In this document: positions 1 through 64,000 of the stretch, in pieces
Layout: every line of letters begins with the position of its first letter
Position numbering within the stretch: position 1 is the first letter of the stretch
Origin: Streptomyces griseochromogenes
Lineage (GTDB): Bacteria; Actinomycetota; Actinomycetes; Streptomycetales; Streptomycetaceae
Length of the DNA stretch: 64,000 nt
Direction of reading: 5' to 3'
NCBI RefSeq assembly: GCF_001542625.1
Contig: NZ_CP016279.1
Coordinates: 8,122,001 to 8,186,000, forward strand
The notes under the pieces: model-generated
The model's database searches: none
Seen by the model: only the letters and a program-made list of their open reading frames with translations
What the model was told of the DNA's origin: nothing
Translations under genes and position numbers: made by a program

Positions 1-1242
1 GTACTTGCCGCTGACGACGAGGGCGTTGGACATGCCGCGCTTCGCGGAGCCGAGCGTGGTCTTGGCGGCCGCGGCGGAGGTGCTCCTGGCGCCGGCGGTG
101 GCGGCGCTGCCTGTGCGGTCGTAGACGAGCGGCTCCTGGGCCACCGAGCCGGCGTCGGGCATGGCCTCGCCCTTGGGGTCGTCGGGCCTGGAGGCGTAGG
201 GGAAGCTCTCGCCGTTGTGGACGGTCAGGGCGGCCTCGGCGTCGTTGCGCTCGCGGAAGGACTCCCAGACCTTGGTGCCCTGCTCCACGCCGTACTTGGA
301 CTGGGCCGCGATCAGCGAGAGGGCGTTGTCGACCTCGCCGCCCCCGCCGGAGCCGAACAGCGAGCCGATGACCGAGGCCAGTGCCACGAGGTCGGTGATC
401 TTGAAATGGTCGATGGTGCCGGCGTTGGTGACCGCGTCCTTGTGGCCGGTCAGGTCGTACTCGCCGGGGAAGTAACGGCCGCTGTCGGAGGCGTCGATGT
501 AGGAGTTGATGCCGTCGAGGTAGGCGCCCGCGTCGGTGAGGGCCTGCTGGCCGCGGGCGCCGTTCTTGGCGACGGCGTTGTCGATCTGTGCCTGCAGGTC
601 GGCCTCGGTGTACGGCGCGTTGCGGTAGAACTCCTGCTCAAGGCCCTGGTTGGCAGGCGCGCCGCCGGCGAAGGCGGTCAGCTGGCCACGGCCGACATGC
701 CGGAAGACGTCCATCAGCCACAGGCGGTCCTCGGCCGCCGCGTACCCCGCGCCGAACTCGGTGCCGTACCGGGTGGTGCCTGTGATGTGCGGCACACCGG
801 ACTTCTTGTCCCGGACGATGGTCACGTCACCGCGCCCGGCCGGCTTCTCGGTGGAGGCCACCTGGTCGGAAGGGACGCCGAACGAGGCGTCGTCGAAGAA
901 GTTGTTGATCTTCGCATCGGTGAGGCCCGAGTAGCCCGTCGCCAGGTCGGCGTATGGGCCGAGCTGGTCCTCGGCGTGTGCGGGCTGGGTTCCGAAGGCC
1001 TGGTTGAGCAGGATCTGGGCGAGGGTCGCGTTGCCGTTCTCGCCGGGCGGCAGGATGTCCGAGCACTGGCCGCCGCAGTAGTCGTTCGAGGCCGTGGCGT
1101 TCTGAGCCGCCGCCGCCTGGGTGAGCGGGGAGAGCAGACCGGCGATCAGAACGCAGACGGATGCCGCTTTCAGGAACCCGGTGCGCTTGCGAGGAGTTCT
1201 CAGTTTGTCGAACAGCACGTTGCGTGGGGTGCGCCGTGGCAT
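1..1242 (-). CDS. Penicillin acylase family protein, 5' part (runs off window)
   Basis: This is the N-terminal ~414 residues of a secreted Ntn-hydrolase of the penicillin/acyl-homoserine-lactone acylase family, which cleaves amide bonds. The ATG at 1242 follows GGGAGGAG at a good distance. A long signal peptide ends in an AAAAQNA-like site. The alpha-subunit signature DVTIVRDKKSGVPHI is followed by GAGYAAAEDRLWLMD. Near the window edge, GMSNALVVSGKY has the Gly-Ser junction where autoprocessing would expose Ser as the beta-subunit nucleophile. The rest of the beta subunit lies outside the window. The family is clear; the natural substrate cannot be told. Confidence 0.88.
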   Translation of the reverse strand, partial: MPRRTPRNVLFDKLRTPRKRTGFLKAASVCVLIAGLLSPLTQAAAAQNATASNDYCGGQCSDILPPGENGNATLAQILLNQAFGTQPAHAEDQLGPYADLATGYSGLTDAKINNFFDDASFGVPSDQVASTEKPAGRGDVTIVRDKKSGVPHITGTTRYGTEFGAGYAAAEDRLWLMDVFRHVGRGQLTAFAGGAPANQGLEQEFYRNAPYTEADLQAQIDNAVAKNGARGQQALTDAGAYLDGINSYIDASDSGRYFPGEYDLTGHKDAVTNAGTIDHFKITDLVALASVIGSLFGSGGGGEVDNALSLIAAQSKYGVEQGTKVWESFRERNDAEAALTVHNGESFPYASRPDDPKGEAMPDAGSVAQEPLVYDRTGSAATAGARSTSAAAAKTTLGSAKRGMSNALVVSGKY

Positions 1243-1496
1243 GGCAGCTCCTCCCGACGGGGGTTGGCCGGATGTTACCGCCGGTATCCCCGGGATTGAA
1301 GATGAACATGCGTCACCTTCTAGAGTCACTGCAGTCGGTGCCCGGCGGTCAACCCGGGGCGCCTTATGGGAGGGCATCGGAAATCGGATGGAGCCGATTC
1401 GCGTGTCGATACGTCTACTCGGCGGCGTTGCGCGGAACTCGTACGGCGACGTCGAAGTGACGGAAGCGGACGCAGGAATGACGGAGGTGCAAGGCG

Positions 1497-2099
1497 ATGG
1501 CCGGATTCCGAAGTCTGGCGAGACAGGTGCGCGATCCACGGTGTGATCTGGCACTGCGACGCTACTCACTGCGCAAGTGCCTGGAGCGGTTCGCTCCCTA
1601 CGGGCACCGGGCGACCTGGGACCACCTGTGTTCCCGGGCCGGTTTCGGTCCGGAGGACCGGTCCCCCGACCCGGCGCGGCTCGTGGCCGCGCTGGAGGAG
1701 CTGGAGGCGGCGCGGGCGGTCTGGCTCGGCTATGAGGCCGAGTTCGCCGAGCGCCGCAAGAAGGAGAAGCACGACGGGCTGCGCCGGCCGGGCAGCGTGG
1801 ACGACTGGCACCGGCTGACCTGGGGCGGGTTCGGGGTCGCCTGGTGCGACGATCCGCGGGTCCACCCCGACGAGCCCCTGGCCGAGGTGCTGCGCCGGCT
1901 CATCGCCGCGCTGAACCGTGAACCGGGCTCGGTCTGCCCGGTGTGCGGCGGCGAGCGCCTCGTGTGGAAGTACGGCCTGGACCACGAGCCGTCGTCCGGT
2001 CCGGTCTGCGCGGACTGCGGGATCCTCGTGCCCCGGCCCGTGCTCACGCCCCATGCACTGGCCCATGCCAGGCGGGGACGCTTGCTGATGTCGGCCTGA
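1497..2099 (+). CDS. Conserved zinc-ribbon protein of unknown function
   Basis: The protein has 200 residues. The ATG at 1497 follows GGAGGTGCAAGGCG. The N-terminal two thirds are charged and helical (ELEAARAVWLGYEAEFAERRKKEK). The C-terminal part has two CxxC knuckles, CPVCGG near residue 147 and CADCG near 175, which together look like a zinc ribbon. No catalytic motif is visible. Transcription could be shared with the downstream BKACE gene, but the 124-bp gap makes this uncertain. I do not recognise a function; a nucleic-acid or protein-binding adaptor is one possibility. Confidence 0.75.
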   Translation: MAGFRSLARQVRDPRCDLALRRYSLRKCLERFAPYGHRATWDHLCSRAGFGPEDRSPDPARLVAALEELEAARAVWLGYEAEFAERRKKEKHDGLRRPGSVDDWHRLTWGGFGVAWCDDPRVHPDEPLAEVLRRLIAALNREPGSVCPVCGGERLVWKYGLDHEPSSGPVCADCGILVPRPVLTPHALAHARRGRLLMSA

Positions 2100-2223
2100 T
2101 CGGCGAGGGGGGAGGAACCGGGGGGTGCGCTGGGGGATGCCGCACCCCTTGCCGCGACGCGCCGCCCGGGGGTGCGAGACGCGGCCCGGGACCGTTGTCA
2201 GTGCCGTCCGGCACCATCGGAGC

Positions 2224-2952
2224 ATGATGCAGGTGTGTCTCAACGGACGCCGCTCGGCCGCCGATGGCGCGTGCGTGCCGTTGTCCCCGGAGGAACTGGC
2301 GCGGTCCGCGGCCGAGGCCGTCGCGGCCGGAGCCACGGCGGTTCATGTCCACCCCAAGACGCCGTGCGGGCGCGACAGTCTGTCCCCGCGCGTGGTCGAG
2401 GCGACGATCGACGCGATACGCGGCCGGGTGCGGGTGCCGGTCGGCGTGACGACGGGAGCCTGGGCCGCGCCCGACCCCGCGGCCCGGTGCGCACGCGTCG
2501 GCTGCTGGTCGGTGCTGCCCGACTTCGCCTCGGTCAACTGGCATGAGCCGGGCGCCGAGGAGGTCGCCGAGCAGCTTCTCACCATGGGCATCGGCGTGGA
2601 GGCGGGCATCTGGTCCGGCACGGACGGGGCGGCCCGGTTCGCGGCCTCGCCGCTCGGCCCGAGGGTACTGCGGGTGCTCGCGGAGGTGACCGACCCGGAC
2701 CCGGCGACCGCGCGGGCCACGGCACACGATCTGCTGGCCGCCCTGGGGGACGCGCACGGCCGTCCGGTCCTGCTGCACGGCGAGGAGGGCGGCACCTGGC
2801 CGGTGCTGCGGCTGGCCGGACGACTGGGCCTGGCCACCCGCACAGGCCTGGAGGACACGCTGTTCCTGCCGGACGGCGAACGGGCCTTGTCCAACGCTCA
2901 GTTGGTGGCGGAGGGCCTGGTCCAGTACGGGTCGTTCCAGCGGTCCTCGTAG
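2224..2952 (+). CDS. BKACE-family (3-keto-5-aminohexanoate cleavage-like) enzyme
   Basis: This 242-residue TIM-barrel protein belongs to the DUF849/BKACE family, whose members condense a beta-keto acid with acetyl-CoA under Zn2+ control. The HVHPKT segment gives the two metal His ligands. RTGLEDTLFLPDG near the C terminus carries the Arg, the Glu ligand and the Asp typical of the Kce active site. It is shorter than canonical Kce (about 275 residues). No lysine-fermentation or carnitine gene lies nearby, so the substrate is unknown. The start codon could also be ATG 2227. The 3' end overlaps the convergent downstream gene by 55 bp. Confidence 0.82.
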   Translation: MMQVCLNGRRSAADGACVPLSPEELARSAAEAVAAGATAVHVHPKTPCGRDSLSPRVVEATIDAIRGRVRVPVGVTTGAWAAPDPAARCARVGCWSVLPDFASVNWHEPGAEEVAEQLLTMGIGVEAGIWSGTDGAARFAASPLGPRVLRVLAEVTDPDPATARATAHDLLAALGDAHGRPVLLHGEEGGTWPVLRLAGRLGLATRTGLEDTLFLPDGERALSNAQLVAEGLVQYGSFQRSS

Positions 2953-3635
2953 GGCAGGCCGACCAGCCGGGCCCGGATCGCCAGGTCGGCCTCGCCCTGG
3001 GCGCGCAGCCGGTCCGAGGCGTGCCGGGCGAGCCAGGACCGCAGTTCGGCGACGCCTACGGCCTCGTCGTCCCGGATCCACCAGGTGAACGGCCAGGAGT
3101 CGTCGATCAGGTCGTAGAGCCATGAGCCCGCGCAGCCGACGAGATGGGTGTCGGCGACCGGATGCGGCTCCCACCGGTCGAGCAGTGGGGTCATCGTGCG
3201 CAGGATCGAGGCGCAGGTCTCGAACACGTCCTCCACCGGAAAGGGCGGGTCGGGGGTGGTGAGCACGTCGCACCACCAGGCGAGCACGAACGCCTCGACG
3301 GCCGATGCCTGCTCGGTGGGCCAGGCACGCCAGTCCACCCGGCTCAGTCCGTGACGGCCGTTGAAGCGGATGCCGTCCATGCTGCCGTCGGCCAAGGCGT
3401 GGGCGCACTGCGGCAGCAGGCGTCGCATCACGGCGGCGTGGTCCTCGAAGTGGTCGGGGACCTTGTAGACGAAGCGGCGCAGCAGACCGGTCGGGAGCCT
3501 GGTGTACGGAGTCCGCAGAAGGGCCGTCTCCTCCGGTGCGAAGCAGCGCTCGCAGCCGGTCTCGGCGGGGCTGGCGAACCCGTTGAAGACGGTGTCGATG
3601 TCCGCGAGGGCGGCGGCAAGGGCGGGTGTGGGCAT
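2898..3635 (-). CDS. Conserved hypothetical protein (aromatic-rich, no known domain recognised)
   Basis: The product has 245 residues if it starts at ATG 3635 (MPTPALAAALADID). A longer N-terminal extension upstream has no good ribosome site and is arginine-rich, so I prefer the internal start. The sequence is soluble, acidic and rich in Trp and Asp (LAWWCDVLTTPDPPFPVEDV, WLYDLIDDSWPFTWWIRDDE), with a CERC pair near residue 30. Its 3' end overlaps the BKACE gene by 55 bp in convergent orientation. I recognise no family with an assigned function. Confidence 0.7.
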   Translation of the reverse strand: MPTPALAAALADIDTVFNGFASPAETGCERCFAPEETALLRTPYTRLPTGLLRRFVYKVPDHFEDHAAVMRRLLPQCAHALADGSMDGIRFNGRHGLSRVDWRAWPTEQASAVEAFVLAWWCDVLTTPDPPFPVEDVFETCASILRTMTPLLDRWEPHPVADTHLVGCAGSWLYDLIDDSWPFTWWIRDDEAVGVAELRSWLARHASDRLRAQGEADLAIRARLVGLPYEDRWNDPYWTRPSATN

Positions 3636-3786
3636 GGGAGTTCGGCCCCGTTCGGTACTCCGTGCCGGGCGTCGCCGCCGGCCGAAGAGCATGACGCTAG
3701 CAGGCCCTAATCCGGTCGCTCCACCCCTTTCCCATGCGGACAGTGGGTGCCGATGAAACCGAACTGAGGAACCGAGGAGTCCCCAG

Positions 3787-4854
3787 ATGTCGACGCTGCG
3801 CGTCACCGCCGAAGTGCTGACCGTCCACGAGCATCCGAACGCCGACGCGCTCGAACTGGCCCAGGTGGGCCTGTACCGAGCCGTCGTCGCCAAGGGCGCC
3901 TACCGCACCGGCGACGCCGCCCTCTACATCCCCGAACAGTCCGTGCTCCCGTCCGGGCTGATCGAGGAGCTGGGCCTGACCGGGCGGCTGGCGGGCGGCG
4001 AGTCCAACCGGGTCAGGGCGGTCCGGCTGCGGGGCGAGCTGTCGCAGGGCATCGTGTGCCGGCCCACTGCGCTCGCGGACGTCGATCTGGCGCGGGCCGC
4101 CGCCGAGGGCACCGACTTCGCCGAGCGGCTGGGCATCACCAAGTGGGTGCCGCCGATCCCGCCGACCATGAGCGGAGAGGTGGAGTCCGCTCCCGGCCTG
4201 CTGCCATGGGTCGACATCGAGAACATCCAGCGCTACCCGGACATCTTCGCCCCGGGCGAGCCGGTCGTCCTCACCGAGAAGCTGCACGGCTCGGCGTGTC
4301 TGCTGACGTATGTCGCCGACGAGGACCGGGTGTACGTGTCCTCCAAGGGCTTCGGGGCGAAGTCCCTGGCCCTGAAGGAGGACCCGCGCAACCTCTACTG
4401 GCGGGCGATACGAGGACACGGCGTCGCCGAGACGGCGGCGCGGCTCTGCGAGCGGCTGGGCGCCGCGCGGGTCGGCATCTTCGGGGAGGTGTACGGCGCC
4501 GGGGTGCAGGACCTCACGTACGGGGCCGACGGGCGGCGGGAGACGCTCGGGTACACGGCGTTCGACGTGTCGGCGGAGATCGACGGGGCGCTGTGCTGGC
4601 TGGACTCCGCCGAGTTGCTCGAGGGTGAGTTGCCCGTGGTGCCACGGCTGTACTCGGGGCCGTACGACATCGAGCGGGTGCTGGAGTTCGCGAGCGGGCG
4701 GGAGACGGTGTCCGGGCGGGAGCTGCATCTGCGGGAGGGCGTGGTGATACGGCCTGCCGTGGAGCGGTACAGCGCGGTGACCGGGGGGCGGGCGATCGCC
4801 AAGGCGGTGAGTCCCGCGTATCTGACGCGCAAGGGCGGCACCGAGTACGAGTAG
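3787..4854 (+). CDS. RNA ligase (ATP), Rnl5/DraRnl-like
   Basis: This 355-residue enzyme belongs to the covalent nucleotidyltransferase superfamily. The N-terminal ~120 residues form the OB-like module characteristic of Deinococcus DraRnl (VLTVHEHPNADALELAQVG). Adenylyltransferase motifs follow in order: motif I EKLHGS with the AMP-accepting Lys, motif III IFGEVYG, motif IV EGVVIRP, and motif V KAVSPAYLTRKGG. The family seals 3'-OH RNA ends at nicks. The ATG at 3787 follows GAGGAGTCCCCAG. The gene stands alone between divergent and convergent neighbours, with no phosphatase/kinase, RtcB or toxin partner beside it, so its RNA substrate cannot be inferred. Confidence 0.88.
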   Translation: MSTLRVTAEVLTVHEHPNADALELAQVGLYRAVVAKGAYRTGDAALYIPEQSVLPSGLIEELGLTGRLAGGESNRVRAVRLRGELSQGIVCRPTALADVDLARAAAEGTDFAERLGITKWVPPIPPTMSGEVESAPGLLPWVDIENIQRYPDIFAPGEPVVLTEKLHGSACLLTYVADEDRVYVSSKGFGAKSLALKEDPRNLYWRAIRGHGVAETAARLCERLGAARVGIFGEVYGAGVQDLTYGADGRRETLGYTAFDVSAEIDGALCWLDSAELLEGELPVVPRLYSGPYDIERVLEFASGRETVSGRELHLREGVVIRPAVERYSAVTGGRAIAKAVSPAYLTRKGGTEYE

Positions 4855-4924
4855 GTCTCCGGTTGCCCGGTGCCGCGGCCGGGCGGGGGGTGGGGGGCGC
4901 CGGCGGGTTGCCGCCGAGCCGCCC

Positions 4925-5383
4925 CTACCGCCCCTCGGCCAGGAGGCGCGAGCCCACCCTCCGCTCGCCGAACACATCGTCCGGGTTGGACAGAACACAC
5001 GTGTCCAAGGACAGACACCCGCACCCGATGCAGTCCGTGAGGTGGTCCCGCAGTCGGTTCAGCTGCTTGATGCGCTCGTCGAGTTCGGAGCGCCAGGCCT
5101 CCGAAAGCCGGGCCCAGTCCTCATGGGTCGGGGTGCGTTCCTCGGGGAGCTGGGCCAGGGCCTCGCGGATCGTGGCGAGGGGGATGCCGACCCGCTGGGC
5201 CGCGCGCACGAAGGCGACCCGGCGCAGCGTGTCGCGGGTGTAGCGGCGCTGGTTTCCGGAGGTGCGGCGGCTGGTGATCAGGCCCTTGGACTCGTAGAAG
5301 TGCAGGGCGGAGACGGCGGCACCGCTGCGCGCGGACAACTGGCCGACGGTCAGCTCATGGATCTTCTCGGGAATCTGGGGCAC
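4925..5383 (-). CDS. soxR: Redox-sensing MerR-family regulator SoxR
   Basis: The 152-residue protein starts with a MerR winged helix ([24 protein letters not shown]) and continues through a dimerisation helix. It ends with the [2Fe-2S] cluster signature [12 protein letters not shown], the CxxCxCxxxxxC spacing specific to SoxR. In Streptomyces, SoxR responds to redox-active metabolites such as actinorhodin rather than running a superoxide stimulon, and controls a handful of enzyme and transporter genes. I found no clear SoxR box (CCTCAAGTTAACTTGAGG-like) elsewhere in this window, so its targets are probably remote. There is no soxS, as expected in actinobacteria. Confidence 0.95.
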
Positions 5384-5421
5384 CCCTCAGAGACTACCCA
5401 CACGCCTCGGAGGACGAATCG

Positions 5422-5464
5422 TTGACAGGCGCCCCTCACCCGACCATGCTAAGCAGTTGCTTAG
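5422..5464 (+). promoter_or_regulatory. Candidate promoter and TetR-type operator before the MaoC gene
   Basis: TTGACA at 5422-5427 is a consensus -35. The -10 at 17-nt spacing (CATGCT, 5445-5450) is weak. A perfect 7-bp-arm palindrome, CTAAGCAGTTGCTTAG (5449-5464), overlaps the -10/start region, a position suited to repression. The half-site GCTTAG is also found at 6635-6650 upstream of the nearby tetR. Confidence 0.55.
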
Positions 5465-5488
5465 ACCTACGAGCGAGAGGCCGGGAAC

Positions 5489-5950
5489 ATGGCAGAACCG
5501 AGGACCTTCACCTCCCCCGACGAGCTGAAGGCCGCCGTGGGCGAGCAACTGGGCCACACCGACTGGCTGGAGATCGACCAGAAGCGGATCGACCTGTTCG
5601 CGGAGGCCACCGGCGATCACCAGTGGATCCATGTGGACCCGGAGAAGGCCGCCGCGGGGCCGTTCAAGACCACCATCGCCCACGGCTATCTGACCCTCTC
5701 GCTGCTTCCGCTCTTCGGACCGCAGCTCATCAAGGTCGAGGGCGTGACGATGGGCGTCAACTACGGGACGAACAAGGTGCGTTTCCCCTCACCCGTCCCG
5801 GTGGGCTCCCGGCTGCGCGCCACCGCGACGATCACCGGTGTCGAGGACGTCAAGGGCGGCGTCCAGGTGAGCGTCGCCTTCACCGTGGAGCGCGAGGGCG
5901 GCGACAAGCCGGTCTGCGTCGCGGAGTCGGTGTCCCGCTACTACCTCTGA
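5489..5950 (+). CDS. MaoC-like (R)-specific enoyl-CoA hydratase
   Basis: This 153-residue hot-dog-fold protein carries the hydratase-2 signature: FAEATGDHQWIHVDPEKA followed by GPFKTTIAHGYLTLSLLP. The Asp/His pair in GDHQWIH is catalytic in the family, which hydrates trans-2-enoyl-CoA to (R)-3-hydroxyacyl-CoA. The single-domain length matches the small MaoC/NodN type. A consensus -35 and a palindrome lie just upstream. The adjacent TetR gene and the acyl-CoA dehydrogenase further on point to fatty-acid or branched acyl-CoA metabolism. Confidence 0.88.
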   Translation: MAEPRTFTSPDELKAAVGEQLGHTDWLEIDQKRIDLFAEATGDHQWIHVDPEKAAAGPFKTTIAHGYLTLSLLPLFGPQLIKVEGVTMGVNYGTNKVRFPSPVPVGSRLRATATITGVEDVKGGVQVSVAFTVEREGGDKPVCVAESVSRYYL

Positions 5951-5962
5951 GCGCGGCGCGCC

Positions 5963-6586
5963 CTACTTGGCGCCCACCATCCGCAGCACGAGGTCGGCGT
6001 AGAGCGCGCCGACCTCCTCGGGGGTGCGCGGCCCGTCCACGGTGAACCAGCGCGCCACGTCGATGCACAGCGACAGCACGGCGAGCGTGGTGCCGTGCAC
6101 GTCCAGCACGTCGAACTCGCCCGAGGCCACTCCGTCCTCGACGATCCCGCGCACCTCGGCGTCGACCTGGCGGCGCAGCGCGACGATCTCGGCCCGGGCC
6201 TCGGGCCCGAGCGCGTCGAGTTCGTACTGCACGACCCGCGCCGTGGTGCGCCGCCCGGCGTGCCAGCGGACGAAGGAGCTGACGGCGTCGGACAGCCGCT
6301 CCGCGGCGCTCCCCTCGCGCCCGGCCGCCGTCCGCAGGATGTCCAGGGCCCTGTCGTGGCCGATCCGGCTGATCCGGTGGAGCAGCTCTTCCTTGGTCTT
6401 GTAGTGGATGTAGAGAGCGGCCGGGCTCATGCCGGCGCGGCCCGCGATGTCGCGTGTCGTCGTCGCGTGGTAGCCGCGCTCGGCGAAGGCCTCCACGGCG
6501 GCGATGAGCAGCCGCCGGGCCGCGTCAGGGGTGACCTCTTCCCACGGCTCGACCTCGCCGCCGGCCGTCTCCTCCGCCGTACTCAT
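5963..6586 (-). CDS. TetR-family transcriptional regulator
   Basis: The 207-residue product starts at ATG 6586, preceded by GGAAGGGG; a GTG 24 nt upstream is possible but lacks a ribosome site. The DNA-binding domain is clear (AVEAFAERGYHATTTRDIAG, then GMSPAALYIHYKTKEELL). The C-terminal ligand domain is all-helical. It is convergent with the MaoC gene (12-bp gap). A palindrome with the same GCTTAG half-site lies upstream of each gene, so it is a reasonable candidate to repress both itself and the hydratase. The effector is unknown; acyl-CoA is plausible. Confidence 0.88.
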   Translation of the reverse strand: MSTAEETAGGEVEPWEEVTPDAARRLLIAAVEAFAERGYHATTTRDIAGRAGMSPAALYIHYKTKEELLHRISRIGHDRALDILRTAAGREGSAAERLSDAVSSFVRWHAGRRTTARVVQYELDALGPEARAEIVALRRQVDAEVRGIVEDGVASGEFDVLDVHGTTLAVLSLCIDVARWFTVDGPRTPEEVGALYADLVLRMVGAK

Positions 6587-6634
6587 CGCTCGCTCGCCCC
6601 TTCCGGTCACAGGAGGTACACCATACCGCCGAAA

Positions 6635-6650
6635 GTGAGCGCTCGCTTAG
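6635..6650 (-). promoter_or_regulatory. Candidate TetR autoregulatory operator
   Basis: GTGAGCGCTCGCTTAG is an imperfect palindrome about 49 bp upstream of the tetR start codon. Read on the minus strand it is CTAAGC-GAGC-GCTCAC, sharing the CTAAGC half-site and N4 spacing with CTAAGC-AGTT-GCTTAG at 5449-5464. Confidence 0.5.
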
Positions 6651-6687
6651 TGTGACGCCCAGAGCCCCTAGAGCTTCTCACAGCACC

Positions 6688-6975
6688 TCAGAGCTTCTCG
6701 AAGGGGTCGTGCTCGGCGAGCAGCTTGTCCAGACGGGCCTGGTCGACCCGGCTGACGATCTGCCCGGCCTCCTGGCGGTCCCGGATCACCTTGGCGAGGG
6801 TGAAGGCGGAGGTGACGAGGTACAGGACGGCGATCGCCAGGAAGCCGCGCACCCAGGCGTTGGCGTTGAGCTGGTAGATACCGACGGCGGTGGCGGCCAT
6901 GGCGACCGAGAAGGATGCGACGGCCTGGCCGTAGAACGCGGCCGTGCTCTGCTGCTTGACCGGTGTGTCACTCAT
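6688..6975 (-). CDS. YiaA/YiaB-like two-helix inner-membrane protein
   Basis: This is a 95-residue protein with two predicted membrane helices (FYGQAVASFSVAMAATAVGI and FLAIAVLYLVTSAFTLAKVI), each flanked by charged residues, and a charged C-terminal tail (RDRQEAGQIVSRVDQARLDK). It matches the YiaAB domain family, which is widespread in actinobacteria and has no established biochemical role. The start at ATG 6975 (MSDTPVKQQ) is preferred over upstream starts on conservation grounds, although no strong ribosome site is visible. It lies 60 bp downstream of the acyl-CoA dehydrogenase on the same strand and may be cotranscribed. Confidence 0.8.
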   Translation of the reverse strand: MSDTPVKQQSTAAFYGQAVASFSVAMAATAVGIYQLNANAWVRGFLAIAVLYLVTSAFTLAKVIRDRQEAGQIVSRVDQARLDKLLAEHDPFEKL

Positions 6976-7035
6976 GGGAGCCAGCATCGGCGGACGTGGC
7001 CCACGCCACATCCGCCGAGATACTCAGGCGGATAC

Positions 7036-8187
7036 TCAGAAAGCGGAGACGCCGGTCAGTGCCCGGCCGATGAGCAGCTTCTGGATCTGGCTGGTGCCCT
7101 CGTAGAGCGTCATCACGCGGGCGTCGCGCAGGAGTTTGCCGACCGGGTACTCGTCGATGTAGCCGTAGCCGCCGAAGACCTGCAGGGCGTTGCCGGCGGC
7201 GCGCACGGCGGTCTCGGAGGCGAACAGCTTGGCCTTGGAGGACTCCACGGCGAACGGCCGGCCGCGGTCGATCAGGTCGGCCACCCGCCAGGTGAGCAGC
7301 CGGGCCGCGTCCACGTCGACGGCGATGTCGCTGATCAGCTCCTGCACCAGCTGATGGCGGGCGATGGGCTTGCCGAACTGCTCGCGCTCGCCCGCGTACT
7401 TCACGGCCGCGTCCAGCGCGGCCTGGGCTATCCCGACGCAGCCGGCGGCCACCGACATCCGTCCCTTGGCCAGGGCCGACATGGCGACGGAGAAGCCCTT
7501 GCCCTCCTCGCCGATCATCGCCGAGGCGGGCACCCGGACGTCCTCGAGGACCAGTTCGGCGGTGGCCTGGCCGCGCAGGCCGAGCTTGCCGTGGATGGTG
7601 CGGCGGGTCAGCCCGGGCGTGGCGGTGGGGACGAGGAAGGCCGAGACACCCTTGTGGCCGGGGGCGTCGGTGGAGCGGGCGAAGAGGAGGACGACGTCGG
7701 CCCAGGTGCCGTTGGTGATGAACATCTTGGTGCCGTTGAGGACGTAGTCGCCGCCGTCGCGCACCGCGCGGGTGGTGAGGCTGCCCGCGTCGGAACCGGT
7801 GCCGGGCTCGGTGAGGCCGAAGCAGCCGACGCACTCGCCCGCTGTCAGCCCCGGCAGCCAGCGCCGCTTCTGCTCCTCGCTCCCCCACGCCGCGATCGAC
7901 TTGGCGACCAGGCCCAGGGAGACGGAGACGATCCCGCGGACCGAGGAGTCACCGCGCCCCAGCTCCTCGGTGACCAGGCAGTACGCGAGATGATCGCCGC
8001 CCGAGCCGCCGTACTCCTCGTCGACGGTCAGCCCGAGGAAGCCGACCTCGCCGAGCTTCTTCACGATGCCGCGGTCGACCTCCTCGGCCCGGTCCCAGGC
8101 GACCACGTGCGGGGCGATCTCGCGCTCCACGAAGTCCCGGGCGAGCTGCCGTACGGCGGCCTGCTCCTCGCTCAGCTCCAGGTTCAC
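7036..8187 (-). CDS. Acyl-CoA dehydrogenase
   Basis: This is a flavoprotein of about 383 residues that oxidises acyl-CoA to enoyl-CoA and passes electrons to ETF. The FAD/substrate signature FGLTEPGTGSD, the strand MFITNG, and the C-terminal catalytic-base segment MTLYEGTSQIQ (Glu) are all present. GTG 8187 or 8190 fits the family start (NLELSEEQ) behind GGGGTGATC; GTG 8205 is also open. Divergent from tetR at 8279, with a 19-bp palindrome between them. It probably acts in short- or branched-chain acyl-CoA oxidation; the exact substrate is not readable. Confidence 0.92.
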   Translation of the reverse strand: MNLELSEEQAAVRQLARDFVEREIAPHVVAWDRAEEVDRGIVKKLGEVGFLGLTVDEEYGGSGGDHLAYCLVTEELGRGDSSVRGIVSVSLGLVAKSIAAWGSEEQKRRWLPGLTAGECVGCFGLTEPGTGSDAGSLTTRAVRDGGDYVLNGTKMFITNGTWADVVLLFARSTDAPGHKGVSAFLVPTATPGLTRRTIHGKLGLRGQATAELVLEDVRVPASAMIGEEGKGFSVAMSALAKGRMSVAAGCVGIAQAALDAAVKYAGEREQFGKPIARHQLVQELISDIAVDVDAARLLTWRVADLIDRGRPFAVESSKAKLFASETAVRAAGNALQVFGGYGYIDEYPVGKLLRDARVMTLYEGTSQIQKLLIGRALTGVSAF

Positions 8188-8232
8188 CACGCGATCACCC
8201 CACACAGACGGAATCTTGAAAACTATACATTT

Positions 8233-8251
8233 AAATTAGCACTGCTAGTTT
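8233..8251. promoter_or_regulatory. 19-bp palindromic operator between acyl-CoA dehydrogenase and tetR
   Basis: AAATTAGCACTGCTAGTTT is a near-perfect palindrome centred on 8242 in an AT-rich gap between divergent genes. A second version (AAACTAGCGGCGTTAGTTT, 14 of 19 positions identical) lies before the aldehyde dehydrogenase operon at 13375-13393. The outer AAAyTAGC...TAGTTT arms are conserved. Confidence 0.65.
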
Positions 8252-8278
8252 CCAGGGAACAGCCCTACTATGTGCGCC

Positions 8279-8920
8279 ATGGCCCGACCGCGCAAGCCCC
8301 TTCTCAGCACCGACCGGATCGTCGAGACGGCCCGGGAACTCGTGGACGCGGAGGGCCTGGCGGCCGTCTCCACCCGGCGGCTCGCCGCCGAGCTGGGGGT
8401 GAGCGGGCCCTCGCTGTACAACCACTTCCGCACCAAGGACGAGATCCTGGAGGCGGTCGCGGACTCGGTGAGCGCCCTGGTGGACCTGTCGATGTTCGAG
8501 GACCGCCGGCACTGGCGGACCGCGCTGCACGACTGGGCCGTCTCCTACCGGGCGGCCCTGCGCGACCACCCGAACATCGTCCCGGTCCTGGCCCGGGGGC
8601 CGGGGCGCCGCCCCGCCGCGCTCCGCCTCGCCGACGCGGTCTACGGCGCGATGGTCGACGCGGGCTGGCCGCCGGCCCAGGCGACCTCCATCGGCGCGCT
8701 GATGCGCTACTTCATCATGGGCTCCGCGCTCGGCTCCTTCGCCGGAGGCTTCGTGGACGACGCGAGCGCGTACGACCCCGCCGACTATCCCCACCTCGGC
8801 CAGGCCCACCTGCTCGCCGAGCAGCAGGAGAAGATCGACGAGCGGGCCTTCGAGGCCGGGCTCGCGGCACTGCTGGACGGACTGGCCCAGCAGTACGAGC
8901 AGGTGCGCCAGAGCGTGTGA
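8279..8920 (+). CDS. TetR-family regulator (divergent to acyl-CoA dehydrogenase)
   Basis: The 213-residue product starts at ATG 8279 (MARPRKPLLSTDRIV). No ribosome site precedes it, so the mRNA may be leaderless or start a few codons earlier (GTG/ATG near 8270). The helix-turn-helix is clear: RLAAELGVSGPSLYNHFRTK. The C-terminal domain (LRDHPNIVPVLARGPGRRPA) resembles the TetR class C-terminal fold. The intergenic palindrome at 8233-8251 and its near-copy at 13375-13393 suggest it controls the acyl-CoA dehydrogenase and the aldehyde/alcohol dehydrogenase operon. Confidence 0.88.
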   Translation: MARPRKPLLSTDRIVETARELVDAEGLAAVSTRRLAAELGVSGPSLYNHFRTKDEILEAVADSVSALVDLSMFEDRRHWRTALHDWAVSYRAALRDHPNIVPVLARGPGRRPAALRLADAVYGAMVDAGWPPAQATSIGALMRYFIMGSALGSFAGGFVDDASAYDPADYPHLGQAHLLAEQQEKIDERAFEAGLAALLDGLAQQYEQVRQSV

Positions 8921-8922
8921 GG

Positions 8923-8946
8923 ACACTTCGGCCGGCGCCGAAGTGT
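8923..8946. promoter_or_regulatory. Perfect 9-bp inverted repeat before the ArsR-family gene
   Basis: ACACTTCGG (8923-8931) and CCGAAGTGT (8938-8946) are separated by 6 nt. The repeat ends 20 bp before the ArsR start codon. It could be an autoregulatory operator, or the terminator hairpin of the tetR that stops at 8920; no T-run follows, which favours the operator reading. Confidence 0.5.
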
Positions 8947-8966
8947 CGGTGCCCCATGCTGGGTGC

Positions 8967-9692
8967 ATGACCACGAAGGACTCCCGGACCGCCCACGGCT
9001 CCCAGGCCGCCGACCTGGCCTCGCTCGCCTCGCTGGTCGCCGACGAGACCCGGGCCGCGTGTCTGCTGGCCCTGCTGGACGGGCGGGCCTGGACGGCGGG
9101 TGAGCTGGCCCGGCACGCCGGGGTCGCCGCGTCCACGCTGAGCGAGCACCTGGGCAAGCTGGTGGCCGGTGGGCTGCTCGCGGAGGAACGGCAGGGCAGG
9201 CACCGGTACGTCAGGCTGGCCGACGCCCAGGTGGCACAGCTCGTCGAGGATCTCGCCGCGCAGGTGCCGGCGGTGCGGCAACGGCCGCGCACTCTGCGGG
9301 AGTCGAGCGCGGGCTCCGCGATGGCCCGGGGGCGTACCTGCTACGACCATCTGGCCGGCCGGCTCGGCATCGCGGTCACGGACGCGCTGACCGAGCGGGG
9401 ACTCCTTCGGCAGGACACCGGGTTCGCGCTCACGGACGCGGGGCTGGAGTGGTTCGCCACGGTGGGCATTCCTCTCGACCGTCAGGGGCGGCGCCCGCTC
9501 GCCCGAGCCTGCCTCGACTGGACCGAGCGGCGGCCGCATCTCGCGGGTGCGGCGGGGGCCGCGCTGTGCCGGCATGCGCTGGATGCCGGGTGGTGCGTGC
9601 GGATCGGTTCCGAGCGGGCGGTGAAGGTGACGCCGTCGGGCGGGCGGGTGCTGTTCGAGTTGCTGGGCATCGAGGCGGGATCGGTGTGCTGA
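8967..9692 (+). CDS. ArsR-family winged-helix regulator
   Basis: The 241-residue product begins MTTKDSRTAHG. Residues ~20-90 form an ArsR winged helix (LADETRAACLLALLDGRAWT, then AGVAASTLSEHLGKLVAGGL and wing RQGRHRYVRLAD). The long C-terminal half (ARGRTCYDHLAGRLGIAVTD) is typical of an actinobacterial ArsR subgroup without the CVC metal site, so a metal sensor is unlikely. ATG 8967 has little leader sequence. The following EamA permease is on the same strand 217 bp on and may be its target, although the inverted repeat is not repeated there. Confidence 0.85.
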   Translation: MTTKDSRTAHGSQAADLASLASLVADETRAACLLALLDGRAWTAGELARHAGVAASTLSEHLGKLVAGGLLAEERQGRHRYVRLADAQVAQLVEDLAAQVPAVRQRPRTLRESSAGSAMARGRTCYDHLAGRLGIAVTDALTERGLLRQDTGFALTDAGLEWFATVGIPLDRQGRRPLARACLDWTERRPHLAGAAGAALCRHALDAGWCVRIGSERAVKVTPSGGRVLFELLGIEAGSVC

Positions 9693-9746
9693 GGGCTACG
9701 GGGCGGGGCGGCTCTGTGGTGTGCCGGGTGCGGTTCGTTCTTGGCC

Positions 9747-9803
9747 GGTCGCGCCCACGCGGCGGAGCCGCATATCGGTACAGCCCCGAGCCCCTTCGGG
9801 GCG
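9747..9803. repeat. Streptomyces intergenic repeat (REP-like), copy 1
   Basis: The core GGTCGCGCCC...GCGGCGGA...CAGCCCCG.GCCC.TTCGGGGC resembles the GC-rich dispersed intergenic element common in Streptomyces. It ends in a GCCCC/GGGGC hairpin and is followed by a CGTGCCTCCCCCAGTGCC tail also typical of these elements. A second copy lies at 21621-21676. Confidence 0.6.
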
Positions 9804-9909
9804 CACAGCTGCGGGCAGTCGTGCCTCCCCCAGTGCCTTGAAGGCCTACCCGTGAACCCCGTCCGATTTCCGCCGGTCCGCCTGCCGGCCCATACCTAGC
9901 CTCAGGAGC

Positions 9910-10842
9910 ATGATGAACGCCACGCCACGCCACCACCTCCTCCCCGCCGTCGCAGCGGTCGTCACCGTCGTGCTGTGGGCCTCCGCCTTCGTGGCGATCC
10001 GTAGTGCCGGGGACGCCTACTCGCCGGGCGCGCTGGCGCTCGGGCGGCTGCTCTCCGGGAGCGTGGCCCTGGGGATCATCTGCGTCGTACGGCGGGAAGG
10101 GTGGCCGCCGAGGTCCGCCTGGCGGGGCATCGGCCTGTCCGGGGTGTTGTGGTTCGGGTTCTACATGGTCGCCCTGAACTGGGGCGAGCAGCAGGTGGAC
10201 GCCGGCACCGCGGCCCTCGTCGTGAACGTCGGCCCGCTCCTGATAGCCCTGCTCGGCGCCCGCCTGCTCGGTGACCCGATGCCGCCCCGGCTGCTGGCGG
10301 GCATGGCCGTGTCGTTCGCCGGTGCCGTGACCGTGGGTCTTTCGATGTCGGCCGGGGGCGGTTCCTCGGTGCTCGGTGTGGTGCTGTGTCTGCTGGCGGC
10401 CGTGGGGTACGCCTTCGGGGTCGTCGCGCAGAAGCCCGCTCTCGGCCGGGCGAGCGCTCTGCAGGTGACGACGTTCGGGTGTCTCGTCGGTGCGGTGGTG
10501 TGCCTGCCGTTCGCCGGGCAGTTGGTGGGGCAAGCGGCCCATGCGCCTGCCTCGGCCACCCTCGACATGGTGTATCTCGGGATCTTTCCGACCGCGCTCG
10601 CCTTCACCACCTGGGCCTACGCCCTCGCCCGGACCACCGCCAGCCGGATGGGCGCGACGACGTACGCCGTTCCGGCCCTGGTCGTGCTGATGTCGTGGCT
10701 GGCGCTCGGGGAGGTGCCGGGGCCGCTCACGCTGGCGGGCGGGGTGCTGTGCCTCGCGGGCGTCGCGGTGTCGCGGTCCCGGGCGCGCGGGCGGACGCGG
10801 CGGGTCGCGGCCGGGGAGCCGCGACCCGAGAAGGTCGGCTGA
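9910..10842 (+). CDS. EamA/DMT-superfamily permease
   Basis: This is a 310-residue membrane protein with ten predicted helices in two EamA repeats, for example VVTVVLWASAFVAIRSAG at the N terminus and GIFPTALAFTTWAYALARTT in the second half. Family members export amino acids, metabolites or drugs by antiport. The start at 9910 follows CTCAGGAGC; ATG 9913 is the alternative. The tail RGRTRRVAAGEPR is basic, consistent with a cytoplasmic C terminus. The upstream ArsR-type gene may regulate it; the substrate is unknown. Confidence 0.88.
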   Translation: MMNATPRHHLLPAVAAVVTVVLWASAFVAIRSAGDAYSPGALALGRLLSGSVALGIICVVRREGWPPRSAWRGIGLSGVLWFGFYMVALNWGEQQVDAGTAALVVNVGPLLIALLGARLLGDPMPPRLLAGMAVSFAGAVTVGLSMSAGGGSSVLGVVLCLLAAVGYAFGVVAQKPALGRASALQVTTFGCLVGAVVCLPFAGQLVGQAAHAPASATLDMVYLGIFPTALAFTTWAYALARTTASRMGATTYAVPALVVLMSWLALGEVPGPLTLAGGVLCLAGVAVSRSRARGRTRRVAAGEPRPEKVG

Positions 10843-10845
10843 ACC

Positions 10846-11928
10846 TCAGAACACCACGAGCGCCCGGCCGCCCTTGCCCGCGAGCATGTTGTCGAAGGCC
10901 GCCGGGATGCCCTCCAGGGCGATCCGCTCGGTGACCAGCGCCGAGAGGTCCAGGCGGCCCGCCCGTACATGCCCGGCGAGCAGCGGCAGATCGCGGGCCG
11001 GGTCGGTGTTGCCGTAGACGCAGCCGGACAGGGTGCGGCCCCAGTGGAAGATCTCCAGGGCGTTGAAGGTGACCTCCTGGTCCTTGCCGCCGATGCCGAC
11101 GACGGTGGTACGGCCGCCCCGGCGGGTGACATCCCAGGCGGCGCGGATGCTGACCGCGCGGCCCACGCACTCCACGGAGACGTCGACGCCCTGCTTGTCG
11201 GTGAGGGCGCGGATCTCGCGCGCGGTGGCGTCGGAGGCGAGGACGTAGTCGGTGGCGCCCGCCGCCCGGGCCAGCTCCTCCTTCCCGGGGGAGACGTCCA
11301 CCGCGATGATGCGGGACGCGCCCGCGATCCGGGCCGACTGGAGGGCGGCCAGGCCGACTCCGCCGACGCCGAACACCGCGACCGTCTCGCCGGGCTGGAC
11401 CCGTGCCGAGTGGTGGACGGCGCCGTAGCCGGTGAGGACGGCGCAGCCGAGGAGGGCCGCGTCGGTGAGCGGGACGCCCTCCGGCAGGGGCAGCACGCAG
11501 GACGCGGAGACCACCGTCTCCTCGGCGAACGCGGCGACGTTCAGGCCGGGGTGGAGGTCGGTGCCGTCGGTGGTGCGGGCGTAGACGTCTGCGGCGCCGT
11601 TCATCGCGTTGGCGCACAGCCAGACCTCGCCGAGCGCGCAGGCGTGGCAGGTGCCGCAGGAGGGGGCCCAGTTGAGGACCACGGGGTCACCGGGCGAGAC
11701 ATGGGTGACTCCCTCGCCCACGGCCACGACGGTGCCGGCTCCCTCGTGACCGAGGACCGCCGGGACCGGCACCCGCATGGTGCCGTTGGACAGGGACAGG
11801 TCGGAGTGGCAGACACCGGCGGCGGCGAGGCGGACGCGGACCTGTCCGGGGCCCGGGTCCGGCAGCTCGATGTCGGTGATCTCCAGGGGGGCGCCTATGG
11901 CGGGCAGAACGGCGGCTCGTACGGCCAT
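10846..11928 (-). CDS. Zinc-dependent alcohol dehydrogenase (class III-like MDR)
   Basis: This 360-residue medium-chain dehydrogenase has catalytic-zinc residues in GVCHSDL and GHEGAG. Structural zinc comes from the four-Cys lobe CGTCHACALGEVWLC. The Rossmann motif GVGGVGLAALQ binds NAD(P). It lies 15 bp downstream of the aldehyde dehydrogenase on the same strand, so the pair probably forms one operon converting an alcohol to an acid. The class III-like features make a mycothiol- or cofactor-linked substrate possible, but this is not proven by the sequence. Confidence 0.9.
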   Translation of the reverse strand: MAVRAAVLPAIGAPLEITDIELPDPGPGQVRVRLAAAGVCHSDLSLSNGTMRVPVPAVLGHEGAGTVVAVGEGVTHVSPGDPVVLNWAPSCGTCHACALGEVWLCANAMNGAADVYARTTDGTDLHPGLNVAAFAEETVVSASCVLPLPEGVPLTDAALLGCAVLTGYGAVHHSARVQPGETVAVFGVGGVGLAALQSARIAGASRIIAVDVSPGKEELARAAGATDYVLASDATAREIRALTDKQGVDVSVECVGRAVSIRAAWDVTRRGGRTTVVGIGGKDQEVTFNALEIFHWGRTLSGCVYGNTDPARDLPLLAGHVRAGRLDLSALVTERIALEGIPAAFDNMLAGKGGRALVVF

Positions 11929-11943
11929 GACTCTCGGACTTCC

Positions 11944-13332
11944 TTAGAACTGGAGGGACTTGGTCTGGAGGTACTCGGCGAGTCCGTGCCCGCCCAGTTC
12001 CCGGCCGACCCCGGACTGCTTGTAGCCGCCGAAGGGGGCGAGGGGGTTGAACCGGCCGCCGTTGATGTCGACCTGGCCGGTGTCCATGCGGCGGGCGAAG
12101 GCGACGGCCTCGGCCTCGTCGGCGGCCCACACGGCGCCCGCGAGGCCGTACACCGTGCCGTTGGCGATGCGCAGGGCGTCCTCCTCGTCCTCGTAGCGCA
12201 GGATCGTGAGGACCGGGCCGAAGATCTCCTCCTGGGCGACGGTCATCTCCGGGGTGACGTCGGCGAAGACGGTCGGGCTGACGAAGCAGCCCCGCTCCCG
12301 GGGGGATTCGGGGACGCCGGCGACCAGGCGGGCGCCCTCGGCGATGCCCTTCTCGATGTAGCCGCGCACCCGTGCCTGCTGCTTGGCGCTGACGACCGGG
12401 CCGATGCGGTCGCCGTACTTGGCGGCCGCGGCCCCGGCCAGTTCGACCGCCTCGTCGTACTGGTCGCGGTGGACCAGCATGCGGGTCCAGGCGCTGCACG
12501 TCTGGCCGGAGTTGGACATGACGTTGGCGACGCCGACGCTCACGGCCTTGGCGAGGTCGGCGCTCGGCAGGATGACGTTGGCGGACTTGCCGCCGAGTTC
12601 GAGGGCGACCTTCTTGACGGCCGCGCCGGCCACCGCGCCGATCTGCCGGCCGACCGCCGTGGAACCGGTGAAGGAGACCAGATCGACACCCGGGTGCTCG
12701 GCGAGGGCCTGCCCCGCGACCGGGCCGAGGCCGGTGACGAGGTTGAACACACCCGCCGGGACACCCGCCTCGTGCACCGCCTCGGCGAAGAGCTGGGCGG
12801 TGAGCGGGGTGTCCTCGGCGGGCTTGAGGACGATCGTGCAGCCCGCGGCGAGCGCCGGGGCCACCTTGGCGACGATCTGGTGCAGCGGGTAGTTCCAGGG
12901 GGTGATCGCGCCGACGACGCCGATCGGCTCGTGCAGGACGGTCGAGTTGCCGACCTTCTCCTCGAAGGAGTGGGTGGCGGCGAGCTCGGCGTAGGAGTCC
13001 GCGACCGCGATCGGCACGCCCGCGTGCACGGTCTGCGAGAACTGCGGCGGTGCGCCCAGTTCGGCGGTGACCGTCTCGGCGATCTCGTCCTTGCGGGCCG
13101 TCATGACGTCCCGCAGGGCGGCGAGCCGGGCGGCCCGCTCGGCCGGGGGTGTGGCGGCCCAGCCCGGGAGCGCGGCGCGCGCGGCACGTACGGCGGTGTC
13201 GACATCCAGGGCGCCGCCGGCCGGGACCTTGCCGATGACCTGCTCGTCGGCGGGGTTCACGACCTCGATCACGTCCCGGCTCTCGGCGGGGCGCCAGGCG
13301 CCGTCGATGTACAGGCCGTCGTGTGCCTTCAT
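11944..13332 (-). CDS. NAD(P)+-dependent aldehyde dehydrogenase
   Basis: This 462-residue ALDH starts at ATG 13332 behind GGAAGGAAGCAGC. The general-base Glu is in [11 protein letters not shown] and the catalytic Cys in [10 protein letters not shown]. The cofactor-binding [10 protein letters not shown] segment is also present. It is the first gene of a two-gene operon with the zinc alcohol dehydrogenase. The 19-bp palindrome at 13375-13393 lies 43 bp upstream of the start and matches the operator near tetR 8279. The operon is therefore probably induced with the acyl-CoA dehydrogenase. Confidence 0.92.
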
Positions 13333-13374
13333 GCTGCTTCCTTCCGGGCGGTGCCGTGTCGTCGTCCGGTTCAC

Positions 13375-13393
13375 AAACTAGCGGCGTTAGTTT
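13375..13393. promoter_or_regulatory. Operator before aldehyde dehydrogenase operon
   Basis: AAACTAGCGGCGTTAGTTT is a palindrome with 7-bp-plus arms, 43 bp upstream of the aldehyde dehydrogenase ATG. It shares 14 of 19 positions with 8233-8251. Confidence 0.6.
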
Positions 13394-13417
13394 TCGTGCA
13401 CCAGACGCCTCATGACA

Positions 13418-13870
13418 TCAGAAGTCGGCCCGTGCCCGGTCGTCCACCCTCCCCACGGACTCCTGGCCGAAAGCCTTCTCGTACGCCGTGCGGATCTCCT
13501 CGATCTTCCGGTCGCTCCCGACGGCGTCCCCCACCGGGTACAGCAGGATCAGCTCGTACGACCGCTCCTTCTCGATCCTGCCGCGCGCGTCCCGCCACTG
13601 GCCGCGCCCGTTCTGCACGGTCAATCCGTTCGGGAAATCGGGCGTGACCTCGTGGTCGACGAAGGCCATGAACTGCTCGTCGGTGACGGCGGGGCCGCCG
13701 TCGGGGCGTTCGGTGCCGAAGAAGAGCTGGGTCTCGACGTACGGCGCGCCGCGCTCCGGTACGACGGGATCGGCACCGTCGAGTGCCGCGTAGGCGGTCG
13801 GAGCGGCGAGGGCCAGGAGGAGCCCGACCGCCGCGAGGACGGCCCGGCTTCGGGTGAGATGCACGTTCAT
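13418..13870 (-). CDS. Secreted DUF3574-domain protein
   Basis: The 150-residue product has a signal peptide (AVLAAVGLLLALAAPTAYA) and a single DUF3574-type domain. The domain contains the diagnostic YVETQLFFGTERPDGGP, then FVDHEVTPDFPNGLTV and GRGQWRD. No catalytic residues are established for the family. It lies on the same strand as the sortase genes upstream, with a 147-bp gap, and 43 bp before the operator of the aldehyde dehydrogenase operon. Its role in the cell envelope is unknown. Confidence 0.82.
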   Translation of the reverse strand: MNVHLTRSRAVLAAVGLLLALAAPTAYAALDGADPVVPERGAPYVETQLFFGTERPDGGPAVTDEQFMAFVDHEVTPDFPNGLTVQNGRGQWRDARGRIEKERSYELILLYPVGDAVGSDRKIEEIRTAYEKAFGQESVGRVDDRARADF

Positions 13871-14017
13871 GTACGCATCTGTAGCGAAGTCGACGCCTGT
13901 GTGCGGGAGTTCCTCATGGACGTCACTCGTCCAGGTCGGGTGGCGAGGCGCCCGCTTCCCGTCCCGACGGATGCTCCGGGACCACCGCCGGCCCGCTTCC
14001 GCGGCCGGCCGGCACGG

Positions 14018-14659
14018 TCAGCGGGTCGCGGACAGATGGGCGAAGACCACCACGTTGCTCGTGTAGCCGGTGCGCCGGCTGAACAGGCCGCCGCAGGTCA
14101 GCACGCGCAGCTCCGGGCGCCCGGTGCGCCCGTACACCTCGTCGTCGGGAAAGCCGACCTTGTCGTAGACCTTCACCCGGTCCACGGTGTAGACGGCGGT
14201 GCGGCCGTCCGCGCGCCTCGCCTCGATCGGCTTGCCGGGCTTCACCAGAGCGAGCGCGGAGAACACGGCGGGGCCGGTGCTGGTGTCGCGGTGGCCGACG
14301 GCGACGGCGGTGCCGGACTCCCCCGGCGTGGGACCGCCCCGGTACCAGCCGACCGCCTTCGGCCCGTCGACCGGCGGTGTCTCCAACTGCCGGTCCCGGT
14401 CCAGCCCTACGCCGATGACGGGCGCGTCGACGCCCAGCGACGGGATGCGCAGGGAGGTCGGGCGGGACCGGGACAGCGGGCGGGGCGGGGGCGCCTGGCC
14501 TGCCAGGCCCGGCCCCTCCCGGCCCGCCCGGACCGGCCCGTCGTCTCCCCCGCACCGGACGCCCACCGTCACCAGGACGGCGATGAGCAGGGCCGACCTG
14601 ATGAGGCGGTAGGCGCGGGTCCGGTGCCACGGCCTGCGTCCGCGCCTACGCGGCGCCAT
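14018..14659 (-). CDS. Class F sortase
   Basis: This 213-residue membrane-anchored transpeptidase begins with a basic N terminus and one membrane helix (SALLIAVLVTVGVRCG), followed by a proline-rich linker. The sortase barrel carries catalytic His in VGHRDT, Cys in LTCGG and Arg in FSRRTGYTSN. Class F is the actinobacterial sortase group with few characterised substrates. It overlaps by 14 bp the 3' end of the surface-protein gene upstream, implying translational coupling. That surface protein lacks an LPXTG-type motif, so it may be a partner rather than the substrate. Confidence 0.93.
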   Translation of the reverse strand: MAPRRRGRRPWHRTRAYRLIRSALLIAVLVTVGVRCGGDDGPVRAGREGPGLAGQAPPPRPLSRSRPTSLRIPSLGVDAPVIGVGLDRDRQLETPPVDGPKAVGWYRGGPTPGESGTAVAVGHRDTSTGPAVFSALALVKPGKPIEARRADGRTAVYTVDRVKVYDKVGFPDDEVYGRTGRPELRVLTCGGLFSRRTGYTSNVVVFAHLSATR

Positions 14660-15353
14660 GCGGCCGGCGGCGGATCAGCCGGACGTACACCGCGCAGCAG
14701 ACCGAGACCAGGCCGACCGCCGCCGCGGCGGCCACCGGCGAGAACCCCTCCGTGGTGTCGACCATGCCGCCGCCGCCCGCGTGCACTCCGCCCTTCGGGC
14801 CGTCGTCGCGGTCGCCGCCCTGACCCCAGCCCGAGTCGTCGCGGTGGTCGTCGTCGCGGTGGTCGCCCTGCGGGTCCTGCTGGTGGTCCGGCTGGTGGTC
14901 CTCGATCTGCCCCGGACCCTGCGCCCCGTCCTGTTTGCCGTCGTGGCAGTTGATGCGGAAGACCTTCTCCTTGGGGGCACCCGCCGTGACCCAGGTGAGC
15001 TTGTACTGCCCGTCGGCCAGACCCAGCACATCGGTATGTCCGGCGCCGCCGGTCAGCTGGATGATGCCGGTCACGGTGGCCGTGGTGGGCAGCGGGGGCT
15101 GCGCCTGGATGATGTAGGCGATGTTGGGGAGGATGTCGAAGTTGACGGCGTCGAGGTAGAACCTGCACGCCACCGGGTCGTCCTTCGAGACACCGAAGGG
15201 CACGCCCACGCGGTGAACCCTGATGTCGCCGTTTTCCCCCTGGGCAGCCGCCGGGGGCGCCGCCACCCATGACGCGCCGGCAGCGGCGAAGGCGGTGAAG
15301 GCGACGACGGCACCCGCGCGGGAGAAGGTCCGTGGAAGTGTCTGGGTCGACAT
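14646..15353 (-). CDS. Secreted, membrane-anchored protein encoded with the sortase
   Basis: The 235-residue product has a signal peptide (AFAAAGASWVAAPPAAAQ) and an extracellular beta-rich region with two Cys. A strikingly Asp/His/Gln-rich linker (residues ~145-185, HQPDHQQDPQGDHRDDDH) follows. One C-terminal helix (VAAAAAVGLVSVCCAVYV) and a basic tail complete it. It lacks a recognisable LPXTG/LAXTG pentapeptide before the helix. The 14-bp overlap with the sortase shows the two are made together. Function unknown; the linker could bind divalent metal. Confidence 0.8.
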   Translation of the reverse strand: MSTQTLPRTFSRAGAVVAFTAFAAAGASWVAAPPAAAQGENGDIRVHRVGVPFGVSKDDPVACRFYLDAVNFDILPNIAYIIQAQPPLPTTATVTGIIQLTGGAGHTDVLGLADGQYKLTWVTAGAPKEKVFRINCHDGKQDGAQGPGQIEDHQPDHQQDPQGDHRDDDHRDDSGWGQGGDRDDGPKGGVHAGGGGMVDTTEGFSPVAAAAAVGLVSVCCAVYVRLIRRRPHGAA

Positions 15354-15639
15354 ACAGGCTCCTCCGTATTAGACGATTTTCATACAAATCGACCTTTCGT
15401 TGGGGACTCTCACCCATCCACTCCACGAGCTGTGGCATCAACGCCGGACGCGCCGTCAGATATCCCTCGTGCGGCGCAACGCCGAGCCTCTCCGCCGTGC
15501 CCGGGCCACCCGTTCGGCCCCCTCGGACCGCCCCGCACGAGCGCCGGGATCGTCGGCTTCTTCAGGCGCTTGTACAGCGGGTACATCGCCGAGACGGTGA
15601 TCATGAAGGTGGTCGAGCCGTCGCCGTGAATACTCCAGG
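15354..15639. other. Intergenic region, no convincing gene
   Basis: This 286-bp stretch separates the surface-protein start from the 3' end of the molybdopterin enzyme. AT-rich sequence next to 15353 (TACAAATCGACC region) is probably the promoter of the sortase operon. A minus-strand reading frame overlapping the oxidoreductase stop by 4 nt (GTGA) encodes ~77 residues starting MTWSIHGDG, but its composition degrades to low-complexity sequence. Confidence 0.5.
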
Positions 15640-17871
15640 TCACAGGGTTGCGGTGAGTTCGACGGGAACGCCGTTGAGGACCGCGTTGCCCGACAGCGGG
15701 TCGAGCAGGCTGCCGTCGAGGAGCTGGTTGACGTTGACACCGGGCTCCCGGACCGCATGGCTCATACGGGTCCCGGGGCGGTCGTGGCCCCAGCCGTGCG
15801 GGAGGCTCACCACTCCCGGCCGGACGCCGTTCGTGACCTCGGCGGGAGCGACCACTTCTCCCCCGGCCCCCGTCACGCGTACGTCGGCCCCGTCCCGCAC
15901 GCCCAGGCGCTCCGCGTCCTCGGGGTGGATGTGCAGGGTGCAGCGGTTGGAGCCGCCGGTGAGGGCGGGCACGTTGTGCATCCAGCTGTTGTTGGAGCGC
16001 AGATGGCGGCGGCCGACGAGGACGAGCCCGGCCGGACGTTCACCCAGGGCCTCGCGCAGCCGGGGCAGATCGCCGACGATCGGCTCGGGCAGCAGCTCGA
16101 CCTTGCCGCTCACGGTCTTCAGCGGCTGCGGCAGGCGGGGGCGCAGCGGGCCGAGGTCGATGCCGTGCGGGTGGGCGAGCAGCCGGTCCAGGGTGAGCCC
16201 CTCGGGCCGTACGCCGAAGCCGTCGCCGTAGGGGCCGAGGCGCAGCATCAGGTCGAGCCGGCGCTCGGGGCCGGTCTCCCCGGTGAGCTGTCCGGCGAGT
16301 TCCCGCGGGTCACGGCCGTACACCGGGGAGTGCGGCTCCTGGACGGCCTTGCCGAGGGTCTGGTCGATGACCATCGTGTCCACGGCGGCCGGGTCGGCAC
16401 CGTGCATCCCGGTGGCGGCGAGGATCAGCCGGGCGAGGATCTCGGTCTCGGCCATGCGACCGGGTTCGAGGGGGACGGCGGGGCGGCTGTAACGGACCTG
16501 GTTGCGCACGGCCAGGGTGTTGAAGGCGAAGTCGTGGTGCGGGCTCTGCGAGGGCGGGGGCGGCGGCAGCACGACGTCGGCGTGGCGCGAGGTCTCGTTG
16601 AGATAGGGGTCGACGCTGACCATGAAGTCCAGGGCGTCCAGGGCCTTGTCCAGACGCGCTCCGTCGGGGGCGGACAGCACCGGGTTGGCCGCGACCACGA
16701 TCAGCGCCCGGACGGATTCGCCCTCCGCGGTGGCGGTGTCGATCTCCTCGGCGAGCGTGGAGAGCGGCAACTCTCCCTTGGCCTCGGGGTGCTGACGTAC
16801 GCGGGAGTGCCAGCGGCCGAGCGCGAAGCCGCGGCCGGGGCCCGCCGGGCGGGGTGTCCTGTCGGTGGCGGCCTGCGGGAACAGGGCGCCGCCCGGCCGG
16901 TCCAGATTGCCGGTGAGGACGTTGAGGACGTCGACCAGCCAGCTCGCCAGGGTGCCGTGCGGGACGGTGCAGCTGCCGATGCGGGCGTAGACGGCGGCGG
17001 CGGGTGCGGCGGCGAGTTCGCGGGCGAGGGTGCGGATGAGGGCCGCGTCGACGTCACAGGCTCCGGCGACGGCCTCGGGGGTGAACTCCCGCAGGGCCTC
17101 CCGCACTTCCTGGACGCCTTGGACGTGCGGGGCGAGATCCCCTAGCCCGGTCAGGTCCTCCTCGAACAGCACGGTGGCCATCGCGGCGAGCAGCAGGGCG
17201 TCGGTGCCGGGGCGGATGGCGAGGTGCCGGTCGGCGAGCTTCGCGGTCCGGGTGCGGCGCGGGTCGACGACGGTGAGCCGGCCGCCGCGGGCCTTGAGGG
17301 CCTTGAGCTTGCCGGGGAAGTCGGGGGCGGTGCACAGACTGCCGTTGGACTCGAGCGGGTTGGCGCCGATCAGCAGCAGATGGCCGGTGTGGTCGAGGTC
17401 CGGCACCGGGATGGCGTTGGCGTCCCCGAACAGCAGCCCGCTGGAGACGTGCTTGGGCATCTGGTCGACCGTGGAGGCCGTGAACAGGCTGCGGGTGCGC
17501 AGCGCGGCGAGCAGCACCGGCGGGTAGAGCGCGCCGGCCATGGTGTGCACGTTGGGGTTGCCGAGGACGATACCGAGGGAGTCGGCGCCGTACCGCTCGA
17601 CGACCGGGCGCAGGCCCGCGGCGACCGCGTCGAAGGCCTCCTCCCAGGTGGCCTCGCGCAGGGCGCCGTCCTCGCGGACGAGCGGGGTGCGCAGCCGGTC
17701 GGGGTCGCCGTCGACGGCGCCGAAGGAGGCGCCCTTGGGGCAGATGAAGCCCTGGCTGAAGACGTCCTCCCGGTCACCGCGGGCGCCGGTGACACGGGTG
17801 CCCTCGATGGTGAGGGTCAGCCCGCAGGTGGCCTCGCACAGGGGGCAGACGCGCAGAGCGGTGCGGGACAC
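15640..17871 (-). CDS. Molybdopterin oxidoreductase (DMSO reductase/MopB family)
   Basis: This 743-residue catalytic subunit has an N-terminal [4Fe-4S] ligand set (CPLCEATCGL ... CPKG) and MGD-binding regions (NPLESNGSLC, LVVDPRRTRTAK-type segment). The C-terminal MGD-cap domain is at VRDGADVRVTGAGGEV. The GTG at 17871 follows GGGAGGACCC; a longer start at 17949 falls inside the operator. It has no twin-arginine signal, so it is cytoplasmic. No NADH- or ferredoxin-binding partner subunit is adjacent, so the electron route is unclear. It resembles assimilatory nitrate reductase/formate dehydrogenase-like enzymes of unknown substrate. Confidence 0.9.
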   Translation of the reverse strand: MSRTALRVCPLCEATCGLTLTIEGTRVTGARGDREDVFSQGFICPKGASFGAVDGDPDRLRTPLVREDGALREATWEEAFDAVAAGLRPVVERYGADSLGIVLGNPNVHTMAGALYPPVLLAALRTRSLFTASTVDQMPKHVSSGLLFGDANAIPVPDLDHTGHLLLIGANPLESNGSLCTAPDFPGKLKALKARGGRLTVVDPRRTRTAKLADRHLAIRPGTDALLLAAMATVLFEEDLTGLGDLAPHVQGVQEVREALREFTPEAVAGACDVDAALIRTLARELAAAPAAAVYARIGSCTVPHGTLASWLVDVLNVLTGNLDRPGGALFPQAATDRTPRPAGPGRGFALGRWHSRVRQHPEAKGELPLSTLAEEIDTATAEGESVRALIVVAANPVLSAPDGARLDKALDALDFMVSVDPYLNETSRHADVVLPPPPPSQSPHHDFAFNTLAVRNQVRYSRPAVPLEPGRMAETEILARLILAATGMHGADPAAVDTMVIDQTLGKAVQEPHSPVYGRDPRELAGQLTGETGPERRLDLMLRLGPYGDGFGVRPEGLTLDRLLAHPHGIDLGPLRPRLPQPLKTVSGKVELLPEPIVGDLPRLREALGERPAGLVLVGRRHLRSNNSWMHNVPALTGGSNRCTLHIHPEDAERLGVRDGADVRVTGAGGEVVAPAEVTNGVRPGVVSLPHGWGHDRPGTRMSHAVREPGVNVNQLLDGSLLDPLSGNAVLNGVPVELTATL

Positions 17872-17930
17872 GGGTCCTCCCGGAGGGTCGGCGGCGGTGC
17901 CGCGCGGGCACGGGCGAGCTCGGAGCCGAG

Positions 17931-17950
17931 CATACCGACCGGTAGGCATG
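17931..17950. promoter_or_regulatory. Palindromic operator upstream of molybdopterin oxidoreductase
   Basis: CATACCGACCGGTAGGCATG is symmetric at 16 of 20 positions and carries the ACCGACCGGT-like centre common to TetR sites. It lies between the tetR stop (17992) and the oxidoreductase start (17871), so the neighbouring TetR is the likely ligand. Confidence 0.55.
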
Positions 17951-17991
17951 GAGGGGAGCCCCTTGCGGCCTTTGCGAAGCCTCGGGAAGGC

Positions 17992-18609
17992 TCAGTCGAG
18001 CACGCGCCCCAGATAGGCGCGCAGCAGCTCCCGCGTCTCGTGGATGATCGCCTCGTCCCCCTGGGGATCGACCCGGAAGGCCAGTTGCACCAGGGTGTCC
18101 GCGCTCTCCACGGCGACGAGGAAGACGCGCCGCAGCTCCTCGTCGGGGGTGCGCCCGAGGTAGCCGGAGAGCAGGCCGGTGAGGCGATCGGCGACCCGGG
18201 TGTTGGGCTCGCCGTGCCGGACGCCGACCGGGATCTGGTTGCCGAAGTCCACGAGCGAGAAGCCGGGCGCGGTGCGCTTCATGCTCAGGTACTCGTCCAG
18301 TACGGCGTCCATGGCGGCCCGCCAGTCTCCCTGCCGTGCCCGCTTCAGCCGCTCGTTGACGCGCTCGGTGTACCGCTCCAGGTTGCGCTGGGCGAGGGCG
18401 TCGGCCATCTGCCGCTTGTTGCCGAAGAAGCGGTAGACCGATCCGATGGGCACCTCGGCGCGCAGGGCGACCGCCCGGGTGCTCAGGGCGTCGTAGCCGA
18501 CCTCGTCGAGGAGGTCGGCGCAGGCGTCGAGGATCCTGGTCAGCCGTTCGGCACTGCGTCGTTGGACGGGCGCGCGGCGAAGCGATGTCGCGTGGGGCAC
18601 GGGCTTCAT
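17992..18609 (-). CDS. TetR-family regulator
   Basis: The 205-residue product starts at ATG 18609 behind GGAAAGG. The helix-turn-helix is ALSTRAVALRAEVPIGSVYRFF, followed by NKRQMADALAQRN. The remaining helices form the ligand/dimer domain. It sits upstream of and codirectional with the molybdopterin oxidoreductase, with an operator-like palindrome in the gap, and so probably represses that enzyme. The ligand is unknown. Confidence 0.88.
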   Translation of the reverse strand: MKPVPHATSLRRAPVQRRSAERLTRILDACADLLDEVGYDALSTRAVALRAEVPIGSVYRFFGNKRQMADALAQRNLERYTERVNERLKRARQGDWRAAMDAVLDEYLSMKRTAPGFSLVDFGNQIPVGVRHGEPNTRVADRLTGLLSGYLGRTPDEELRRVFLVAVESADTLVQLAFRVDPQGDEAIIHETRELLRAYLGRVLD

Positions 18610-18673
18610 GATGCCTTTCCGCAGGGGACGGGTGAACCTCGCCCCCTGGTACGAAAAAGAATGGTCGGCACAC

Positions 18674-19306
18674 TCATCGGCCGGCGGTGCGGGTCGCGGT
18701 GGCCTTTCTGCCCGGGGCGGCTTTCCTGCCCGGGGCGGTCTCCCTGCCCGGAGCGGCTTTCCTGCCCGGGGCGGCCTTCCCGGAGGGCGGTGCGGCCGAT
18801 TCCGTCTCGGTGCCGGAGGCCGTGATGTCGGCGGTGCTCTCGACCGGCCGGCCGCGCACGGCCCACGCCGTCCCGTCGTCGGCGTACAGACGGGCGGTGA
18901 CGTGGTGGGTGCCGTGCGGGACGAGGCGGTCGGCCAGATGGCACTTGTACGCCCGCAGCCTGCTCACCAGGCGTCCGTCGACCAGGAGGTAGGCGAGCCC
19001 GCGCGCGGGGAGCGCCTTCGGCCGCGCGCCGGCCGACGAGAAGCGGTAGTGGCGCAGCGTCAGCAGGACGTCCCAGCCGCCGACGGGGTCCGGGGCCACC
19101 TCTATGGCGACCTCGGGCGCGTCCGCCTTCCCGACCTCCCGCAGGTGCCGGCCGGTGTCGTCCGTGTCGCCGAGGACCTTGCCCACCGGCGAGGGCGAGA
19201 CGGCACCCCCGTGCCCGTGCGCCCCGCCGGTCCCGCAACCCGCCGCTCCGAGCGGCAGCAGGACGCCGACCGCGAGCGCGGTGAGAGATCTGCGTGTCCA
19301 CGACAT
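18674..19306 (-). CDS. Lipoprotein with C-terminal APGRKA hexapeptide repeats
   Basis: This 210-residue protein has a lipobox signal peptide (LLPLGAAGC, lipidated Cys near residue 24). The central domain of about 120 residues contains [10 protein letters not shown] and [17 protein letters not shown], suggesting a beta-sandwich. The C-terminal tail of about 30 residues is built from APGRKA-type hexapeptides encoded by 18-nt tandem repeats and is strongly basic, so it may bind wall polymers. The start at ATG 19306 ([14 protein letters not shown]) is chosen for the signal peptide. It is divergent from hmgA. Function is not recognised. Confidence 0.78.
18702..18773. repeat. Four 18-nt tandem repeats inside the lipoprotein gene
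   Basis: Four copies of GCTTTCCTGCCCGGGGCG-like units lie at 18702, 18720, 18738 and 18756, each with 0-4 mismatches, with a partial fifth unit beyond. Each encodes one APGRKA hexapeptide in the minus-strand protein, so copy-number change keeps the frame. Confidence 0.85.
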
Positions 19307-19412
19307 GATCGGGAGCCTAGGACAACGCGTCGGCGTCCGAATCCCCCTGAAGTCTTGTTCTCGCCCTACCACAGAGGGAGGACCGGGGACCCTCTTGCGC
19401 CCGCCCCGACTC

Positions 19413-19436
19413 ATTCCTACGGTGTTGCATAGGAAT
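19413..19436. promoter_or_regulatory. Inverted repeat immediately upstream of hmgA
   Basis: ATTCCTA (19413-19419) and TAGGAAT (19430-19436) are perfect 7-bp arms separated by 10 nt, ending 21 bp before the hmgA ATG. The position is suited to repression of hmgA. The GntR-family protein encoded just downstream of hmgA is the obvious candidate ligand. Confidence 0.55.
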
Positions 19437-19457
19437 CAGGAGCGCAAGGGAGCGATC

Positions 19458-20774
19458 ATGAGCGGGGACGCACGGAAGACCGCCGAGGGACTGTCGTATC
19501 TCTCCGGGTTCGGCAACGAACACGCCTCGGAGGCGGTGCCGGGCGCCCTGCCCGAGGGCCGCAACTCGCCGCAGCGCGCGCCGCTCGGCCTCTACGCGGA
19601 GCAGCTGAGCGGCACGGCGTTCACCGAGCCGCGGTCCCACAACCGCCGCTCCTGGCTGTACCGCATCCGCCCGTCGGCCGCGCACCCGGCGTTCGTCCGC
19701 ACCGAGAACGGCGCGATCCGTACGGCGCCCTTCACCGAGACGGTGCCCGACCCCAACCGGTTGCGCTGGAACCCGCTGCCCGAGCCGCCGTCCGGCACGG
19801 ACTTCCTGGCGGGCCTGTGGACCCTGGGGGGCAACGGCGACGCGACCCAGCGCACCGGCATGGCGGTGCACCTGTATCACGCGAACTCCTCCATGGAGCG
19901 GGTGTTCAGCAATGCCGACGGGGAGCTGCTGATCGTGCCGGAGCGCGGCGGGCTGCTGCTGCACACCGAGTTCGGCCGGCTCCATGCGGAGCCCGCCGAG
20001 GTGGCGTTGATCCCGCGCGGGGTGCGCTTCCGTGTGGAGCTGCTCGACGCCTCCGCCCGGGGATATGTGTGCGAGAACTACGGGGCGCCCTTCCAGCTCC
20101 CCGACCTCGGGCCCATCGGCGCCAACGGACTCGCCAACGCCCGGGACTTCCGGGCGCCGGTCGCCGGGTACGAGGACGTGGAGGGGCCGGTGGAGGTGGT
20201 GAACAAGTTCTGCGGCAACCTCTGGACGGCGACGTACGACCACTCGCCGCTCGATGTGGTCGCCTGGCACGGAAACCATGTGCCGTACGTCTACGACCTG
20301 CGCCGTTTCAATGTGATCGGCACCATCTCCTACGACCACCCGGATCCGTCGATCTTCACGGTCCTGACCTCCCCGTCGGACACCCCGGGCCTGGCCGGCG
20401 TCGACTTCGTGGTCTTCGCCCCACGCTGGCTGGTGGGCGAGGACACCTTCCGGCCGCCGTACTTCCACCGGAACGTGATGAGCGAGTACATGGGCCTCGT
20501 CGAGGGCGCCTACGACGCCAAGGCGGAGGGCTTCGTGCCGGGCGGCGGCTCGCTGCACAACATGATGTCCGCGCACGGCCCGGACCGGGAGACCTTCGAG
20601 CGGGCGAGCGCCGCCGAGCTGCGGCCGCAGAAGATCGACGACGGACTGGCGTTCATGTTCGAGACCCGCTGGCCGGTGACGCTCGCCCCGCACGCGGCAC
20701 GGGCGGACCATCTCCAGCAGGGCTACGACGGTGTGTGGCAGGGACTCGAACGTCACTTCCGGCCGTTGCACTAG
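19458..20774 (+). CDS. hmgA: Homogentisate 1,2-dioxygenase
   Basis: This 438-residue non-haem Fe(II) enzyme of tyrosine/phenylalanine degradation opens the homogentisate ring to maleylacetoacetate. The N-terminal signature [13 protein letters not shown] is distinctive. Iron ligands are in [11 protein letters not shown] (His, Glu) and [15 protein letters not shown] (His). Length matches the family. ATG 19458 follows AAGGGAGCGATC. The gene is followed after 27 bp by a GntR/HutC-type regulator. Fumarylacetoacetase and HPPD genes are not in this window. Confidence 0.97.
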
Positions 20775-20801
20775 CCGGTCCCGACAGGTACGGATAGCCG
20801 C

Positions 20802-21548
20802 GTGACCTCCTTCGCTCCGGATTCGATCGTCCTGAACCGCAAGTTGCCCCTGTGGTACCAGGTGTCGCAGTCGCTGCGCGCCTCGATACTCGGCCGTTCT
20901 CCGCGGGACCCGCTGCGGCTGCCCACCGAGGAGCAGCTGGCGGAGCACTACGGGGTCAGCGTGCTGACCATGCGGCAGGCGCTGAAGGAGCTGGAGGACG
21001 AGGGGCTGATCAGCCGGCACCGGCGGCGCGGCACGTTCATCGAGCCCGGGGTGCGCCGCGGGGCTCCCGTGCGGCTGCTCGGCTCGGTGGACGCGATCGT
21101 GGCCCAGCAGTCCGGCATGACGACCGAGCTGCTGGCCCACGGCCGCGCCCCCGTGCCGACCGATCTCGCCGAGTACTTCCCGGACCTCGCGGAGGTGGCG
21201 ACGTACCACCGCCTGCGCAGCGACGAGAAGACCGGCGAGCCGACCAATCACGCCGTCAACCACGTACGTCCCGAACTCTCCGCGCGCATCGACCTGGACG
21301 ACCTGGTCCGCTGGCCGATGACGAAGGTGCTGCGGGACGTGGCCGGGGCGGACATCAGCCGGATCACGGACACCGTGGAGGCAAGGCTCGCCGACCCCGA
21401 CACCGCACGGCTGCTGCGCGTGCCGCTGCTCAGCCCGATCCTGCACTACACGGGCGTGACGTACGACACCGAGGGCCGGGTGCTCGACGTGGCCGTCATC
21501 CACTACCGGGGCGACCGCTTCTCCTTCACGGTGACGCTGGACGCGTGA
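20802..21548 (+). CDS. GntR-family (HutC/UTRA) regulator
   Basis: The 248-residue product starts at GTG 20802. An N-terminal GntR winged helix (LRLPTEEQLAEHYGVSVLTM, then RRGTFI) is joined to a UTRA ligand domain ending LDVAVIHYRGDRFSFTVTLD, the usual UTRA C terminus. It lies 27 bp after hmgA on the same strand, so it is probably cotranscribed. It likely responds to an aromatic catabolite such as homogentisate, by analogy to catabolic operons; this is inference. Confidence 0.9.
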   Translation: MTSFAPDSIVLNRKLPLWYQVSQSLRASILGRSPRDPLRLPTEEQLAEHYGVSVLTMRQALKELEDEGLISRHRRRGTFIEPGVRRGAPVRLLGSVDAIVAQQSGMTTELLAHGRAPVPTDLAEYFPDLAEVATYHRLRSDEKTGEPTNHAVNHVRPELSARIDLDDLVRWPMTKVLRDVAGADISRITDTVEARLADPDTARLLRVPLLSPILHYTGVTYDTEGRVLDVAVIHYRGDRFSFTVTLDA

Positions 21549-21620
21549 GCGCTCCACCGGGAGTGCCGCGACGCAAGGTGCCGCGATGTGCCGTTGGTCG
21601 TCTGCGGCCACGTGGTGGCG

Positions 21621-21676
21621 GGTCGCGCCCCGCGGCGGATTCGCCGATCGAGCGCAGCCCCGCGCCCGTTCGGGGC
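21621..21676. repeat. Streptomyces intergenic repeat (REP-like), copy 2
   Basis: GGTCGCGCCCC..GCGGCGGA..CAGCCCCGCGCCCGTTCGGGGC matches the core of 9747-9803 with the same terminal hairpin. It lies in the gap between the GntR gene and the type ISP-like gene. Confidence 0.6.
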
Positions 21677-21687
21677 ACTGCCGTACC

Positions 21688-22851
21688 ATGCCCAGCGTGA
21701 CGCACGACGACGCTCCGCTGCTCGCGGACCTCATGCCGTGGTCCGTCGCACCTCTGCGGCCGGGCCGTGCCTGGCCGACGGCACCCGACCCGGCGTCCCT
21801 GAAGGCCCGCTGGGAGGCCCTGCTGAAGGCCGAAGGGCCGGACCGGGAGGCCCTGTTCGAGCCGACCCGCGCCCGTACGCCGCACTCGTCGGTGGGCCAG
21901 CTGCCCGGCCAGCCGACCGGCACGGAGCGGCTGGCACGCGCCGAGGGCCCCTGCGCGGAGCCGGTACGCGTGCTGACGGCGCCGTTCGACGAACAGTGGC
22001 TGATCCCGGACCACCGGCTGATCGACACGGCCCGCCCGGAGCTGTGGCGGGTGGCGGACGAACGGCAGGTGTTCGTGGTCGAGACGGGCACGGAGACGCC
22101 CGAGGAGCCCCCCGTGCTGGCGACTTCCCTGCTGCCCACCCTCCGCACCGGCCGCATCCGTCCCCTGTACCGCCGCCCGGGCGGCACGGAACCGAACCTG
22201 GCGCCGGGCCTGCTGGACCATCTCTCGGCCCGTCTGGGCGAGCGCCCCGCCCCGTCGGACGTCCTGGCCTGGATCCTGGCCACGATCCGCCCCGACCTCA
22301 CCGTCCCGCTCACCGAGGACGCCGGACTCTGGTCCCGGGGCGTCGAGTCGGGCCGCCGCATGCTGTGGCTGATGCGCCGCGACGGCGAGCGCCCGAAGCT
22401 GCCGGGCGGCCGCCGCCCCTACGTCCGCGCGCCCCTGCCCCGCACCCCCCTGACCCTCCACTACGACCGCGACGAGGAGACCCTCCACCTGGACGAGGGC
22501 CGCATCTCCCCCGTGCCGCCCGAGGCCTGGGACCACGAAGTGGCCGGAGTCCGCGTCCTGGAGGCCTGGTTCGCGACCCGCGCGACCCCGGCCGAGCCCG
22601 GCACCCTGGCCGCGATCCGCCCCGCGACCTGGCCGCAGGCCTGGACCTCGGAGCTGCTGGAACTGATCACGGTCCTGACCCTGCTGGCTGAACCGCGGCC
22701 CCGGCTGACGGAGGTGAAGGCGACCTCACCGATCACGAGGGCCGGCCTCCAGCGGGCGGGCGTGCTCCCCGTCCCGGCGTCGGCCCGCCGCCCGGCCTCG
22801 GTCCTCGACCACCAGGAGGAGGGGCCGGAGGGCCAGTTCGCCCTGCTCTAG
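21688..22851 (+). CDS. Stand-alone type ISP specificity (target-recognition)-like domain protein
   Basis: The 387-residue product resembles the C-terminal specificity domain of type ISP restriction-modification enzymes. It has the distinctive FDEQWLIPDHRLIDTARPEL and GRIRPLYRRPGGTEPNLAPG segments, and later RISPVPPEAWDHEVAGVRVL and WPQAWTSELLELITVLTLLA. The nuclease, helicase and methyltransferase (NPPY-type) modules of the full ~1600-residue enzyme are absent and not encoded next door. ATG 21688 is the likely start; GTG 21700 is possible. Such single-domain proteins seem common in Streptomyces, and their role is unknown. The 3' end overlaps the convergent gene by 4 bp. Confidence 0.75.
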   Translation: MPSVTHDDAPLLADLMPWSVAPLRPGRAWPTAPDPASLKARWEALLKAEGPDREALFEPTRARTPHSSVGQLPGQPTGTERLARAEGPCAEPVRVLTAPFDEQWLIPDHRLIDTARPELWRVADERQVFVVETGTETPEEPPVLATSLLPTLRTGRIRPLYRRPGGTEPNLAPGLLDHLSARLGERPAPSDVLAWILATIRPDLTVPLTEDAGLWSRGVESGRRMLWLMRRDGERPKLPGGRRPYVRAPLPRTPLTLHYDRDEETLHLDEGRISPVPPEAWDHEVAGVRVLEAWFATRATPAEPGTLAAIRPATWPQAWTSELLELITVLTLLAEPRPRLTEVKATSPITRAGLQRAGVLPVPASARRPASVLDHQEEGPEGQFALL

Positions 22852-23390
22852 GAGCGGCCCCGCAGGGCTGCCTCAAGGCGCGCGATGTCTTCCGCGTCCT
22901 TCGCACGGCGCGGCCGGGAAGGGTCCCACACGGGCATCATGCGCTTGATCTCGATCTGGGCGCGCGGGCCGACGATCGGCGCCTCCAGCGCGCCGATACG
23001 GCCGGGCTCCGCGTCGAGCAGGCCTTCGGGCCAGGGGGTTCCGGCCCAGGGCCCGCCCGCGACCGTGATGCGGCCCTCGGTGTCCTGGGCGAGCAGGGTG
23101 AAGCTGGTGTCCAGGCCGTCCTTGACGAAGTCGAGCTGGAGGTCGGGGGGCGGTCCGGGGACGGGCCGGTGGCCGAGCCGGGTGAGGATCCCCTCCAGGG
23201 GCGCCGCGTCCCGCGCCCGGGCGAACCAGTCGATGTCGGCGTGGTCGCGCGTGACCTCCCCGAGGAAGAAGTCCATGGCCCAGCCGCCACGCAGCCACAG
23301 CGAAACCCCGCGGTCACGCGCGGCCCGAAGAACCTCCGCGATCACGTCGAGCTGACACCGAACACGCTCCTGTTCCACCGAGGCCCCCAT
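22848..23390 (-). CDS. Nucleotidyltransferase of the aminoglycoside/lincosamide ANT type
   Basis: This 180-residue protein has the ANT(2'')/LinB-like signature GGWAMDFFLGEVTRDHADID. The GGW motif and the DxD-like metal site (HADIDWF) are followed by a later basic segment (IEIKRMMPVWDPSRPR). Family members adenylylate aminoglycosides or lincosamides, but many chromosomal actinobacterial homologues are untested. ATG 23390 (MGASVEQERVR) is chosen because the upstream extension is Cys/Arg-rich without a ribosome site. No resistance context is present other than the ABC exporter 0.9 kb away. Confidence 0.8.
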   Translation of the reverse strand: MGASVEQERVRCQLDVIAEVLRAARDRGVSLWLRGGWAMDFFLGEVTRDHADIDWFARARDAAPLEGILTRLGHRPVPGPPPDLQLDFVKDGLDTSFTLLAQDTEGRITVAGGPWAGTPWPEGLLDAEPGRIGALEAPIVGPRAQIEIKRMMPVWDPSRPRRAKDAEDIARLEAALRGRS

Positions 23391-23509
23391 CGCCGTCAAG
23401 CCGGTCTCACCACAACTCCCCGAGGGCATGGGGCAGTTCCGATACACGGCACCGCCGCGTGGGCGCGACCAGCCGCACACCACCACCCGCACCCGCCGAA
23501 CCGGCCGGG

Positions 23510-24220
23510 CTAGCGCGGCGCGAATCCGTCCAGAACCCGTTCCAACGCCCGCTCGAAGACCGCCTCCAGATCGACCGGTCCCGGGTCCTCGCTGAACGCC
23601 GCGGCCATCCTCGGGTACGCCCCCGAGGCAATCCGCCCGCCCAGGTAGGCGATGCGCACCGCGTTCTCCTCACCTTCCGACCAGGGCAGCGCGCGCACGC
23701 GCTCGGCCGTGTCGAGTTCGTTGCGCACGTAGGCGGTCACGACGCCGTTCAGCATGGCGATCAGTTCGAGCTTGGTGCCGTAGGACGCCTCCATCGGGTC
23801 CAGGCACACCAGGCAGTGCTCCAGATAGCGCAGAGCGTGCGGGCTGAAGCCGTAGACCGGGGACATCAGACGCGGCACCCAGGTGTGCCGGTACATCAGC
23901 GCCCGCGTCTCGTGCGCCACCCGGAGCAGGTCCGCCCGCCAGTCCCCGCTCGGCTCCCACGGGACGTGCTCCGCGCTGACCGCGTCCACCATCAGCTCGT
24001 ACAGGTCCTCCTTGCGCGGGACGTAGTTGTACAGCGACATGGTGCCGCAGCCCAGCTCGGCCGCGACGTGCCGCATCGACACCGCGTCGAGCCCCTCGGC
24101 GTCGGCGATCCGGACGGCCGCGGCCGCGATGTCGTCGCGCGTGTACGCCGGCTTCGGGCCCCGGCCCGTGCGCTCGGGACGTGCCCAGATCACTTCGGGG
24201 ACGGCCCCTCGGACTGCCAT
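23510..24220 (-). CDS. TetR-family regulator of the adjacent ABC exporter
   Basis: The 236-residue product has a TetR DNA-binding domain (GLDAVSMRHVAAELGCGTMS, then LYNYVPRKEDLYELMVD) and a TetR_C_1-type C-terminal domain as in drug-exporter repressors. ATG 24220 follows GAGGTGATGATCG. It is divergent from an ABC transporter operon. Two copies of a TACGTAC palindrome lie between and within the genes, strongly suggesting it represses the exporter and itself. The ligand is probably the exported compound. Confidence 0.9.
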   Translation of the reverse strand: MAVRGAVPEVIWARPERTGRGPKPAYTRDDIAAAAVRIADAEGLDAVSMRHVAAELGCGTMSLYNYVPRKEDLYELMVDAVSAEHVPWEPSGDWRADLLRVAHETRALMYRHTWVPRLMSPVYGFSPHALRYLEHCLVCLDPMEASYGTKLELIAMLNGVVTAYVRNELDTAERVRALPWSEGEENAVRIAYLGGRIASGAYPRMAAAFSEDPGPVDLEAVFERALERVLDGFAPR

Positions 24221-24248
24221 CGATCATCACCTCGACCTCCATCCTAGT

Positions 24249-24308
24249 TACGTACAGCGTACGTAGTCGTGTATGGTCACCGCATGACTACTACGTACGC
24301 TGTACTTA
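24249..24308. promoter_or_regulatory. Double TACGTAC operator and leaderless promoter of the ABC exporter
   Basis: O1 is TACGTAC-AGC-GTACGTA (24249-24265, perfect 7-bp arms). O2 is TACGTAC-GCT-GTACTTA (24292-24308), with centres 43 bp apart. O2 lies inside the first codons of the ABC gene. TTACGT (24248) and TATGGT (24272-24277, 18-nt spacer) form a candidate promoter whose start would fall at the ATG (24284), giving a leaderless mRNA. Confidence 0.7.
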
Positions 24309-25240
24309 GTGAAGGTCTCCAGAAGCGCTTCGGCGACGTGCACGCCCTGCGCGGCCTGGATCTGGCGGTGGCTCAGGGGACGGTCTGCGGGCTGCTCGGC
24401 CCGAACGGAGCCGGGAAGACGACGGCCGTACGGCTGCTCACCACGCTGCTGCGGCCCGATGCGGGCTCGGCGCGAATCGCGGGTCACGACCTGGTGCGCG
24501 AGGCGGCGGCCGTACGGCGCCGGATCGGCGTCACGGGGCAGTACGCCTCGGTCGACGGGGACCTCACCGGCCGGGAGAACCTGCGGCTGTTCGCACGGCT
24601 GCACCGGGTGCGCGGCCCGGCCGGGCGGGCCGACGAGCTGCTGGAGCGGTTCGGGCTGTCCGAGGCCGCGGGGCGCAAGGCCTCGGACTACTCGGGTGGC
24701 ATGCGGCGCCGGCTGGATCTCGCGGCCAGTCTCATCCGGCGCCCCGACGTCCTCTTTCTCGACGAACCGACCACCGGACTCGACCCGGCCAGCCGCAACC
24801 GCATCTGGCAGGCGGTGCGCGAGCTGAAGGCGGACGGCACGACCGTGCTGCTGACCACGCAGTATCTGGAGGAGGCCGACCAACTGGCCGACAGCATCGT
24901 CCTGGTGGACCGGGGACGGGTGACGCACACCGGATCGCCCACCGAGCTCAAGTCCCTGATCGGGTCGTACGCGGAAGCGGTGGTCGCGGACCCCGACGGG
25001 CTGCCGCGAGCGGCCGCCGTGCTCGACCAACTCACCGGCGCCGCGCCCGTGTTCGACCACGAGCGCGGCGCCGTCGGCGCGGTCACCACCGATCCGAGCC
25101 TGACCCTGCCGCGTCTGGTGCGCGAACTCGATGCCGCGGGCGTGCCGTTGCTGGACGTGAGCCTGCGCCCGCCCACCCTCGACGACGTCTTCCTGCGGCT
25201 CACCGGCGAGTCCGCCCACGGCAAGGAGCTCGCCGCATGA
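24284..25240 (+). CDS. ABC exporter ATP-binding protein (DrrA-like)
   Basis: This 318-residue ATPase has Walker A GPNGAGKTT, Q-loop region YASVDGDLTG, signature YSGGMRRRLDLAASL and Walker B VLFLDEPTTGLDP. The C-terminal DUF4162-like tail (LRPPTLDDVFLRLTGESA) is typical of daunorubicin-resistance DrrA proteins. It pairs with the permease that starts at 25237 with a 4-nt ATGA overlap. Probably a heterodimer-of-operon product energising efflux of a lipophilic drug or lipid. The first codons carry operator O2 of the divergent TetR. Confidence 0.95.
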   Translation: MTTTYAVLSEGLQKRFGDVHALRGLDLAVAQGTVCGLLGPNGAGKTTAVRLLTTLLRPDAGSARIAGHDLVREAAAVRRRIGVTGQYASVDGDLTGRENLRLFARLHRVRGPAGRADELLERFGLSEAAGRKASDYSGGMRRRLDLAASLIRRPDVLFLDEPTTGLDPASRNRIWQAVRELKADGTTVLLTTQYLEEADQLADSIVLVDRGRVTHTGSPTELKSLIGSYAEAVVADPDGLPRAAAVLDQLTGAAPVFDHERGAVGAVTTDPSLTLPRLVRELDAAGVPLLDVSLRPPTLDDVFLRLTGESAHGKELAA

Positions 25241-26019
25241 GCGTGTTCGTCCACGACGGCCTGGCGATGACCGGCCGGCAGCTGCGCCGGGTCCGCAACA
25301 GCCCGGGCCTGGCGATCCTGACCCAGATCATGCCGATCAACATGCTGCTGTTCTTCGGCTACGTCTTCGGCAGCGCACTGGCGATGCCCGGCCACGAGTA
25401 CCGTTCCTTCCTCGTACCCGGGCTGCTGGTCGCGACCGCGGCCGGCGGGCTGATGACCGGCATGTTCCAGGCGGCCGCGGACACCCACCGGGGCGTGATG
25501 GACCGTTTCCGCACCATGCCGGTGAGCCGGGCCGCCGTACCGCTCGGACAGGCGGTGGCGGACCTCGTGGTCACGGCCGTCGGCACGGTGCCGCTGCTGC
25601 TGGTGGCACTCGCGGTGGGGTGGCGGATCGAGGGGTCCGCGCTCGGGGCTGCCGGAGCCGTGGGGCTGCTGCTGCTCTTCCGGTTCGCCTGCACCTGCGC
25701 CGGGATCTTCCTCGGGCTGCTCACCCGCAGCGAGGACGCCGCCGGGCAGCTCGGCGCCGTCTCCTTCGTGCTGCCGCTGCTGTCCGACGCGTACATCCCG
25801 ACGGACCATCTGCCGGGCTGGCTGCGTGCGCTCGCCGAGTGGAATCCGATCAGCGCGGTGACCACCGCCCTGCGGGACCTCTTCGGCAACGCGCCGGTGC
25901 CGCACGATGCCGCCTGGCCGGTGGCCCACCCGGTGGCCGGGGCGCTCGCCTGGAGCCTCGCCCTGACCGCGGTGTTCCTGCCGCTGGCCGTGCGCCGGTA
26001 CACACACGGGCAGCGGTGA
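25237..26019 (+). CDS. ABC-2 type permease (DrrB-like)
   Basis: The 260-residue membrane protein has six predicted helices, with an EAA-like cytoplasmic segment (DTHRGVMDRFRTMPVSRAAV) conserved in DrrB permeases. LSDAYIPTDHLPGWL and EWNPISAVTTALRDLFGN are typical of the C-terminal half. It is translationally coupled to the ATPase by a 4-nt overlap. Together they form the exporter controlled by the divergent TetR. Confidence 0.93.
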   Translation: MSVFVHDGLAMTGRQLRRVRNSPGLAILTQIMPINMLLFFGYVFGSALAMPGHEYRSFLVPGLLVATAAGGLMTGMFQAAADTHRGVMDRFRTMPVSRAAVPLGQAVADLVVTAVGTVPLLLVALAVGWRIEGSALGAAGAVGLLLLFRFACTCAGIFLGLLTRSEDAAGQLGAVSFVLPLLSDAYIPTDHLPGWLRALAEWNPISAVTTALRDLFGNAPVPHDAAWPVAHPVAGALAWSLALTAVFLPLAVRRYTHGQR

Positions 26020-26063
26020 CCGGCTACTGACAAAGCCGCCGGTCAGGGGAGATCATCCACCCC

Positions 26064-27260
26064 ATGGACCATCTCCCGCTGCCCCTGGAGGGCATCACCG
26101 TCGTCGCCGTCGAACAGGCCGTGGCCGCGCCCTTCGCGACCCGGCAGCTCGCCGACCTGGGCGCCCGGGTCGTCAAGGTGGAGCGGATCGACGGCGGCGA
26201 CTTCGCGCGCGGTTACGACACCGCGGCCGGCGGTCTCGCCTCGCACTTCGTCTGGTGCAACCGCGGCAAGGAGTCCATCGCCCTGGACCTCAAGGATCCG
26301 CGCGGTCTCGACGTCGTACGGCGGCTGATCGCGGACGCGGACGTGTTCGTGCAGAACCTCGCCCAGGGGGCCGCGGCCCGGCTGGGCCTGGACGCGGCCA
26401 CCCTGTGCGCGGCGCACCCGCGGCTGATCGCCGTGGACATCTCGGGGTACGGCGGCTTTGGGCCGTACGCGGACAAGCGGGCCTACGACATGCTCGTGCA
26501 GTGTGAGGCCGGGCTCGTGTCGGTGACCGGGACGCCCGAGCAGCCCGTCAAGGCGGGGATTCCGGCGGCGGACATCGCGGCGGCCATGTACGCCTTCTCC
26601 GGGGTGCTGGCCGCGCTGGTGCGGCGCGGTACGACCGGGCGGGGCGGGCCGGTGGAGGTGTCGATGCTGGAGGCGCTGGCCGAGTGGATGGGACATCCGC
26701 TGCACCACTCGATGCATGGAGGCGAGCCCCCGGCGCGTACCGGGCTCGCGCACGCCGTCATCTCGCCCTACGACGCCTATGCGACGGCGGACGGCGGACG
26801 GGTGCTGTTGTCGGTGCAGAACGACCGGGAGTGGCGTCGGCTGGCCGAACAGGTCATGGGCCGACCGGAGCTGGGGACGGACCCGGACTACGCGACCAAC
26901 GCGGCGCGGGTGACGAACCGGGAGCGGACCGACGAGCTGGTCGCGGGAGCGCTGGGCGTGCTGGCCGCCGACGAGGCGCTGGCCCGGCTGGAGAAGGCGG
27001 GCATCGCGTGCGCCCGGCTCAGGAACCTGCACGAACTGGCCGAGCATCCGCAGCTGGCGGCCCGGGAGCGGTGGCGTCAGGTGGGGTCGCCGGTCGGGCG
27101 GCTGAAGGCGCTGCTGCCTCCCATCACACTGCCGGGCGGGGACGAGGCACGGATGGGCGACGTGCCCGCGCTCGGACAGCACACCGGGGCGCTGCTGCGT
27201 GCCGTGGGGATGACGGACGACGAGATCGCAGCGTTGCGCCGGGACGGCGTGGCGGCCTGA
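26064..27260 (+). CDS. Class III CoA-transferase (CaiB/BaiF family)
   Basis: The 398-residue enzyme has the family's N-terminal segment (VVAVEQAVAAPFATRQLADLGARVVKVE-type; Rossmann-like) and SVTGTPEQPVKAGIP. The catalytic Asp is expected in the KRAYDMLVQCEAGL region. The C-terminal ALGQHTGALLRAVGM-like ending is also typical. These enzymes move CoA between carboxylic acids (formyl, carnitine, bile-acid or methylsuccinyl types); the substrate here is not readable. It starts 44 bp after the ABC permease and could be cotranscribed, although a functional link is not evident. Confidence 0.9.
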   Translation: MDHLPLPLEGITVVAVEQAVAAPFATRQLADLGARVVKVERIDGGDFARGYDTAAGGLASHFVWCNRGKESIALDLKDPRGLDVVRRLIADADVFVQNLAQGAAARLGLDAATLCAAHPRLIAVDISGYGGFGPYADKRAYDMLVQCEAGLVSVTGTPEQPVKAGIPAADIAAAMYAFSGVLAALVRRGTTGRGGPVEVSMLEALAEWMGHPLHHSMHGGEPPARTGLAHAVISPYDAYATADGGRVLLSVQNDREWRRLAEQVMGRPELGTDPDYATNAARVTNRERTDELVAGALGVLAADEALARLEKAGIACARLRNLHELAEHPQLAARERWRQVGSPVGRLKALLPPITLPGGDEARMGDVPALGQHTGALLRAVGMTDDEIAALRRDGVAA

Positions 27261-27323
27261 GCGCGGGCCCTCGAAGACTCCGGTGAGGAACGCCGGTTCG
27301 CTCGGGACGGGATGCGATACCGC

Positions 27324-27593
27324 TCAGTGCCCGCCGAACAGCGAGCGACGCAGCCGGCGCAGCGGAGCGAAGAGGGAGACGCGGCTGACCCGCGTGCCTC
27401 GGTCGCTGCGCTGGTGCCGGGTGTCACGTGCCGTCAGCTCAAGCATCAGCGAGGTCGCCTCGGCCGCCTTCTGCTGCGATATGGCGGGACCCGCCAACAC
27501 CGAGAGATGGCGGTCGAGGCGCGAACTGGTCGCGCTGCTCCCGCAGGTGATCGCAGGGACCCTGGCCCTGTTGCGCACTGTTATCTGATCCAT
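27324..27593 (-). CDS. Small conserved protein of unknown function
   Basis: The 89-residue protein starts at ATG 27593 (MDQITVRNRARVPAITCG), preceded by GGGGAGTGAC. It is basic, with a central helix (QQKAAEATSLMLELTARDTR) and an Arg-rich C terminus (PLRRLRRSLFGGH). It has no signal peptide or membrane segment. From memory similar small proteins occur in many streptomycetes next to ECF-sigma loci, but no function is known. The good ribosome site and even codon bias support it as a real gene. Confidence 0.65.
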   Translation of the reverse strand: MDQITVRNRARVPAITCGSSATSSRLDRHLSVLAGPAISQQKAAEATSLMLELTARDTRHQRSDRGTRVSRVSLFAPLRRLRRSLFGGH

Positions 27594-27719
27594 GTCACTC
27601 CCCACCCGTACGAGTCCACCCGGCCCGGGCAGGGTAACCCTATCGCCCCGGTGGGGCACGCGGGTATCACGACCACAGGATTCACCTTCCTCGCAAGGCG
27701 GTTGACCATCCCTCGATGA

Positions 27720-28538
27720 CTACTCTCCGAATCCGACCGATTTCAGGGTGAGTTGAACAAGGGGCTGGCTGGTGGGCTGCGCGGAGCCGCCGTTCGGCTC
27801 GACGGTTACGGCGAGTGACGCCGACGACTTGTCGAGACCCTTCGCGACCAAGGGCGTGTCGCCCTCGAAGAGCCCGAGGGAGCGCGGTTGCGCATGGGGG
27901 CGCATGGCCCAGAGCTGGTGAACGCGACCGCCGGACGGGGTGCCGTATCCGCTGAGGGTGACGACGGCCCGCCCCTCCGATACGGAAGCGATCACTCCGA
28001 TACCGCGGCCCCGGGCGTCCTCGCTGCCGGCCGCGCGGGCGTCGGGAGCGGCGAGAACGTGGGCGATCTCACGTGTCTGGGACCGCTCGGCGTCGAGCTG
28101 GTCCCGCGTGTGGTTCGCCTGGACGGCGAAGAGGGAGGCGACGACGAGGGCCGCGGCGGCGGTCGCCGTGGCGAAGGGGACGAAGAGGGGGCGCGTGCGG
28201 GGGGTACGGGTGCGCGAGGGCGGGGGCTGGGTGCCCCAGACATGCGGCGGCAGCTGGGGCGCGCGCTCCCGGGCGGTCGCCGGTGCCTGCTCCTGCGGGG
28301 TGGTGCGGACGGCGGCCAGCACCCGGTCGCGCATCGCGGCCGGTGCGGGGGCGGCCGTGGACCAGGCGAGGCGCACCGCGTCCTCGGACAGCGCCCGCAC
28401 CTCGGCGGCGCAGCGGTCGCAGCCGTTCAGATGCTTCTCGAAGCGGCGGCGCTCGCCGGGGTCGAGGGCGTCGAGCGCGTAGGGCGCGGCGAGGGAGTGC
28501 GGGTCCCCGCGGCCCAGCAGGCGGCCGAGGACGCTCAT
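27720..28538 (-). CDS. Anti-sigma factor (RskA-like, zinc-binding)
   Basis: The 272-residue protein has an N-terminal anti-sigma domain with a HxxxCxxC zinc motif (KHLNGCDRC), then a proline-rich linker. One membrane helix (FATATAAAALVVASLFAVQ) is followed by an extracellular RskA domain (GRVHQLWAMRPHAQPRSLGL). Its ATG overlaps the sigma-factor stop by 4 nt (ATGA), so the two proteins are made in matched amounts. It should hold the ECF sigma factor at the membrane until regulated proteolysis releases it. Confidence 0.93.
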   Translation of the reverse strand: MSVLGRLLGRGDPHSLAAPYALDALDPGERRRFEKHLNGCDRCAAEVRALSEDAVRLAWSTAAPAPAAMRDRVLAAVRTTPQEQAPATARERAPQLPPHVWGTQPPPSRTRTPRTRPLFVPFATATAAAALVVASLFAVQANHTRDQLDAERSQTREIAHVLAAPDARAAGSEDARGRGIGVIASVSEGRAVVTLSGYGTPSGGRVHQLWAMRPHAQPRSLGLFEGDTPLVAKGLDKSSASLAVTVEPNGGSAQPTSQPLVQLTLKSVGFGE

Positions 28539-29077
28539 GCGGCACCTCCCAGGCACTCGCGCAGCCGGGTGAGTCCGTCGCGCATCCGCGTCTTGACCGT
28601 GCCCAGCGGCAGCTTGAGCCGCTCGGCCACCTCACGGTACGTGTAGCCGTCGTAGTAGGCGAGGGTCACGGACTGGCGCTGCAGGGCGGTGAGCCGGTCC
28701 AGGCAGCGGCGCACCCACTCGCGTTCCAGGCCCGCCTCCACCTCCTCGGCGACATGGTCGAAGGCGGGTTCCCCGGCGCGCAGGGCCTCGCGCTGCTCGC
28801 GTTCGCCGGCGGCGCGGGCGCTGCGCACCCGGTCGACGGCGCGACGGTGGGCGAGGGTGAGGATCCACGACAGCGCGCTGCCCCGACGGGGGTCGAACCG
28901 GGCGGCGGAGCGCCACAGTTCGAGCAGCACCTCCTGGGCGACCTCCTCGGACTGGGCGGGGTCGCGCACCACGCGCCGTACGAGCCCGAACACCGGTCCG
29001 GAGACCAGTGTGTAGAGATCCTCGAAGGCCCTTTGATCGCCGCCCGCCACGAGCACCAGAAGCTCGTCCGCCTCCAC
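28535..29077 (-). CDS. ECF sigma factor (SigK/ECF19-like)
   Basis: This is a 180-residue sigma-70 family protein with region 2 (AFEDLYTLVSGPVFGLVRRV, then EVAQEVLLELWRSAARFDP) and region 4 (LTALQRQSVTLAYYDGYTYR, then LPLGTVKTRMRDGLTRL). GTG 29077 behind GAGGGGGGACCGGG is preferred; an upstream ATG adds an Arg/Gly-rich extension. Together with the RskA-type anti-sigma it fits the SigK/ECF19 group. A promoter-like CAATCC-N16-CCGTAT lies before the divergent DUF4331 gene and resembles SigK-type promoters. Confidence 0.93.
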   Translation of the reverse strand: MEADELLVLVAGGDQRAFEDLYTLVSGPVFGLVRRVVRDPAQSEEVAQEVLLELWRSAARFDPRRGSALSWILTLAHRRAVDRVRSARAAGEREQREALRAGEPAFDHVAEEVEAGLEREWVRRCLDRLTALQRQSVTLAYYDGYTYREVAERLKLPLGTVKTRMRDGLTRLRECLGGAA

Positions 29078-29220
29078 CCCGGTCCCCCCTCTGTGGCCGC
29101 ATCCGGCCGGTCTGCCTCTGACCCCACGCATCCGCACGAGCGCACACCTCCGGCGGGTGATACGGATCGGCGGGCCGAAAACGCGGGTCCGGAACGACGA
29201 AAAAAAATCTTCCGCCAGAC

Positions 29221-29248
29221 CAATCCGATCGGCTCCTCCGCTCCGTAT
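29221..29248 (+). promoter_or_regulatory. Candidate ECF19/SigK-type promoter before the DUF4331 gene
   Basis: CAATCC (29221-29226) and CCGTAT (29243-29248) are separated by 16 nt, with the start codon 41 bp downstream. This is close to the mycobacterial SigK consensus as I recall it (CCATCC, 16-18 nt, CCGAAT). The sigma gene is divergently transcribed right beside it. Confidence 0.55.
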
Positions 29249-29288
29249 TCCCGTCCGTCAAGGCAAGTTGGCACTGAGGACGGACGGC

Positions 29289-30830
29289 ATGACACCTCTC
29301 TTCTCCAGGAGCGGCACGGGACGCAAGGGCCTGGTCACGCTCATCTGTGGTGCGCTGGCCGCCGGGGGGCTCGCAGCCGCCGGCGTCGCCACGCTGGAAC
29401 CCGGGGCGGCCTCCGCCTCCTCCCACCGGGAGGCCCCGCTGATCTCGGGGACCCCGCAGTACGACAACACGGACCTGTACGCGTTCGTCAGCCCGGACAA
29501 GCCCGACACCACGACGATCGTGGCCAACTGGATCCCGTTCGAGGAACCGGCCGGCGGCCCGAACTTCTACACGTTCGCGGACGACGCCCAGTACGACATC
29601 CACATCGACAACAACGGTGACGCGCAGGGCGAGCTGCTGTTCCGCTACACCTTCAAGACGCACGTCAAGAACAAGAACACTTTCCTCTACAACACGGGGG
29701 CGGTGAAGAGCCTCGACGACCCGAACCTGAACATCACGCAGACCTACGACATCGACCTGGTCAAGCTGCACAACCAGAAGGTGGTCTCCAAGACACGGCT
29801 CGCGGACAACGTGCCGGTCGCGCCGTCGGACGTCGGCAAGGCGTCGATGCCGGACTACGCCAAGCTGCGGTCCCAGGCCGTCTACAAGACGGCGGGCGGT
29901 GCCGCGACCTTCGCCGGGCAGGCCGACGACCCGTTCTTCGCGGACCTGCGCGTCTTCGACCTGCTCTACGGCGGGAACCTCTCCGAGGTCGGGCGGGACA
30001 CGCTCAAGGGCTACAACGTCAACACGATCGCGCTGCAGGTGCCCAACGACCTGATCCGTGAGTCGTCCAAGCAGCCGATCGTCGGCATCTGGTCGACGAC
30101 CCAGCGCAGGAACGCGCAGGGCTACTACGAGCAGGTTTCGCGCCTGGGCAACCCGCTGGTCAACGAGGTCGTCAACCCGCAGAAGGACAAGGACAAGTTC
30201 AACGCGTCCCAGCCCTGGTACGACGCCCAGTTCCTGAAGAACGTGACCAACCCCGAGCTGCCGAAGCTCATCGAGTCGATCTACAAGATCAAGGCACCCG
30301 CCGAGCCGCGCAACGACCTCGTCGACGTGTTCCTCAAGGGCGTCAAGGGTCTCAACCAGCCCCCGTACGTGAAGCCTTCGGAGGAGCTGCGCCTCAACAC
30401 CTCGATCAAGCCGAGCATGCACCCCAAGCGGCTGGGTGTCCTCGACGGTGACAACGCGGGCTTCCCGAACGGCCGTCGCCTCACCGACGACGTGATCGAC
30501 GCCTCGCTCCAGGTGGTCGAGGGTGAACTGGTCGGCTCCAAGAACGACCTGGGTGACGCGGTCGACAAGAACGACAAGGGCTTCGAGAAGTACTTCCCGT
30601 ACGTGGCCGAGCCGACGGAGGGCTCCCGGGGCGCCCTCGCCAAGGGCACGTCCGGCAACGCCGACGTACGCAGTCAGCTCGGCGACGCCCTGCAGCCGGC
30701 CGGGTCCTCCTCCGGCGGCTCCGGCAACACGATGCTGATCGCCGCCTCCGCGGCCTCGGGCGCGGCCGGGATCCTGCTGATCGGCACCGCCTTCGCCTGG
30801 TGGCGCCGTCGGATGCAGCGCCCGTACTGA
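29289..30830 (+). CDS. DUF4331 surface protein with C-terminal membrane anchor
   Basis: The 513-residue protein has a signal peptide ending near GAASASSHREAPLISGTPQ, and the SSHREAPLI mature start is the DUF4331 hallmark. The domain spans roughly residues 45-445, with DLYAFVSPDKPDTTTIVANW and the repeated asparagine-rich strands. A Ser/Gly linker, one helix (MLIAASAASGAAGILLIGTA) and a WRRRMQRPY tail follow, so it is membrane-anchored and extracellular. ATG 29289 is used; earlier codons fall in the promoter. It is a likely target of the neighbouring ECF sigma factor. Confidence 0.9.
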   Translation: MTPLFSRSGTGRKGLVTLICGALAAGGLAAAGVATLEPGAASASSHREAPLISGTPQYDNTDLYAFVSPDKPDTTTIVANWIPFEEPAGGPNFYTFADDAQYDIHIDNNGDAQGELLFRYTFKTHVKNKNTFLYNTGAVKSLDDPNLNITQTYDIDLVKLHNQKVVSKTRLADNVPVAPSDVGKASMPDYAKLRSQAVYKTAGGAATFAGQADDPFFADLRVFDLLYGGNLSEVGRDTLKGYNVNTIALQVPNDLIRESSKQPIVGIWSTTQRRNAQGYYEQVSRLGNPLVNEVVNPQKDKDKFNASQPWYDAQFLKNVTNPELPKLIESIYKIKAPAEPRNDLVDVFLKGVKGLNQPPYVKPSEELRLNTSIKPSMHPKRLGVLDGDNAGFPNGRRLTDDVIDASLQVVEGELVGSKNDLGDAVDKNDKGFEKYFPYVAEPTEGSRGALAKGTSGNADVRSQLGDALQPAGSSSGGSGNTMLIAASAASGAAGILLIGTAFAWWRRRMQRPY

Positions 30831-30847
30831 CCCGCATCCCACCGACC

Positions 30848-30896
30848 GGCGCGGCCCGTACCCCCCTCCCCCACGGCGGGCCGCGCCCTTCTTTTC
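30848..30896 (+). terminator. Rho-independent terminator after the DUF4331 gene
   Basis: GGCGCGGCCCG (30848-30858) and CGGGCCGCGCC (30877-30887) form an 11-bp perfect stem with an 18-nt loop, followed by CTTCTTTTC. It ends transcription of the DUF4331 gene or limits read-through into the TPR gene. Confidence 0.8.
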
Positions 30897-30925
30897 GACG
30901 ACGACCAGGCGACCTAGGAGAGGGC

Positions 30926-32589
30926 ATGGCCCCGCGTATCGATGACGAGGAGTCCGGCGGGCGGACGGTGAGCAAGGGCGCGGGCGCCACCCCGGCGCCC
31001 GCCGCCCGCGCAACCGGACCGATCGGGTCCGGAACGGACTCGGCCGTGCCACAGACGCAGCCGTCCGTACCGGACACGACGACGGCAACACCGGAACCGG
31101 AGACCTCCCTGCCCGACACGGAGACGGCAACACCGGAGCCGGAGACCTCCGCGCCCGGCGCGGAGGCGGTGGCGTCTGATGCGGTGCCGGAGGCCGTGGC
31201 GGCGGAGACGGGCTCTGTGCCCGGCGCCGACCGGCGCGTGGCCGCCGTCCGCCGGCTCGCCTCCGCGGGGCGCCGCCGGCACGCCGCTCAACTCGTCTGC
31301 TCCGCCGCGCTGTTGGCCGTCGCGCTGACCGGCGGTGCGATCGCCGTCGGGGCGGCGCGGGACGGCGGGCCCGCCGTGGCGGCCGCGTCCAGTGCCGTCG
31401 ACCCCGGGGTTCTGGGCGGCGGCAACCTGGACGCGGCCATCGCCTCCCTCCAGACCCATCTGCGGTCCCAGCCCAGGGACTCCGGCAGCTGGGCCACCCT
31501 CGGCCTGGCCTACGTGGAGCAGGCACGGACCAAGGGCGACCCCGCCCGGTACCCGCAGGCCGACAAGGCCCTGAGGCGGTCCCTCGCGCTGGCCCCGGGC
31601 AACGACCAGGCCCTGGCCGGCCAGGCCGCCCTCGCCGCCGCCCGGCACGACTTCAAGGACACCCTGACCTACGCGGACCAGGCCCTGAAGCAGAACCCGT
31701 ACAGCGAGCGCGCCCTGTCCTCCCGTGTCGACGCCCTGGTGGAATTCGGCCGGTACACGGAGGCGTCCCGGGCCGTCGACACAGCGGACACCCGCAAGCC
31801 GGGCGTACCGGTCTTCACCCGGTACGCGTACGTGCACGAGCTGCGCGGCGATGTGCCGACCGCCCGGCGCGTACTGGAGCAGGCCCTCTCCGTCGCCACG
31901 TCACCGGGCGATGTGGCGTACGTGTCCGCCCAGCTCGGCCAACTGGCCTGGAACCAGGGCGACTACAAGAGCGCGCTCGGCTCCTACGCCCGGGCGCTCG
32001 CCGCCGACGAGAACTACCTCCCCGCGCTGGAGGGCCGGGCCCGCGCCCAGGCGGCGACCGGCGGACGAGACGAGGCGATCAAGGGTCTGGAGACCGTGGT
32101 CTCCCGCTATCCGCTGCCCGGACCGCTCGTCGAACTCGGCGAGCTGTACGAGGCCCGCGGCGCGGCCGGCGACCGGGCCAGGGCACGCGACCAGTACGCA
32201 CTCGTGGACGCCTGGATCGGCCTCGCGCGCGCCAACGGCGTCAACGCCGACCTCGACACCGCGCTGGCCGCCGCCGACCACGGCGACAAGGCGTCCGCCC
32301 TGCGTGCGGCCCGCGCCGAATGGGCCCGCCGGCACACCGTGCACACCGCGGACGCCCTCGCCTGGGCACTGCACGTCAACGGTCATGACCAAGAGGCCCT
32401 TTCCTACGCCCGCGGCGCCACGGCCACCGGCTACCGCAACGCCGCCTTCCTCTACCACCGCGGCATGATCGAGCTGGCCACGGGCCACACCAAGGACGGC
32501 CGGGCCTCCCTGACGGCGGCCCTGAAGCTGAACCCCGGCTTCTCCCCCTTGGGCGCGGCCGCGGCCCGCAAGGCCCTGGAGGCCGCCCG

Positions 32590-32593
<4 letters not shown>
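30926..32593 (+). CDS. Membrane-anchored TPR-repeat protein
   Basis: The 555-residue protein starts at ATG 30926 behind AGGAGAGGGC. Residues 1-110 are a Thr/Pro/Glu-rich cytoplasmic region with TATPEPETS repeats. One membrane helix follows (LVCSAALLAVALTGGAIAV). The extracellular remainder is a series of tetratricopeptide repeats, for example GSWATLGLAYVEQARTKGD and KSALGSYARALAADENYLPA. Overlaps the downstream NicO permease start by 4 nt. It probably scaffolds other surface proteins such as the DUF4331 product or the permease; this is inference from gene order. Confidence 0.85.
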
Positions 32594-34215
<1,622 letters not shown>

Positions 34216-34260
34216 GCTACTTTTGTGGAGAAATCACGTCAGATGCCGTGGGGGGCGCCC

Positions 34261-35862
34261 GTGTCCGAAGAACCGGGCCGTGACCGCGTGATCGCGGGCC
34301 GCTACCGTCTGCTGTCCCCGCTGGGCGAGGGCGGCATGGGCACGGTGTGGCGCGCCCGTGACGAGGTGCTGCACCGCGAGGTGGCCGTCAAGGAGGTGCG
34401 GGCCCCGGCCGGGCTGCCCGTGTCCGACGTCGAGCGGATGTACGCGCGCCTGGAGCGCGAGGCGTGGGCGGCGGCCCGGGTCGCGAACCGCAACGTGGTC
34501 ACGGTGTACGACGTGGCGATCGAGGGCGGCCGCCCGTGGATCGTGATGGAGCTGGTGCGCGGGCTGTCCCTGGCCGACCAGCTGGAGGCCGAGGGTCCGC
34601 TGCCGCCCCAGCGGGCCGCGCACATCGGTGCCGAGGTGCTGGCCGCGTTGCGCGCCGCACACGCCGCCGGGGTGCTGCACCGGGACGTCAAGCCGGCCAA
34701 CGTGCTGCTGGCGAACGACGGCCGGGTGGTCCTCACCGACTTCGGCATCGCGACGGTCGAGGGCAGCTCGGCGCTGACCATGACCGGAGAGGTGGTCGGT
34801 TCCCCCGAGTTCCTCGCGCCGGAGCGGGCGCTCGGGCGCACGCCGGGCCCGGAGTCGGACCTGTGGTCGCTGGGCGTGCTGCTGTACGCGGCGGTCGAGG
34901 GCAACTCCCCGTTCCGGTACGACACTCCGCTGAGCACCCTGCGTGCCGTGGTGGACGAGGAGCTGCCGCCGACGCGCCGGGCCGGACCGCTCGCCCCCGT
35001 CATCGAGGGACTTCTGCGCAAGGACCCGGCCGAGCGGCTGTCCGCCGAGCGGGCCGAGCGGGACCTGCGGATCGTCGCCGCGGGCGGGGCCGCTGCCCGT
35101 ACGGAGCCGATACCGGTCCCGCCGTACGACCCGACGCTCGCAGCCCGGCCGCAACGGCCGTCTCCCGCACCGCCGGTGCCGGTGCCCGGCGGACGTCCGC
35201 AGCCACGGACCACGGCCGTGACGCCGGACCGCAACCGCCGGACCGGCCTGGTGCTGGTGGCAGGTCTGCTCGCGGTCGTCCTGGCGGTGGCGGGGCTGAC
35301 GTACGCGCTGCTCAACCGTGACAACGGCGGCAGCAGGGGCAGCGACAGCGCGCAGACCGGCCGGGCGAGCGGCAGGGCGCATTCCCCGTCCCCGAGCACC
35401 GGTACGGACTCCGGCGCCGGGGCGCGGCCACCCACGCACAGCGGCGCGACGACGAACAGCCCGCCGGCCCAGTCCGTACAGGTGACTCTCACGGGTTCGC
35501 ACACCGCGTACGACGGGACCTGCCCGCCGCCGACCGGGCAGGCGCCTACGTTCACGGCGACGTTCACGGTCGGGCGGCTGCCCGCGCAGGTGGAGTACCG
35601 GTGGGTGCTGGCGCACGGGTCGGTCTCCGACCCGGGGTGGAAGACGCTGGCGTTCCCGGCGGGCGGCGGGAGGACCCGGCAGGTGCGGGTGGTCGTGAGC
35701 GCCTACTCGGAGGGCGGGACGATCGAGAACGGGATCAGCGTGGAGGTGCGCGGTCCGGTGCGGGCCACCTCGAACTCCGTGCCGTTCTCGGTGACCTGCT
35801 CGACGGCACCGACGGAGACCCCGTCGGACGGGGCCTCCGCTTCGCCTTCGGGCTCGCCCTGA
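34261..35862 (+). CDS. Transmembrane Ser/Thr protein kinase
   Basis: The protein has about 533 residues. The kinase domain covers ~10-275: glycine loop GEGGMGTVW, AVKEV Lys, HRDVKPANVLL catalytic loop, DFGIA, and GSPEFLAPER as activation/P+1 region. A proline-rich juxtamembrane stretch, one helix (LVLVAGLLAVVLAVAGLTYA) and a Ser/Thr-rich stalk follow. A C-terminal extracellular beta-sandwich of ~100 residues has two Cys (DGTCPPP ... FSVTC) and replaces the usual PASTA repeats. GTG 34261 follows GGGGGG; ATG 34243 and GTG 34225 are also open. Ligand unknown. Confidence 0.92.
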   Translation: MSEEPGRDRVIAGRYRLLSPLGEGGMGTVWRARDEVLHREVAVKEVRAPAGLPVSDVERMYARLEREAWAAARVANRNVVTVYDVAIEGGRPWIVMELVRGLSLADQLEAEGPLPPQRAAHIGAEVLAALRAAHAAGVLHRDVKPANVLLANDGRVVLTDFGIATVEGSSALTMTGEVVGSPEFLAPERALGRTPGPESDLWSLGVLLYAAVEGNSPFRYDTPLSTLRAVVDEELPPTRRAGPLAPVIEGLLRKDPAERLSAERAERDLRIVAAGGAAARTEPIPVPPYDPTLAARPQRPSPAPPVPVPGGRPQPRTTAVTPDRNRRTGLVLVAGLLAVVLAVAGLTYALLNRDNGGSRGSDSAQTGRASGRAHSPSPSTGTDSGAGARPPTHSGATTNSPPAQSVQVTLTGSHTAYDGTCPPPTGQAPTFTATFTVGRLPAQVEYRWVLAHGSVSDPGWKTLAFPAGGGRTRQVRVVVSAYSEGGTIENGISVEVRGPVRATSNSVPFSVTCSTAPTETPSDGASASPSGSP

Positions 35863-35880
35863 GGGGTTCGGCCCTACGGC

Positions 35881-36690
35881 TCAGGACGCGTTCGTCGTGA
35901 GCACGGGCAGATAGCCGCCGGACTGGCCGGCCGCGGTGGGGTGGTACGACTCGCCGATGTCGAGCCAGTTGACGCTGTGCAGCCAGGAGTCGCCGGAGCA
36001 GATCTCGTGGCTGGAGAACGGGGTGCGCACGTCGCCGTAGACGAAGTCGTGGTCCAGGGCGCGCTTCTGGACGGCGGCGTCGATGTAGTCGGCGGCACCG
36101 TTGATCGCGGACCGCTTGGTGTCGGAGAGGCCGAGGCAGGTCTGGCCGAGCAGATAGAAGCGGGGGTAGCCGAGGACGACCACCCGGGCGGAGGGGGCTT
36201 TGGCGCTGATCGCGTTGTAGACGGCGTCGAGCTTGCCGGGGAGCGTCGAGTCGACGTAGGCCTTGGCGCTGTTGATCTTGGACAGGCAGGTGCTGTCGGA
36301 CGAGAGGACACAGGTCGTCATGACGTTGCTGAAACCGGCGTCGTTGCCGCCGATCGTGATCGAGACCAGGGCGGTGGAGGAGTTGAGAGAGCCGAGCTGA
36401 CCCGCGAGCACATCGTCCGTCGTGGCGCCCGAGCAGGCGTTGAAGGCGAACGAGGACGGGCTGTGGGCGGCGTTCCACAGGTACGGGTACGCCTTGGTGC
36501 TGCGGTCGCAGCCACCGCTCGAGCTGATGTAACTGCCCGCTCCCACGCCGGAGGAGTAGGAGTCGCCGAGTGCCACGTAGCCGCCGGTCGCGGCCGTCGG
36601 GGAAGCCTGCGCCGTGGCCGCCCCGGTGAGGGCGAGGCCGGTGGCGAGGAGGAGTGAGGTCACGTATGCCGTAAGTCGGGAACGTCTCAT
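35881..36690 (-). CDS. Secreted GDSL/SGNH lipase-esterase
   Basis: The 269-residue enzyme has a signal peptide (LLLATGLALTGAATAQA) and SGNH blocks: nucleophile Ser in YVALGDSYSSG, Gly in NACSGATT, Asn in TIGGNDAGF, and His in ESYHPTAAGQ. Six Cys fit three disulfides. It closely resembles the Streptomyces extracellular lipase/phospholipase A1 family (S. rimosus lipase; S. coelicolor SCO1725 by recollection). ATG 36690 follows AAAGGGAGG. It is convergent with the kinase gene (18-bp gap). Confidence 0.95.
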   Translation of the reverse strand: MRRSRLTAYVTSLLLATGLALTGAATAQASPTAATGGYVALGDSYSSGVGAGSYISSSGGCDRSTKAYPYLWNAAHSPSSFAFNACSGATTDDVLAGQLGSLNSSTALVSITIGGNDAGFSNVMTTCVLSSDSTCLSKINSAKAYVDSTLPGKLDAVYNAISAKAPSARVVVLGYPRFYLLGQTCLGLSDTKRSAINGAADYIDAAVQKRALDHDFVYGDVRTPFSSHEICSGDSWLHSVNWLDIGESYHPTAAGQSGGYLPVLTTNAS

Positions 36691-36906
36691 GGAACCTCCC
36701 TTTAGCAGGATCTCTGCCACAACTGTCGTAGCAACTACGCGTGTTGAACGGAAGTGTCCATGCCAAGAACTTTTGATGCCTCAACAGGATCGGTCCGAGA
36801 TGTTCACCGAACACATGTTTAAGGACGGACCGTCATCTTGACGGCCCCCCTGGGGCTGGGCCACATTGAAGCCCGGCATCCGGCGCGTCGGGGGGCAAAG
36901 TCGCCA

Positions 36907-37365
36907 ATGCAGACCTTACGCATCAAGACACCTTCATCGGACGGCACTTCGGAGGGCGCCGGGCGGGTACGGAGGGGTCCGGGGAGGGACCTGTCTCCGC
37001 TGCTCGCGGGAGCCTCGACAGCCATCTGCGCGGTCGGCGCACTGCTCACGCTCACCGACTCCGACTCACCGCTGCGCGCACCGTGCACGCTGTTCTTCCT
37101 GCTCACCGCGCCGGCCGTGGCGATCGGGGCGGCGCTGCGCGGGCTCAATCCCGTCGGCCGGGCGCTCAGCGCACTTGCGGGCGCGGTCGTGCTGAACATG
37201 CTGGTTGCCCAGGGCATGCTGGCCGTGCACCGCTGGTCGGTGCGCGGTGGGGTGATCGCGGTCGCGTCGCTCAGCCTGCTGCTTCTGCTGCTCGTCCTCA
37301 CCCGAGGGAAATCGCGTTCGAGGAAACGAACGCAAGATGGAACAACCCAGGCCAAAGTTGTGTAA
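36907..37365 (+). CDS. Small membrane protein preceding the polysaccharide cluster
   Basis: The 152-residue protein has a hydrophilic N terminus (MQTLRIKTPSSDGTSEGAGR) and about four hydrophobic helices (AGASTAICAVGALLTL, TLFFLLTAPAVAIGAALRG, ALSALAGAVVLNMLVAQGM, GVIAVASLSLLLLLLVL). It ends in a basic tail (GKSRSRKRTQ). An upstream start at 36838 would add 23 residues. It lies 365 bp ahead of the first glycosyltransferase on the same strand. It could be an accessory of the export machinery, but no family is recognised. Confidence 0.65.
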   Translation: MQTLRIKTPSSDGTSEGAGRVRRGPGRDLSPLLAGASTAICAVGALLTLTDSDSPLRAPCTLFFLLTAPAVAIGAALRGLNPVGRALSALAGAVVLNMLVAQGMLAVHRWSVRGGVIAVASLSLLLLLLVLTRGKSRSRKRTQDGTTQAKVV

Positions 37366-37730
37366 CGGCCCAACCAACAAAAACGTGAGACCTCGGTGCA
37401 GGTCTTGCCATTCTGCTTCAATCATCAATACCGTCGTACATCTCACCCGCATCGGTCCGTCGGCACACGGTTCAGGGGAGGGCTCAGGGCCGTGACGTAT
37501 CGGCGCGGGGCGCGGTAGGGGGGTGCCGTGCTCGGTGACCGTAACTGTTTCCGAGTCGTGCCGCGCGACCGGCTGCCGTTTTCTTCCGGCAGCCCGGCCT
37601 GCTTTGCCAGCTCATCTGCGTGCACGGAGATCGCTTTGCCGTGCCGAAGACGAGAACCCCCCTTTCGAACCGGACACACAGCCGGGCCGCCCAGGGGCGG
37701 GCGGTCCACCGGACGAGAGGGACACCACCT
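37366..37730. other. Long leader region of the exopolysaccharide cluster
   Basis: There is no convincing gene here. A comparatively AT-rich stretch holds TTGCCA (37405) and TACCGT (37429, 18-nt spacer) as a possible promoter. GAGACCT..AGGTCTT around 37387-37406 is a small inverted repeat. The remaining ~290 bp to the first glycosyltransferase would be an unusually long 5' leader, so post-transcriptional control is possible. Confidence 0.4.
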
Positions 37731-38552
37731 ATGAGTTCCGTTCTGCATCCGCCGAGTTCGGGCCAAGATCCGTTAATGGCCGCCCAATACCGGCCCATCT
37801 CCACTCACCTTGCGATCACTCCGCCGGTGAGCGTGGTGATTCCCGCCATGAATGAGGCGGAGAATCTGCCCTACGTCTTCAAGACCCTTCCGGACTGGAT
37901 ACAGGAAGTGGTTCTTGTGGACGGCAATTCCACCGACGACACGGTCGAGGTGGCCCGTTCCCTGTGGCCCGAGGTGAAAGTGGTCGAACAGCGGGGCAAG
38001 GGCAAAGGGGATGCCCTGATCACCGGGTTCGAGGCGTGCAGCGGCGACATCATCGTGATGGTCGACGCGGACGGCTCGGCCGACGGCAACGAGATCGTGT
38101 CGTACGTCTCCGCCCTCGTCTCGGGCGCCGACTTCGCCAAGGGCTCGCGTTTCGCCAACGGCGGCGGCACGGACGACATGACCTTCATCCGCAAGCTCGG
38201 CAACTGGGCGCTGTGCACCATCGTCAACCGCAAGTTCGGCGCCCGCTACACCGATCTGTGCTACGGATACAACGCGTTCTGGCGGCACTGCCTCGACAAG
38301 ATCGACCTGGACTGCACCGGCTTCGAGGTCGAGACCCTGATGAACATCAGAGTGGTCAAGGCGGGGCTCAAGGTCCAGGAGATCCCCAGCCACGAGTACC
38401 TCCGCATCCACGGCACGAGCAATCTGCGGGCCGTGCGGGACGGGCTGCGGGTGCTGAAGGTCATCCTCGAGGAGCGCTCCAACCGCCGTGCCCTGCGCCG
38501 ACGCGCCCACCACTCGCCGCTGCTGAACACCGGGCAGGGAGAGGCGTCTTGA
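37731..38552 (+). CDS. Family 2 glycosyltransferase (polyprenyl-phosphate sugar transferase-like)
   Basis: The 273-residue GT-A enzyme has PVSVVIPAMNEAENLPYVF, then VVLVDGNSTDDTVEVA and the metal motif MVDADGSADG. FAKGSRFANGGGTDDMTFIR follows. The motif set resembles DPM1/ArnC-like GT2 enzymes that charge a polyprenyl phosphate. No membrane helix is present. ATG 37731 follows GAGAGGGACACC. Its stop overlaps the next gene by 4 nt (TTGA). First committed enzyme of the cluster. Confidence 0.9.
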   Translation: MSSVLHPPSSGQDPLMAAQYRPISTHLAITPPVSVVIPAMNEAENLPYVFKTLPDWIQEVVLVDGNSTDDTVEVARSLWPEVKVVEQRGKGKGDALITGFEACSGDIIVMVDADGSADGNEIVSYVSALVSGADFAKGSRFANGGGTDDMTFIRKLGNWALCTIVNRKFGARYTDLCYGYNAFWRHCLDKIDLDCTGFEVETLMNIRVVKAGLKVQEIPSHEYLRIHGTSNLRAVRDGLRVLKVILEERSNRRALRRRAHHSPLLNTGQGEAS

Positions 38553-39625
38553 CAGATCCCGGCATCTCCGTCGTGATCTGCGTGTACACCGAGGACCGCT
38601 GGGAGGACATCCTCGCGGCGGTCTCCTCGGTGCGCGCGCAGTCGTATCCGGCGCTGGAGACGCTCCTGGTCGTGGACCACAACCCGGTCCTGCTGGACCG
38701 GCTGGCCCGCGAGTACAAGGAGTACGAGAAGGGCACGGCGGCCGGTGACGTCCGGGTGCTCGCCAACGCCGGCCCGCGGGGGCTGTCGGCCGGCCGCAAC
38801 ACCGGTATCGCCGCCTCCCACGGCGAGGTGATCGCCTTCCTGGACGACGACGCCGTGGCCGAGCGGGACTGGCTGCGCCGCTTCGCCGAGGGCTACGCCG
38901 ACCCGCGCGTGATGGCGGTCGGCGGCCGTACGGAACCGGTCTGGGCGTCGGGCCGGCGTCCCGCCTGGTTCCCGGAGGAGTTCGACTGGGTGGTGGGCTG
39001 CACCTACCGGGGGCTGCCGCGGGGCCGGGTCCGGGTCCGCAACGTGCTGGGCGGAAACGCTTCTTTCCGGCGCACGGCGTTCACGGCGGCGGGCGGCTTC
39101 GCCACCGGCATCGGCCGCGACGGCGACCGGCGCCCGCTGGGCTGCGAGGAGACGGAACTGTGCATCCGGCTCACCCGGGCCCGCCCCGACGCCGTCCTGC
39201 TCATCGACGACCGCGCGGTGATCCACCACCGGGTGCCCGAGGCCCGCGAACACTTCGCGTACTTCCGCACCCGGGCCTACGCGGAGGGCCTGTCGAAGGC
39301 GCTGGTGGCCAAGAGCGTCGGCACGGACAAGGGGCTGGAGTCCGAACGCCGGTACGCCACCCGGGTGCTGCCGGCCGGGGTCGCCCGCGGTCTGCGGGAC
39401 GCCCTGCTCGCCCGTCCGGGCGGCGCCGGGCGCGCGGGCGCGATCGTCGCGGGCGTGCTCACGGCGGCGGGCGGCTATGCGATGGGCAGCATGCGGGCGC
39501 GGCGGGGCGGGACGACGTTCTCCGTCGTACGGATCGAGGGGGACGCCGTGAACGGCCCGGGCACACCGGCCGAGGGGGACGCCGTGCGCGACCCGGGCCC
39601 GAGCAGCGAGGGGGAACTCGTATGA
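38549..39625 (+). CDS. Family 2 glycosyltransferase
   Basis: The 358-residue GT2 enzyme begins at TTG 38549, overlapping the previous stop by 4 nt and preceded by GGGAGAGGCG. ISVVICVYTEDRWEDILAAV and the metal site IAFLDDDAVAERDWL are clear. NVLGGNASFRRTAFTAAGGF and CEETELCIRLTRARPDAV (the ED acceptor-site motif) mark it as inverting and rhamnosyl/galactofuranosyl-like. The C-terminal ~40 residues are low-complexity with repeated EGDAV units and may be dispensable. It probably extends a lipid-linked oligosaccharide. Confidence 0.88.
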   Translation: MTDPGISVVICVYTEDRWEDILAAVSSVRAQSYPALETLLVVDHNPVLLDRLAREYKEYEKGTAAGDVRVLANAGPRGLSAGRNTGIAASHGEVIAFLDDDAVAERDWLRRFAEGYADPRVMAVGGRTEPVWASGRRPAWFPEEFDWVVGCTYRGLPRGRVRVRNVLGGNASFRRTAFTAAGGFATGIGRDGDRRPLGCEETELCIRLTRARPDAVLLIDDRAVIHHRVPEAREHFAYFRTRAYAEGLSKALVAKSVGTDKGLESERRYATRVLPAGVARGLRDALLARPGGAGRAGAIVAGVLTAAGGYAMGSMRARRGGTTFSVVRIEGDAVNGPGTPAEGDAVRDPGPSSEGELV

Positions 39626-39659
39626 GCCGACCGGGCGTACGGATCGAGGGGGAACGCCC

Positions 39660-40460
39660 ATGAGCGGTACAGCCGTACCGATCCTCATGTACCACGCGGT
39701 GGCGACCGCGCCGGGCGACGCCACCCGCGCCCTGTCGGTCGCCCCGGAGGCGTTCGCGGAACAGATGGCGCTCGTCGGCGACCTGGGCCTGACCCCGGTG
39801 ACGACCGCCGACCTCGCGACGCGCTGGCGCTCCGGCCGCCCGCTGCCCGAGCGGCCGGTGCTGATCACCTTCGACGACGGCTACGAGGGCGTCCACCGCC
39901 ATGCCCTGCCCGTGCTCGCCGAGCACGGCTTCCCGGCCACCCTGTTCGTCTCCACCGGCTGGATCAAGGGCGCCTACGACACCGGAGGCGCCCTGGACAC
40001 CATGCTCGACTGGCAGCAGGTGCGCGAGCTCGCGGACGCCGGGATCGAGATCGGCGGGCACAGCCACAGCCACCCGCAGCTCGACCAGCTCGACGACGCC
40101 GCCCTGCGTTCGGAGCTGGTGCGCAGCACGGAGATCGTCACCGGCGAACTCGGCTCGCGCCCGGTCTCGTTCGCCTACCCGTACGGCTACTCCAGTCGCC
40201 GGGTCCGCCGGGCCGTGCGGGAGGCCGGATACACCCAGGCACTCGCCGTCGGCAACGGTCTCGCCCGCCGCCGGCAGGGACCGTACGCCCTGCAGCGCGT
40301 CACCGTCCGCCGCGGCACGGGCGTCGAGGAGTTCGAGCGGCTGCTCCAAGGCCGCGCCATCGCCCGTAACTTCGCCAGGGACCGCGCCCTCACCAAGGGG
40401 TACGCCCTCGTCCGCAGAGCACGCCAGGTCCGCCGGAAGGCCATCCGTTCCCGTGTCTGA
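39660..40460 (+). CDS. Polysaccharide deacetylase (CE4/NodB)
   Basis: The 266-residue NodB-fold enzyme has PVLITFDDGYEGVHRHALP (catalytic Asp and metal Asp), IEIGGHSHSHPQLDQLDD (His-x3-His metal site) and FAYPYGYSSRRVRRAVREAGY. It has no signal peptide, which is unusual for secreted CE4 enzymes, so it may act on a cytoplasmic or lipid-linked precursor. It presumably removes N-acetyl groups from the glycan made by this cluster. The stop overlaps the next start by 8 nt. Confidence 0.9.
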   Translation: MSGTAVPILMYHAVATAPGDATRALSVAPEAFAEQMALVGDLGLTPVTTADLATRWRSGRPLPERPVLITFDDGYEGVHRHALPVLAEHGFPATLFVSTGWIKGAYDTGGALDTMLDWQQVRELADAGIEIGGHSHSHPQLDQLDDAALRSELVRSTEIVTGELGSRPVSFAYPYGYSSRRVRRAVREAGYTQALAVGNGLARRRQGPYALQRVTVRRGTGVEEFERLLQGRAIARNFARDRALTKGYALVRRARQVRRKAIRSRV

Positions 40461-43400
40461 CACGACCACCACAACCGAGGCCGCGTCGCCCGAGAGCCGG
40501 GCGCCCGAGCAGCCGGGGCGCCGCATCCGGCTGCCCGGGATGGGCCGCTCGCCCGGCGGCGACCAGCTGTTCCGCAACGCCTACGCGCTGATGCTCAACA
40601 CCGGCATCTCCGCCGTGCTCGGGCTCGGCTTCTGGCTGGCCGCGGCCCGCTACTACTCCGAATCGGCGGTCGGGCAGGGCTCGGCCGCCATCGCCGCGAT
40701 GAAACTGCTGGCCGGGCTGACCGCGGTGACCCTGACCGGCGCCCTGGCCCGCTTCATCCCGGTGTCCGGGCAGCGCACCGGCCGGCTCATCTTCCGTACC
40801 TACGCGGGCAGTTCGCTGATCGTGGCGCTCGCGGCGGGCGTGTTCCTGATGACCTTGGACGTGTGGGGGCCGTCGTACCGCTTCCTGCACGGGCCGCTGA
40901 ACGGCCTCGGGTTCATCGCGGCCGTCATCGCCTGGAACCTGCTCACGCTCCAGGACGGCGTGCTGACCGGGCTGCGCAGCGCGCCCTGGGTGCCGGTGGG
41001 CAACACCGTGTTCTCGGCGGTGAAGCTGGGGCTGCTCGTCGCGTTCGCGGTGGCGATCCCGACCGCCGGCGTCTTCGTCTCCTGGGTCGCCGCCATCGCC
41101 ACCTCGGTGGTGCCGCTGGGCTGGCTGGTGTTCCGGCGGCTGGTGCCCCGGCACGTCAAGGCCACCGAGGACCGCGCCGAGCCGCCGACGCTGAAGGAGA
41201 TCGGGCGGTTCCTCGCCGGGGACTACACCGGCTCGCTCTTCTCGCTCGCCGTGGTCTACCTCATCCCGGTGATCATCGCCTCGCAGGTCAGCTCCGAGGA
41301 CAACGCCTACTTCTACATCACCACCACCATCGGCGGCACCACCAACCTGCTCGCCATCAACATGGGCGCGTCCCTGACGGTGGAGGGCTCGCACGACCCG
41401 GGGCGGCTGGCCGCCAACACCCGGGCCGCGCTGAAGCGGATGGCCCGGATCATGCTGCCGATCGCGGGCGTGCTGTTCGTCGGCGCGCCCTGGATCCTCG
41501 GCGTCTTCGGCGACGGCTACGCGCACGCGGCGACCCCGCTGCTGCGCTGGTTCGCGGTCGGCGCGCTGCTGCGGGTCGTGATGGAGACGTACTTCGCGGT
41601 GCTGCGCGCGCAGAGCCGCACCTCCGGACTCGCCTGGCTGCAGGGCCTGTTGTGCGTGCTGGTGCTCGGGCTGACACTGCTGCTCCTGCCCCGGATGGGC
41701 CTGACCGGTGCGGGCGTCGCCGAGATCTCCAGTCTCGCGGTGATCGTGGCGATCGCCGCGCCGAGGCTGTGGAAGACGGTCCGGGCCGTACCGCAGGCCG
41801 CCGCGGAGACGGCGGCACCGGACGGGGACCTCTCCGACCTGGGGGCACGGGAGGCTCCGGCCGCTGCCCCGGCGCACCGGAACAGTCCGGCCTGGGCGCT
41901 GGACCGCGACACCCTCGCCCTCGGCATCCACGTCGACTTCGACCACCTCGAACGCCGGCCGGACGTCCGCCCCGGCCCCGGCACCCCGCCCACCGGCACA
42001 CCCGTACGGCTGCCGGCCGAGGGGCCGGAACCGGGCGCCGAGGCGTCCCTCGGCCCGGCCGAGGCGGCGCTCTTCAGGGAAGCGGTGGTCGACGCGCCGT
42101 TCGGCGAGGAGACGGCACCCGAGAGCGCCGCCGGGGAAGACGGCGTACCCGATGAGCCACCGCCGCCCGAGCCGCCGGGTCGCCTGGTGCCCACCCGCTC
42201 CGGTCTCGTCCTCGGCTGTCTGCTGATCGCCGCGCTGTTGCTGTACTGGGTGCCCGCGCTGCGGCTCGGCGAGGCCGATCTGGACCGGATGGGCGGGCTC
42301 GGCCTGATCTCCGTGCTGCCGCTGCCGACGCTGGTGGGGGCGGGCCTGCTGATCACGGTGTTCGCCGCGCTGCTCTGGCTGCGCCGGGAGCACCGGGCCC
42401 TGCTGCTGGTCACCCTGCTGGCGACCGTGGTGTCGCTGCACGCGCTGCCCGCGGTGCTGGAGACCGAGCCGCGGTTCGCAACGGCCTGGCAGCACCTCGG
42501 CTTCATCGACTACATCGACCGCACCGGGTCCGCCGTACCGGACCTGGACGCCCGCTGGAGCTGGCCGGGCTTCTTCGCGGCGGCCGCGTTCACCGCCCGG
42601 GCGTGCGGGATCGGCGACTTCACCGAGATCATCCGGTGGTGGCCGACGGCCGTCCAACTCGCCTATCTGGCCCCGATGCTCCTGCTGACCCGCTCCCTGC
42701 GGGCGAGCTGGCGGGCCAAGTGGACGGGCGTCTGGTTCTTCGTGCTGTGCGGCTGGGTCGGCCAGGACTACTTCTCCCCGCAGGGCTTCACCTATCTCCT
42801 CTACCTCGTCTTCGTGGCGATCCTGCTGGTCTGGTTCCGTGCTCCGCACGTGATCTGGGCGAGGTTCCGTCCGGGCGAGGCCGAGGCGGAGCCCACCGAC
42901 CGGCGCCAGCGGGCCGTGCTGCTCATGGTGGTGATCGGCCTGTACGCGGCGAGCGTCCCGGCGCACCAGCTCACCCCGTTCGTGATGCTCGGGGTGCTCG
43001 CGGCCCTGGTGATGCTGGGCCGGTCCGAGCTGCGGGGCCTGCCCGTGCTGTTCGCGGTGCTGGTCGCGGCCTGGGTCGGCTTCATGGCCGAGCCGTACTG
43101 GTCCGGGCACTTCAACGACCTCTTCGGCGGGGTCGGCGGGGTCGGCAGTAATGTCCAGACCTCCGTCTCCGGCCGTATCCAGGGCGGGAATTCGACACAC
43201 AAGCTGGTCCTGTACACCCGGGTGCTGCTGGCCGGCTCGCTGATGGCCTTCGCCTGCTGGGGCTGGTGGCGGCGGCGTTTCCACCGGTACCGCGAGCGGT
43301 CGCTGCTGGTGCTCACCTTCGTGCCGTTCCTGGGCTTCGGTATGCAGTCCTACGGCGGCGAGATGGCGCTGCGCGTCTTCATGTTCGCCGTGCCGGGCGC

Positions 43401-44199
43401 GGCCCTGCTGGCCGCCCTCGCCCTCTTCCCGCGCACCGGCGTCACCGCGAAGGAGCGCGAGAAGGACCGGGTCAGTCTCGCTCCGCTGGCCGCGCTGCTG
43501 GCCGGGCTGCTGCTGATGGGCGGCTTCCTGGTGGCGCGCTGGGGCAACGAGTCGTTCGAGCGGACCCGGCCCGGCGAGGTGGCGGCCATGGACTGGGTGT
43601 ACGCCCATGACAAGCCGACGGTGCGGCTGCTGTGGCTGAGCCAGGACACGGTCAACGACGTCACCCCGGCGATGCCGTGGGGCGCGCGGGACATGGAGCG
43701 GGTGAACTATGTGCCGACGCTCGCACCCCCCGACCCCGTGCTGGTGTCGGGCCTGGTCAAGGCGCTCAAGGACGCGGGCCCGAACTCGTATCTGATGATC
43801 AACGAGAGTCAGGCCACCTATCTGGAGCTGGACGCGGGCTACCCGGCGACCTGGAAGTCCCGGCTGATCCACAACCTGGACAACCGGCAGGAGCTGACCA
43901 AGGTCCTGGTCAACGACGACGTCACCGTGTACGCGCTGCGCAAGCAGCCGGCGGGCCCGGTGCCCAGGCCGAACCCCGGTCCGATCGGGCCGCAGGTGAC
44001 GTGGACGCCATGGTCGGTGGTCGGCGCGCTGGCCGCCGTCGCGCTGGTCCTGCTGCTCACCACCCGCGAGGTGGTGCGGGTCGCGGTGCGGCCCGGGGTA
44101 CGGCAACTGCGCTGGCTGCAGGGCACCTTCTGGTTCTCGCTGCCCCTGCTGGCGGTGCTGCTGGCCTCGCTGGTGCAGCGGTTCTCGACGATGAAGTGA
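40453..44199 (+). CDS. Giant membrane protein: Wzx-type flippase fused to a GT-C/polymerase-like domain
   Basis: This product has 1248 residues from GTG 40453. Residues ~40-450 are a polysaccharide flippase of the MOP superfamily with ~12-14 helices (NTGISAVLGLGFWLAAARYY; ITTTIGGTTNLLAINMGASL). An acidic, proline-rich linker of ~130 residues follows. A second membrane domain of about 10-12 helices then spans ~590-1080 (GWVGQDYFSPQGFTYLLYL; AHQLTPFVMLGVLAALVML). An extracytoplasmic segment (MDWVYAHDKPTVRLLWLSQD) and final helices complete it. The second domain resembles GT-C transferases or O-antigen polymerases. One polypeptide may therefore both flip and polymerise or transfer the glycan. 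Confidence 0.85.
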   Translation: MSDTTTTTEAASPESRAPEQPGRRIRLPGMGRSPGGDQLFRNAYALMLNTGISAVLGLGFWLAAARYYSESAVGQGSAAIAAMKLLAGLTAVTLTGALARFIPVSGQRTGRLIFRTYAGSSLIVALAAGVFLMTLDVWGPSYRFLHGPLNGLGFIAAVIAWNLLTLQDGVLTGLRSAPWVPVGNTVFSAVKLGLLVAFAVAIPTAGVFVSWVAAIATSVVPLGWLVFRRLVPRHVKATEDRAEPPTLKEIGRFLAGDYTGSLFSLAVVYLIPVIIASQVSSEDNAYFYITTTIGGTTNLLAINMGASLTVEGSHDPGRLAANTRAALKRMARIMLPIAGVLFVGAPWILGVFGDGYAHAATPLLRWFAVGALLRVVMETYFAVLRAQSRTSGLAWLQGLLCVLVLGLTLLLLPRMGLTGAGVAEISSLAVIVAIAAPRLWKTVRAVPQAAAETAAPDGDLSDLGAREAPAAAPAHRNSPAWALDRDTLALGIHVDFDHLERRPDVRPGPGTPPTGTPVRLPAEGPEPGAEASLGPAEAALFREAVVDAPFGEETAPESAAGEDGVPDEPPPPEPPGRLVPTRSGLVLGCLLIAALLLYWVPALRLGEADLDRMGGLGLISVLPLPTLVGAGLLITVFAALLWLRREHRALLLVTLLATVVSLHALPAVLETEPRFATAWQHLGFIDYIDRTGSAVPDLDARWSWPGFFAAAAFTARACGIGDFTEIIRWWPTAVQLAYLAPMLLLTRSLRASWRAKWTGVWFFVLCGWVGQDYFSPQGFTYLLYLVFVAILLVWFRAPHVIWARFRPGEAEAEPTDRRQRAVLLMVVIGLYAASVPAHQLTPFVMLGVLAALVMLGRSELRGLPVLFAVLVAAWVGFMAEPYWSGHFNDLFGGVGGVGSNVQTSVSGRIQGGNSTHKLVLYTRVLLAGSLMAFACWGWWRRRFHRYRERSLLVLTFVPFLGFGMQSYGGEMALRVFMFAVPGAALLAALALFPRTGVTAKEREKDRVSLAPLAALLAGLLLMGGFLVARWGNESFERTRPGEVAAMDWVYAHDKPTVRLLWLSQDTVNDVTPAMPWGARDMERVNYVPTLAPPDPVLVSGLVKALKDAGPNSYLMINESQATYLELDAGYPATWKSRLIHNLDNRQELTKVLVNDDVTVYALRKQPAGPVPRPNPGPIGPQVTWTPWSVVGALAAVALVLLLTTREVVRVAVRPGVRQLRWLQGTFWFSLPLLAVLLASLVQRFSTMK

Positions 44200-44220
44200 C
44201 GGGTGCGGGGCGGCGGTGGC

Positions 44221-45645
44221 TCAGCGGTCGAGCCACCGCACCTCGTAGGCCCGCATGTCGAACCGCTTCCCGTCGACCTGCGCGCCGATCGCCCGGTCCA
44301 GGGTGTTGACCACGAGGATCGTCCTGTCACTGGCCAGCACCCGCACGTTGGGAACGTCGTCCTGGGCGACGGACACGGTCTCGTACCTGGTGCCGGGCGG
44401 GAACGCCTTGTCGAACCGGGACACCAGGTCGTACATGGGCAGTGCCCTGCCCCCGTCGGCGCTGTCGGTCGGCGTCCACAGACAGCCGGGGCAGCCGGGG
44501 CCCTTCTCCTTCTCCGGGTTCCAGTAGAAGCCCGAGTCGGCACCGCCCTTGACCATGGCGATCAGCCCGGCCGCGTGCACGGCGATGCGGTGCGCCTCGG
44601 ACCAGCCCCGGCGTTCGTCCTTGCCGTCGGCGGGCTCGACGTAGTACTCGGCCCACCACAGGGGAAGGTCATGGGTCTGCCGCCGTACCCACTCGCCCAC
44701 CGCGGTGAGTTTGTCGGTGGCGCCGAACTCGTCGGGCAGCAGGTCGTCGTCGTTGGTGTAGCTGGAGCCGTCGACGACCACGAAGTCGGCGCCGGCCTTG
44801 TGGCTGTTCCAGTAGGAGAAGGCGTCGAGGACCCGCTGGTCCAGGGCGCCCCAGGAACCTCTCAGGGTGGTCGAGGCGTTGTCCTTCTGCCGTGGGTCGA
44901 CGCTGTCCATGACGAGGTACGGCCCGCCGACCATGATGTTCCTGTCGACCTTCTTCAGCGCCTGGTAGACGAGGTTGTACATCTTCGTGTAGCCCTCGTA
45001 GTCCCAGCGGCCCTCGGCGTTGTTCCAGAAGCCCTTGAACTCGTTCCAGACGATGAAGTGGCGTACGTCGGGATACCGCTTGGCGACGGTCGCCGCGAGG
45101 TCGGCGAAGTCCTGGTAATGCTGCGGTCGCGGCGCCGTCTCCAGGGCGGGCCGGCTCCAGTCGGTGTTGTCGACACCGGCTCTGCCGCCCTTCATCCAGT
45201 CCGGCGAGCAGCACAGCGTGACCACGGGGGTGCCGCCGGACCTGCGGATGAAGTCGATGCGGCGGTCCATCGCCCCGAAGTCGTAATGCCCCTTCACCGG
45301 CTCGGGGTTGTCGGCTCCCCAGCCCATGATCGCCTGGTCCTGCGGCAGCCCGCCGTCCTTCGACAGCAGCGTCTCGACCCGCCCGGTGGCCGTGTCGCTG
45401 CCCTCGTCGGCGCTGTACTGGGTGTGGGTGAAGCCCCAGCCCACGTACGGCCGCGGACGCCCGGGCGGGGTGGCGGGCGTGCCGTGCACCTTGTCTCCGT
45501 CGCGCGAGGTGCCGGCAGTGCTCGCGCCGCTCCCGGGCAGCGTGTTGAGCAGGGTCACCACCAGGGCCAGAGCGGCCACTCCCACGCCGAGCAGGGCCGT
45601 CAGCCGCCACCGACGAGTCTCCGTATACCACCCATGACGTCCCAT
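44221..45645 (-). CDS. Membrane-anchored glycoside hydrolase, GH39-like
   Basis: The 474-residue TIM-barrel hydrolase has an N-terminal membrane anchor (WRLTALLGVGVAALALVVTL) and YVGWGFTHTQYSADEG at the barrel start. The acid/base Asn-Glu is in HFIVWNEFKGFWNN and the nucleophile Glu in LPLWWAEYYVEP. ATG 45645 is chosen because the upstream extension is Pro/Arg-rich. Convergent with the flippase-fusion gene (21-bp gap). It probably trims or releases the cluster's exopolysaccharide outside the membrane, as hydrolases in other synthesis loci do. Confidence 0.85.
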   Translation of the reverse strand: MGRHGWYTETRRWRLTALLGVGVAALALVVTLLNTLPGSGASTAGTSRDGDKVHGTPATPPGRPRPYVGWGFTHTQYSADEGSDTATGRVETLLSKDGGLPQDQAIMGWGADNPEPVKGHYDFGAMDRRIDFIRRSGGTPVVTLCCSPDWMKGGRAGVDNTDWSRPALETAPRPQHYQDFADLAATVAKRYPDVRHFIVWNEFKGFWNNAEGRWDYEGYTKMYNLVYQALKKVDRNIMVGGPYLVMDSVDPRQKDNASTTLRGSWGALDQRVLDAFSYWNSHKAGADFVVVDGSSYTNDDDLLPDEFGATDKLTAVGEWVRRQTHDLPLWWAEYYVEPADGKDERRGWSEAHRIAVHAAGLIAMVKGGADSGFYWNPEKEKGPGCPGCLWTPTDSADGGRALPMYDLVSRFDKAFPPGTRYETVSVAQDDVPNVRVLASDRTILVVNTLDRAIGAQVDGKRFDMRAYEVRWLDR

Positions 45646-45857
45646 CAAGGACAACAGTAATGGCGGGAACCACGGCGGGGGCGGTTCTTCGGGAACACCC
45701 GGAGCAGCACCCCGCGAGGGGCGCGGGGCCGTTCTCGACGCGCGGCTCCGCCGCCCGGGCGCGGCCTGCCACGGACGGCCCGCGGTTTCGGTTCTTCCAG
45801 CGGAGTCAGCGGTGGAAATGCCGTGCACGCAGGGCATCGGTGCCGGATCATGGCGGC

Positions 45858-46952
45858 ATGTCTGCGAACCCACACGACGCTCTGCCGATCCGGCTCCACG
45901 TCGACGACTCCGACTCGCCGTCCGACGTCGTCGACGCGCTGTTCCTCGGCCGCTTCGCGACGGGCGAGCAGCCGTACTCGCACGCGGCCAACATCGACCG
46001 GGTGCGCTCCGGCGCGACCCTGCTGCCGGAGGGCGCCCGGGTGCTGCGGGTCGCCCGCGACGACGACCGCAGCGCGACCCTCGCCGAGGGCGACGGCTGG
46101 ACGCTGCTGGTCTCGCGCTGGAACCGCGGCGCCGACGTCACCGTGACCGCGACCAGTGCCGAACTGGCCAAGGACGTCCTCCACCGGGCCACGGACGGCG
46201 CGGCCGACGAGCCGGAGCCGCAGCCGGAGAACGTGACCATGGGCTTCTGGTACGTCTCCCCGAGGCGCGGCCCGCACCGCACCACCCGGCAGATCTCCGC
46301 GGGCACCTGGGACGAGGTCCGGCCCAACTACACCGCGCCCGTGGCGGAGGCGATGGACCGCCTGATGAAGACGACGCCGGAGGACATCGCGGGCCGCCTG
46401 CTGCTTCTGCACGGTCCGCCGGGCACCGGCAAGACCTCGGCCCTGCGCACGCTGGCCCGCTCCTGGCGGGACTGGTGTCAGGTGGACTGCGTCCTCGATC
46501 CCGAGCGGCTGTTCTCCGACGTCGGCTATCTGATGGACATCGCGATCGGCGAGGAGGACAGCGCGGGCAAGGGCCGCTGGCGTCTGCTCCTGCTGGAGGA
46601 CTGCGACGAACTGATCCGCGGCGAGGCCAAGCACACCGCGGGCCAGGCCCTGTCCCGGCTGCTCAATCTCACCGACGGCCTGCTCGGCCAGGGCCGCAAC
46701 GTGCTGGTGGGGGTCACCACCAACGAGGACCTGGAGCGCCTGCACCCGGCCGTGGTCCGCCCCGGCCGCTGCCTGGCCCGCATCGAGGTGGGTCCGCTGA
46801 CCCGGCCGGAGGCGGTGAGCTGGCTCGGTTCCGAGGAGGGCGTCGGCCGGGAGGGCGCGACGCTGGCCGAGCTGTACGCGCTGCGCCGGGGCACGGCGCC
46901 CACGTCGGTGCCGGGGGCGCGGGACGCGGCGGACGCGGGCCTGTATCTGTAG
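45858..46952 (+). CDS. AAA-family ATPase (DUF5925 type)
   Basis: The 364-residue protein has a ~130-residue N-terminal domain (DVVDALFLGRFATGEQPYSH) and then an AAA module: Walker A LHGPPGTGKTSALRT, Walker B RLLLLEDCDELI, sensor VGVTTNEDLERLHPAVVRPG with the Arg-finger region. The N-terminal domain matches the DUF5925 family of actinobacteria by recollection. It may act as a remodeller on an unknown client. ATG 45858 sits 29 nt after a non-coding stretch without a strong ribosome site. The downstream DUF72 gene is 29 bp away. Confidence 0.85.
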   Translation: MSANPHDALPIRLHVDDSDSPSDVVDALFLGRFATGEQPYSHAANIDRVRSGATLLPEGARVLRVARDDDRSATLAEGDGWTLLVSRWNRGADVTVTATSAELAKDVLHRATDGAADEPEPQPENVTMGFWYVSPRRGPHRTTRQISAGTWDEVRPNYTAPVAEAMDRLMKTTPEDIAGRLLLLHGPPGTGKTSALRTLARSWRDWCQVDCVLDPERLFSDVGYLMDIAIGEEDSAGKGRWRLLLLEDCDELIRGEAKHTAGQALSRLLNLTDGLLGQGRNVLVGVTTNEDLERLHPAVVRPGRCLARIEVGPLTRPEAVSWLGSEEGVGREGATLAELYALRRGTAPTSVPGARDAADAGLYL

Positions 46953-46981
46953 AAGCCGGCTCCGGGTGTTTTGATGGATGT

Positions 46982-47752
46982 ATGACCCTGTTCGTCGGCA
47001 CGTCGGGGTGGCAGTACAAGGACTGGCGGGACATCGTGTACCCGGCGGGGGTTCCGACGCGGCTGTGGCTGGAGGAGTACACGCGGCTCTTCTCCACGGT
47101 GGAGATCAACAACGCGTTCTACCGTCTCCCCTCCCGGGAGAACTTCGAGGCCTGGCGGGACCGGGTGCCCGCGGACTTCACCGTCGCGGTCAAGGCCAGC
47201 CGCTACCTGACCCACATCAAGCGTCTGAAGGATCCCGCGGAACCGGTCGACCGCCTGATGAGCCACGCGGCGGGCCTGGGCGACCGCCTGGGCCCGGTCC
47301 TCCTGCAGCTCCCGCCGACCCTGCGCGCGGACCCGCCCCTGCTGGACGTCTGCCTGGCCTGCTTCCCGCCCCGTACGAGGGTCGCGGTCGAGCCGCGCCA
47401 CGACTCCTGGTGGACACATGAGGTGCGCGGGGTGCTGGAGTCCCGGGGCGCCGCCCTGTGCTGGGCGGACGTCCAGGCCCACCCGGTGACCCCGCTGTGG
47501 CGCACCGCCGACTGGGGCTACGTCCGCTTCCACGAGGGCCGGGCCCGGCCCTGGCCGCGCTATGGCCACCGCTGTCTGGAGACCTGGGTGGACCGCGTCG
47601 CGACGACCTGGTCCGACACGCACGACGTGTACGCGTACTTCAACAACGACCCGGGCGGGGCCGCGGTGGAGGACGCGGTGACGTTCGGGAAGGCGGCGAG
47701 GCGGGCGGGGCTGAGGGTGACCCGGACACCGGAGCCCGCGGAACTCCGGTAA
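46982..47752 (+). CDS. DUF72-domain TIM-barrel protein
   Basis: The 256-residue protein carries the DUF72 (YecE) signature: LFVGTSGWQYKDWRDIVYP, FSTVEINNAFYRLPS, RVAVEPRHDSWW and VYAYFNNDPGGAAVEDA. The fold is a TIM barrel with conserved acidic residues, but no activity has been established for the family to my knowledge. It lies 29 bp after the AAA ATPase on the same strand and is probably cotranscribed. Confidence 0.93.
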   Translation: MTLFVGTSGWQYKDWRDIVYPAGVPTRLWLEEYTRLFSTVEINNAFYRLPSRENFEAWRDRVPADFTVAVKASRYLTHIKRLKDPAEPVDRLMSHAAGLGDRLGPVLLQLPPTLRADPPLLDVCLACFPPRTRVAVEPRHDSWWTHEVRGVLESRGAALCWADVQAHPVTPLWRTADWGYVRFHEGRARPWPRYGHRCLETWVDRVATTWSDTHDVYAYFNNDPGGAAVEDAVTFGKAARRAGLRVTRTPEPAELR

Positions 47753-47760
47753 CCGCCCCC

Positions 47761-48129
47761 CTACTCCCCATATGCCGCCCGCAGGGCATCCCGCACGGCG
47801 GCCGACGCCTCCTCCTCCGCCAGCCCCAGCCGGCGCACCCGCTCCGCGTACTCCTGCGCGGCCGCCGCGGCCTGACGCTCCGCCGCCGAGCCGGCGGCGG
47901 CCACGAACGTTCCGTTGCGCCCCCGCGTCTCGATCACCCCGTCGCTCTCCAGTGCCCGGTACGCCTTGGCCACCGTGTTCACCGCGAGCCCGAGCGACTC
48001 GGCCAGCCCCCGCACGGTGGGCAGCCGGTACCCCACCGGCAGCACGCCGGAGAGCGCCTGCTCGGAAATCTGTGCCCGCACCTGCTCGTACGGCGGCGCG
48101 CTGTCATCGATATGGATCTTCAGGCTCAC
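47761..48129 (-). CDS. GntR-family regulator, YtrA subfamily
   Basis: The 122-residue protein starts at GTG 48129. A winged helix (PVGYRLPTVRGLAESLGLAV, then NTVAKAYRALESDGVIETRG) is followed by a short two-helix dimerisation tail (QEYAERVRRLGLAEEEASAA). The small size and tail identify the YtrA type, which usually controls ABC transporter genes. None is adjacent; the divergent gene is a GNAT enzyme, with a 22-bp palindrome between. It is probably autoregulated. Confidence 0.9.
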   Translation of the reverse strand: MSLKIHIDDSAPPYEQVRAQISEQALSGVLPVGYRLPTVRGLAESLGLAVNTVAKAYRALESDGVIETRGRNGTFVAAAGSAAERQAAAAAQEYAERVRRLGLAEEEASAAVRDALRAAYGE

Positions 48130-48160
48130 ACGGCCGATTGTCCCGTACCCGGCGGAAAAT

Positions 48161-48182
48161 GAGAGGCACCTCGGTACCTCTC
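48161..48182. promoter_or_regulatory. Palindromic operator between YtrA-type regulator and GNAT gene
   Basis: The 22-bp site GAGAGG-CACCTCGGTA-CCTCTC is symmetric except at one pair. It lies 32 bp before the GntR start and 19 bp before the GNAT start, so it can control both divergent genes. Confidence 0.6.
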
Positions 48183-48200
48183 CCCGTACGGTGCCTGCCT

Positions 48201-49130
48201 ATGACCGTGATCGTGCGCGAGCTGCGTCCCGACGTCCCGGCCGACACCGAGGCCTTCGCCCGGGTCCGCCATCTCACCCTTCCGTACATCCTGTTCACCG
48301 CCGACTCGGCCCGCCACGTGCTCACGCACAGCCATCCCGACGCCCACTTCCGCTCCCTCGTCGCGGTGGAGGACGGCGAGGTGATCGGCACGGCCCAGGT
48401 CGCCCTGGTGCACGACAGCCCGGAGCCGGGCCAGGGGTACGTCAACGTGTACGTGCACCCGGACCGGACCCGGCGCGGCGCCGGCCGGCTCCTCGTGCGA
48501 GCCGCCGAGGAGCATCTCACCGCCCTCGGCGCGACCAAGCTGTTCAGCTGGGTCCTGGACGAGCCGGGCAACCGCGCCTTCGCCGAGCGGTACGGCTACC
48601 GGAGCGGCCGTCCGGCCCACTTCCTCCGCCTCGACCTGGCGGGCGGCACCCTCCCGCCGCTTCCGGAGGTCCCGCGGGGCGTCGAACTGCGCACGGCGGC
48701 CGACTTCGCGGACGACCCGCGCCCGCTGTTCGAGCTGGACGCGGCGACGGTGCTGGACGAACCCGGCGACATCGCCATCGAGTTCACGGACTACGACGCC
48801 TGGCTCGAGCAGAACTGGAAGCATCCGCTGCTGGACCACGAGCTGACCACGGCCGCGGTGGTGGACGGCCGTCCGGTCGCGTTCACCGTGGCCTACACGG
48901 ACGGCGCCGGCCGCTACTCCACCGCGATGACCGGCACCGTCCGCGCCCACCGCGGCCGCGGCCTGGCCAAGCTCGCCAAGACCCACTCCCTGTACCGGGC
49001 CCGTGCGGCCGGCATCACCGAGGCCTTCACCGGCAATGACGCGGGCAACGAGCCGATGATCGCGATCAACAAATGGCTCGGGTACGAGATCTGCGCGACG
49101 GAGGTGCACCATGTCCGCGTACTCGGCTGA
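48201..49130 (+). CDS. Tandem GNAT N-acetyltransferase
   Basis: This 309-residue protein contains two GNAT folds. The first has acetyl-CoA loop VHPDRTRRGAGRLLVRAAEE (residues ~75-100). The second is divergent, with VRAHRGRGLAKLAKTHSLYR near residue 255. The arrangement resembles mycothiol synthase-like or Eis-like tandem GNATs, but mshD features cannot be confirmed. Substrate unknown. ATG 48201 starts behind a short leader. It overlaps the DUF402 gene by 20 bp. Confidence 0.88.
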   Translation: MTVIVRELRPDVPADTEAFARVRHLTLPYILFTADSARHVLTHSHPDAHFRSLVAVEDGEVIGTAQVALVHDSPEPGQGYVNVYVHPDRTRRGAGRLLVRAAEEHLTALGATKLFSWVLDEPGNRAFAERYGYRSGRPAHFLRLDLAGGTLPPLPEVPRGVELRTAADFADDPRPLFELDAATVLDEPGDIAIEFTDYDAWLEQNWKHPLLDHELTTAAVVDGRPVAFTVAYTDGAGRYSTAMTGTVRAHRGRGLAKLAKTHSLYRARAAGITEAFTGNDAGNEPMIAINKWLGYEICATEVHHVRVLG

Positions 49131-49611
49131 GCCCGCGGCCCGGGTCGAGGTCGTCCTGGTCAAGGGCGGCCGTACGAAGATCCGTTACCCGGCCGAGCTG
49201 CTGTCCGACGACGGCGTCCATGTCTGCGTCCGCGCCCCGTGGGCGGGTGAGGGCGTCCGCGACTTCGGCTTCGTGCGTTTCGAACCGGGCGACGTGTTCA
49301 CCGAGCACTACTGGCGCGACCGCTGGTACGCGGTGAAGGAGGTCCGCGCCGGGGACGGCACCGTCAAGGGCTGGTACTGCGACATCACGCGCCCTGCCGT
49401 GCGGTCCGGCACGCAGCTGGTCGTCGAGGACCTCGACCTGGATCTGTGGCGCTCCGCCGACGGCACGGACGTACGGCGGCTGGACGAGGACGAGTTCGCC
49501 GAGAGCGGGCTGGCGCGCACGGACCCCGAGGCCGCGTCCGCGGCCTCGGCCGCCCTGGACGAGCTGGAGGCGCTGGCGCGCGAACGCGGCTTCGAGGACC
49601 TGTCGGCCTGA
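49111..49611 (+). CDS. DUF402-domain protein
   Basis: The 166-residue protein has a DUF402 core (HYWRDRWYAVKEVRAGDGTV, then KGWYCDITRPAV and DLDLDLWRSADG). This fold is shared with FomD and some nucleoside tri/diphosphate phosphatases that use two metal ions held by Asp/Glu. ATG 49111 follows GGAGGTGCACC inside the preceding GNAT gene, a 20-bp overlap that implies coupled translation. The C-terminal helix is acidic. A phosphatase role is plausible; the substrate is unknown. Confidence 0.88.
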   Translation: MSAYSAEPAARVEVVLVKGGRTKIRYPAELLSDDGVHVCVRAPWAGEGVRDFGFVRFEPGDVFTEHYWRDRWYAVKEVRAGDGTVKGWYCDITRPAVRSGTQLVVEDLDLDLWRSADGTDVRRLDEDEFAESGLARTDPEAASAASAALDELEALARERGFEDLSA

Positions 49612-49634
49612 CGTCGTCGTCCGACGCCTTCGCC

Positions 49635-50255
49635 TCACACCGTGGCCAGCACCGCGTACCGCTCGTCGTCCACGGTCTTCCCCCACAGCAGCGGGTCGTC
49701 GGACAGTCGCTCCACGCGCGTGTGCCGGGCGACCGGGGCCAGCAGGGCGGTGAGCCGGTCCGCGGGTATGCCGACCGGGCTCAGGGTCCCCCAGACGCCC
49801 TCGACCAGCAGGAGCAGGCCCTCGGGCCGCAGCAGGGTCCGCCAGTGCCCGAGGACCCGCGCGGGGTCGGGCAGCGTCCACAGCACATGCCGGACGAGGA
49901 CGACGTCGTAGCGCCGCTCCCCCACCGGCGGGGCCGCGGCGTCCCCGTGCAGGACCACCGCGTCGTGTCCGGCGAGTTTGGCCCGGGCCCGCTCGACCAT
50001 GGCCGGTGACCGGTCGACTCCGGTGACCCGGTGTCCCTGCTCGGCCGCGAGGAGCGACAGGCTGCCGGTGCCGCAGCCGAGGTCGAGGACGTCGGCGGGG
50101 TGCCCGGGCAGCCAGGAGCGGAGCCTGGCCGCCCAGGCGGCCCGCACCTCGGGGGCGCGCAGGCCGTGGTCCGGCTCGTCGTCGAAGGCGGCGGCCTCGG
50201 CGTCCCAGTCCACCTCGGTACCCACCGCGACCGTGTGCTCACGTTCGTTCGTCAT
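49635..50255 (-). CDS. Class I SAM-dependent methyltransferase
   Basis: The 206-residue enzyme has motif I VLDLGCGTGSLSLLAAEQGH, the acidic post-motif I VTGVDRSPAMVERAR, and YDVVLVRHVLWTLPDP (motif II/III). This is the Ubie/Methyltransf_11 type. The ATG at 50255 follows TGTGGGGGC. Two tandem TGTCAGTGGC boxes lie just upstream. It converges with the DUF402 gene (23-bp gap). The methyl acceptor cannot be predicted. Confidence 0.9.
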   Translation of the reverse strand: MTNEREHTVAVGTEVDWDAEAAAFDDEPDHGLRAPEVRAAWAARLRSWLPGHPADVLDLGCGTGSLSLLAAEQGHRVTGVDRSPAMVERARAKLAGHDAVVLHGDAAAPPVGERRYDVVLVRHVLWTLPDPARVLGHWRTLLRPEGLLLLVEGVWGTLSPVGIPADRLTALLAPVARHTRVERLSDDPLLWGKTVDDERYAVLATV

Positions 50256-50264
50256 GCCCCCACA

Positions 50265-50311
50265 GTGACACCTGCCACTGACAGTCCCGACGTGACAGCC
50301 GCCACTGACAG
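50265..50311 (-). promoter_or_regulatory. Two tandem TGTCAGTGGC boxes upstream of the methyltransferase
   Basis: On the minus strand, CTGTCAGTGGCGGCTGTCAC (50292-50311) and CTGTCAGTGGCAGGTGTCAC (50265-50284) share 18 of 20 bases, 27 bp apart. The TGTCAGTGGC core equals the upstream half of the recA-type DNA-damage promoter described in actinomycetes (TTGTCAGTGGC...TAGGGT). A TA..T -10 element at the expected spacing is not obvious. Confidence 0.5.
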
Positions 50312-50394
50312 ACCGGAACCGATGAGGAACTCTCGCCGAAAGGGTCCGCCTCCGTGCCGAACACGGAACCGGGTGGGCACTGAAGGAGGCAGCC

Positions 50395-50529
50395 ATGCGC
50401 CGCATGACCGTGCACAAGCCCCTGAAGAGGACCGACAGCCGCCGTATCCGTGAGGAGGCGGAGGAGCGCCCCGCCGAACGCCCGGAGGTGCGCAAGGACA
50501 TCGCGCGCACCTGGTGGCCGGACGGCTGA
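50395..50529 (+). CDS. Small 44-residue conserved protein
   Basis: The ATG at 50395 follows GAAGGAGGCAGCC, an excellent ribosome site. The product MRRMTVHKPLKRTDSRRIRE... ends in RKDIARTWWPDG. It is highly charged and helical, with a Glu/Arg-rich centre and a conserved-looking WWPDG tail. It has no membrane segment or Cys. From memory near-identical short proteins occur in other streptomycetes. Function unknown. Confidence 0.65.
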   Translation: MRRMTVHKPLKRTDSRRIREEAEERPAERPEVRKDIARTWWPDG

Positions 50530-50544
50530 CGCCGCCGGCATCCG

Positions 50545-50994
50545 TCAGGCCGGCCGTTTCCGGTAGTGGATGCGGTCGTACGGCCCGTCGACACGCCGCT
50601 CCACCACCTCGTAACCGAACCTCGGATAGATCTGCTGGTTCTCCCACATCATCGCGTTCGTGTAGAGCCTGACCTCGGGCAGTGCGAGCGCACGCGCGCG
50701 TGCGTCCACGAACTCCAGCAGGCGCCGCCCCGCCCCCTTGCCGTGCGCGTCGGGGCGGACGGCGACGCTGTCGAGGAACAGGTGGTCGTCGTGAGCCTCG
50801 ATGACGACGAGCCCGATCACCGGCTCCCCGAGGACGAACACCTTGCCCGCGGCGACGTTCGCCGCGTGGTCCGCCTCCATGGGCTGCGGCACCACCCCGA
50901 TGCGCTCGATGTAGTGCTGGTAGGCGGCGTCGGTGACGGCTTTCACGGCGGGTACGTCGCCCTCCACGGCGAGCCGTATCTCGTTGTCGGTCAT
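50545..50994 (-). CDS. GNAT-family N-acetyltransferase
   Basis: The 149-residue single-domain GNAT has the acetyl-CoA motif LDSVAVRPDAHGKGAGRRLL and C-terminal strand YTNAMMWENQQIYPRFGYEV. The TNAMMWENQQIYPRFGY segment is typical of a common proteobacterial/actinobacterial GNAT subgroup of unknown substrate. It converges with the 44-residue gene (15-bp gap). Upstream on the same strand lies a decayed lectin-like fragment. Confidence 0.9.
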   Translation of the reverse strand: MTDNEIRLAVEGDVPAVKAVTDAAYQHYIERIGVVPQPMEADHAANVAAGKVFVLGEPVIGLVVIEAHDDHLFLDSVAVRPDAHGKGAGRRLLEFVDARARALALPEVRLYTNAMMWENQQIYPRFGYEVVERRVDGPYDRIHYRKRPA

Positions 50995-51208
50995 GCGCGA
51001 ACGTTAGCCGCCGGATGCCGGTCCGGGTTCGGCAGTATCCAGAACTGCCAGGCGACCCCGGCGCAGTTGCGGACGTTGATCCCGGCAGGCACTTGCCGTT
51101 CGGATGCGTGGTGATCATGAAGGGGTCCGCCGCTTTCACGGCGGTGACGTTGCCGGGGGCCGGCGCGGCGGCGTGAGCCGACGGCTCCGCGGCGAGCAGC
51201 GGATTCAC
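50995..51208 (-). pseudogene. Frameshifted remnant of a small secreted (lectin-like) protein
   Basis: On the minus strand, a frame from ~51208 reads NPLLAAEPSAHAAAPAPG and then AADPFMITTHPNGKCLPG. A neighbouring frame continues GINVRNCAGVAWQFWILPNP up to the GNAT start. Adding one G near 51080 would join them into one small secreted protein resembling the end of a ricin-type beta-trefoil (QFW-like motif, paired Cys). The signal-peptide start is also missing. It is therefore probably a dead gene. Confidence 0.4.
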
Positions 51209-51252
51209 CGCAGAATCGATTACGTCACGGGCTCCTTCGGGGGTGTTCGCAC

Positions 51253-52518
51253 TCAGGAGCAGAGATTCACGTGTCGGACGGCCAGGACGTGCCCCGCCGC
51301 GTCGATGAGGCGGCTGCGGGCGAGGTGTCCGCCGGCCACCGCATTGGTGATCGCCGTGGCGATCGAGGAGGTCTGGGAGCCGACGTTGCCCCCCAGGTCG
51401 AACATGACCATGTCGGCGCCGGAGCGCAGGGCCTGGACGGCGGCGGTGTCAAGGCTGAAGCCGGCCGCGGAGATCGCCTTGGCGCTGAGGGAGTCGGTGA
51501 CCACCAGCCCCTTGAAGCCCAGTTTGCCGCGCAGCTCGGAGCTGATGACGGTGGGGGACAGGCTCGCCGGATTGGTGCCCAGGCCCGGCACGACGTTGTT
51601 GGAGACCATGATGGCCGGGGCGCCGGCCTTGATGGCCGCGGTGAACGGGGGGATGGCCACCTTTTGCAGGGTGGACCAGGGCAGGGTGCGGGCGGGGCCG
51701 AAGTCGGAGTTGTAGCTGGAGCCGCCGAGGCCCGGGAAGTGCTTGACAACGGCTGTCACACCTCCGGCGCGCAACCCGTTCATGTACGCGACACCGGCCT
51801 TGGAGACCACCGAGGTGCTGCCGCTGAAGGACCGCCAACCGTCGGGATTGGTCTTGCTGGGGGGCACGTTCCTGCCGTCGACGTCGACCACCGGAGCGAG
51901 GTCCATGTTCACCTGGGCGGCCGCCATCCTGGTCGCAACCTTGGTGACGTTCTGCTGGATCTGTGCCGGGGTCCAGTGCGTGCCCATGTAGGCGGCCCAG
52001 GGCAGGGAACCGACGAGGTTCGCCATGCGCTGGATGCCACCGCCCTCCTCGTCGGTCATCACCAACAGGCCCAGATGGCCCGGTACATGCGTCTTCAGTG
52101 TGGTCAGCCTGGAGCCGAGGTCCGACGGCGCCTTGCCACCGAACAGCAGCACGCCGCCCGCACCGGCGCTCACCTCGGAGGTGACGTCGGACACCGAGGT
52201 CTCCGACACCGGGACGGCGACGGTCAGCATGGCCAGCCGGCGGTTCGACCACCCGGCCAGCTTCGTGCTGTTGGTGCACGCGGTGGCGGTGGCGGCGGTG
52301 GAGAGGTCCGGGGCGAGGGACGGACGGGGCGAGGAAGGCGCGGCGGACGGGGCGGGGCCGCTGGAGTGCGGGGCCGCCTCGGGGGCGCTCGTGCCACAGC
52401 CCGCCAGGAGCATCGCCGCCACGGCGGCGGTGCCCAGAATTCGCGCGTTCCCGGCCCGGCCGGGGAGCGGCGGCGGTGCTGTCGTTGTTCTGCGGTCACG
52501 GTACGACGGGAGATTCAT
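51253..52518 (-). CDS. GH3 beta-N-acetylhexosaminidase-like lipoprotein
   Basis: The 421-residue protein has a lipobox signal (AAVAAMLLAGCGTS) and a Ser/Pro-rich linker, then a NagZ-type GH3 barrel. The barrel carries LLVMTDEEGGGIQRM, GVTAVVKHFPGLGG and the putative nucleophile Asp in FKGLVVTDSLSAKA. Family members release N-acetylglucosamine from peptidoglycan fragments. As a lipoprotein it would act outside the membrane in cell-wall turnover. ATG 52518 follows GAAGGAGGCCGGACG. Confidence 0.92.
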   Translation of the reverse strand: MNLPSYRDRRTTTAPPPLPGRAGNARILGTAAVAAMLLAGCGTSAPEAAPHSSGPAPSAAPSSPRPSLAPDLSTAATATACTNSTKLAGWSNRRLAMLTVAVPVSETSVSDVTSEVSAGAGGVLLFGGKAPSDLGSRLTTLKTHVPGHLGLLVMTDEEGGGIQRMANLVGSLPWAAYMGTHWTPAQIQQNVTKVATRMAAAQVNMDLAPVVDVDGRNVPPSKTNPDGWRSFSGSTSVVSKAGVAYMNGLRAGGVTAVVKHFPGLGGSSYNSDFGPARTLPWSTLQKVAIPPFTAAIKAGAPAIMVSNNVVPGLGTNPASLSPTVISSELRGKLGFKGLVVTDSLSAKAISAAGFSLDTAAVQALRSGADMVMFDLGGNVGSQTSSIATAITNAVAGGHLARSRLIDAAGHVLAVRHVNLCS

Positions 52519-53495
52519 CGTCCGGCCTCCTTCGGGACTGAGGGCCGCATGAGCATGAGGTGGCCTCTATGGCGCGTAGATGCGCACCAGCCGGCATTTG
52601 TTCGCCGGTCCACAGTCGGACTGCCAGGATCTCGCGTCTCGGGGTCGAACGAAAGTCCGGCGGACGCGAGTGCGGCCCGCTCAGGAATTCGACTTCGATC
52701 ACGCCTCACCTTGGTCGCACCGAGACGGCACCGGGCGGCGGTCGACAGGGGCTCCGCGACACACCTCCGACGCAGTGACCGTCCCCTGCCCTGCCCGCCC
52801 CCGCTCCGCCGCAGGTCAGTGGGGGCAGGAGCCGCCGGGAGCCGATCCGGGAACCAACCGAGGCGTCCGACCGCGGACGACCACGAACCGCCACGGACGG
52901 TAGCGCCGCTCGGACGCAGGTGGGCCAGGGGGGGGTCCACGTCTCTTCCTGAGCCCTCGGTTAGCCCCGCCTTAAGCCGACCGTGAGGACGCAAAGGGCT
53001 CCTGGAGGCAGCGTTCTCGCAGGTCAGAGGCAGGGCTGCTGGGACTCGTCCAGGCGTGGGGAGCCAAACAGGGAGCCACGGTCAGGAATCTGTTCCAACT
53101 TTCGCTTCATGGATCAAGGCGGCTCGCTCTGCTCACCGCGCGCGGCACGGCCCCCGTCCGGGCCTGCGCTCCTGGCTCCGCCCCGCTCCAGCCCGGCCGG
53201 CGCCCGTGCCGCGCGCACAGCAATCAGCCACCTGCCGTCAGAGAAGGGGTCCGTCGTGGCTGGGGCAGTCGGCTCCACGGCTTTACGGGGCCATGATCGC
53301 TCGCGCCAAAGCAGCGCCACCCCAAAGCCGTTCCACCGACCGCGTGCTCTCGTGCCCCCTCCAGATTTCCCGGCACACCCAACGCACTGGGGTGTGAAGG
53401 CCTACCCTGGGGCGCACGAACGTCCCGGGATGTCCTGGTAACAGGCGTGCGCGTGACGGGGGTTGGACATGGTCAGTGCGGAGATCGGGCAGTGA
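52519..53495. other. Non-coding region with left direct repeat
   Basis: I found no convincing gene in this ~1-kb stretch. The first 300 bp serve as the GH3 upstream region. The 163-bp direct repeat (52827-52989) follows. The rest (52990-53495) has no recognisable domain in any frame and may contain decayed mobile-element sequence. Confidence 0.5.
52827..52989 (+). repeat. ~163-bp direct repeat, left copy
   Basis: This copy begins AGGAGCCGCCGGGAGCCGAT and ends CCGACCGTGAGGA. It matches 60462-60623 in the same orientation, apart from about six substitutions and a one-base length change in a G-run (GGGGGGGGT versus GGGGGTTT). It contains short inverted repeats and the segment CCTCGGTTAGCCCCGCCTTAA. 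Confidence 0.92.
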
Positions 53496-53894
53496 GTGGA
53501 GCAGGCTAGCCCTGCCGTGACGGCCGCAGTGAGTGCCTACGGGGCGGCGGTGCTGACCCGGGCGCAGGACGCCGCCGCCGACGCCACGGTCGGTATCGGG
53601 CAGCGGATCCTCCAGGCGGTGTGGCGACGCCGGGACGAGGCGGGCCGGACCGAGCTAGAACGAGTGGTGGACGAGGCCACCGACGAACAGGACGACGCGT
53701 ACACCACGGCCGTAGTGAGCAGGCTACTCAAACGCGCGTTGCAGGACGACCCTGAGCTGAGGGAGGAACTGGCCGCGATGCTGCCCGTCCCTGCCGCAGG
53801 CACGGTCACCATCACTGCGTCCGGCGAGCGGTCAATCGCCGCACAGCACATCGGCACCGCGATCACTGGTGACGGTCACACCTCACAGCCATGA
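53496..53894 (+). CDS. Small helical protein paired with the NLR-like gene
   Basis: The 132-residue product starts at GTG 53496 (GTG 53492 is out of frame). It is acidic and predicted helical through residue ~95: AVSAYGAAVLTRAQDAAADA, RRRDEAGRTELERVVDEATD, RLLKRALQDDPELREELAAM. A beta-like tail GERSIAAQHIGTAITGD follows. The tail closely parallels GHRSIAAGQIGNAYTGD near the start of the next protein. Its stop overlaps that ATG by 4 nt. It is probably a partner or effector-adaptor of the STAND ATPase. I know no assigned function. Confidence 0.75.
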   Translation: MEQASPAVTAAVSAYGAAVLTRAQDAAADATVGIGQRILQAVWRRRDEAGRTELERVVDEATDEQDDAYTTAVVSRLLKRALQDDPELREELAAMLPVPAAGTVTITASGERSIAAQHIGTAITGDGHTSQP

Positions 53895-55803
53895 GCGCAG
53901 ACGATGCCGTTTCCAGGCGGATCAAGGCCGCCGGGCACCGATCGATCGCGGCCGGACAGATCGGCAACGCCTACACGGGGGACGTGCTGCCTGCCGAGGC
54001 GTTGCATGCACCGGAGAAGGTCACGGCGGCCCCAGGCACCTCAAACCTGCCCCCGGCCGCCCTCTGTCTGGGGCGTGAGGAAGAGCTGGCCTGGCTGCGC
54101 CACATCTTGACCGACCAGCGTGAGGGTGCGATCACCCAGAGTGGGACAGCGCACGGCTTGGGTGGGATCGGCAAAAGCACCCTCGCACTGCACTACGCCC
54201 ACCGCTACCGCGGCGAATACACCCTGATTTGGTGGATCAACGCTACCTCTCCGGACTCCATCGAGCAGTCCCTGACAGGAATCACCCGCCGGCTGGTCCC
54301 TGTCTGGGCGGCGACGTCAGCCCGCGAGGCACAGGTAGCGTGGGCTATGCAGTGGCTGAGCTGGCATAGGGGCTGGCTGCTGGTCTACGACAACGCTGAG
54401 GATCCCGCCGATCTGGAGCGCTACACCGGATCCCTCAACAGTGGGCACCACTTGGTTACTAGCCGCCGCAGCCGAGGGTGGCCGGACGGCGCTGCCACTC
54501 TGCTGCTCGGAACCCTGGACCCCGACGACGCCGTTAACGTGCTGTGCACCCTTGCTTTCAGGGACGCCACCCCCACTCTGCGTCAGAGAACTGATGCGCG
54601 CGCTCTAGCCGCTGATCTGGGATATCTGCCGCTTGCCCTAAAGCAGGCCGGCTCCTACCTCAACCGAAACCGCGGCATCACCCTCGACGCCTACCGCCGC
54701 AGTCTGGGCACCAAGCTGCACAAAGCCGACGATGGCATCTCCGCTGAGCGGACTATCGCCCGAATCTGGCACCTGACGCTGCACATATTGGCTTCGCGTG
54801 ACCCTTTGGCCGTGGATGTGCTCTACACCGCCGCGTGGCTCGCTCCCGACAACGTCCCTCATGCCCTGCTCGCCCCGCATGGCACCGACCCGGACGACCT
54901 TGCCGAGGCCATCGGCACGTTGGCCTCATACAGCATGGCCACCGACACTGGCACCACCCTGAGCATCCATCGCCTCGTCCAAACCGTTCTGCGCACCCCC
55001 CAAGACCTCAGTGATCACCGGCCCCATGAAGGGCGCGAGCGAGCTGAACAAGCCCTCGTCCGTCACCTGGCACCACCTCCCGGCCAGGAGACGACCACCG
55101 AAGGCCAATGGGATGCTCTTATTCCCCATCTGATCGCTCTCGCCGCCAATACCCCGCCTGGACACCACAGCGACCCTCTCATCGACGCATACGAGTGCGC
55201 TGCCTACCGCCTCCACCAGCAAGGCCACACCACCCCCACTATCCCGCTGTGGGAGGTAACTCTGTCCCATCGTGAACGGCTGCTGGGCGACACCCACCCC
55301 GACACCCTGACCAGCCGCCACCACCTCGCCTATGTCTACGGGGCGGCAGGGAATCTGCGGCGGGCCATCCCCCTGTACGAGGCCACCCTCGCCCAGCGCG
55401 AACAGGTGCTGGGCGACACCCACCCCGACACCCTGACCAGCCGCCACCACCTCGCCACCACCTACAGAGGTCAGCAGGCCGTCTGGACCAGGCGATCCCC
55501 CTGCTGGAGACCACCCTGGCTCAGCGCGAACAGGTGCTGGGCGACAGACACCCCGACACCCTGACCAGCCGCAACAACCTCGCCACCGCTTATGAGTCGG
55601 CGGGAAACCCAGAGCGGGCGGTCCCCCTACTCGAGACCAACCTCGCCCTCTGCGAGCAGGTCTTGGGCGACACGCATCCCCATGCCCTGGCCAGCCGCAA
55701 CAACCTCGCTCATGCACGCCGTGCCGCGGAGGCCGTACAGCAGAGGAGTACAGAAACCTCAACGACCGAAGCTGACCCTCAGCAGCCGTCCAGGACCGAT
55801 TGA
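53891..55803 (+). pseudogene. NB-ARC/TPR (STAND, NLR-like) ATPase gene, interrupted by a 2-nt frameshift
   Basis: The gene begins MSADDAVSRRIKAAGHRSIA. The NB-ARC module has Walker A GLGGIGKSTLALHYAHRY (~residue 95), Walker B GWLLVYDNAED, sensor LVTSRRSRGWP and YLPLALKQAGSYL (GLPL-like). A winged-helix region (VLYTAAWLAPDNVPHALLAP) follows. The C terminus is a set of 42-residue TPRs (LGDTHPDTLTSRHHLA). The frame closes at 55564, while the TPR series continues in the -1 frame to the stop at 55803. Removing 2 nt near 55465-55471 would restore a ~636-residue protein. It may be inactive, truncated, or a sequencing artefact. Such ATPases act in signalling or antiphage sensing. Confidence 0.8.
55283..55740 (+). 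repeat. 126-nt TPR-encoding tandem repeat array
   Basis: The marker CTGGGCGA(CA) recurs at 55283, 55409, 55537 and (as TTGGGCGA) 55663. Spacings are 126, 128 and 126 nt. Units 1 and 2 are identical over CTGGGCGACACCCACCCCGA and beyond. The 128-nt unit contains the frameshift. Confidence 0.88.
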
Positions 55804-55865
55804 CCAGCCGATCAGGCCCAGATGACCATCCGGCCGAGAGTTCAGGACGATGAGGTCGTGCCAGA
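55729..55865 (+). repeat. NLR 3' tail and downstream flank, copy A
   Basis: These are the last 24 codons of the NLR gene (EAVQQRSTETS... to stop) and the following flank with AGTTCAGGACGATGAGGTCG at 55839. A diverged copy lies at 56863-56999. Confidence 0.6.
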
Positions 55866-56113
55866 CGCGTGCCAGATCGTACGGGGACTCACGGGGAACA
55901 TCGGAGAATCAACGGACTCGCCACCAGGCATCGAACCCTTTCCGTCGCAGGTCAGCCCACAGCGAGCCTTAGATCACCTTAGCTTCCCAAGCTGAGGTGA
56001 TAGCGCTGGTGGACATCGTTCACGGGCGCACTCTGGCCAGTGGTCAGGCAGGCGCGGGCCGAGCTCGGGGAGATGGTTCGCCCTGGTCCACAGTGCACAT
56101 GAAAACAAACCGG
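55804..56113. other. Intergenic region inside the island
   Basis: This 310-bp stretch holds the NLR downstream flank (similar to 56938-57000) and otherwise nothing recognisable. Base composition is less G+C-rich than core genes. Confidence 0.5.
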
Positions 56114-56707
56114 TCAGCGAGCAGTCCGCCGCAAGGCAACGCGCCAGGGTCCGCCCGGCCGCGGAGGCGTCCGCAAAACAAGTTTCGAAGCCTCCGTGAA
56201 CTGCCTCCGCGCCTGATGCGCCAGAGTCATCAACGCAGGCCACGAGTGCCAGTCGCGCTCGAATGGCTCATCCGGGTTTGTCTGATGGTTGAGATACCCG
56301 GACGCAGCATCAAAGGCGTTGTCCATCGCAATGACCGCCGCGTCCACCGATGCTGGGCCCAGGATGGCAGCACGATCCAGCGGCTTCGACAAGCCCCGCC
56401 GGGCGTCTACGAGGTCTTCCTCTACGGTTATCGCCATCTCATAAGGTTCACCGCCCTGACTATCCAGCCACTCCTCTCGCTCCGGCCAAAGGTCCACTGT
56501 GCGTTCGAGTTTGCTGACGGCGGTGTCCCAAGCGTCGAGAAGAGCGACGTAGGCCTCTTGCCGCTGACCGCGCAGCCATTGCTCGTGCTCGACTGCAGCT
56601 TGGTCCGTGGTCTGGCGACGGTTGCCATGGACGCCGGTGTAGGCGACGACGACGGTGCCGGCCACACCGAGGGCTGCGGTGAGAATGACGGGCCACTGAT
56701 CGCTCAT
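56114..56707 (-). CDS. Membrane-anchored protein of unknown function (island)
   Basis: The 197-residue protein starts at ATG 56707 (MSDQWPVILTAALG). One N-terminal helix (VILTAALGVAGTVVVAYTGV) is followed by a cytoplasmic basic stretch (HGNRRQTTDQ) and a long helical domain rich in Trp and Glu (EEWLDSQGGEPYEMAITVEE, AMDNAFDAASGYLNHQTNPD). Similar single-helix helical-bundle proteins are frequent in streptomycete accessory regions. No function is assigned. It is convergent with the NLR gene and flanked on both sides by NLR-tail repeats. Confidence 0.65.
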   Translation of the reverse strand: MSDQWPVILTAALGVAGTVVVAYTGVHGNRRQTTDQAAVEHEQWLRGQRQEAYVALLDAWDTAVSKLERTVDLWPEREEWLDSQGGEPYEMAITVEEDLVDARRGLSKPLDRAAILGPASVDAAVIAMDNAFDAASGYLNHQTNPDEPFERDWHSWPALMTLAHQARRQFTEASKLVLRTPPRPGGPWRVALRRTAR

Positions 56708-56734
56708 GGCGGTCGTCCTGCCGTAGAGGGGCAT

Positions 56735-57039
56735 ACACGAAGATGGTCACTCATGCCTTCGTTGGTGCACGGGAAACAGCGCTCCGCAACGCCCTTGTCG
56801 AGGTCGCAGGCCGTGGCCGACGGCACGGAGCCCCTTTGACAGCGGCAAGCGGCTTCCGTACCGCTGCTGTACAGCAGCCGAGTACAGCAACCACCGCAAC
56901 CGCAGGCAACCGTCAACGAATCCCGACGGCCGACTGACCTTGGCCTCAGACTTCAATGACTGACCAACCAATAGTTCGGGACGAAGTGGTCGTGCCCAGA
57001 TCGTGCAGGAGAGCGGGCGCCAGACCGAGTGTCGGATCC
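56735..57039. other. Intergenic region with an NLR-tail remnant
   Basis: This 305-bp region holds the upstream sequence of the membrane protein gene and the second NLR 3' tail (56863-56999). No intact gene is seen. Confidence 0.5.
56863..56999 (+). repeat. NLR 3' tail and downstream flank, copy B (remnant)
   Basis: A frame ending at the stop at 56937 reads AAVQQPSTATTATAGNRQRI and PTAD, the same 24-residue length as the NLR C terminus, with ~10 identities. AGTTCGGGACGAAGTGGTCG lies 36 nt after the stop, exactly as in copy A. No TPR or ATPase sequence precedes it, so it is a leftover 3' end. Confidence 0.55.
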
Positions 57040-57798
57040 TCAACTGTCGGTCAAGTCTTCATTAGATCCCGCTGACCTCAGGAGTCGCAAGCAATCTCGC
57101 CCAAAATTGGTGAGAATCCACATTTCCCGAAATCCGTCGTCCGCAACGAGGCGATTGATTCCGTCATCCACAGCCAGGCCCTCAGAAGTGAGGCGGGCAA
57201 TTGAAGCATCGAGCACATCGGCGTAACCGGGGATCTCGGCCAAGATCTCTGGGCGGCGCCACCCAGGCCAGCGTACGTTCTTGTCAGGGCCAAGTTCATG
57301 GGGTGGCATAAGGGGAGGCTGACGCTCTAGCAACTCCATCAACTTAACTTCCGGCTCATCGATTCGGGCTAGTCCTCGAATCCGCAGTCTCTCTTCGTCG
57401 ACTTTCGCCTCATCACGCACGCCACGGCCAAGGCAGCGTCCTAGAGCCTGCACTTTGATATCCAGGGGCGTATCCATGGCTGCTTGGACACTCTCTGCCA
57501 TGAGAGCAAGGAGACGAGGGCTGGACTCAATAGATGAGACGAACCTGTTGAGGTCCATGCCCGCTTCATCGCCACCCACGGATAGCACTCGACTCGCTCG
57601 GGCTCGTCGGTACTGCAGGTACTTTTCGATCAGGCGCTGTCCAGCGGCGTCGACTACTTCCTTCGCCGCCAGAGCCGCAGCACCCGCCTCCAGGCCGAGC
57701 GTTGCACCGGTGACGCCAGCCCCCACGCTCGTGGTTGCTCTGAGGACCACCTCTGCCGCGTTGCCGACGCTCTCCTCGGGTATGCGATCATCCGTCAC
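57040..57798 (-). CDS. Unknown island protein with helical core and winged-helix-like C terminus
   Basis: The 252-residue protein starts MTDDRIPEESVGN. Residues ~20-50 are Ala/Gly-rich and hydrophobic (TTSVGAGVTGATLGLEAGAA) and could be a membrane hairpin. The middle is helical (ESSPRLLALMAESVQAAMDT, IKVQALGRCLGRGVRDEAKV, then RIRGLARIDEPEVKLMELLE). The end (VLDASIARLTSEGLAVDDGI, REMWILTNFGRDCLRLL) resembles a winged helix. The overall plan recalls actinobacterial Abi-like proteins but no family is secure. Lower G+C than the surrounding core genes suggests horizontal origin. Confidence 0.65.
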   Translation of the reverse strand: MTDDRIPEESVGNAAEVVLRATTSVGAGVTGATLGLEAGAAALAAKEVVDAAGQRLIEKYLQYRRARASRVLSVGGDEAGMDLNRFVSSIESSPRLLALMAESVQAAMDTPLDIKVQALGRCLGRGVRDEAKVDEERLRIRGLARIDEPEVKLMELLERQPPLMPPHELGPDKNVRWPGWRRPEILAEIPGYADVLDASIARLTSEGLAVDDGINRLVADDGFREMWILTNFGRDCLRLLRSAGSNEDLTDS

Positions 57799-57992
57799 GG
57801 CGAGCAGGTTACTGTAACGGCCGCCACCTCAAGATGGCTTCAATAGAGCTCGCGCTTCAGCGGGCACAAAGTGCGCGCCCCTACCTGACATCCAGCCCTG
57901 ACATCAACGACAACAGACAACAGCAACTACGAGCGGCCACGGACGACCTTGGCTCCCAGGCGCCAGAGCCTCATGAGGCCACGTGGACCGAA

Positions 57993-58034
57993 CTCCTAAA
58001 GCGGGTGTCGCAGGTTCGAATCCTGCCGGGGGCA
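57993..58034 (+). tRNA. 3' fragment of tRNA-Arg(CCU): attachment-site scar
   Basis: The anticodon loop CTCCTAA (anticodon CCU), anticodon 3' stem AGCGG, variable loop GTGTC, T-arm GCAGG-TTCGAAT-CCTGC (perfect stem), acceptor 3' strand CGGGGGC and discriminator A are all present in order. The 5' half (acceptor, D-arm, 5' anticodon stem) is absent; the upstream sequence ACGTGGACCGAA cannot supply it. Integrative elements that use tRNA genes leave exactly such 3' duplicates. Confidence 0.8.
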
Positions 58035-58041
58035 CAGAGAG

Positions 58042-58082
58042 AAGGGTCGGCTCAGGAGGAGTTTCCTCCCAGGCCGGCCCTT
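58042..58082. terminator. Hairpin just after the tRNA fragment
   Basis: AAGGGTCGGC (58042-58051) pairs with GCCGGCCCTT (58073-58082), with one wobble, and an inner GGAGGA/TCCTCC pairing. It resembles the terminators that follow streptomycete tRNA genes and was probably carried along with the att fragment. Confidence 0.6.
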
Positions 58083-58142
58083 CGGCCTCTCAGGGGTCGT
58101 GCCACAGGCGTGCCACTACGGGCCCGCAGGGTGACACACGAG

Positions 58143-58174
58143 CGGCCCCCGACCGAGAACCGAGGTCGGGGCCG
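58143..58174. terminator. Terminator-like hairpin between the island and FAD oxidase
   Basis: CGGCCCCCGACC and GGTCGGGGCCG form a stem with one bulge around GAGAACCGA, followed by TT. It can serve the minus-strand oxidase gene that ends at 58193. Confidence 0.6.
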
Positions 58175-58192
58175 TTCTCAGGCCGTGCTCGG

Positions 58193-59701
58193 TCAGCGGG
58201 ACGCGGGCGGAATGCTCTGGTCGTACTGGAAGACGTTGCGGGGGTCGTAATCTGCCTTGATCGTGCGCAGTCGGCCGAAGTTGGATCCCCAGTAGGCGGT
58301 CTCCCAGTCCTGCATGCCGATGTTCGGCACGTTGGCGTAGGCGCCGTCCACGTAGGGGCGCAGCGCCTGGCTGAATTCGGCGATCCAGGCCTGGGCCTTC
58401 GGGGTGAGCGGGTCACAGACGCCCGGCTGGTCACTGCGCTTGCCCCAGCCGGCGCCGGGCTCGGCGTAGAAGAGCGCATCGCGGTGCGGGAACGCCGTGC
58501 CGCCGCGGGGGGTCCTCCTGACCGCACCCCCGAACGCCTGAACGAAGTAGTTGCTGTCGTCCGTGGGTGCGTCCTTCATGAACGAGGCGATCACGTCGAT
58601 CGCCTTGGTCGGGAACGGCTTCTTGGTGAATTGCGAGTAGAACTTCCAGTGCGCGGGTTCGGCCGCGATCGAGGTCTGGAAGCCCGCATACACGTGGCCC
58701 CAGTTTCCTACCTGCACCGTCACCTTGGGGCTGTCGATCGACAGGATCGGGGCCAGCAGCTTTTTCGCCTCCGCGGGTATTCCTTCCGCGAGGACCGCGA
58801 ACAGCAGGATCTGGTTCGGGTGAATTTCGAGTTGGGTGCCAAGGCGGTTGTCGATGTACGGCGCCGTGCGCTGGTAAGCCTCGAAGATCCTGCGCAGGTC
58901 GCCGACTCCGTCCCACGTGACCTGCATATAGGTGACGCTCTTGAGCGGGGCCAGTTTGTAGGTCAGTGAGGTGACGATTCCGAAGTTGCCGTTACCCGCT
59001 CCGCGCAGCGCCCATAGCAGGTCCGCGTTGTGGTTCAGATCGGCCTTGATCACCTTGGCACACTCGTCGCCTTCCGCGACGACGACCTCGGCGCCGATCA
59101 GGCTGTCGCAGGCCATGCCGAGCCAGCGGGTGAGGAAGCCGAAGCCGCCGCCGAGCGTCGCGCCGACCAGGCCCACGCTGCCTTCGGTACCGGTCGTCAC
59201 CGCGAAGTTCTGCTTCGCGAGCGTCGTCACCGCTTCCAGCTGGTTGAGCCCGGACCCCACCGTCGCGACGCGAGCGGCGCTATCGATGTGGACCGACTTC
59301 AGCCCGCTGATGTCGATCACGAGGCCGCTGTCGACGTTCGACCAGCCCTCAAGGCTGTGACGGCCGCTCCGGATCCGCAGCGCGACGTCGTTCTGCCGCG
59401 CCCACGTCAGGGCGTTGACCACGTCCTGGGTGTTCCTAGCGAAGACGATGACCAGCGGATAGTGGGAGAAGAGCTGGTCCCAGCCGAGGCGCGCGTCCGT
59501 GTACCCGGGGTCGTTGGGGCGGACGATGCGGCCGGTCAGCTTCGCCGGCGGGCACTGTTCCCCGTACCCCTCGCTGACGGTGGCCTCGGTCACGGCACTC
59601 GCACCGGGGGCTTCGGCCGCCGCAACGACCGGCACGACGACCGCGCCGGCGCCTGCGACCGCCGTCGTCTTGAGCAGTCTGCGACGGGAAAAGTCGTTCA
59701 C
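58193..59701 (-). CDS. Tat-exported FAD-linked oxidase (BBE family)
   Basis: The 502-residue protein starts at GTG 59701 behind GAGAGGACGCGGACC. It has a twin-arginine signal (FSRRRLLKTTAVAGAGAVVV). The FAD_binding_4 domain has the His for 8-alpha linkage in RSGRHSLEGWS and the Cys for 6-S linkage in RWLGMACDSLIGA, so FAD is probably bi-covalently bound. The C-terminal BBE segment is SNFGRLRTIKADYDPRNVFQ. Relatives are oligosaccharide, reticuline or antibiotic-tailoring oxidases. Substrate unknown. It lies within the direct-repeat-bracketed segment. Confidence 0.93.
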   Translation of the reverse strand: MNDFSRRRLLKTTAVAGAGAVVVPVVAAAEAPGASAVTEATVSEGYGEQCPPAKLTGRIVRPNDPGYTDARLGWDQLFSHYPLVIVFARNTQDVVNALTWARQNDVALRIRSGRHSLEGWSNVDSGLVIDISGLKSVHIDSAARVATVGSGLNQLEAVTTLAKQNFAVTTGTEGSVGLVGATLGGGFGFLTRWLGMACDSLIGAEVVVAEGDECAKVIKADLNHNADLLWALRGAGNGNFGIVTSLTYKLAPLKSVTYMQVTWDGVGDLRRIFEAYQRTAPYIDNRLGTQLEIHPNQILLFAVLAEGIPAEAKKLLAPILSIDSPKVTVQVGNWGHVYAGFQTSIAAEPAHWKFYSQFTKKPFPTKAIDVIASFMKDAPTDDSNYFVQAFGGAVRRTPRGGTAFPHRDALFYAEPGAGWGKRSDQPGVCDPLTPKAQAWIAEFSQALRPYVDGAYANVPNIGMQDWETAYWGSNFGRLRTIKADYDPRNVFQYDQSIPPASR

Positions 59702-59723
59702 GGTCCGCGTCCTCTCACTCACC

Positions 59724-59736
59724 AATGGTTACCAAT
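59724..59736. promoter_or_regulatory. Short palindrome upstream of FAD oxidase
   Basis: AATGGTTACCAAT is near-symmetric around 59730, 23 bp before the GTG start, in an AT-rich stretch. A MarR/TetR-type operator is possible, but no regulator gene is adjacent. Confidence 0.4.
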
Positions 59737-60731
59737 ATGCCCCTTATGGACTATTTACGCGAAGTGGACGTAAGCAAGGACGCTCACGGTAAACCGTCTC
59801 GACACGCTCGCAACCTCAGACGAGGCGCCTGACGCCGCAGCTCCGCACCTCCCGCGTCGGCCGCGCCCGGACGAAACCCGTCCGCGCACCAGCGAACCGG
59901 GGCAGCGCCTTGAGGCGCGCGGAGGTCTGACGGACGACCCGGAGACCTTTCAGGTCCCGCCCCTTAGACCACGGACCATGACGGTTCTCTGGCCGGCCTC
60001 GGTGCAGGGCAGCCTGGCGAGGGCCACTGACATCCATCGCTGACACCAACGGGCCCGGACATCGGCGGATCTCGACGGCCGAGTGCAGAGGCACCACAGA
60101 GCCACGCCACGGCACCATGGGGGCCGTGATCGAACTCCTAGAGCGGTGATCCGTCCGTAGGTGATGCCGCCCGAAACCCACTGAAGCATTCCGTGCAGCC
60201 GCAGCGCAGTCGTGCGGCCACAGCCCTGTCCCGAGTGTCCGGGCTGTAACATCCGCGGCACAGCCAGCCTCACAACCCATCAAAGCACGGACCGCGTTGT
60301 TCCCTGCTCGCCCAGCAGAGGCCGACCCATGCGTGAGTGGCGCGTGAGATTAGTGGGCGGAACCACGCCCCACCGTGTTTCAGCAGCTCCGGGGCGCCCT
60401 GGAAGCGCGATCTTGCTTGGCCTCCGGAGCCATGTGCACAGGTTGGTGAGGCGAGACGCATAGGAGCCGCCGGGAGCCGATCCGGGAACCAACCGAGGCG
60501 TCCGACCGCGGACGACCACGAACCGCCACGGACGGTAGCGCTGCTCGGACGCAGGTGGGCCAGGGGGTTTCCACGTCTCTTCCTGAGCCCTCGGTTAGCC
60601 CCGCCTTAAATCGACCATAAGGATCTCCGTCACCCACTCCCAGCAGGCAATTCCACGATTTCTTGGGGCTAGCTTCTGATCGCCCCCACGGGATTCAGAC
60701 CAGCCCCGAGGACCGTTTCGAGGAGTTCCCC
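59726..60731. other. Non-coding ~1 kb with right direct repeat
   Basis: Promoter sequence of the FAD oxidase occupies the left edge. Frames at 59816-60283 and elsewhere are open, but their composition is not coding-like and no domain is recognisable. The right 163-bp repeat (60462-60623) is followed by the ~108-bp upstream region of the monooxygenase gene. Confidence 0.5.
60462..60623 (+). repeat. ~163-bp direct repeat, right copy
   Basis: Same orientation as 52827-52989. It begins AGGAGCCGCCGGGAGCCGAT and ends TCGACCATAAGGA. It ends 108 bp before the monooxygenase start. Confidence 0.92.
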
Positions 60732-61718
60732 ATGTCCGTACGCCGCACGGCCGCCGTCGTCGTCCTCGGCGCGACGCCGCTCGCCCTGACCGCGCTCGCC
60801 GCCGCTCCCGCCGCCGCGCACGGCTCGATGGGCGACCCGGTCAGCAGGGTGTCGCAGTGCTACGCGGAGGGACCGGAGAGCCCCGAGTCGGCCGCGTGCA
60901 AGGCCGCGGTCGCGGCCGGCGGGACGCAGGCGTTCTACGACTGGAACGGCGTCCGGATCGGCGACGCCGCCGGACAGCACCAGAAGCTGATCCCGGACGG
61001 CAAGCTGTGCAGCGCGAACAACGAGGAGTTCAAGGGGCTCGACCTGGCCCGCGCGGACTGGCCCGCGACGAGCGTGAAGAGCGGCTCGTACACCTTCAAG
61101 TACCGCGTGACCGCTGCGCACAAGGGCACCTTCAAGGTCTACGTCACCAAGTCCGGCTACGCCCCGACGAAGCCGCTGGCCTGGGCGGACCTGGATCTGG
61201 AGCACCCGGTGGCGACGGCCACCGACCCGGTCGCCTCGGGCGGCTTCTACACGTTCTCCGGCACGCTGCCCGAGCGGTCCGGCAGGCAGCTGCTGTATGC
61301 GGTCTGGCAGCGTTCGGACAGCCCGGAGGCGTTCTACTCCTGCTCGGACGTCGCGTTCGGCGCCGGCGGCGGCACGGGAGGCGGCAGCGGCACGGGGGAC
61401 GGAGCCACGGCCGCCCCGACGGCCTCCGCGCCCTCCGACAAGCAGATCGAGGACGGTGCCGACAAGTCGACCATCGAGCACCACGGCCACGGCGACGACG
61501 ACGCGAGCACGTCCGCCGAACCGACGGCGACGGCGGCGGCCGGCACCCCGGCCAACGGGCCGAAGGCCGCCGGCACCTCCGGGAACCTCGCCGAGACCGG
61601 CGGTGACAGCAGCACGTCGTACCTCGCGGTCGGCGGTGCGGCGGCGCTCGCGCTCGGTTCGGCGGCGCTGTTCATGTCGGTGCGCCGACGGGCGGCGGGC
61701 GGCCGGCACGGGCGCTGA
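60732..61718 (+). CDS. AA10 lytic polysaccharide monooxygenase with LAETG wall-anchor signal
   Basis: The 328-residue enzyme has a signal peptide cleaved at AAA-HGSMGDPVSRVSQCY, leaving the N-terminal His of the copper brace. The second His is in VTAAHKGTFKVYVTK. The catalytic domain (to ~residue 210) contains AFYDWNGVRIGDAAGQHQKL, typical of AA10 chitin/cellulose oxidases. A Gly/Ser/Thr-rich linker follows, then LAETGGDSS, a membrane helix (LAVGGAAALALGSAALFM) and an RRRAAGGRHGR tail: a class E sortase signal. It would be wall-linked rather than freely secreted. ATG 60732 follows GAGGAGTTCCCC. Confidence 0.93.
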   Translation: MSVRRTAAVVVLGATPLALTALAAAPAAAHGSMGDPVSRVSQCYAEGPESPESAACKAAVAAGGTQAFYDWNGVRIGDAAGQHQKLIPDGKLCSANNEEFKGLDLARADWPATSVKSGSYTFKYRVTAAHKGTFKVYVTKSGYAPTKPLAWADLDLEHPVATATDPVASGGFYTFSGTLPERSGRQLLYAVWQRSDSPEAFYSCSDVAFGAGGGTGGGSGTGDGATAAPTASAPSDKQIEDGADKSTIEHHGHGDDDASTSAEPTATAAAGTPANGPKAAGTSGNLAETGGDSSTSYLAVGGAAALALGSAALFMSVRRRAAGGRHGR

Positions 61719-61728
61719 ACCAGGGGTT

Positions 61729-61767
61729 CCGGGGCCTGTCCGGCGGCTCAGGTCGGACAGGCCCCGG
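61729..61767. terminator. Bidirectional terminator between monooxygenase and lipase
   Basis: CCGGGGCCTGTCC (61729-61741) and GGACAGGCCCCGG (61755-61767) form a perfect 13-bp stem with a 13-nt loop in the 56-bp gap between two convergent genes. Confidence 0.85.
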
Positions 61768-61774
61768 CGGCACG

Positions 61775-62635
61775 TCAGCTGAAGGCCGACGCGCAGGTGG
61801 TGGTGGTCGCGTGGGCCGGGTCGAGCGCGTTGGCCACCTCGTGGAAGGCGATGCGGTCGAACAGGCCGATCGCCACGTGCTCGGACAGGTCGAGCGGGCA
61901 CAGGTCCTGGAGCAGGACATTGTGCACGTCCGAGCCGCTCAGGTACTGGTCGCGCCAGGGTGTGGCCACCTCGTCGTACTTGGTGGCGATGACGGTGTAG
62001 TGCACTCCGGGGACGGTGTCGCCGCCCGCGTTGAGCTTGGTGAGGAAGGCGGAGCGGGCGATCTGGTCGGCGAGGCCGGGGGTGGTGGCCTTGATCAGGT
62101 CCTCGGCGCCGGGGAAGTACGGCAGCAGGTGGGTGAGGCCGTCCAGGTCGGTGCCGTGGTTGTCGGGGGCGAGGCCCACGAGGGCGTTCACCTTGGCGGA
62201 TCCGCCGAGGAACTTCAGGTAGTAGCGGGGCATCATGCCGCCCTGGGAGTGGCCGACCAGGTCGGCCCTGTCGGTCCCGGTCGCGGAGAGCACCTTGTCG
62301 ACGAAGGCGGACAGTTGCTCTGCCGACTTGTCGATGGGGCCGAGGCCGTAGAAGAGGGGGACGCCGGGCAGCTGGCCGTAGTCGAGGGAGTAGACGCAGT
62401 ATCCGCGGTCCTTCAGATACGGGGCGAGGGACAGCCAGTTGTCGACGGAGTTGCCCAGGGTCCCGTGGACCAGGACGACCGGGCGGGGATGGGTGACGGA
62501 GGGCTTGCAGGACCAGTCGTTCCAGCCCCTGCTGGGGGCGTCGGAGGCATGGGCGGTCGCTGCGGGAACGGCGGCTACGGCGGCGGTCAGAAGCAGCGCG
62601 GCGAGGGGTCTGAACACTCGCTTCCAGGGCAGCAT
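61775..62635 (-). CDS. Secreted triacylglycerol lipase (alpha/beta hydrolase)
   Basis: The 286-residue enzyme has a signal peptide (LAALLLTAAVAAVPAATAHA). The alpha/beta hydrolase core carries oxyanion-region VVLVHGTLGNSVDNW, nucleophile elbow LVGHSQGGMM, and a late His in LSEHVAIG as candidate catalytic His. It matches the lipase found next to this monooxygenase in S. coelicolor by recollection (SCO1735). ATG 62635 follows AAGGAGATCACACG. Two 14-bp TTAC..GTAA elements lie 84-124 bp upstream. Confidence 0.92.
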   Translation of the reverse strand: MLPWKRVFRPLAALLLTAAVAAVPAATAHASDAPSRGWNDWSCKPSVTHPRPVVLVHGTLGNSVDNWLSLAPYLKDRGYCVYSLDYGQLPGVPLFYGLGPIDKSAEQLSAFVDKVLSATGTDRADLVGHSQGGMMPRYYLKFLGGSAKVNALVGLAPDNHGTDLDGLTHLLPYFPGAEDLIKATTPGLADQIARSAFLTKLNAGGDTVPGVHYTVIATKYDEVATPWRDQYLSGSDVHNVLLQDLCPLDLSEHVAIGLFDRIAFHEVANALDPAHATTTTCASAFS

Positions 62636-62718
62636 CGTGTGATCTCCTTGCGGCTCAAGGGAGGTGCGACGGCCTAACCCTGTGATCCGGATCACGAGGA
62701 TGCTGTTCACTCGTCAAG

Positions 62719-62759
62719 TTACGGGCGAGTAGTGCAGATGTGAAGTTACGCGCCAGTAA
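62719..62759 (-). promoter_or_regulatory. Two TTAC-N6-GTA(A/G) palindromes upstream of the lipase
   Basis: TTACGGGCGAGTAG (62719-62732) and TTACGCGCCAGTAA (62746-62759) are 14-bp palindromic sites 27 bp apart (about 2.6 turns). The broader direct repeat is AAGTTACG.GC.AGT. They resemble TTACTCGCGAGTAA-type operators of lipid-responsive TetR regulators. Confidence 0.5.
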
Positions 62760-62804
62760 AAACTTCCAGTGATAACCAGAGGTGCATGCGGCAACGAGGG
62801 ATCG

Positions 62805-63001
62805 TCACCGGACGGGCCCGATGGGGCCATAGGGCGCGATCCGCGTCAAACGGTCGCGCACCGCGCGCACTTCACCCTCGCCCGCCTCAGGTCCGTGAAT
62901 CCGCGGGCCACGACCCCGTCATGGATGCGTTGCGTGAGGTCGCCCGCGACGGCGAGCAGGCCGACGGCACGCGCATCGCTCCGCCGTGGGCCAACCGACA
63001 C
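62805..63001 (-). pseudogene. MarR-family regulator remnant with internal deletion
   Basis: From GTG 63001 the minus strand reads VSVGPRRSDARAVGLLAVAG and DLTQRIHDGVVARGFTDLR, the typical N terminus of an actinobacterial MarR. The frame then fails. A different frame ends VRDRLTRIAPYGPIGPVR before the stop at 62805, like a MarR C terminus. The winged-helix core (about 100 residues) is missing and the junction near 62885 is out of frame. Confidence 0.55.
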
Positions 63002-63015
63002 ACTCCGCACTGGCG

Positions 63016-64000
63016 TTACGCCGCCAGCGTCCCCGGCATCACCGCGCGCGGCCCGAACTTCGCCCGCGCGCGGTCGGCGACCTCCTCGATCCGGCGGACC
63101 TTGTCGTCCACGGGATCGAAGGTGAGCTGGTAGGAGGCCTGGTCGGCAGGGGCCAGGCCCTCGGCGCGCAGGACGAGCGCACGGACCCGGGCGCGCTGGA
63201 GGCCGAGCGCCTCGTACAGACCGTAGGCCGCCCTGGTGAGGGCCGCCGAGTGCGCGGTCGGCTCCTTGAGGGTGCGGCTGCGGGTGGTCGAGACGGGGGT
63301 CCCCCCGCTCGAGCGAAGCCGAGAGGGGGGGAGGCCGGCGTAGCGCACGGTCAGGGTCAGAGTGCGGCAGACCTTCTCCACCGCGCGCAGCCGGGCGCCG
63401 ATCTCCTCGGCGGCCGACAGCAGAGCGCGGCGATGCCGGTCCGGGTCCAACTCGTCCAGGTCGAAGGGCCGTTCGGCGACGAGAGACCGGGATACGGCGT
63501 TCGGGACGACCCGGCCGCGGTCGATGCCGCTCGCCCGCTCGCGCAGCTCGCGGCCCGCCTTCGCGCCGATCAGCCGCTGGAGCGTGGACAGCGGCGCCGC
63601 GGCGACCAGGCCCAGCGTGTCGAGGCCGTACTCGCACAGGGTGCGGGCGGTCGCCGCACCCACGCCGGGCAGTGCGGCGACGGGCCGGCCGGCGAGGAAG
63701 TCCGCGACGGCGTCCGGCTCCTCGGGCACGGCACAGGTCACCCCGGGACGGGCGTCGCGCAGCGCCACGCGGGCCAGCATCGGGCCCGGCCCGGCGCCGA
63801 TCGCGCAGTCGACGCCGTACAGCGCGAGGGCGCGGACCCGGATCACCGAGGCCAGTTCCACGGCGTCACGCCCGAAGTAGCGCTCGGCGCCGCGGAGATC
63901 GGCCAGCGCCCCGTCCGGGGGCAGCGCCTCCACGACCGGGGTGAACTCCTCAAGGAGGCCGAGCAGCCCGGGCAGGGCCGCCTCGCGCATCGGCGGCAGC
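63016..64000 (-). CDS. Y-family DNA polymerase-like protein, 3' part (runs off window)
   Basis: At least 327 residues are visible. A partial palm region has VVEALPPDGALADLRGAERY. The HhH thumb (VAALPGVGAATARTLCEYGL) and the little-finger domain (SRSLVAERPFDLDELDPDRH, CRTLTLTVRYAGL) follow. The frame stays open to the window edge, so the start lies beyond 64000. This resembles the DinB/ImuB-like polymerase that in Streptomyces often accompanies a second DnaE. An in-frame 39-nt repeat insertion sits in the little finger. Confidence 0.85.
   Translation of the reverse strand, partial: LPPMREAALPGLLGLLEEFTPVVEALPPDGALADLRGAERYFGRDAVELASVIRVRALALYGVDCAIGAGPGPMLARVALRDARPGVTCAVPEEPDAVADFLAGRPVAALPGVGAATARTLCEYGLDTLGLVAAAPLSTLQRLIGAKAGRELRERASGIDRGRVVPNAVSRSLVAERPFDLDELDPDRHRRALLSAAEEIGARLRAVEKVCRTLTLTVRYAGLPPSRLRSSGGTPVSTTRSRTLKEPTAHSAALTRAAYGLYEALGLQRARVRALVLRAEGLAPADQASYQLTFDPVDDKVRRIEEVADRARAKFGPRAVMPGTLAA
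63295..63333. repeat. Dispersed Streptomyces hairpin repeat inserted in coding sequence
   Basis: GGGGGTCCCCCCGCTCGAGC followed by GAAGCCGAGAGGGGGGGAG matches the short hairpin element common between Streptomyces genes. It is 39 nt long, so it adds 13 codons (LPPSRLRSSGGTP) to the polymerase gene without breaking the frame. Confidence 0.75.

Follow-up and report, generated by a model that had tools for sequence, protein, structure and literature searches.

Analysis of a 64,000-nucleotide stretch of the Streptomyces griseochromogenes genome (hereafter the window) revealed two overlapping genes, coding for a small effector-like protein and for an NLR-like STAND ATPase, which carry the same short motif at the C-terminus of the first product and at the N-terminus of the second. 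This pair probably forms a Bell/BASS-type signalling unit of two genes, an NLR and its effector. Systems of this kind had been predicted before; with the relatives gathered here, the motif emerges as a real feature that is matched between partners at the level of subtypes. Genes of one effector family stand before receptors of NB-ARC/TPR, NB-ARC/WD40 and NACHT type and, to judge from weak matches, of nSTAND type.

Organisation of the gene pair in the window

The window comes from a single-contig genome of 10.76 Mb, and the features of the pair all lie on its forward strand. The small ORF (53496..53894, 132 amino acids) and the NLR-like ORF, which opens at ATG 53891, overlap by the stop/start sequence ATGA (53891..53894), as described in the original prediction. 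The NLR-like ORF (53891..55564) codes for 557 amino acids, comprising an NB-ARC domain with the P-loop GLGGIGKS (54155..54178) and the start of a TPR array. A Pfam search gave NB-ARC slightly below the cut-off (E 4.6e-5, 23.3 bits against 23.5) and TPR_12 at E 1.1e-14, with an additional match to TPR_10; for the small protein, the scan of Pfam/family models yielded no family above cut-off.

Both genes of the window copy are interrupted, a point that the original prediction had overlooked. The 132 residues attributed to the small gene do form an ORF, but not the whole gene: the GTG start of this ORF directly follows an in-frame TGA (53493..53495), which closes a family reading frame beginning at ATG 53469 (53469..53495). 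In close relatives (e.g. L035-L037, L074-L082, L104, L107-L109) this stretch is open and the frame begins 8-9 codons upstream. The stop was independently detected by a profile search, whose match from window position 53475 contains one TGA. The NLR gene, for its part, had been drawn to 55803, whereas its ORF closes at 55564; the frame is lost within the TPR array (55266..55709, 3.5 copies of a 126-bp unit as found by TRF) after the second unit, and the remaining TPR units run on in another reading frame (55534..55803). Of the 30 TPR receptors screened, L074, L104, L112, L117 (a sequence with Ns) and L118 likewise have TPR-like units past their ORF end, single distant matches in L048 and L109 being left out of this count. 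By three-taxon counts, the share of non-synonymous changes is not elevated on the branch leading to the window copy, and the interruptions are therefore taken to be recent, tolerated or sequence errors. The window copy is probably damaged or only partly working; re-initiation of the effector at TGA-GTG would be possible.

The 126-bp units of the TPR receptors are also alike as DNA, with a mean identity of 0.81 (up to 1.0) within a protein against 0.76 between proteins (50 units from 10 receptors). Their variability is concentrated at positions 7, 10, 13, 17, 20, 26 and 39 of the unit (window 55266-55709 and relatives), and they are perhaps concerted, diversifying sensor repeats.

A motif shared by effector tail and receptor head

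The effector tail had been said to be mirrored at the head of the NLR with 12 of 17 residues identical, and this likeness is confirmed. Alignment of GERSIAAQHIGTAITGD (effector residues 110-126, 53823..53873) with GHRSIAAGQIGNAYTGD (NLR residues 15-31, 53933..53983) gives the 12 identities and a Smith-Waterman score of 63, a score that was never reached in 20,000 double shuffles of two end segments, the C-terminal 40 amino acids of the small protein and the N-terminal 50 of the NLR. When the whole small protein was shuffled and compared with the whole NLR, 4 of 2,000 shuffles reached 63, so that much of the significance of the motif is carried by its position. When the NLR motif region was searched against the whole 10.76-Mb genome, the tail of the neighbouring gene came first after the region itself (E 0.17, alone not significant), the region being covered also by weaker matches at E 0.9 and above. 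The motif is thus no obvious common segment of its own genome.

The same genome codes for a second, distant effector-like protein (L161, G000:C1:7609000-7619000; E 1.4e-5) with the tail NAQVFNGKVEVQGD. In positions 3584-6573 of this locus it precedes an 810-amino acid protein, to which Pfam attributes only a weak HEAT match and which carries NADVSFGGGFH in its N-terminal part. L161 is possibly another shared-motif system.

Distribution of the effector family and its partners

The small protein was found in 27 of 199 genomes (E <= 1e-3), and a search of 392 genomes from the genus (E <= 1e-5) found it in 61, its own genome included in both counts. In a sample of 396 genomes from across the phylum, the family profile matched seven (E <= 1e-5), six of them from the same genus, again with its own included. 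The 36 other places of the 199-genome search, 49 further places of the genus search, nine named loci and the window make up 95 loci, or 93 once two duplicates were removed; two fragments of one interrupted copy from the genus search were left out. Eight of the named loci are from Streptomyces and one from Kitasatospora, the effector of Streptomyces populi NZ_KZ626849.1 being identical to that of G299, a genome of the same genus as the window. All nine have the pair and the motif, and eight have the 4-base overlap.

A large adjacent downstream ORF, defined as at least 400 amino acids long and -45 to +120 bases away, is present at 73 of the 93 distinct effector-like loci. The 4-base overlap recurs in 53 of these 73 pairs and a P-loop pattern in 60 of the 73 downstream ORFs, so the small gene, far from occurring mostly without an NB-ARC partner, usually has a large neighbour, mostly of STAND type. 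The tail/head motif is detected at shuffle p <= 0.01 in 64/73 pairs. In two further pairs (L036, p 0.017; L131, p 0.015) the motif is visible by eye, and L047, L053, L057a and L057b have an adjacent P-loop partner with no detectable motif.

The Pfam scan of receptors covered nine partners. It attributed NB-ARC/TPR to the partner of L124, NB-ARC/WD40 to that of L051 and NACHT to that of L135. Thirteen of the 73 partners lack the P-loop pattern: L037 (NPHP3_N above and NACHT below cut-off), L129 (nSTAND5 with TPR), L136 and L143 (nSTAND6), the three nSTAND matches all lying below cut-off, L150 (TPR only), L060 (TrkA) and, outside the scan, L062, L119 and five others; the first five of these are possible STAND proteins, and the downstream ORF of L119 is probably spurious. 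The L060 protein matches TrkA_N/TrkA_C and follows its effector-like gene without a shared motif. The motif-bearing receptor of L129 (2378-6169) is also above cut-off for NCBIfam NF033532, a type VII secretion system-associated protein.

The 20 loci without an adjacent large partner comprise five fusions and 15 loci with no large adjacent ORF. L039 (NZ_CP108443.1, WP_331738530.1) and L045 are effector-TPR fusions with no NB-ARC match, in which the helical effector domain is joined to long TPR arrays with a truncated motif, the junctions differing between the two species; they are possible ATPase-free sensor-effector fusions. In L063 the effector-like domain is fused directly to NB-ARC (E 1.8e-6), with no TGD-type motif visible by eye between the two domains, and L052 and L133 combine the effector with membrane-like segments, also judged by eye. 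Among the remaining loci, L148 and L152 are effector fragments, and receptor remnants are seen in L113 and L152. L110 (1.6 kb from a contig end), L113 and L114, together with L119, resemble full-length effectors minus the receptor. These four, all of the same genus, stand as full-length genes without a large downstream receptor gene, so that lethality of the effector by itself is not evident.

Matching of motifs between partners

Motif scores are higher between cognate partners than between non-cognate ones. In 33 non-redundant pairs taken without motif selection the cognate mean is 59.6 against 37.3, and in the 22 pairs of P-loop or NACHT type, also without motif selection, it is 57.6 against 36.2, with 0 of 100,000 permutations reaching the observed value in either set; in 28 motif-selected pairs the values are 66.9 and 42.4. 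The cognate receptor is the row maximum in only 7/33 and 8/28 pairs. By columns, counted from an anchor glycine that is invariant by construction and misplaced in a few cases, cognate identity in 62 distinct motif-selected pairs exceeds the permuted expectation at -9 to -1, +3 and +5, with no excess at +1, +2 and +4.

Because related pairs inherit both motifs, partners were also swapped between nearest relatives. Over all 73 pairs the cognate partner was better in 22 cases and the swapped one in 8, with 6 ties (sign p 0.008); without seven motif-less loci the figures are 19 and 8, with 6 ties (sign p 0.026). The signal is confined to relatives below 0.70 identity (14 vs 3 for all 73, 12 vs 3 with the motif-less loci dropped) and is absent between close relatives at 0.70 identity or more (8 vs 5 and 7 vs 5, respectively). 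In four genomes carrying two systems of different subtypes, the cognate sums exceed the crossed sums (106 v 79, 103 v 86, 158 v 139 and 122 v 80), six of the eight effectors scoring best with their own receptor, one being tied and L147 preferring the other receptor. In two genomes with systems of the same subtype, the crossed sums are slightly above the cognate ones (135 v 140 and 149 v 150, cognate first). The motif thus behaves like an address at the level of subtypes and not like a key unique to each pair.

Motifs with a TGD core presumably belong to a common actinobacterial BASS family. Concordant departures are found in both partners of the same pair in L048 (HTGD), L051 (QQGD), L082 (NGD), L137 and L142 (SLGD), and the two partners are discordant in L040, L049, L058 and L064. 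These departures bear on the idea that the likeness is a functionless neutral leftover, such as a linker that was duplicated or a fused gene that later split. Co-inheritance does account for part of the matching, close relatives having no cognate advantage. However, the motif has been kept in 64 of the 73 pairs though effector domains fall below 60 % identity and the class of receptor changes, and the concordant departures were made by both partners, the four discordant pairs notwithstanding; a neutral leftover is thus highly improbable.

Predicted structure of the effector

AF2 modelled the window ORF from 31 sequences at a pLDDT of 74.1, with helices at residues 4-45, 48-63, 67-84 and 86-95 followed by a disordered tail. 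The uninterrupted relative L104 was modelled from 64 sequences at a pLDDT of 74.8, with five helices and disorder from about residue 108. The effector is predicted from these models to be a small alpha-helical bundle (residues 1-96 of the small ORF, 53496..53783) with a disordered tail, and no PDB relative was found by fold or sequence. In 68 of 73 effectors, the most hydrophobic 19-residue stretch begins at residue 25 or earlier; the Kyte-Doolittle value of this stretch is 1.01 in the window effector, and one of the 73 reaches the transmembrane-like value of 1.6.

Gene neighbourhood and the FxsT annotation

Five neighbours of the pair in the window were scanned with Pfam and PADLOC, and proved to be a GH3 protein, a GNAT protein, a FAD/BBE oxidase and two proteins without family. 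No defence family, the presence of which the original prediction had proposed to check, was found among them, and PADLOC attributed no family at E <= 1 to the effector, the window NLR or the NLR of an intact relative. Downstream of the pair, positions 55804-57800 have a G+C content of 0.62 against 0.71 for the whole window and hold two reverse-strand ORFs without family (56114-56734 and 57040-57798). Further on, ARAGORN called a tRNA-Ser (gga) at 61169-61248 inside the ORF 60663-61718, which may be a false call.

The NLR could also be read as the FxsT of an FxSxx-COOH peptide maturation system, an actinobacterial NB-ARC/TPR protein, in which case the small gene would be an accessory unrelated to assembly signalling. 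The NLR of L035, an intact relative, does pass the 300-bit cut-off of the FxsT model NF040586 with 416.2 bits, the window ORF, shortened by the frameshift, reaches 246.6 bits, and in L163 (NZ_CP107900.1) RefSeq names the NLR partner fxsT and the effector a hypothetical protein. On the other hand, none of the five scanned neighbours is a radical-SAM protein, a peptidase or an FxSxx precursor, a gene sharing the motif lies directly upstream, and the same effector family pairs with receptors that are far below the cut-off (77 bits for the WD40 type) or without any match to the model (NACHT and nSTAND5 types). The FxsT reading is therefore improbable. NF040586 may reach beyond true FxSxx-COOH systems; it names a type of receptor and leaves the effector unexplained.

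Proposed mechanism and comparison with known systems

As a Bell/BASS-like unit, the pair would work as follows. The TPR array would sense a ligand, the NB-ARC ATPase would oligomerise and thereby cluster the N-terminal motifs, and these would act as a template for the matching motif at the effector's C-terminus, drawing it into one common assembly that is rich in beta structure, probably a cross-beta amyloid. The helical domains, clustered in turn, would be switched on, most likely as a membrane-acting effector of cell death or growth arrest. The docking or co-assembly element that the original prediction had suggested is supported by the recurrence of the motif in adjacent pairs and by its matching at subtype level. 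Its kind is already known from published descriptions of amyloid signalling in bacteria, which give this layout. For the same layout a role has also been proposed, that of Bell effectors with BASS amyloid motifs, a point missed in the original prediction, which knew of no assigned role for the small helical family.

In published reports, bacterial Bell effectors and NLRs have a common C-/N-terminal motif (BASS1-10) for which amyloid templating is proposed (PMC7889193, PMC8086366, PMC12261475, PMC9815663, PMC7885112). BASS3 is reported there to form fibrils, and a Streptomyces atratus BASS3 fused to GFP gave foci when expressed in Podospora. Two conserved Gln of BASS3 are described as proline-sensitive (PMC9815663); in our columns, which are not aligned to BASS3 itself, Gln stands at -8 in 19/62 effector and 8/62 receptor motifs. 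The motif might instead dock the partners specifically without forming amyloid, for example through a short beta-strand that pairs or stacks in a finite complex, and so bring the small protein into the NLR oligomer as a subunit in fixed stoichiometry. Its recurrent glycines and partner-matched residues would suit any homotypic beta pairing, yet an effector tail and a receptor head in multicellular bacteria are the very setting in which BASS3 gave its fibrils and foci, and we regard finite docking as rather unlikely.

Beyond the Bell/BASS reading of the pair itself, the motif may tentatively be seen as an evolving address code. The effector family would have been rewired to TPR, WD40, NACHT and nSTAND receptors, matched subtypes would insulate co-resident systems, the TPR units, alike as DNA and differing at a few hypervariable positions, would provide a fast-changing sensor, and some lineages would bypass the ATPase by effector-TPR fusion. 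The dozens of uninterrupted matched pairs, together with natural receptor swaps, fusions and receptor losses, are promising material to test templated-assembly signalling in bacteria, as in animals and fungi.

Amyloid signalosomes of multicellular bacteria, with BASS motifs and Bell-domain NLRs, were reportedly treated by Dyrka et al. in J Mol Biol in 2020. Among other systems, the STAND/AP-ATPase conflict systems likewise occur in multicellular prokaryotes and involve ATPases whose superstructure repeats are TPRs, but the VMAP and FtsH components of their ternary systems were not seen among the scanned neighbours in the window (PMC7159879).

The NLR amyloid signalosomes of fungi, such as those of HET-S and HELLP, join a receptor head and an effector tail by a motif. 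They resemble the pair in that this short motif is common to both partners and in their clustered genes (PMC7889193). They differ in their taxa, and no solved structure was found to be related to the window effector in sequence or fold.

The closest likeness is to the bacterial Bell/BASS systems; a review of 2021 calls the outcome of bacterial NLR/effector motif signalling unexplored (PMC7889193). The pair differs from them in that the hydrophobic transmembrane helix of Bell is weak here and that the window copy is interrupted in both genes. It shares with them adjacent or overlapping genes, a motif at the C-terminus of the effector and at the N-terminus of the NLR, a small helical effector, a repeat-bearing STAND ATPase of NLR type as the partner, and occurrence in filamentous actinobacteria.
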